A stretch of DNA of 23,874 bases from a virus: IMG/VR virus record IMGVR_UViG_3300020185_000263, positions 1 to 23,874 of that record; one strand, 5' to 3'. The notes beneath the pieces are model-generated. The model searched no databases. It saw only the letters and a program-made list of their open reading frames with translations, and was not told the origin of the DNA. The position numbers and the translations under genes are program-made. This document shows positions 1 through 23,874 of this stretch, piece after piece (the first letter of the stretch is position 1; every line of letters begins with the position of its first letter).

Positions 1-2182
1 CCCACCTTCTTCCTGTTCTAAGATTACTAGAGTCGAATCGATCGCTGGCTCCAGGAGAACCCATTAACACTGATTGGTTGCTGGAGTTATTGACTACAGA
101 CGAACTGCTCGGCGCGTTGATGATTGGGTTGATCGCTTGCTGTGCTCTTTCTTCTTGTTGAACTAAAGTTGTTGCATTTTCTGTCTTCATATCAGATAAT
201 GCTTCTCCTCTGCGGGTTTCCTCTACTCCAGGAGTCTCAATTACAACGTCTGATGAGGTGGGTGTAGAAGTATTTAATACGCTAGAACTCGTCGACGGTG
301 TACCAAATATATTTTGGAACGCCTTAGATGATTTTACTGGTGTGAGCCCAGAATTTCCTGATGTTACTGGATTAAGTCCAGAATTTCCTGATGTTACTGG
401 TGTAAGCCCAGCACCTAATTCTTGCGGGAATAGCTGGGTCACAAGCGCCCCCTGTTTTGCTTCTGGTGGTGCTGCATCAGAACTTGTTTCTGGTGGTTCT
501 GCTTCAGCAGTTATCTCACCTGTCTTGGGGTCCATTCCTGCATACTCATAAACAGAATCTGGCACTGCCTTAGCGATTAGATTTCCAGTAGAATACCACG
601 GAGCACTAGTATCAGGTGTAGGAAGAACCATCTGCAACACTTTCTTATAGAACCCATGAAGGGCGGACGAAACATCACCTAGAACATCCCCTAATCCCTT
701 TTCACCAGTGAATATGTCTTTAACATAATCAAAGGTCGCGGTTATAAAATCCCAAATTCCATTGTAAACACTTTGGAACAATTCTTTAAATGAAAAACTG
801 TCCAGCGCAGCTGCTTCGTCTTCTGCGCCAAGCAATGATAAAATACTGCTTACGGCGCTCTTCAGAAGATCGTACGGTGCCGCTACTATTGAACCAATCA
901 AATCAACAACAGAAGGTATTTGACCCTCGTCAAACCCGAAGTATGATATCAAAGAATCGACGGTGTCTCCGATGACGTCGAACAACGCTCCAGTTATCTT
1001 AGTGAAGGACTCGGTAAAGGAGAATCCTGATATCGCAGCTGCTGATTCATCAAATCCGAGTTTACCCGCAACCCAAGCGACCGCATCTTTAACTAGGTCG
1101 AGAGGTTTCGTGATTAATGATGTAAAGAATCCGTTGATTGCACCTTCAAGACCGCCTAGGATCCCACCTTCAGCGTACCCGTCGATCGCACCCTTAATAG
1201 TATCAAACAATGTCATAATAATAACTAACGGTGCGAAGATTTTACCAACTACACCAGCAACTTTGGCAACAGTAGCTCCAAACGTTTTTAAGTACCCGCC
1301 AATAGAACTGAACATTTTGCTGATTTGTCCGGCTGGACCAGAGAGCATACCTTTAATTGTTTTGGTTGCGTCGACGAAGGGCTTCGCCAGCGCTTTAATT
1401 CTTTCTCCCACATTAGTCAACGCTTTGAATAACGCGTTCTCTTTGGCTAGTGCAGAAATTCTAGCTCCAATATCAACAAAGAAAGTTTTAATTGTAGTGA
1501 TGAATGCTTTAATAGAAGTGCCGATCGAAGCCACTCTAGATTTCAAACTCGACTTCAGTTTTGAAAGATCTGGACCAAGGGCTTTAAATAACGCTTCTGC
1601 TGCTTTAATCTGACCGATTACCAATCCACCAAGAGTGCCTACTGCAGTTGCAATTGCAGTCCCGAAAGCGGTAATGATACCACCAAATCCCAAAAGGTCT
1701 CCTAAGCCCCAACTATCATCTTGGCCAGCTGGTGCTTGTTGGTTGGGTCCAGGAACCTTAACGTCTTCGCTGTCCTTTGCTCTTAATCGCGCCATGGCAG
1801 CTTCGTCCATGAAAGCGTCAAACTTTTTGTTCAACTGCATCAATTGATCAACAACTAGGGCTAGAAGTTTTTCACTGGCAGCTTCCACGCTCATTTCCGG
1901 TGCAGATAGCCTAGATTCATCAAGAGCGAATACCGCTCCGCCCTCTGCAGATTTGAGTTGTACCTGAGCTTGCCCCTTTGTGCCAGCATTCATTTCTGAA
2001 CTGGATTGAAGAACTTCTCCTGATTTGGTTTCGCCTTTAGCGTTAACATACTGGACAACATCCCCTGCCACCGGAGCAAAGGCTTCCTCTGCGCCCTGTC
2101 TGAGCGCAGCTAAAATTCCTTCGAACCTAGAACTATCCAGTTCTATTGACGGCTCGGATGATTGTCCTGTTATGTCTACCAT
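1..2182 (-). CDS. Tape-measure-like tail/baseplate hub protein (partial, C-terminus off the left edge)
   Basis: This frame is open from an ATG at 2182 to the window edge, giving at least 727 residues with no in-frame stop in the stretches I checked. Residues 1-140 are mixed alpha/charged. Residues about 160-190 (Gly/Ala-rich) and about 309-327 (VIIMTLF core) are hydrophobic and could span a membrane, followed by a Gly-rich stretch at about 335-360. The visible C-terminal part is Ser/Thr/Pro-rich and contains a short 10-residue tandem repeat. Alternating hydrophobic and amphipathic helices, great length, and a place directly after gp26 and its partner ORF are what a tail tape measure protein (functional counterpart of T4 gp29 or lambda H) shows; the family role is to set tube length and later enter the host envelope. 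The start follows the upstream stop TAA with no gap. I do not see residue-level proof of homology to gp29, so the role is inferred from context and composition. Confidence 0.65.
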   Translation of the reverse strand, partial: MVDITGQSSEPSIELDSSRFEGILAALRQGAEEAFAPVAGDVVQYVNAKGETKSGEVLQSSSEMNAGTKGQAQVQLKSAEGGAVFALDESRLSAPEMSVEAASEKLLALVVDQLMQLNKKFDAFMDEAAMARLRAKDSEDVKVPGPNQQAPAGQDDSWGLGDLLGFGGIITAFGTAIATAVGTLGGLVIGQIKAAEALFKALGPDLSKLKSSLKSRVASIGTSIKAFITTIKTFFVDIGARISALAKENALFKALTNVGERIKALAKPFVDATKTIKGMLSGPAGQISKMFSSIGGYLKTFGATVAKVAGVVGKIFAPLVIIMTLFDTIKGAIDGYAEGGILGGLEGAINGFFTSLITKPLDLVKDAVAWVAGKLGFDESAAAISGFSFTESFTKITGALFDVIGDTVDSLISYFGFDEGQIPSVVDLIGSIVAAPYDLLKSAVSSILSLLGAEDEAAALDSFSFKELFQSVYNGIWDFITATFDYVKDIFTGEKGLGDVLGDVSSALHGFYKKVLQMVLPTPDTSAPWYSTGNLIAKAVPDSVYEYAGMDPKTGEITAEAEPPETSSDAAPPEAKQGALVTQLFPQELGAGLTPVTSGNSGLNPVTSGNSGLTPVKSSKAFQNIFGTPSTSSSVLNTSTPTSSDVVIETPGVEETRRGEALSDMKTENATTLVQQEERAQQAINPIINAPSSSSVVNNSSNQSVLMGSPGASDRFDSSNLRTGRRW
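331..410. repeat. 30-bp tandem repeat inside the tape-measure-like gene
   Basis: A 23-base unit starting CCAGAATTTCCTGATG occurs at 348-370 and again at 378-400, a 30-bp period, with partial copies on both sides (332-347 and 401-410). On the coding (minus) strand it gives a 10-residue repeat of the type G-L-T/N-P-V-T-S-G-N-S. It lies in the low-complexity C-terminal linker, where copy number may vary between relatives. Confidence 0.85.
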
Positions 2183-2425
2183 TTATGTTCTCTTTTGTTC
2201 TCTTAGCTGATTTTCTTCCTTCACTCTTTCAATCAATAATGTAATATAAATTTCCCTCTCCCAAGGCATCATCATTTCCAACTCTGTTAGTGAATAGTGG
2301 TGACTCTTCATTAACTCAAAGTTTGTTCTGTAATGATTCACCAAACTATCATGGGAGAGGCATATTAGAAAAAATTCTGCATTCCCTCCAAGGTAATCAA
2401 GTTGTCTTTCTGGCAGCTTTCGCAC
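2183..2425 (-). CDS. Small ORF overlapping gp26 in the -1 frame; probable frameshift-expressed C-terminal extension of gp26 (tail assembly chaperone)
   Basis: The ORF is 80 residues if begun at the GTG at 2425, but no Shine-Dalgarno sequence precedes that GTG and it lies inside gp26. The meaningful part is the last 61 residues, after the gp26 stop: a helix-rich segment with the motif MMPWEREIYI followed by an amphipathic charged tail. A Pro-Trp motif before a helix recalls the C-terminal part of siphophage GT-type chaperones; in T4-like annotation this position is sometimes called gp51, which I cannot confirm, since T4 gp51 is far longer. It ends with TAA directly before the ATG of the tape-measure-like gene. 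The -1 relation to gp26, the slippery site at the junction and the lack of a good start suggest it is made mainly as a gp26 fusion. Independent initiation at an internal ATG is the alternative. Confidence 0.75.
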   Translation of the reverse strand: MRKLPERQLDYLGGNAEFFLICLSHDSLVNHYRTNFELMKSHHYSLTELEMMMPWEREIYITLLIERVKEENQLREQKRT

Positions 2426-3069
2426 GCGAAGGCAACATTGTGTTGTAACTTTGGTATAGTTGAGATGAACTCAGCTATGCCTTGAAACTGTTGTGTCGTC
2501 ATCGAGTCTAAGAAATTCGATAACTGTTCTGTTGACACGTCTGTGGCGTCAATTCTTTCTTCACCATGAATGATGCTATCGATACAGCTACCCGCTAAAT
2601 CAAACGCGGTCGAAGCTTTATCTGCGTCTTCTAAATCGTACTGAATGATTTTAGAATATGATGGATACTTGAGTTCTATAGAAATGTCGTCACCCAATTT
2701 GACCCGTCGTTCGACCAGAGGAACGTCAACCGCCAACTCGTCTAAAGGAATGTTAACTTCATTTTTATGTTCGCAGCTCGTGCATCCGACTAAGATCGTG
2801 CTGTTCTCACCAGAAGATTTTGCTCGAATTTGCGTAAACATATATTCTACATCAAACGTTGTCAAATCGTTTGGTCGAATTGTTTCGTCCACACAAGAAA
2901 TAATGGTATCGACGACAGCATTTAACGCAGACTTCACGTCCTTTGTTTCGAGCGCCATCAATAAGACCTTTTCCTCTCGTACGAGATATGGCCTAAACTT
3001 TATTTCCTTTCCAGAAGAAGGAATCCGTAAACTATATTTCGGACTACTGTTTAACTGTGGTAATGACAT
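2365..3069 (-). CDS. gp26: Baseplate hub / tail assembly protein gp26 (T4_baseplate family)
   Basis: This 234-residue protein resembles T4 gp26 (about 208 residues) and its marine T4-like relatives. Diagnostic parts are the N-terminal block (KYSLRIPSSGKEIKFRPYLV) followed by an EEK-L-L-M-A helix, and a C-terminus ending in FACESCQ then LEGMQNFF. Two CxxC pairs, C96/C99 and C216/C219, could bind a metal together. I chose the ATG at 3069 because GGAG lies 9 nt upstream; an in-frame TTG at 3084 would add five residues and lacks such a site. T4 gp26 is needed for hub assembly and its exact role is unclear. Position between a tube-fold gene and a tape-measure-like gene, plus the slippery site at its stop, fits a tail assembly chaperone like lambda G. 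Confidence 0.85.
   Translation of the reverse strand: MSLPQLNSSPKYSLRIPSSGKEIKFRPYLVREEKVLLMALETKDVKSALNAVVDTIISCVDETIRPNDLTTFDVEYMFTQIRAKSSGENSTILVGCTSCEHKNEVNIPLDELAVDVPLVERRVKLGDDISIELKYPSYSKIIQYDLEDADKASTAFDLAGSCIDSIIHGEERIDATDVSTEQLSNFLDSMTTQQFQGIAEFISTIPKLQHNVAFACESCQKDNLITLEGMQNFF
2368..2374 (-). other. Slippery heptamer T TTT TTC for -1 ribosomal frameshifting
   Basis: On the minus strand the last codons of gp26 are CAG AAT TTT TTC TAA. The phase is X XXY YYZ with X and Y = T and Z = C, so both the P-site and A-site tRNAs can re-pair after a -1 slip. The gp26 stop codon is the next codon, and the -1 frame continues open for 61 codons. A weak 5-bp inverted repeat (ATGAT/ATCAT) lies about 14 nt further on. 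Confidence 0.75.
2384..2389 (-). promoter_or_regulatory. Internal Shine-Dalgarno-like element (GGAGGG) upstream of the slippery site
   Basis: GGAGGG on the minus strand lies 9 nt upstream of the T TTT TTC heptamer, within the gp26 coding sequence and with no sensibly spaced start codon that leads to a useful ORF. In Escherichia coli dnaX an internal Shine-Dalgarno about 10 nt upstream of the slippery site stimulates -1 frameshifting. The spacing here is nearly the same, so I read it as a frameshift stimulator. Confidence 0.65.
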
Positions 3070-3113
3070 TATATTGATCTCCAAGGGTTCATTTCGATAA
3101 ATTATATATTGAG

Positions 3114-3806
3114 TTAGTTAGCCACGATTTCGGGCTTGTACTTACTGGTGTCATAAAATTCACCTTTCCAGTTTCGGTAAGTAAAAGTTACATTCACTTC
3201 CATTAATTCATTTTGTTCTCCTGTTAGATTAATTGCGCCCATTGCAACAGGATACGCTTCTATTAGAGAACAAGTGTATATCAATTCGTCTGGCGTCACG
3301 ATATCCAGATCTATTTCGGCGTCCCTTAGATTGATCGGTCCAATCTTCGGTAAAACATTTCTAATTGCGCTTGGTATTTTACGAAGAGCAGTCAATTGTT
3401 TATTGTATAAAGGAAACGATTTACCTTTCCTAAACACATCAATTTTGATATCCCGCACATACTCATTATAATATCCGATTTCGTATGTCTCTTGGTTTAC
3501 TGTGCTTTCGATCCATTCTTCAAAATATTTTCGCACTTTCATATCGTTTAACACGTAGAACGACATACTGACATCTTCGATAGCGTAACCGTTAGCGATG
3601 TTTTCTTTATTGATACCGATCTGCCTCTGCGTCGTCATCATCGTCTTTCCAGGTAACGCCGTAGCCTTACACAACAAATTCATCGCGCTGGCAGTTTCAC
3701 CACCACCCTCATTAATAATAGGCAATGATACTCTGTACATATTGGTTTGCGCTAAACCTTGTCCCTGAGCAACAGTAGCTTGAAAATCTTCTATTTTAAA
3801 AGTCAC
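3114..3806 (-). CDS. Tail-tube-fold protein (gp54 / gp19-type, tube initiator or tube)
   Basis: The 230-residue product has the hallmarks of the T4 tube protein fold: an N-terminal Q-G-x-G-L-A-x-x-N-M-Y-R-V-S-L-P segment (about 14-29), LLCKATALPGKTM (about 44-56), a central beta/helix block (VSMSFYVLNDMKVRKYFEEW) and a late segment ending VTFTYRNW that matches the last tube strands. gp19 is 163 residues and gp54 320, so length does not decide between them. Because the T4 tube gene normally sits by the sheath gene, and gp48 is encoded across the divergent spacer, a baseplate-proximal tube initiator like gp54 is more likely. The start is a GTG at 3806 overlapping the TAG of the previous gene by one base, with AAGGA 10 nt upstream. 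It lies 45 bases before gp26 in the same transcription unit. Confidence 0.75.
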   Translation of the reverse strand: MTFKIEDFQATVAQGQGLAQTNMYRVSLPIINEGGGETASAMNLLCKATALPGKTMMTTQRQIGINKENIANGYAIEDVSMSFYVLNDMKVRKYFEEWIESTVNQETYEIGYYNEYVRDIKIDVFRKGKSFPLYNKQLTALRKIPSAIRNVLPKIGPINLRDAEIDLDIVTPDELIYTCSLIEAYPVAMGAINLTGEQNELMEVNVTFTYRNWKGEFYDTSKYKPEIVAN

Positions 3807-4390
3807 TATATCATTTTCCTTGAATCTGCGTATACTTTATTGGCGCTACCTTTTGCCCAGTCAGCTGTGGGTAAGAAAACTGCTATTTCATATTCTGGCG
3901 CACTTACCTTCGAGAACTGCCCCTTGACATGGTCAGTCAAGTAATGCTTAAAGCAAGGCGCGAAATATTTTAGCTTTGCTGTTCTCTTCAAAAGAGAATA
4001 AGACATTTTAAATTTTGTGGTTTCATTATACTTTTTGTTGTTCGTTATGTCTAATAGGGCGTCTAAAAACTTGGCGCGCAGAGTCGGGGGCAAGTAATGG
4101 AGGTTCAAACCATAGAACCCGCCCTCTGCTGGCCCGACAACAATAACCAATGGGAACTTATCATAGTAGGGTAGCGTATCTTTTGTTTTAGGATCATAGA
4201 AGAAATAGTACATATGTCCGACGATTTCACTGTTCGTTCTTTTTAGTTCGTCCTCTTTCATTAATGCTTCACGGTTGATCCCGCGCATCTTCTGCGCTTT
4301 CTTTCGGAACCATTCACGTGATTGTGCTGTACGAGGATTGATGCCGTTTCGAAAGGCGGCTAATTCTAAAGTTTTAAACAGATTAGACAT
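3806..4390 (-). CDS. Conserved virion-module protein of unknown function
   Basis: The 194-residue protein begins MSNLFKTLELAAFRNGINPR and continues with a basic helical region (about 20-50), then a segment containing MYYFFYDPKTK, LPYYDKFPLVIVV and GFYGLNLHYLPP (about 60-102). I recognise the pattern as common in marine T4-like late regions, but cannot name a function. There is no signal peptide or membrane segment. It sits next to a gp4-like gene; in T4 the neighbour of gene 4 is gene 2 (DNA end protector), so a gp2-like role is a guess from order only. The ATG at 4390 follows a late-promoter box by only six bases and has no clear ribosome binding site. Its stop overlaps the GTG of the tube-fold gene. 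Confidence 0.7.
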   Translation of the reverse strand: MSNLFKTLELAAFRNGINPRTAQSREWFRKKAQKMRGINREALMKEDELKRTNSEIVGHMYYFFYDPKTKDTLPYYDKFPLVIVVGPAEGGFYGLNLHYLPPTLRAKFLDALLDITNNKKYNETTKFKMSYSLLKRTAKLKYFAPCFKHYLTDHVKGQFSKVSAPEYEIAVFLPTADWAKGSANKVYADSRKMI

Positions 4391-4395
4391 GCAGG

Positions 4396-4410
4396 TTATT
4401 TATAATGATT
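4396..4410. repeat. 15-bp direct repeat, copy 1, flanking the tRNA gene
   Basis: TTATTTATAATGATT is identical to 4505-4519. The two copies are 109 bases apart and bracket the tRNA-Gly gene. Each contains a minus-strand TATAAATA box. Confidence 0.9.
4397..4404 (-). promoter_or_regulatory. T4-type late promoter box TATAAATA (proximal copy)
   Basis: The minus strand reads TATAAATA here, the T4 late -10 consensus and a match to the NATAAATA of marine T4-like phages. Expected initiation about six bases downstream (near 4391) falls at the ATG of the 194-residue gene (4390), so a transcript from it would be almost leaderless. It may instead be a recombination relic of the distal copy at 4506-4513. 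Confidence 0.5.
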
Positions 4411-4420
4411 ACCAGTAAAT

Positions 4421-4495
4421 TGGAGCGGGTAGGCAGATTCGAACTGCCATTTAAACGTTGGCAACGTCTGGTAATAACCATTATACGATACCCGC
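4421..4495 (-). tRNA. tRNA-Gly (anticodon GCC), CCA encoded
   Basis: The minus strand folds into a full cloverleaf: acceptor GCGGGTA with TACCCGC, a short D stem (GTA/TAC) with a GG-containing loop, anticodon stem AGACG/CGTTT with loop TTGCCAA (anticodon GCC), T stem GGCAG/CTGCC with loop TTCGAAT, discriminator T and an encoded 3' CCA. A U73 discriminator is usual for bacterial tRNA-Gly. It reads GGC and GGU codons, frequent in the Gly-rich structural genes here. It lies between the gp4-like gene and the 194-residue gene in the same orientation, so it would be cut from a late transcript. Confidence 0.95.
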
Positions 4496-4504
4496 CATAT
4501 GACT

Positions 4505-4519
4505 TTATTTATAATGATT
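4505..4519. repeat. 15-bp direct repeat, copy 2, flanking the tRNA gene
   Basis: This copy is identical to 4396-4410. It overlaps the last codons and stop of the gp4-like gene, so here the repeat is also coding sequence. Confidence 0.9.
4506..4513 (-). promoter_or_regulatory. T4-type late promoter box TATAAATA (distal copy, upstream of the tRNA)
   Basis: A perfect minus-strand TATAAATA overlaps the stop codon of the gp4-like gene. Initiation about six bases downstream (near 4500) would lie just ahead of the mature tRNA 5' end at 4495, so this box is well placed to drive the tRNA and the downstream leftward genes. Confidence 0.65.
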
Positions 4520-5018
4520 TTTTAGCTTTTCTTTTCTTGTATGGAGCCATGGGTTTGAGTTTCTTCATTGGCTTCGGTTGTTTGGGAAGAATACCCATCA
4601 ATCGCAATTCGATTTCGGTCCAAATCTCGAATCGCCACCCTTTATCCTTGCAGTATTCTGTCGCAGCTTCCCACTTATTCATATTCTTAACATACGTCAG
4701 CGCTTCGGTGATTAGCTTCTTCGTTTTACGAGTACCTGACGGCGGCTTGGTCTCTTTGTTTGGCTTCACTTCAATCAAGCTGGTCTTTCCTGTGTTCCAA
4801 GTGACGACGAAGTCTGGGAAGTATCTGTGATGTCGGTGATCCGCGTCATATAAGTAAGGTATGACGATTTCCTCGCTAGACCAAGAAACCACTTCTGGCG
4901 ATTTATCGAAATATAACATACAATATTTTTCCCAGCCACTCCTATAGACAACCTTGTCTGGATCGCCTTTGTACTTCTCTTTGTTCTTTACTTTGTATAT
5001 TCCCTGATATGTCTTCAT
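4509..5018 (-). CDS. gp4: Head completion protein, gp4-like (TnsA-type nuclease fold)
   Basis: The 169-residue protein is close in length to T4 gp4/gp50 (about 150). It has YRSGWEKYCMLYFDKSPEVV (about 25-44), WSSEEIVIPY (about 46-55), then YFPDFVV and SLIEVKPNKETKPP (about 66-90). The D and E-x-K of the PDF...EVK pair are the metal-binding residues of the restriction-endonuclease-like fold shared with TnsA N-terminal domains. The C-terminal tail is strongly basic (KKLKPMAPYKKRKAKK), which suits DNA contact. In T4 this protein finishes the DNA-filled head before tail joining. It is the first gene of the leftward unit, 31 bases from a late-promoter box. Confidence 0.85.
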   Translation of the reverse strand: MKTYQGIYKVKNKEKYKGDPDKVVYRSGWEKYCMLYFDKSPEVVSWSSEEIVIPYLYDADHRHHRYFPDFVVTWNTGKTSLIEVKPNKETKPPSGTRKTKKLITEALTYVKNMNKWEAATEYCKDKGWRFEIWTEIELRLMGILPKQPKPMKKLKPMAPYKKRKAKKSL

Positions 5019-5026
5019 GGTAACTC

Positions 5027-5034
5027 TATAAATA
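5027..5034 (+). promoter_or_regulatory. T4-type late promoter box TATAAATA for the rightward unit
   Basis: A perfect late consensus in the 50-base divergent spacer, preceded by CTC. Initiation would fall near 5040, leaving a leader of about 29 bases that contains AAGAGAAC before the ATG of gp48 at 5069. Confidence 0.8.
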
Positions 5035-5048
5035 GATTTAGTAATTTA

Positions 5049-5056
5049 TATTTATT
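5049..5056 (-). promoter_or_regulatory. T4-type late promoter box AATAAATA for the leftward unit
   Basis: The minus strand reads AATAAATA, which fits the marine T4-like form NATAAATA. Initiation would fall near 5043 and give a leader of about 25 bases before the gp4-like ATG at 5018. The two boxes face away from each other with their starts overlapping, so the two units probably compete for or share polymerase loading. Confidence 0.65.
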
Positions 5057-5068
5057 AAGAGAACGTTA

Positions 5069-6109
5069 ATGGCTGATTCAAAACCAAGTGAGACAGTAAC
5101 GTCGCAAAAAGACGTATCAAAAGGAAGTTACACATTTCCACTTAGAAACCGAGACGATTATAAAGGGAAAGTGACATTTAAAGTGGTTGAGGTCGAAAGA
5201 CTTACTGCAGGCGCTCTAGCAAACTTAGATTGGTTATCCGACCAAGAAAATGCAAACAGCAACGACAAGAGGAATGCTTCTACTGAGGAACCTACTGAGG
5301 ATCAAACACCAGAACAAAAAGAAGCAGAAATCGAACAAGCTAGAATCAGTAAGGAAAAACTTAAAAAGAAAGTTACCAACACCACTTGGGAAAACCCAAA
5401 CAAAGTAAAGAAATACGGTGGTCAAGTTAGTTTGTATATGCCACAACAACTTACTATCCGCGACGCGGTTCAATATGAAAACTTAAACCTGGGGACAATC
5501 GGCGCTGGAGTTGATGCTGGTATGAAAGGTGGTGGCAGCGCGCTTGGTTCTGCTGTTTCTGGAATGGCAGAAGGAATTAATTCTTTTATTGACTCATTCA
5601 GCAGCTCTTCGTTCGACACGCCTCTCGCCGGTCTAGCTGCTTCTAGAGCGGCTTCTAAATTCGGTGATCAGGTTGGCGGGGCAGTTCGCATGAACACGAG
5701 AACAACTATTAACCCGAACACAAGGTCACTATTCCAGTCAGTTGCTTTACGAGAAATGCCGTTCACGTTTAGACTGGTCGCGACATCGAAGGAAGAAGCA
5801 GAAGAAATTAAAAAAATTATCACCTTATTTCGTTCTGAACTATACCCTTCTAATATTCCTGGGAATATCGGCGACGCAGAAATTTCTATCGGTTACATAC
5901 TTCCGAATTTATTCGAAATTACTATGACGTACGACGACAAGCCTGTTGCCACACAGTTCCTCGATTCTTATCTGAGAGATGTGAGTGTTACATATAATCC
6001 TAATGGTGCTGCAATGCACGCTGACGGTAACTTTACTGAAGTTGAAATTGCTCTGACCTTTATTGAGTCAAAGACTCTTGTCAGAGAAGACATAGAAAAA
6101 GGATATTAA
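5069..6109 (+). CDS. gp48: Baseplate tail-tube cap protein gp48
   Basis: The 346-residue protein is near T4 gp48 in length (364). The C-terminal half carries the diagnostic region: NPNTRSLFQSV, REMPFTFRLVATSKEEAEEI, a helix leading to FRSELYPS, then IGYILPNLFEITM and a final block ending VEIALTFIESK, as in tube-related folds. Residues about 55-115 are rich in Glu, Lys and Gln and likely disordered; about 145-185 is Gly/Ser-rich. In T4, gp48 binds the top of the hub and, with gp54, starts tube polymerisation. It is the first gene of the rightward unit and ends two bases before gp53. Confidence 0.85.
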   Translation: MADSKPSETVTSQKDVSKGSYTFPLRNRDDYKGKVTFKVVEVERLTAGALANLDWLSDQENANSNDKRNASTEEPTEDQTPEQKEAEIEQARISKEKLKKKVTNTTWENPNKVKKYGGQVSLYMPQQLTIRDAVQYENLNLGTIGAGVDAGMKGGGSALGSAVSGMAEGINSFIDSFSSSSFDTPLAGLAASRAASKFGDQVGGAVRMNTRTTINPNTRSLFQSVALREMPFTFRLVATSKEEAEEIKKIITLFRSELYPSNIPGNIGDAEISIGYILPNLFEITMTYDDKPVATQFLDSYLRDVSVTYNPNGAAMHADGNFTEVEIALTFIESKTLVREDIEKGY

Positions 6110-6111
6110 TT

Positions 6112-6957
6112 ATGGGGTTTTTTAATGATTTCCCAATAATCAAATACAGATTCGGCGATGACGATCAATCAAAGGTTTACTTTGAGAACATGAGTGTATA
6201 CGTCGATAATATTGATCAAATTGCAGACAACGCTACTTACTACACAAAGTATACCATTCTTGACGGGGATCGCCCCGATACTTTATCATATAAACTTTAT
6301 GGTACTGTTGACTATTATTGGACATTTTTCTTGCTAAACACTTCTCTAAGAGAAAGTGGGTGGCCTCTGACTGTACATAGAAGCTATGAGTACATTAAAG
6401 AATTATACCCCCACTGGACGTTTACAGTCAAAAAAGTTAAAGTAAACGAAACGCTGCAATCTCAATTGGCGGGAACCTTTCCTGTTGGGCAAGAGGTAAC
6501 TGTGTTTAATGCTGCCGGAGAGTCGATCCACGCTCATATAGAAGAAAAAAATATCGACCTTGGTCAGATTGTGCTTGAACCGGAACTTGATGGAATAACC
6601 CAAACCGAAGCTGATAATTTTATGTTGTCTGCTACAAAATTATACTATAGCACAATTGATAATCAGGGGTTTGTTTTGCAGTATACCATCGAGGGTGATA
6701 ATATCGCAGCGAAACAATTGCAGTATCTTGCGCCACATCATTACGAAAACACTTTAGGTGAACCTGTTGATATTGATCCATTTACTCGCACATACAAAGA
6801 CGACGAAGGAGTTTCTTCTCCTATTGTTGGCTTGATTCCAATTACGAATCAACAAAGAATGCTGAGTGCGATTGACACTACCAGAGAAATTAAAATATTC
6901 AATAAAAAAATAGTAAGTAAAATTGTAAGTGAGTTCAATAAAGCAGTTAAGGGCTAA
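6112..6957 (+). CDS. gp53: Baseplate wedge protein gp53
   Basis: The N-terminal ~110 residues match the gp53 pattern: a short FFNDFPIIKYRF opening, then LSYKLYGTVDYYWTFFLLN (about 58-76), a form of the LysM-like wedge fold that T4 gp53 uses to clamp neighbouring wedges, and a segment like SYEYIKELYP. At 281 residues it is longer than T4 gp53 (196); the extra C-terminal part includes an insert at about 115-160. It starts two bases after the gp48 stop, with AAAAGGAT upstream, so the two are translated together. Confidence 0.85.
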   Translation: MGFFNDFPIIKYRFGDDDQSKVYFENMSVYVDNIDQIADNATYYTKYTILDGDRPDTLSYKLYGTVDYYWTFFLLNTSLRESGWPLTVHRSYEYIKELYPHWTFTVKKVKVNETLQSQLAGTFPVGQEVTVFNAAGESIHAHIEEKNIDLGQIVLEPELDGITQTEADNFMLSATKLYYSTIDNQGFVLQYTIEGDNIAAKQLQYLAPHHYENTLGEPVDIDPFTRTYKDDEGVSSPIVGLIPITNQQRMLSAIDTTREIKIFNKKIVSKIVSEFNKAVKG

Positions 6958-6962
6958 ACATA

Positions 6963-8300
6963 ATGAGTACTGTTAATCAGCAATACAAACTCGAGGAAGC
7001 ATTCATCAGCGCAGACCGATTAGGTGATGAAGAAATTGATGTAAGCAATCGAATATTCGAACTCACTTTATTCGAAAGCCTCGAGTCTCCCTATTTGACG
7101 GGAAGTGTTATCATCACTGACGATGCCGCGATATTCAACAAGATGAATTTTAGAGGAACTGAATATCTAACAATAACTATATCTTCTGTAACTGCTGATT
7201 CTCCCCCGATTCTCAATCAAAAAAGATTCGTGATGAGTAAGATCGTCAAGACTTCGCGACCTAACGACACATCAGAAACATTAATGATTTATTTGGTCGA
7301 GCCGCATTTCTTTCTCAACAGTCTCAAGCCATTCAGTAGAGCTTATACTGCTTCGATCGAAAAAACAATTACTCAGATTTTAAATAGTGAGCTGTCAAAA
7401 TCAGTCGATCTTTCTTATCTAACAAACAACACAACAGCTCAAGGCGTAAGGAAGGTTCTAATACCATACATGACGCCTCTCGAAGCGTGTGAGTGGTTAC
7501 GAGACCGAGCAACAACAGCAAACGGTTCGCCATTATTTCTTTACGCGTCAATACACGACGAGAACCTCAGATTGGGTGATCTAGATAAAATGCTATTACA
7601 ACCTGCGTTTAATGACACTGTTCCTTATACATATTCACAAGCAGCAACTGCATCAGCTGGGGATTTAGACGAAGTATCAAAGGCCACGCAAATCCTAGCT
7701 TATAAAGCAGAAATGCTACACGACACCCTTACCCAGATTGAAGAAGGTGGTATCGGTTGTTACTTTACTAATACTGACGTAGGAACAGGTACATCATATA
7801 GAAGTCATGTATCTTCGAAACATATTATTCGAGATATGAAAAGCAACGATACCTTGAAATCAGACACTGAGCATTTGATATTCGACGAACGACAAAAGTT
7901 CGACGATGTTATGGTGGACGATTACAACTCTCTGTTCTTCCACCAGATATCTTCTTCGGGCACATACGACAGCTTTAATAGTTACCACGATGGGTTTACT
8001 ACAGGTGAGTTTGAATTAAAGGCTCGTAATATGATGCTGCGTTCTGTGTTATATAAGAACAAGGTGAATGTTATACTTCCTGGAACAGCGTTTATGATTT
8101 CCAGAGCAACTGTTGGTGACATTGTTAAGATCAATTTCTTAAACACCAACACTAGAAGCTCTGGAGACGATCAAGCTCAATACGACCCAAATACCTCCGG
8201 TAATTATCTAGTATACCGAGCAAGACACACTTTCCGCGATACTCGACATGATGTTTCCGTCGATATCACCAGAATAAACAAAACAACCAATAAGAATTAA
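6963..8300 (+). CDS. gp27: Baseplate hub protein gp27
   Basis: The 445-residue protein has the N-terminal layout of gp27/VgrG-type hub proteins: FELTLFESLESPYLTGSVII (about 31-50), a D-D region, then KRFVMSKIVK and a long mid-region with YMTPLEACEWLRDRA (about 169-183), typical of the hub fold where a helix follows the second tube-like domain. T4 gp27 has 391 residues and forms the trimeric ring that holds gp5. The gene directly precedes the gp5-like OB-fold gene, as expected for partners. The weak leader (GGGC 10-12 bases upstream of the ATG) suggests coupling to gp53. Confidence 0.85.
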   Translation: MSTVNQQYKLEEAFISADRLGDEEIDVSNRIFELTLFESLESPYLTGSVIITDDAAIFNKMNFRGTEYLTITISSVTADSPPILNQKRFVMSKIVKTSRPNDTSETLMIYLVEPHFFLNSLKPFSRAYTASIEKTITQILNSELSKSVDLSYLTNNTTAQGVRKVLIPYMTPLEACEWLRDRATTANGSPLFLYASIHDENLRLGDLDKMLLQPAFNDTVPYTYSQAATASAGDLDEVSKATQILAYKAEMLHDTLTQIEEGGIGCYFTNTDVGTGTSYRSHVSSKHIIRDMKSNDTLKSDTEHLIFDERQKFDDVMVDDYNSLFFHQISSSGTYDSFNSYHDGFTTGEFELKARNMMLRSVLYKNKVNVILPGTAFMISRATVGDIVKINFLNTNTRSSGDDQAQYDPNTSGNYLVYRARHTFRDTRHDVSVDITRINKTTNKN

Positions 8301-8311
8301 TTGTAGATATT

Positions 8312-9181
8312 ATGAGAGCAATACCGACAGAATATTATGGAGACGAGACTCGTTGGTTTGTCGCGGTTGTCGTTAATTCTACTCCACCTCCAGGTCTAGA
8401 AGGTAGAGTACGGGTCAGGATTTATGGTGTACATACTCCATATACAGGCGACATCCTCGAATCAGATTTACCGTGGGCTCAAGTGTTGATCCCTTCCACG
8501 GAAGGTGGTGTTTCTGGTTTTGGGAGAATCCCACAAGTGACCGCTGGGTCTTTTGTGTTTGGTATCTTTATGGACGGGAAATCTTCACAGCTTCCTCTTG
8601 TTCTTGGATCGATGCCACATATTGAGGTGCCAACCTCTTCACAAATCAAATTAAAACAAGAGGATTATTCTTTCGATTATTATCAAGAAAGACAGGTCAA
8701 TTTCCTTGTGCAACCTTTAGCGAATGACGGAAACCAATTAGGAGAAATCACAGAACGAAGAAGCCAGTGTATTAAATTCTTCATTGACAATGGTTATACA
8801 TTAGTCCAAGCAGCAGGAATAACTGGTAATCTACAAAGTTCGAGCGGGTTTGAACTATACAAATCAATTGAAAGCACAGATCAGGGAATTGCTTCTTGGA
8901 GCACCATCAAAGAAACCCGTTCTAGATTTGACAATCTAGTTGAATTCTCAGGAAAGTATGACCCCTCAAAAACATGGAGATCTTTCTCTTGCCAACTACA
9001 ATTCGTCTTACACGAATTGCGCTCAGATTTTTCTCTCGCCAATTCTAAACTAAAACGAGCGCATACACTAGATGGTGAGAATGGCTCGGTACAAATATTT
9101 TCTAAATACTATCTAAAACGAACCGTACTGAAAAACGCTTTGTCGTTGGGTCAGTTATCATATGATGAGGCGACACAATAA
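8312..9181 (+). CDS. gp5: gp5-like hub protein: OB fold plus degenerate tail-lysozyme domain
   Basis: Residues about 14-105 match the gp5 N-terminal OB fold: RWFVAVVVN, then GRVRVRIYGVHTPYTGDI, LPWAQVLIPSTEG and a closing LPLVLGSMP. Residues about 125-285 look like the phage tail lysozyme-type family rather than the T4 lysozyme domain of T4 gp5: an RRSQCIKFFIDNGYT helix, QAAGITGNL, then GIASWS and a conserved C-terminal helix pair around QLQFVLHELRSDF. Where active members have GNL-x-x-E-S, this protein has Ser at residue 177, and GIAQW is changed to GIASW, so hydrolase activity is doubtful. The beta-helix of T4 gp5 is absent here and appears as a separate gene at 10908. The stop overlaps the next ATG (TAATG). 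Confidence 0.8.
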   Translation: MRAIPTEYYGDETRWFVAVVVNSTPPPGLEGRVRVRIYGVHTPYTGDILESDLPWAQVLIPSTEGGVSGFGRIPQVTAGSFVFGIFMDGKSSQLPLVLGSMPHIEVPTSSQIKLKQEDYSFDYYQERQVNFLVQPLANDGNQLGEITERRSQCIKFFIDNGYTLVQAAGITGNLQSSSGFELYKSIESTDQGIASWSTIKETRSRFDNLVEFSGKYDPSKTWRSFSCQLQFVLHELRSDFSLANSKLKRAHTLDGENGSVQIFSKYYLKRTVLKNALSLGQLSYDEATQ

Positions 9182-10908
9182 TGCCAATTAATAAGAATTT
9201 GTTACAGTCTAAGGTTCAGGACGTCAGTAAAGCGGCACAGCAAAGTTATTCTGATGTCACTAAACAGTCTGTCGTAAGTACTACTGATTTGACGCAGTCG
9301 ACACAAACTAATATCGGGGCGGTGGCTAACCAGACTCTTGGTGGTATTCAGAGCCTAGCTTCTTCTTTTAGCGCAGCTGTTCCCGCTAAAGTTACAGTAG
9401 ACGTTGCCGCGTTAGAAAATAGCGTCAACGATTCAATGAATACGTTCGCTAGTACTCTTACTTCGGGTGGTAAAAAAATATCACTTTCTTACACGGTGGA
9501 TTCTGATGGAACAACAATACTGGACACCGTTTCTCTGGATGATGTTCCTGAAACCAAAACTGTTGGTGAAAAACTGTCTGGTATAACCGGAAACAATATC
9601 GAACCTGGGTTTGCTCATAATATTACTACTAACGGCACACCTGCAGGGATAACTTCTTCTCTCAGTAAGATAGAAGGAAAGGTTGGCGCTTTCAGTAGTG
9701 TCAGCGCGATAAACGAATTGGCTAGTGAAGCGCAAACAGTCGCTGATGCTTCCTATGATGCAAATGATACCAATATCTTTGCAACCGCCGCTCGTGATCA
9801 AGTTACTGCCGGTATCGCAGACGTTGCTACACTCATACCAACTGGTGCTGGTGTTTCCAATACTGGCCTCTCAAGTACTCTAGCCAGTATCACTGGCTCG
9901 GCGGGTGATTTAATTCTGAACTCTGTATTAGGCTCTGTTGCCAGCTCTCTGCAAACAGGATCTCTTGGTTCTCTATTCAAAGAAACACTAAACAAGAAGC
10001 TCAAGGGCAATGACCTTGGGTTGATGCAAGGGTTTTTGGAATCAATTACTTCAGACGCCAAAAGAGTATTAGATGGCCTTGGTGGTGATTTAAGTGATGC
10101 AGAAAAAGTAAAGGTTATTGAATTATCGCAAGGTTCTTCTGCAGAGTTCGAGCAAGCTGTTGATCTGGTGGCTGAGAAGACGGGAAAATCTCGCTCAGAA
10201 GTAAGAGCATCTTTAGGCGAACTGAACACCACTATTGCGGGCACCACAGTAGTTTCTATCTCTAACTCGGCCTTTTCTGATCCATTTTCTATCGGTAGAG
10301 AAGCAAACACTTGGAAAAAGGGAGAAGGTTCAAAGATATTTTCTTATGTGAGTTCATATGAAGAATTAGAAGCAGAGATGAAACAAGCGTCTAGAGAAAT
10401 CACAGAAGTTGTCACTCACTGGACTGATACTTACTCTAATAAGAATATCGGATCTGAAGAACTACACGATATGCATAACGCTCTCGGGTTGAACGGAATC
10501 GCTTATCATTATGTTATTCGAAGAGACGGTTCGTTACAGCGAGGTCGACCATTGAAGAACACTGGCCAACATGCACCTGTTAACGATCATGATAAATATA
10601 GCATAGGAATCGCTTTTGTTGGTGGGTATAATTGCCCAACAGGCACCCCAAACCCCGAAGCATATTTGTCGGCACAATCATTGACGAGAAGTCAAATGAA
10701 TACCTTTGAGATGTTCTGTAGAGCGTTTTATTCCTCTCGACCTGGAGGACAAATACTAGGTCACAACGACATAGACTTGAAGGAGAATGACCCTGGGTTT
10801 GATGTGATCGAATATGTGAAGACAGTGTTTAATAAACATTCGGTCTTTACTGACACATTATCGCAGGGACCATTGAGTGCCGCAGAATTGAATAAGAGCA
10901 CATTATAA
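9181..10908 (+). CDS. Baseplate-associated N-acetylmuramoyl-L-alanine amidase (Amidase_2 type)
   Basis: The 575-residue protein has a long N-terminal part (about 1-385), Ala/Ser/Thr-rich with heptad-like and Gly-rich stretches and no recognised domain, followed by an Amidase_2 domain at about 390-560. Expected zinc ligands are present: H413 in VVTHW, H528 in GHNDID and D537 in the DPGFD segment. The AYHYVIRRDG segment (H443) matches the conserved G-x-x-H/Y-F/Y-V-I-x-R-D-G strand. The family cleaves the bond between muramic acid and L-alanine. Lying between the OB-fold and beta-helix genes with 1-bp TAATG overlaps on both sides, it is probably a hub or spike component that opens the cell wall during injection. 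The N-terminal part may serve assembly. It does not look like a free endolysin, as no holin is adjacent. Confidence 0.8.
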   Translation: MPINKNLLQSKVQDVSKAAQQSYSDVTKQSVVSTTDLTQSTQTNIGAVANQTLGGIQSLASSFSAAVPAKVTVDVAALENSVNDSMNTFASTLTSGGKKISLSYTVDSDGTTILDTVSLDDVPETKTVGEKLSGITGNNIEPGFAHNITTNGTPAGITSSLSKIEGKVGAFSSVSAINELASEAQTVADASYDANDTNIFATAARDQVTAGIADVATLIPTGAGVSNTGLSSTLASITGSAGDLILNSVLGSVASSLQTGSLGSLFKETLNKKLKGNDLGLMQGFLESITSDAKRVLDGLGGDLSDAEKVKVIELSQGSSAEFEQAVDLVAEKTGKSRSEVRASLGELNTTIAGTTVVSISNSAFSDPFSIGREANTWKKGEGSKIFSYVSSYEELEAEMKQASREITEVVTHWTDTYSNKNIGSEELHDMHNALGLNGIAYHYVIRRDGSLQRGRPLKNTGQHAPVNDHDKYSIGIAFVGGYNCPTGTPNPEAYLSAQSLTRSQMNTFEMFCRAFYSSRPGGQILGHNDIDLKENDPGFDVIEYVKTVFNKHSVFTDTLSQGPLSAAELNKSTL

Positions 10909-12359
10909 TGACAACTTCAGTAGATAATTTAACCAAACGAATAAACGCTCTTGGTGAAGGGCAGGAGAACACTCTCGGAGTCGCAAGAGAAGGTTTCAAC
11001 GACGCTACAGGGGAATACCCAAACAAAGATTACTTCTTTGCTCCGTCTATCAACAAGGCTGCGAAGGGCGAAGTAACCAATAATTTGTATAGGAGCGGTG
11101 GAGACTTCGGTGTTTCGATCGATTTTCCAGACCAAGCTCCGTCTCAATTTCCACACAATCAGATACAACAGACTCCTGCTGGTCATTCTTGGGAAATTGA
11201 TGATACTCCAGGCGGCGAAAGAATATTAGTAAAACACAAGAGCGGAGCCGGCATCGAACTAAGAGCCGATGGCAGTGTTTTATTTTCATCGGTCAATAAG
11301 AAAGTAGAAGTAACTGGTGGTGACCACACAGTAATCGTGGAAGGTGAAGGCAACCTTGTCTACAAAGGAAATCTAAACGTCAAAGTTACTGGAGACTATA
11401 ACCTCGAAGTCGAAGGAAACATTAATGTAACCACCGCAGGAACCAAGACAGACACCATCCTCGGAAATCATATCAAGACCGTCGATAAGAATCAAAATTA
11501 CGAGATCAAAGGATCTCGGTCCGCGAGCGTTGTTGGCGTTTCTACTGAAACATTACTTAACGATTATAATGTTATGGTTAAGATGAACCAGACAAATCAT
11601 GTCGAAGGTAATGTCGAAACTACTAGTGGTAATGAGATGGTCATGACCGCGATAAAAGCTTGGACGGCATCATCGACAACGTCTAGTCTTTCTGGTATGC
11701 ACATTAGTGTTATGGGTGTTAAAGGAATGCTGGGTGGACAATTGGTCGACCATTATGGTAAAACATATTCTGGGCCTCCAGGTGGAGACGGTAATGGTGG
11801 TACTACATATTATGGGACATTAATTGGTAAAGCGACCGAGGCAATTACGTCGGATTTCGCGAACAAAGCAGGATGGGCAAAACAATCGGACCACGCCAAA
11901 AAAGCCTCTGGGAATGGTGGTGGCAATAAAGGATCTTATCCCACCAAAATGCCTTATGTCGAAACTGCTTCTACAATCGATATGCCTACCACAGAAATTG
12001 TTGTGCCATATTTGTCAACAAGCAATTACGCTATTAGAAACGTACAAGTTGATACCGACATATCTGATCCCAATTCATTAATTGCTAAGATATTAAAATC
12101 AGACGATTATGATAATTTATTCACCCATGATCCCACAATACACGAAATTCGGTCAAAGATAAGAGACATCGTCAATTTTAAGAGACAAAAATTCGTTGGT
12201 CATCTTGTTTCTGCTGGTATGCTATCACCACAGTTTGCTCAAATAGCACCACCCGCGATCGGGCGAGCAGCAGGTAAAGCGCCGTCTGTAATTTATGGAA
12301 CACAACCAATTGGAAACAACCCAGCAGATAACAGAAGCAAAAGGTTCAAGCCAGAATGA
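10908..12359 (+). CDS. gp5 C-terminal-type beta-helix spike protein
   Basis: The 483-residue protein contains the triple beta-helix typical of gp5 C-terminal and VgrG needle regions. From about residue 88 it reads HSWEIDDTPGGERILVKHKSG and GIELRADGSVLFSS, then repeated V-x-G-x-h short strands (VTGGDHTVIVEGEGNLVYKG, NLNVKVTGDYNLEVEGNINV) up to about 240. These alternate small polar and hydrophobic residues as in the intertwined trimeric spike. The N-terminal ~85 residues and the C-terminal part (Gly-rich at about 290-345, then a helical tail) are extra. The family trimerises into the needle that punctures the outer membrane. No OB-fold is visible in it, so the hub anchor is supplied by the gene at 8312. 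Its stop overlaps the next start (ATGA). Confidence 0.8.
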   Translation: MTTSVDNLTKRINALGEGQENTLGVAREGFNDATGEYPNKDYFFAPSINKAAKGEVTNNLYRSGGDFGVSIDFPDQAPSQFPHNQIQQTPAGHSWEIDDTPGGERILVKHKSGAGIELRADGSVLFSSVNKKVEVTGGDHTVIVEGEGNLVYKGNLNVKVTGDYNLEVEGNINVTTAGTKTDTILGNHIKTVDKNQNYEIKGSRSASVVGVSTETLLNDYNVMVKMNQTNHVEGNVETTSGNEMVMTAIKAWTASSTTSSLSGMHISVMGVKGMLGGQLVDHYGKTYSGPPGGDGNGGTTYYGTLIGKATEAITSDFANKAGWAKQSDHAKKASGNGGGNKGSYPTKMPYVETASTIDMPTTEIVVPYLSTSNYAIRNVQVDTDISDPNSLIAKILKSDDYDNLFTHDPTIHEIRSKIRDIVNFKRQKFVGHLVSAGMLSPQFAQIAPPAIGRAAGKAPSVIYGTQPIGNNPADNRSKRFKPE

Positions 12360-12940
12360 TAATCTTAGTAGACCCATTATATAATCCCAATTTCCAAAGC
12401 GAAATAACTTCTGCTACCAAATTAAGTGCAGGCATAACTTGCGCGAAGTTTCTTGGTTCTCCTGGAACTCGTACTCAATTTGAAGAGATATCCGGTGATA
12501 AAAAATTAATTGCACGGCAATTATATCTACAGGCTGAGGTAATGAAATGCGTGGCCGAGAATCCTAACTTTAAAGACTATCGAATGATTGTTGCAGAAGG
12601 GGTCTATAAACCAGCTCCTTCTGAGACGCCTACGTCAAACAGCGTAAACGACTACAAACAAACCGGTCGGGCAATCGTGTATCAAATTATTAATCAGCGT
12701 GGCGAGATAGATTTAGAGAAAACCTTCGAAGTCGCAGTATATCTAAAAGACTTCACCAAATACCAAAAGCTGGTGTTGGATTACGATACATTCGATCCTT
12801 CTGGTAAAGTTTCTTGTCAGATCATAATAGTTATGCCTGAAGCAGTAGAGTCATTCGACCTCACATACAGTAAAGATCTAGAAACCACTTATAATGGGCA
12901 GCTTCAATCTAAAAATGAACTTTTAGAATTGTTATTTTAA
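12356..12940 (+). CDS. Unrecognised baseplate-module protein, weak resemblance to M15-type peptidase fold
   Basis: This 194-residue protein is not a T4 homologue I recognise. Its order of segments (helix LIARQLYLQAEVMK, then DYRMIVAEGVYK, then SVNDYKQTGRAIVYQI, helix, LVLDYDTFD, strand VSCQIIIVM) loosely follows peptidase M15A proteins. Their zinc motif S-x-H-x-x-G-x-A-x-D would align to D99-x-K101-x-x-G104-x-A106-x-V108, which lacks the His and Asp ligands. If the relation is real, this is a non-catalytic, perhaps peptidoglycan-binding copy. The place, immediately after the spike gene and before gp25, fits a tip or hub accessory. There is no signal peptide. Overlap with the spike gene (ATGA) indicates coupled translation. 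Confidence 0.65.
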   Translation: MIILVDPLYNPNFQSEITSATKLSAGITCAKFLGSPGTRTQFEEISGDKKLIARQLYLQAEVMKCVAENPNFKDYRMIVAEGVYKPAPSETPTSNSVNDYKQTGRAIVYQIINQRGEIDLEKTFEVAVYLKDFTKYQKLVLDYDTFDPSGKVSCQIIIVMPEAVESFDLTYSKDLETTYNGQLQSKNELLELLF

Positions 12941-12942
12941 CC

Positions 12943-12950
12943 TATAAATA
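12943..12950 (+). promoter_or_regulatory. T4-type late promoter box TATAAATA upstream of gp25
   Basis: A perfect TATAAATA lies in the 31-base gap between the stop at 12940 and the gp25 ATG at 12972. Expected initiation is near 12956, leaving a 16-base leader with AAAAGAGA. Confidence 0.75.
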
Positions 12951-12971
12951 AATGGAAAAGAGATAGTTTAA

Positions 12972-13412
12972 ATGGCCAAAGTTTTATCTACAGAAGATGG
13001 TGATCTATCAACAAGTATAGTCACCTCTACTAATAGAAAGTATCAAGACGTTGATTTGAGCTTTACTGCTAATCCGACGACAAAAGATATTTACAAGAAA
13101 ACAGACGCGGCTGCAGTGAAACAAGCCATCAAAACACTATTGCTCACTAATAGGTTTGAGAAGCCATTCAGACCAAGTTTTGGAGCTGACATCAGATCAA
13201 TGCTCTTTGAGTTGGCTGATGGTGATACTGCTCTCGATATACAAGCACAAATCAAAAGAGCAATTGAGCAGTTTGAACCGAGGGCGAGATTACTGGTAGT
13301 GAGAGCTAGTGTCTCTCCTGACATTAATGCGATTTCGGTTCATGTAGAATTTCAGGTAATAAATACACAACAGGTAGTCTCTATAGAGACAGTAATTTCA
13401 AGGCTAAGATAA
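12972..13412 (+). CDS. gp25: Baseplate wedge protein gp25
   Basis: The 146-residue protein is close to T4 gp25 (132 residues) and belongs to the GPW/gp25 family. It has the family core: a D-I-Y-K-K-x-D-A-A-A-V-K-Q helix, LLTNRFEKPFRPSFGADIR (about 57-75), the AQIKRAIEQFEPRARL helix (about 88-103) and a C-terminal strand pair around HVEFQVINT. In T4, gp25 joins gp6 and gp53 in the wedge core and helps to trigger sheath polymerisation. It ends two bases before gp6, whose product it binds. Confidence 0.9.
   Translation: MAKVLSTEDGDLSTSIVTSTNRKYQDVDLSFTANPTTKDIYKKTDAAAVKQAIKTLLLTNRFEKPFRPSFGADIRSMLFELADGDTALDIQAQIKRAIEQFEPRARLLVVRASVSPDINAISVHVEFQVINTQQVVSIETVISRLR
13358..13365 (+). promoter_or_regulatory. 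Possible late promoter box AATAAATA upstream of gp6
   Basis: This NATAAATA match lies inside the end of gp25, 50 bases before the gp6 ATG at 13415. Matches of this short AT-rich motif also arise by chance, so support is only moderate. Confidence 0.35.
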
Positions 13413-13414
13413 CA

Positions 13415-15253
13415 ATGACAACTACTATAAAGTCGACAGGTCTAGACTTCGACGCTATTAAAAATAACCTAAAAACTTTTTTGGATAATGAAGAGTTTTC
13501 AGATTATGATTTTGAAGCTTCTGGTCTTTCTAATATCCTCGACGTTCTGTCGTACAATACACACTTCAATGGGTTAATTGCCAATTTTGCTTTGAACGAA
13601 TCGTTTTTGGGGACAGCTCAATTGCGGTCGTCTCTCGTATCGCTGTCAGAGGGTATTGGTTACATACCCGATTCTAAAACAGCTGCGTTCTCTGTTGTAA
13701 ATTTGACTATTTCAGACCCTGTTGGACCTGCTCAGATTACTATGCCTGCGGGAACAAAGTTTAACACAACTGTTGATGATACCTCTTATACATTTCAGAC
13801 AAGAGAACCCGCAGTAGCATTCAACGACAACGGCTTGTATGAATTTTATATAGGTGGTTCGAAAGACATTAAAATTTACGAGGGTGTTTCTAAAAATAAA
13901 ATCTTTTTGGCTGGCCCATATAGTGAAAATGATGTGTACATTATCCCGAATGAAAACCTAGATTTAGAAACAGCTGAAGTCCGAGTTTACGAATCGCCCA
14001 CTTCTACTAATTTTATTACATACATCAATTTAAACAAGGCAACTACGCTAACAGAAAGTTCAACGATTTATGTTCTTAAAGAAAGCCCAAATGGTTACTT
14101 TGAGTTAACATTCGGTAATGGTAATACACTAGGAAAGGTTCCTGTTTCTGGAAACAAAATCGAAGTAAGTTTTCTTTCAGTCAACGGTTCTTCTCCTAAC
14201 GGCGCTCGTAACTTTACCCCCGCTACCCAATTATCTGGTCGCGATATCGGTCTGGTAGTTAAGACAACAGCAGCTGGTGGTTCTTCTAAGGAATCGATTG
14301 ATTCGATTAGAAAAAATGCCCCGTTCCAATATGCTGCACAAAACCGCATGGTGACAGCTGCTGATTACTCGTCCTTGATCTTGCGTAACTTCTCAAGTTT
14401 AATCTCAGATATCAAAGCTTGGGGCGGAGAAGACCATGTCCCCGCAGATTACGGCTCTGTTTACTTGTCAATTAAATTTTTAGACTCAATTAACGAGAAC
14501 GTAAAGTCGCTAACAAAACAAGAAATTGTTAATTTGGCTCAAGATCTTTCTGTCGTTTCGTTTAACGTTAAATACTCAGATCCCGTCGAAACTTATGTCG
14601 AAGTTTCCACCGTGTTTCAATTCAACCCGCAGCTGACTTCTCAGACAAGTACTACGGTCGAACAGCAAGTAAGAACTACCATTCAATCGTATTTCGAAAG
14701 GGTGCTTGGCAATTTCGACCAATCGTTCAGAAGATCAAACATGCTTACTGCTATTGATGACACGAATACCGCTATTTTGTCAAGCAGAGCGGAAATTAAG
14801 ATGCAGCAACGATTAATCCCACAGGTAGTTTCGGTTGACAATAATGGTGAGAAAATTGTGTCTTCTCGGTTTGATGTCCCAACCACCTATGTTCTAACTT
14901 ACCCCACCAGGATAAGAGACCCATTACTTGATGAATATGTTGTTATTTCTTCGTCATTTGTATACAACAATAAGATTTGCAGAATACAGAACAAATTGGG
15001 TACGAGCATCATACAAATTATTAACTTGGGCACTAGTACAGTGTTGGAAGATAACGTTGGACAATATGACGCGCTGCAGCAAACAGTAACTCTAGTCGGG
15101 TTTGCGCCATCAAGTATTATTGCTGGGACAGAGCACATCGCTATCTCTGTATTACCTGCTAATGAAAGCGCCATTTCTCCGACTCGTAACAACATATTAT
15201 TATATGATGCCGACGCGTCTACGGTGACTGCGTTTACAACTAATACCATCTAA
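13415..15253 (+). CDS. gp6: Baseplate wedge protein gp6 (baseplate J-like)
   Basis: The 612-residue protein is near T4 gp6 (660). The N-terminus is highly typical of marine T4-like gp6: STGLDFDAIKNNLKTFL, FSDYDFEASGLSNILDVLSY, NTHFNGLIANFALNESFL and LRSSLVSLSEGIGYIP (about 7-90). The central part with DSIRKNAPFQYAAQNRMVTAADY (about 294-316) matches the baseplate J/gp47 core. gp6 dimers form the inner ring of the baseplate and drive the dome-to-star change. It follows gp25 by two bases. The C-terminal ~110 residues (beta-rich, after YVLTYPTRIRDP) form an extension of unknown role. Confidence 0.9.
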   Translation: MTTTIKSTGLDFDAIKNNLKTFLDNEEFSDYDFEASGLSNILDVLSYNTHFNGLIANFALNESFLGTAQLRSSLVSLSEGIGYIPDSKTAAFSVVNLTISDPVGPAQITMPAGTKFNTTVDDTSYTFQTREPAVAFNDNGLYEFYIGGSKDIKIYEGVSKNKIFLAGPYSENDVYIIPNENLDLETAEVRVYESPTSTNFITYINLNKATTLTESSTIYVLKESPNGYFELTFGNGNTLGKVPVSGNKIEVSFLSVNGSSPNGARNFTPATQLSGRDIGLVVKTTAAGGSSKESIDSIRKNAPFQYAAQNRMVTAADYSSLILRNFSSLISDIKAWGGEDHVPADYGSVYLSIKFLDSINENVKSLTKQEIVNLAQDLSVVSFNVKYSDPVETYVEVSTVFQFNPQLTSQTSTTVEQQVRTTIQSYFERVLGNFDQSFRRSNMLTAIDDTNTAILSSRAEIKMQQRLIPQVVSVDNNGEKIVSSRFDVPTTYVLTYPTRIRDPLLDEYVVISSSFVYNNKICRIQNKLGTSIIQIINLGTSTVLEDNVGQYDALQQTVTLVGFAPSSIIAGTEHIAISVLPANESAISPTRNNILLYDADASTVTAFTTNTI

Positions 15254-15264
15254 GGCACAACACA

Positions 15265-15552
15265 ATGGCAACAGTTGTATTTAAAGCGGGTATCGATAGA
15301 ATCGAATTGAGAGATTATCCTGGTCCTGTTAGTTTAACTGAGCTGGATCATTATTATGGCAATCTATTAGAATTAATGGAAGCTGCTATCTGGGAGAGAG
15401 TGTCTGGCCCAGACTGGGTTTCTGGTGATATAGATATTAATACTGTGCATCCATTACCACCACAGCCACTTTTCAGCGACGATGGCGTAGATAATACAAT
15501 GAGGTTTTGTTGTAATTTCGAAACCTTTGACGATGGGTTTAAGCTGCTATAA
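15265..15552 (+). CDS. Small protein of unknown function between gp6 and gp8
   Basis: This 95-residue acidic protein begins MATVVFKAGIDRIELRDYPG, contains a predicted helix around LTELDHYYGNLLELMEAAIWERV (about 24-46) and ends with a short Cys pair (RFCCNFETFDD). No domain is recognised. It starts 11 bases after the gp6 stop and is followed directly by a late-promoter box that overlaps its stop codon. T4 has gene 7 at this position, but this protein is far too short to be gp7. Confidence 0.7.
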   Translation: MATVVFKAGIDRIELRDYPGPVSLTELDHYYGNLLELMEAAIWERVSGPDWVSGDIDINTVHPLPPQPLFSDDGVDNTMRFCCNFETFDDGFKLL

Positions 15553-15555
15553 ATA
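15548..15555 (+). promoter_or_regulatory. T4-type late promoter box TATAAATA overlapping the stop of the 95-residue gene
   Basis: A perfect late box (15548-15555) contains the TAA stop of the upstream gene. Initiation near 15561 gives a leader of about 36 bases, with ATAGGAAA upstream of the ATG at 15597. It probably boosts the 134-residue gene and gp8. Confidence 0.7.
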
Positions 15556-15596
15556 ACAACATAGAATATATGAATTTATCATAGGAAATTGATTAG

Positions 15597-16001
15597 ATGT
15601 CAAAACAAACAATATTTATCGGTACAAATGCGAATGATGGCACCGGCGACACTTTGCGTGACGGCGCAGATAAAATCAATCAAAACTTTGACGAACTATA
15701 CATCTTGTCTGGATCAGAAATATCAGAGACGATTGATGTTTCGAGTGCTTCTAACCCAGTAGTTGTGAACTCTGTTCTAACCAATGAGGGTCAAATTGAT
15801 GTTACTTTATCAGCCGGTAATCGAGTTGGTCAAACGAAAAGGTTTTTCCAAAAAGGTTCTGGACCGTCACAAATCACTCCATCGTCTTTTGCGAACGGAA
15901 CAAGAGTTACCCTAAACGTACTTGGAGTCGTAGATTTCAGTTGGGATGGCACTGCTTGGTACGTCGTTAATGATTCAAACACCCACATTACAATTAGTTA
16001 A
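15597..16001 (+). CDS. Small fibre- or wedge-associated structural protein
   Basis: The 134-residue protein opens with IFIGTNANDGTGDTLRDGAD followed by KINQNFDELY. This N-terminal motif is common at the start of phage tail-fibre and baseplate-attached proteins, where it probably anchors the chain to the baseplate. The rest (about 40-134) is beta-rich and ends with a compact WDGTAWYVVND segment. No fibre shaft is present, so this may be a stand-alone trimeric cap or adaptor. AGGA lies about 12 bases upstream of the ATG. Confidence 0.7.
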   Translation: MSKQTIFIGTNANDGTGDTLRDGADKINQNFDELYILSGSEISETIDVSSASNPVVVNSVLTNEGQIDVTLSAGNRVGQTKRFFQKGSGPSQITPSSFANGTRVTLNVLGVVDFSWDGTAWYVVNDSNTHITIS

Positions 16002-16020
16002 GAAGAATTGAGAATACAAT

Positions 16021-17415
16021 ATGACTGCAGCAATTACAGACCCATATAAAAAAATCAGTCTAGATCTTTTAAAGGCTGATGTTAGCGAAGGTAATAACAG
16101 ATATTACATGGGAATTGGAAGGGCTGAAGCCTGGAACGCTAACGACAACGCACCCGCTGAATTAGATAGCGATATTTCTAACCTCAGATTTACTGCTGAA
16201 GCGAGAACGGCTTTGCAATCAGTAAAAGTAGTCGAAAAGGTCGGCTTTGTCGTTCCACGAGTCAACTGGGCTGAAGGCACAATCTACTCTCCTTACAGTG
16301 ACGCTGTTTCTGGTAACGAGCAAAACAACCCCTACTATGTGATGAATTCTAATCTTCGAGTTTATATTGTTCTCGAGCAACCAAAAGACACTGAAGGAAA
16401 TCCGATTCCATCCACCATCAAACCGGCTGGCGTGACACGCGATTTTAAAACTGCCGATGGTTACATCTGGAGATATTTGTACCAAATTGGACCAGAAGAC
16501 GCGAACGCTTTTCTAACAACCAACTTTATTCCTGTACAGAAGGTTGATGATGTTAAAAACCCTCCTGTAACTGCGGTAGAAGTCGAACAAGACCTTCTAC
16601 AAAATCAGGCTGTTGGTGGTGAGATCGCTAACATACAGTTGCTTAAACCTGGTTCTGGATACGAAAACCCAGTAACAGTCACAATTGCGGGTGACGGTAC
16701 TGGCGCGCAAGCTTTTGCTTATGTTGAAGGTGGTTTTATTCGCTACATTCGACTAGATTCTGATGGGGCAGGAACTGTTCTAAGAGGTTCTGGTTATACT
16801 CAGGGTTCTGTTTCAATCGTTGGTGGGAATGGTTCTGGGGCTGAAGCTAAATTGGTTTATACTAGTCTAGATGGCATTGGAGCAGATCCGACCATTGATT
16901 TGCGTTCTAGTGCATTGATGTTTCATACTGAATTTCATGATAATGAACACGATACTATTCTAGCAACAAACGATTTTCGACAAGTTTCTTTGCTCAGAAA
17001 TATCAATGATTTTGGGGTAGATACAGGATTCACGGGAAACACAGGCAACGCGCTGAAGAAATTAAAATTGGACGAGGTTGTTAACAACTTCTTACAAGAT
17101 AAGGTAATCAAAGGTGCTAGTACTGGTGCTAAAGCATATGTTGCTCATTATGACGCTGGCACCAAAGAAATTTGGTATTATCAAACTTCTTCTACTTTGT
17201 TTGCGGAATTTCAAGCAGGTGAGACAATCGAAGCAATCAATACACAGGGAGCCGTTGACGCGGCATCTGGTCAAGGTACATTACTAGCCAGCTCTTTCAT
17301 AGTTAATCCCGATATCGATATATATTCGGGAGACGTATTATATACCGATAACAGAGCAGCGGTTACCAGAACCGACACTCAGATCGAGGATATCAAAATA
17401 GTTATTCAGTTATAG
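16021..17415 (+). CDS. gp8: Baseplate wedge protein gp8
   Basis: The N-terminal ~180 residues match T4 gp8: YYMGIGRAEAWNANDNAP (about 24-41), a VVPRVNWAEGTIYSPYSD block (about 78-95), a YVMNSNLRVYIVLEQP strand and TADGYIWRYLYQIGP (about 144-158), the last being the most diagnostic. At 464 residues it exceeds T4 gp8 (334). The extra part holds two Gly-rich repeats, at about 210-235 (PGSGYENPVTVTIAGDGTGA) and about 255-280 (RGSGYTQGSVSIVGGNGSGA), a motif found repeatedly in marine phage structural proteins. In T4, gp8 dimers bridge gp7 and gp6 in the wedge arm. Confidence 0.85.
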   Translation: MTAAITDPYKKISLDLLKADVSEGNNRYYMGIGRAEAWNANDNAPAELDSDISNLRFTAEARTALQSVKVVEKVGFVVPRVNWAEGTIYSPYSDAVSGNEQNNPYYVMNSNLRVYIVLEQPKDTEGNPIPSTIKPAGVTRDFKTADGYIWRYLYQIGPEDANAFLTTNFIPVQKVDDVKNPPVTAVEVEQDLLQNQAVGGEIANIQLLKPGSGYENPVTVTIAGDGTGAQAFAYVEGGFIRYIRLDSDGAGTVLRGSGYTQGSVSIVGGNGSGAEAKLVYTSLDGIGADPTIDLRSSALMFHTEFHDNEHDTILATNDFRQVSLLRNINDFGVDTGFTGNTGNALKKLKLDEVVNNFLQDKVIKGASTGAKAYVAHYDAGTKEIWYYQTSSTLFAEFQAGETIEAINTQGAVDAASGQGTLLASSFIVNPDIDIYSGDVLYTDNRAAVTRTDTQIEDIKIVIQL

Positions 17416-17423
17416 GATGAATC

Positions 17424-20400
17424 ATGACACAAGTATTCAATAAAGACTCTTTTAGCTCCACCTACAAGGATGATTGGAGTGCTGATAACCATTACCATAA
17501 AATCCTCTTTAATAATGGTCGGCCATTACAAGCTAGAGAACTGACTCAAGTACAGAGTATCATTCAAGCAGAAATTGCTTCAATGGGCAAAAACCTTTTT
17601 AAAGAAGGTGCTGCAGTTAACCCAGGTGGCGCTTCATTAAACGCTGGTTATCGCTTTGTTCAAATTTCAAGTACTGGAGAAAACGATCAACTAGAAGATG
17701 TTTCTGTTGGCGATATTTTTCAGAACACGAGCGGTGTGAAGGCAAGAGTTCTTGAGACAGTTTCAACTAATGGTTCTGATCCCGACACAATGTACCTCCA
17801 GTATATTGACGCTGGATTATCAGGAGCTACCACCGAAACAGTACAATTCATTCCAGGTGAAACTATTACTGGTTCTGGTCCAAACGACGGCGGTAATGGG
17901 TTTTCATTCACGGTCGCGACTGGCGACGCTGTTGGTTCTGGTGTAAAGTTTACATCAGCATCAAGCGATTTCTTTGTGTTAGGGCATTTTGTTAGTGCCA
18001 GCGCACAATCATTAATTCTAAGCAAGTATTCCCCGATCGCAAACGCGGTTGTCGGTTTTAAAATAATTCAAGATATTGTTAGTGTTGACGATTCTGTTGA
18101 ACTTTATGACAACAGTGGCGCTAATCCGAACTTTGCTTCTCCAGGAGCTGATCGATATCGTATCCGTTTGGAATTGACCACAGAGGATCTCATTGAGGCG
18201 GGCGAAACGTTTGTCTTTTATTGTAAAGTAGAAAACTCAGTAATAGTTGATCATATCACAGGGTATGATGATTACAATAAGATCAATGATTTGATTGCGC
18301 TACGAACCTTCGAAGAGTCTGGTAACTATATTGTCAATCCGTTCTTCATTAATTTCCAAGAAGACGCGTTGACCCCAGCCGGATATCTAGACCTAATCGT
18401 TTCCGCAGGAACGGCTTACGTTAACGGGTATCGCGTAAATAACCCGTCACCAATTAAACTATCTGTGCCCAAGTCACAAAGCATCGAAACTGTTACGAAT
18501 CAAGCCGTCAGTGTTTCGTTTGGTAATTATGTGTGGTCTGATTATAACCTTTCTTTACCTGCTCTCAACTCAACCGTTAAGTTATTTTCAGGTGTTTCTG
18601 GTACAGGTGAAATCGGAACTGCTAGGATCAAATCGATTGAAGAAGCAGACGCGAAACATAAGATATTCTTATATGATATTGTTATGTCTAACGCACAAGG
18701 ATTCAGCGAAACAAGAAGCATCGGCAATAGCGGTACAGATTACATTAGAGTTGATTTCGACACTTCTGTTCCTAGGCTAATAGACGCTGCTAATAATGAC
18801 CTGTTGTTTCACCTTCCTCGTCCGCGTCCGAGCGCGATCAGTAATATTGATATTACGGTGCAACAAGAATTTGCTGGAACACCAACAGGAAACAGTATCA
18901 CAATTAGCGTTTCTGGAAGTAAAACCTTTACCGATAGCTCTTACTGGGTTGTTTGTACTGACGGAGCACAGATCGTTGCGAGTCCAGCCATTTCAGTCAC
19001 AAACCAGAATCAACAAGCAACGATTTCCGGTTTACCAAATACTCCGGTTAAAATCTTAGCATACGTTCGTGACGGTGCTGGGCAGGTTGCTGATAAAGCT
19101 TTGTCTACCACAACTACGCTTGACCCTGTTGGACTTACTACAGAGGGTGATGTTACGTTCATCAATCTAGGTGTTCATGACATCTATGAAGTCTCATCGG
19201 TCTTTGCTCTCGACGACTTCGGTGCAGTTACTGGTTCAGATATCTCTAGCTTCTTTACGTTGGATAACGGACAACGAGACAATTACTATGACATCGGGAA
19301 ACTTATTAAGCGTCCAGGTGTCGAGTTAGGCACATCGTTCCAAGTTAACTTTAAATATTTTCAAAGGACGACAAGCGGTAACTTTTATGCGGCAGAGTCT
19401 TATGATGTCGATTACAATAGTATCCCCGTCCATTATACAGCAGGTGGCGATGAAATTAAATTATACAACGTCTTAGATTTCCGCCCAGATAAACTGGCGA
19501 ACGGCAGCTTCACAAATACCAAACAATTGCCGCGCAACGCTTCAACATTTTCTGCAAACATCGAGTTCTATTTGCCACGAGCAGATAAACTGTTAATTAC
19601 CAAAGAAGGTTCGATTCAGGTTCTCAAAGGATCTCAATCACAAAACCCCCAGTTTAAAAAGACGCCAGAAGATACTCTGGAATTATATAAAATCATCCTC
19701 AATGCGAATACCTTATCGATTAATGATTTGCGATACACCGCGATAGAACACAAATTGTTTACAATGGCGGATATCAATAAAATCGAAAAGAAATTAGATA
19801 AATTGGAACAAACAACTTCACTTAATCTATTAGAATTGCAGAGTAAATTTACCCCAGTATATGACGCTGCTGGTACAGAAAGACCAGTTTCTGGATTTGT
19901 CGTTGATAACTTTGCTGATCAAACATTGTCCGCGACTGGTCTTAATGGTTTCAGCGCTTCGATTGATCCAGTAAGCAAGTTAATGCGTCCATCTTTCAGA
20001 GAAGATAATATTCGTTTGATCTATGACGAGACAGCTAGTTCAAATACTACTCTCAAAGGTGACAATGTTTACCTTTCTTACACTGAAGATAATTGGAACA
20101 CCCAAAATCAAGCGTCTAAGACCGAAGTCATCAACTCAACAGGTATCGTCGATAACATTGGGCATATCACTCTTTCACCTAGTTCTGACGAGTGGAAAGA
20201 AACTGAATATGAAGCCACCTATGCATTGAGTGGTTCTAATAGTATCGACACAGTCGAGGCTTTCCTTTGGAATTCATGGAACTGGAACTGGATTGGCACT
20301 AATCCAGACGAAGCGGAACAACAAAATGTTTCTGCGACAGGTGGGCTGACGGTAGATCCTCTTAATAGCGCCAATCGAGTAGGTAATTCGTGGGCATTAA

Positions 20401-22808
20401 ACAATTTTATTGATGTTACTACAGACCCTTCCGCGAGTTCAAGTAACACAAGCGTCTCGGGTACGGTTAACAGAGTCATTGCTTCTGATAGTTTAAGAGT
20501 AATGGCAGATGGCCGAGTGATTGACGTCGCGTTGATTCCTTGGATTCGTTCGCGTCGAGTATTCTTTAAAGCTCAGGGTCTGAAGCCGAACACGACATTT
20601 ATTCCTTACTTCGACGGCACACGAGTCGATGATTGGTGTAAAGGCGAGACATATCAATCTTACGCTTCTCGTAGTGATGATCAAGGCAATCAATATACTA
20701 ACGCTTCTGTATCAGAACACCCTTGGACTAAATCTTCTCTCGTAACTGATGGAGAAGGCACAGTAACTGGTTCGTTCTTTATTCCAAACGTTAGGCCAAC
20801 AAGAGTCCAGAATAGTGTCTCCGCTAGACCTACGGAACAAGGTGGGATTCGTTTCCGTTGTGGTGTTCGTGAATTTAAATTACTAGACATTACTCAAAAC
20901 GATTATAACGCTGCGGGTAGTAAAGCAGTTGCTTTCTATACTGCGCGTGGGTTTGTAGACAAGTCTCAATCTGGTGTCTGGTCAACTCGTAATGTTGAGT
21001 TACTTACACCATATGCAAATAATAACGCGTCTGGAATGTTTCCCGCTTATTCTGAAACAGAAACAAATCAATACGCGGACGGCGTTACACCTCAATTAAT
21101 TGAGCCACGTATCCCTGGAGAGTATGGCCCTGACGATAGTCCTATCAGTACTGTGTCAACATACAGCGGCAACTATTCAGTTATCTCAAGTGATTATGTT
21201 AATGTTAACGGCAACCAAACAACAGGAACGAACGTTATTCCTATGACCAAGCGCGTTAATCCGCTGGCACAAACGTTCTTTGTCGACAATCAGTTTGGTG
21301 TTGTTCTTACCAAAGCACAATTATTCTTTAGTGCTGCTGACGCTGAACTTCCGGTACAAATTCAAATTCGCCCGATGGTTAACGGTGCACCTTCTGAGAA
21401 CCTTATGGTTCCTGGCTCTTGTGTATTTGTTAACGCATCAACGATCAGTTCAGCATTAGTAGATCCAACCGGTAACGATTTGGCTGCTATTCAGGCCAGC
21501 CCAGTAAGTTTTGAGTTTGATGAGCCGATTTATCTAAACGCTTGGACGGAATACGCCCTTGTTGTCATCACACAATCTACCAACTATGAACTTTGGGTGG
21601 CAGAGTCAGAAGAATTTCTGCATGGGTCAAATCAAGCTACGGTTTCAAGTGCAAACGGTAAGGGTAGACTATTCAAGCCACAAAACTCCACTGTTTGGCA
21701 AGCGTCTATCAACTCATCGCTGATGTATAATTTGGTTCGGGCTAAATTCTCTACTACAGGCAGTGCCATATTATCGAACGCTTTCGTTCCCGCTACTCTA
21801 CTAGAAAACAATCCAATCTATACCACACAAGGCTCCAACAATGTTTATATTAGACATCCAGGCCACGGTTTGCGAGCGGGTGACACAGCGGTATTGCTTG
21901 GACTCGAACCAACAACAACTTATGGTGGAATCTTAGGTAGCGCGTTCAACGCTACACATACAGTCATTGATCACGATGCTGAGGGATATCGAATTCAATT
22001 GGCCGGAGCAAATTCAACTACTATTTCAGGTGGTGATTCAGTTCTCTCTGCTCGTAATATTGTTTTTGATATTGTCACGCCTTATATCGAATCTGTTTTA
22101 CCACAACAAACTTCTCTAGAATCCTTTGGTAAATTTACTACGGGTACAGCTGTTTCTCAGAATCCAGTAGGATATAACAAAGACACCGTATATTATTCTG
22201 TAATGGCCAAAAACAACAGGGTATTCTCTAGCCCGAAAGTATTGGCGCATAGTGTAATCGAAACAGTGGAACTTGGTTCTGGTGTTTCTTCGGCTGATAT
22301 AAAAGTTGATTTGAAGAGCGCCAGTGATTATGTTTCTCCGATTCTAGATCTACAGCGTTGTTCATTGATTACCGTTGAGAATTTTATCGATGATACCAGC
22401 ATAACGCCTTTATTGGTCAGAACAGGTATTGATGAAACGGGCGCTTATGATAATAGTTCTGCTGCTCGACACATTACTTCTCCTGTAGTTCTCGCGCAAG
22501 AAGCGGTGGGTATGCAGGTACTGATTTCCGCTAATGTACCATTAACAGCTGCATATGACGTATACTATAGAACTGCAGTTGATGGTGAAAACCTTTATGA
22601 GCAGACTTGGGTAGCGCAATCTGCTTCCTCCCCTGTACCTAAAGATGACAACCCACAAGTCTACAGAGAAACAGAGTTTTTAGCTGGGGGCACGGAAGGC
22701 ACGCTTTCTCCGTTCACTCAAGCGCAGATTAAGATTGTCATGCATTCGACCAACTCATCTTTGGTTCCTAAGTTTAGGGATTTGAGGATCAAATTCTTGG
22801 CGTTGTAA
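17424..22808 (+). CDS. Giant DUF4815-type virion structural protein (baseplate/wedge periphery)
   Basis: The 1794-residue protein has an N-terminal DUF4815-like region marked by YHKILFNNGRPLQARELTQV (about 24-43) and LFKEGAAVNPGG (about 58-69). A short coiled coil follows at about 773-808 (DINKIEKKLDKLEQTTS), then a Trp-rich WNSWNWNWIG segment (about 951-960), an IPWIRSRRVFFKAQGLKPNT region (about 1038-1057) and a beta-rich domain with PLAQTFFVD and EYALVVITQSTNYELWVAES in the last third. The pattern is familiar from large structural proteins that follow gp8 in marine T4-like phages. No T4 gp7, gp9, gp10 or gp11 is recognisable in the window, so it may replace several wedge-arm and pin proteins; that is inference. 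AGGAT precedes the ATG. Confidence 0.8.
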   Translation: MTQVFNKDSFSSTYKDDWSADNHYHKILFNNGRPLQARELTQVQSIIQAEIASMGKNLFKEGAAVNPGGASLNAGYRFVQISSTGENDQLEDVSVGDIFQNTSGVKARVLETVSTNGSDPDTMYLQYIDAGLSGATTETVQFIPGETITGSGPNDGGNGFSFTVATGDAVGSGVKFTSASSDFFVLGHFVSASAQSLILSKYSPIANAVVGFKIIQDIVSVDDSVELYDNSGANPNFASPGADRYRIRLELTTEDLIEAGETFVFYCKVENSVIVDHITGYDDYNKINDLIALRTFEESGNYIVNPFFINFQEDALTPAGYLDLIVSAGTAYVNGYRVNNPSPIKLSVPKSQSIETVTNQAVSVSFGNYVWSDYNLSLPALNSTVKLFSGVSGTGEIGTARIKSIEEADAKHKIFLYDIVMSNAQGFSETRSIGNSGTDYIRVDFDTSVPRLIDAANNDLLFHLPRPRPSAISNIDITVQQEFAGTPTGNSITISVSGSKTFTDSSYWVVCTDGAQIVASPAISVTNQNQQATISGLPNTPVKILAYVRDGAGQVADKALSTTTTLDPVGLTTEGDVTFINLGVHDIYEVSSVFALDDFGAVTGSDISSFFTLDNGQRDNYYDIGKLIKRPGVELGTSFQVNFKYFQRTTSGNFYAAESYDVDYNSIPVHYTAGGDEIKLYNVLDFRPDKLANGSFTNTKQLPRNASTFSANIEFYLPRADKLLITKEGSIQVLKGSQSQNPQFKKTPEDTLELYKIILNANTLSINDLRYTAIEHKLFTMADINKIEKKLDKLEQTTSLNLLELQSKFTPVYDAAGTERPVSGFVVDNFADQTLSATGLNGFSASIDPVSKLMRPSFREDNIRLIYDETASSNTTLKGDNVYLSYTEDNWNTQNQASKTEVINSTGIVDNIGHITLSPSSDEWKETEYEATYALSGSNSIDTVEAFLWNSWNWNWIGTNPDEAEQQNVSATGGLTVDPLNSANRVGNSWALNNFIDVTTDPSASSSNTSVSGTVNRVIASDSLRVMADGRVIDVALIPWIRSRRVFFKAQGLKPNTTFIPYFDGTRVDDWCKGETYQSYASRSDDQGNQYTNASVSEHPWTKSSLVTDGEGTVTGSFFIPNVRPTRVQNSVSARPTEQGGIRFRCGVREFKLLDITQNDYNAAGSKAVAFYTARGFVDKSQSGVWSTRNVELLTPYANNNASGMFPAYSETETNQYADGVTPQLIEPRIPGEYGPDDSPISTVSTYSGNYSVISSDYVNVNGNQTTGTNVIPMTKRVNPLAQTFFVDNQFGVVLTKAQLFFSAADAELPVQIQIRPMVNGAPSENLMVPGSCVFVNASTISSALVDPTGNDLAAIQASPVSFEFDEPIYLNAWTEYALVVITQSTNYELWVAESEEFLHGSNQATVSSANGKGRLFKPQNSTVWQASINSSLMYNLVRAKFSTTGSAILSNAFVPATLLENNPIYTTQGSNNVYIRHPGHGLRAGDTAVLLGLEPTTTYGGILGSAFNATHTVIDHDAEGYRIQLAGANSTTISGGDSVLSARNIVFDIVTPYIESVLPQQTSLESFGKFTTGTAVSQNPVGYNKDTVYYSVMAKNNRVFSSPKVLAHSVIETVELGSGVSSADIKVDLKSASDYVSPILDLQRCSLITVENFIDDTSITPLLVRTGIDETGAYDNSSAARHITSPVVLAQEAVGMQVLISANVPLTAAYDVYYRTAVDGENLYEQTWVAQSASSPVPKDDNPQVYRETEFLAGGTEGTLSPFTQAQIKIVMHSTNSSLVPKFRDLRIKFLAL

Positions 22809-22810
22809 TT

Positions 22811-23038
22811 ATGGATAAGTATTTAAAGGTTGAGGGTCATGATGGTTTAGTTCGCGACCTCTCAACAGGTGCGGTATTGAATATAAATAAAGTAGAAATC
22901 GAACGCGCGAAAGAACTAAAGAAACAGAAACTGTTAGAAAAAGAGAATCAGCAGTCGATAAATAATAGAATAGAATCGCTTGAGAGCGATGTGAGTGAAA
23001 TAAAATCCCTACTACTTAATTTGATAGAGAAATTGTAA
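22811..23038 (+). CDS. Short coiled-coil protein next to the fibre gene
   Basis: This 75-residue protein opens MDKYLKVEGHDGLVRDLSTG, a form common in marine T4-like phages near structural genes. Residues about 28-75 form a strongly charged helix with heptad-like hydrophobic spacing, a likely coiled coil. The start lies two bases after the giant gene stop, and its TAA shares one base with the next ATG region (TAAATG). A role in trimerising or attaching the fibre is possible but unproven. Confidence 0.75.
   Translation: MDKYLKVEGHDGLVRDLSTGAVLNINKVEIERAKELKKQKLLEKENQQSINNRIESLESDVSEIKSLLLNLIEKL
22882..22889 (+). promoter_or_regulatory. Possible internal late promoter box TATAAATA ahead of the fibre gene
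   Basis: A perfect TATAAATA lies inside the 75-residue gene, and a second, weaker match (GATAAATA) lies at 22957-22964. Either could give a separate transcript for the fibre gene starting at 23039. Both lie within coding sequence, so chance matches are possible. Confidence 0.4.
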
Positions 23039-23874
23039 ATGGCTGTAATTAACGTACTATTGACCGATACTATTAATGCTTTTCGCGAGAAGGTAAACAA
23101 CCTCTCAATTGGCGTTGGAGATCTAGCTAACATTGCACTGGAAACTGGTGGGCCAGTAGATGTTGCCGACTCGACTAATCTTGTTGATGCAATTAATGCG
23201 TTAGACTCATACTTTGGTTCTGGGTTAAACACTAATGCTCAAGATTTCAAAGGCGGGATTAATGAATTAGATTACAGATTAGAGAACAACGGTGATAGCG
23301 ACTTATTCCTTCGCATGAACGGCGGGACATTTACTCTACAAAAAGACAATGGAGACGCTAAGTTTACTGATTACCTCGTTGTCGAGGGAACTGATACCAC
23401 TTCTACCGAACTTTCCACCACAACGTTACTAAAACTTAAAGCCCCCGCTGTAGAAATAACTTCTAATTTATTAACATCGGTCGGTAATCTTAGTATCAAC
23501 CCAGCAACAACTGATGATAATACTGGTACGCTAACAATCAAAGGCAACCTAGTTGTTGACGGATTAACGACTACAATCAACTCAACTACGCTTACGGTTG
23601 ACGATAAAAATATCGTCCTAGCTTCTGGTGCGACTACAAATGAGGATGCTGATGGCGCAGGTATAACTATTGATGGTGCTGACGCGACTATGCTTTATGC
23701 GGCAACCGGCGATAAGTTTGTGTTCAATAAACCAATTCATGCTGCATCGATTGTAGCCACGGAAGTTGCCGACACGGAAGTTGTGTACAGCAGCTCAGGC
23801 ACGCTGGTCGGCGATGAGAATTTTACTTTTGCCTCAGGAGTTCTTTCAGTAGGGGACACAAATATAGGAGACAG
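23039..23874 (+). CDS. Tail-fibre-like structural protein (partial, C-terminus off the right edge)
   Basis: The frame is open from the ATG at 23039 to the end, giving 278 residues. The N-terminal ~85 residues are helical (INAFREKVNNLSIGVGDLAN and DFKGGINELDYRL). A beta-repeat shaft follows, with short strand-turn units such as DLFLRMNGGTFTL and LKLKAPAVEITS. A conserved GTLTIKGNLVVDGLTTTIN then TLTVDDKNIVLASGAT segment (about 160-200) recurs in marine phage fibre proteins. The N-terminus probably attaches to the baseplate; the receptor-binding C-terminus is outside the window. It starts on the A of the previous stop region, so translation is coupled. Confidence 0.8.
   Translation, partial: MAVINVLLTDTINAFREKVNNLSIGVGDLANIALETGGPVDVADSTNLVDAINALDSYFGSGLNTNAQDFKGGINELDYRLENNGDSDLFLRMNGGTFTLQKDNGDAKFTDYLVVEGTDTTSTELSTTTLLKLKAPAVEITSNLLTSVGNLSINPATTDDNTGTLTIKGNLVVDGLTTTINSTTLTVDDKNIVLASGATTNEDADGAGITIDGADATMLYAATGDKFVFNKPIHAASIVATEVADTEVVYSSSGTLVGDENFTFASGVLSVGDTNIGD

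Follow-up and report, generated by a model that had tools for sequence, protein, structure and literature searches.

A very likely programmed −1 ribosomal frameshift at the end of gp26, predicted to yield short and long tail assembly chaperones in a marine T4-like phage

In a marine T4-like phage, gp26 is overlapped at its 3′ end by a small ORF in another frame. The question raised by this locus is whether that ORF is a gene in its own right or the second half of a product begun in gp26. The locus lies in 23,874 nt of IMG/VR record IMGVR_UViG_3300020185_000263, the whole stretch being referred to here as the window. Phage lambda makes G and, as a minority product, the −1 fusion GT, slipping at the heptamer G GGA AAG. 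In an earlier note on the window, it was proposed that gp26 is joined to the next ORF by a −1 frameshift, and that gp26 and its fusion are the equivalents of G and GT. The first proposal is supported here by the heptamer and its phase, wobble selection, missing starts, a Shine–Dalgarno (SD)-like element, RNA structure, and gapless alignment with gp51, and the second by the predicted fold and the position before the tape measure gene. It is very likely that a programmed −1 ribosomal frameshift yields a short and a long tail assembly chaperone from this locus.

The 3′ end of gp26 (minus strand, 3069..2365) reads CAG AAT TTT TTC TAA, with T TTT TTC in phase directly before the stop and GGAGGG upstream, as the earlier note had described (Table 1). 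The overlapping ORF is, as also claimed there, exactly in the −1 frame, and the predicted fusion is 295 aa with the junction ...GMQNFF-LICLSHDSL.... The gp26 protein matches PF12322 (T4_baseplate, E 1.2e-60, 205 bits against a curated cut-off of 24.5) and phrog_150 (baseplate hub, E 6.6e-62). The −1 extension matches phrog_634 (baseplate hub assembly catalyst, gp51, E 1.4e-24) and also the C-terminal part of phrog_150 (E 2.6e-8); therefore some proteins of the phrog_150 family already hold both parts in a single chain. A tape measure gene comes next: the ORF starting at 2182 adjoins the stop of the −1 ORF at 2183, which is the position of a chaperone pair, and matches the tail length tape measure families phrog_1535, phrog_4200, and phrog_1272 (E 2e-7 to 5e-7). 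The neighbour on the other side, in the gp54 position, has the same gene order in Va3, C48C1, and phiM12.

Table 1. Features of the gp26 locus and its proposed frameshift signal (window positions).
Feature	Position	Strand	Basis or remark
gp26, predicted short tail assembly chaperone (G-like)	2365..3069	-	234 aa; PF12322, phrog_150, predicted fold
gp26 stop codon TAA, bypassed by the proposed frameshift	2365..2367	-	Sequence read
Slippery heptamer T TTT TTC	2368..2374 (2374-2368)	-	In phase, directly before gp26 stop
SD-like GGAGGG	2384..2389 (2389-2384)	-	Exactly 9 nt 5′ of heptamer
−1 frame extension (putative T-like domain), 61 codons and stop	2183..2368	-	phrog_634, phrog_150 C-terminal part, T4 gp51 alignment
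Overlapping −1 ORF, 80 aa from GTG at 2425	2425-2183	-	ORF reading
5′ arm CCUCUCCCA of predicted long-range RNA stem	2352..2360 (2360-2352)	-	7 nt 3′ of heptamer
3′ arm UGGGAGAGG of predicted long-range RNA stem	2255..2263 (2263-2255)	-	Inside PWERE codons
Tape measure protein gene	3..2182	-	Directly downstream; runs off contig
Upstream neighbour, tail tube / baseplate-tail tube initiator like (gp54 position)	3114..3806	-	phrog_45 tail tube, E 6.5e-37

Slippery runs of this kind are scarce in the window. TTTTTTY is depleted (9 found against 25.4 expected), and of these copies only that at 2368 lies on a coding strand. There are two in-phase T6N heptamers in the 7,782 codons of the window's genes, that of gp26 being 2 codons from the stop. 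Comparison was made with a first sample of 80 IMG/VR loci retrieved by gp26, and then with 80 close to cyanophage S-PM2, together with named phages. In the first 80, the second ORF is in the −1 frame wherever the sequence spans the junction. The alignment of the junction across relatives, proposed as a check in the earlier note, shows T TTT TTN in phase, 2–4 codons before the stop, and the second ORF in the −1 frame, in all 167 complete loci, which include cyanophages and Vibrio, Cronobacter, Aeromonas, Delftia, rhizobial, and pelagiphage relatives. The scan also gave a few apparent exceptions. In Mosig, a pelagiphage, the heptamer is retained and lies 10 codons before a stop that has drifted downstream. 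Cronus is T4-like and encodes two genes, and a pair of Ackermannviridae-like Vibrio phages carry CTTTTT.

All 73 nonredundant loci have T immediately before the first TTT, with the codon that ends in this T encoding Ser, Asp, Asn, Ala, or Gly. The joint chance of this wobble T and a P-site TTT is about 10^-12.6 over 37 clusters (70 % identity; background from the codon usage of the same genes); the loci share ancestry, therefore naive probabilities such as this one overstate the significance, the direction being clear. Judged from these comparisons, the slip site is under strong selection.

Selection is seen on the other two parts of the signal as well. Upstream of the heptamer, 90 % of 73 relatives have an SD-like match 4 nt or longer; the figure for control positions is 26 %. 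Within the element, Glu is encoded by GAG in 33 out of 47, compared with 28 % elsewhere. This enrichment is in part due to conservation of Glu-Gly, the mean match length being 4.41 against 4.14 on synonymous resampling.

Downstream of the heptamer, 120 nt of RNA fold far more stably than synonymous shuffles (mean z -2.28), compared with -0.43, 0.07, and -0.32 for three control windows within gp26. In the lineage of the window phage, the fold is a long-range stem in which CCUCUCCCA pairs with UGGGAGAGG. The 5′ arm finds its partner either in the PWERE codons, about 88 nt away, or in the TEIE codons, about 66 nt away, and a perfect stem with one or other of these sites is present in 23 of the 30 nonredundant lineage members, against 0.92 expected from synonymous resampling. 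Compensatory changes are seen at columns 8/113 and 11/110 (C-G to U-A); the seven members that use the alternative partner show one at 7/92 (G-C to C-G). The arginine codon is CGN in five out of seven alternative-partner members and AGR in 23 out of 23 other members of the lineage. Most of the remaining loci, largely cyanophage-type, have a local hairpin instead (45-nt z of -2.34, compared with -0.35 in the window's lineage). The junction matched no family in Rfam. From these patterns the downstream fold probably helps the slip. It is somewhat more probable than an even chance that the frameshift is driven by a fast-evolving downstream RNA, in which this lineage uses one 5′ arm with two alternative partners, many cyanophage-type relatives use a local hairpin, and the arginine codon freed by a partner switch drifts from AGR to CGN. 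To our knowledge, long-range, partner-switching stimulators are no described feature of phage chaperone frameshifts, and the conserved stem may be new. The selected stems offer ready natural variants for tests of frameshift stimulation. Both the stem and the relationship to gp51 were absent from the earlier note.

In T4, both gp26 and gp51 match PF12322. T4 gp51 has a C-terminal domain, the same domain as the −1 extension in the window, whereas T4 gp26 is without one. Aligned with T4-type gp51, the predicted fusions run gapless across the junction, which also lies within a few residues of the end of T4-type gp26. A short and a long form are thus represented on both sides, by gp26 and its conserved −1 extension on one and, for the long form, by gp51 as the in-frame counterpart on the other. 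On these alignments, T4 gp51 corresponds to the fusion, encoded in a single frame, and is paralogous to T4 gp26. T4-type gp26 genes keep Phe-Phe, but the heptamer is absent (GAG TTC TTT). Together with the alignments, this indicates that T4 and its relatives use two genes, whereas the window phage, cyanophages, and many others would use one gene and a frameshift. T4-type gp26, T4-type gp51, and the frameshift-type genes are separate in an unrooted tree with long branches.

Three other explanations can be weighed against this evidence. The records of S-PM2, Mosig, nt-1, EniLVp02, phiM12, C48C1, and others list the second ORF as a gene of its own, and it could be a small gp51 gene with its own initiation or with reinitiation after the gp26 stop. 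The window has a GTG at 2425 that opens the −1 ORF before the slip, and this is the single upstream start, as the earlier note had found. However, the window is one of only seven loci with such a candidate; in 66 of the 73 nonredundant relatives there is no ATG, GTG, or TTG in the −1 frame before the slip. Starting later, for example at the TTG and GTG within about 12 codons past the slip in the window, would omit conserved residues. A separate gene would also leave the conserved heptamer and the downstream stems unexplained, and T4 gp51 aligns over the whole of the fusion, so that this explanation is judged very unlikely.

The −1 product could instead be made by RNA polymerase slipping on the T run, with no slip by the ribosome. 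The signal is indeed a T run, of T7 or longer in 35 of the 167 loci, but in 124, including the window's, it is T6 followed by C only, and T6 is short for known bacterial transcriptional slippage. In addition, the in-phase TTT TTN, the SD-like element, and the RNA structure at ribosomal spacing are all selected, which makes slippage during transcription very unlikely as well. Lastly, the T run might be a functionless accident beside the stop, with gp26 acting alone. Conservation of Phe-Phe, T4 gp26 included, partly forces a T-rich end to the gene; against this, T4-type gp26 has Phe-Phe without the heptamer, frameshift-type genes always have NNT TTT TTN, and the −1 frame domain (57–69 aa in the relatives) is conserved at the protein level. 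Chance is hardly credible as the explanation. All three were set aside on the evidence given for each, and ribosomal frameshifting is the preferred reading.

The proposal that gp26 and the fusion correspond to G and GT also draws on structure. In an AlphaFold2 model of gp26 (pLDDT 88), the N-terminal domain resembles 3fgx (Z 8.1), the HK97 tail assembly chaperone gp13 (2ob9, Z 7.5), and 3klu (Z 7.3), after which Z drops to 4.4 and then 2.9. Foldseek E-values for the structural matches are weak (0.5–1.5), with the best Z near 8. The chaperone fold is therefore a predicted one, for the N-terminal domain only. The likeness to HK97 gp13 covers about residues 1–90; unlike gp13, gp26 has an added second helical and strand half and two Cys-rich hairpins. 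The model has two similar halves, in each of which helices lead into a Cys-rich strand hairpin (about 71–108 and 180–228), which suggests an internal duplication. Sequence searches for solved relatives of gp26 or T4 gp51 found none, and a Foldseek search with a model of T4-type gp51, whose underlying alignment had only 7 rows, yielded no informative match.

Under the proposed mechanism, most ribosomes would terminate at the TAA and release gp26, the short, G-like form. A minority would pause with TTT in the P site and TTC in the A site, both Phe codons, aided by the SD-like GGAGGG upstream and by the RNA stem that starts 7 nt downstream. On slipping back one base, the two Phe tRNAs would re-pair with TTT TTT, and reading would continue as CTA ATA TGC and so on, giving the 295-aa fusion as the long, GT-like form. 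By analogy with lambda G and GT, the two forms would coat the tape measure protein, the product of the gene that follows, and act as its chaperones during tail assembly; in T4, gp26 and gp51 would be the same two forms made from separate paralogous genes. The slip, its rate, and its stimulation by the stem are what we infer from the conserved signal.

Several known systems share parts of this arrangement. As in lambda, there would be a short chaperone and a minority −1 fusion immediately 5′ of the tape measure gene, but the heptamers differ, and the window phage has in addition the SD-like element, the downstream RNA structure, a longer gp26, and putative zinc-ribbon cysteines. The frameshift signal of Escherichia coli dnaX consists of an SD-like element, a slippery heptamer, and a downstream RNA structure, and the same three elements, with the heptamer in phase, are found here; unlike dnaX, the stem in this lineage closes an 88-nt stretch, and the gene, heptamer, and outcome differ. 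T4 itself differs in that gp26 and gp51 are two divergently transcribed genes, with gp51 apart from the tape measure gene 29.

Vladimirov, Gautam and Davidson (2022, Virology 566:9-15) reportedly named the T4-like tail assembly chaperone genes, of the gp26/gp51 family to which the gene in the window also belongs. A passage in a paper citing that work refers to poly-T slip signals as known in T4-like short chaperone genes (PMC12846349), and a passage in another citing paper mentions that some T4-like phages have separate short and long chaperone genes (PMC10885494); this kind of system is therefore already known. T4 gp51 has appeared in the literature as an essential protein whose function was not known (PMC3004832), and cyanophage and marine vibriophage gp51 was reported to be without about 200 N-terminal residues (Sullivan et al., 2010; PMC3037559). 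Those residues would be missing because a truncated gp51 gene is just the second half of a chaperone made by frameshifting, which would account together for the role of T4 gp51 and the cyanophage truncation. We inspected 16 phage records from the frameshift side (non-T4-type). None has the two halves annotated as one joined gene, and in two, ACG-2014d and LPCS28, the second half is left unannotated. Correction would mend the annotation in several hundred marine phage genomes.

In the two Ackermannviridae-like Vibrio phages, K364 and 1.255.O (L176 and L180), the gp26-family gene ending in CTTTTT is accompanied by a −1 ORF with an MPWHL motif, and the stretches read have no annotated tape measure gene immediately after it; possibly these have the same frameshift at a weaker site. 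Elsewhere in the window, a tRNA-Gly (gcc) gene (4421-4495, minus strand) lies between a gp2-like gene and the ORF at 4509-5018. A 575-aa protein of the structural region (9181-10908, plus strand) has a C-terminal amidase domain (phrog_822, E 4e-27, residues 400–559) and is, on this match, probably a tail-associated lysin.
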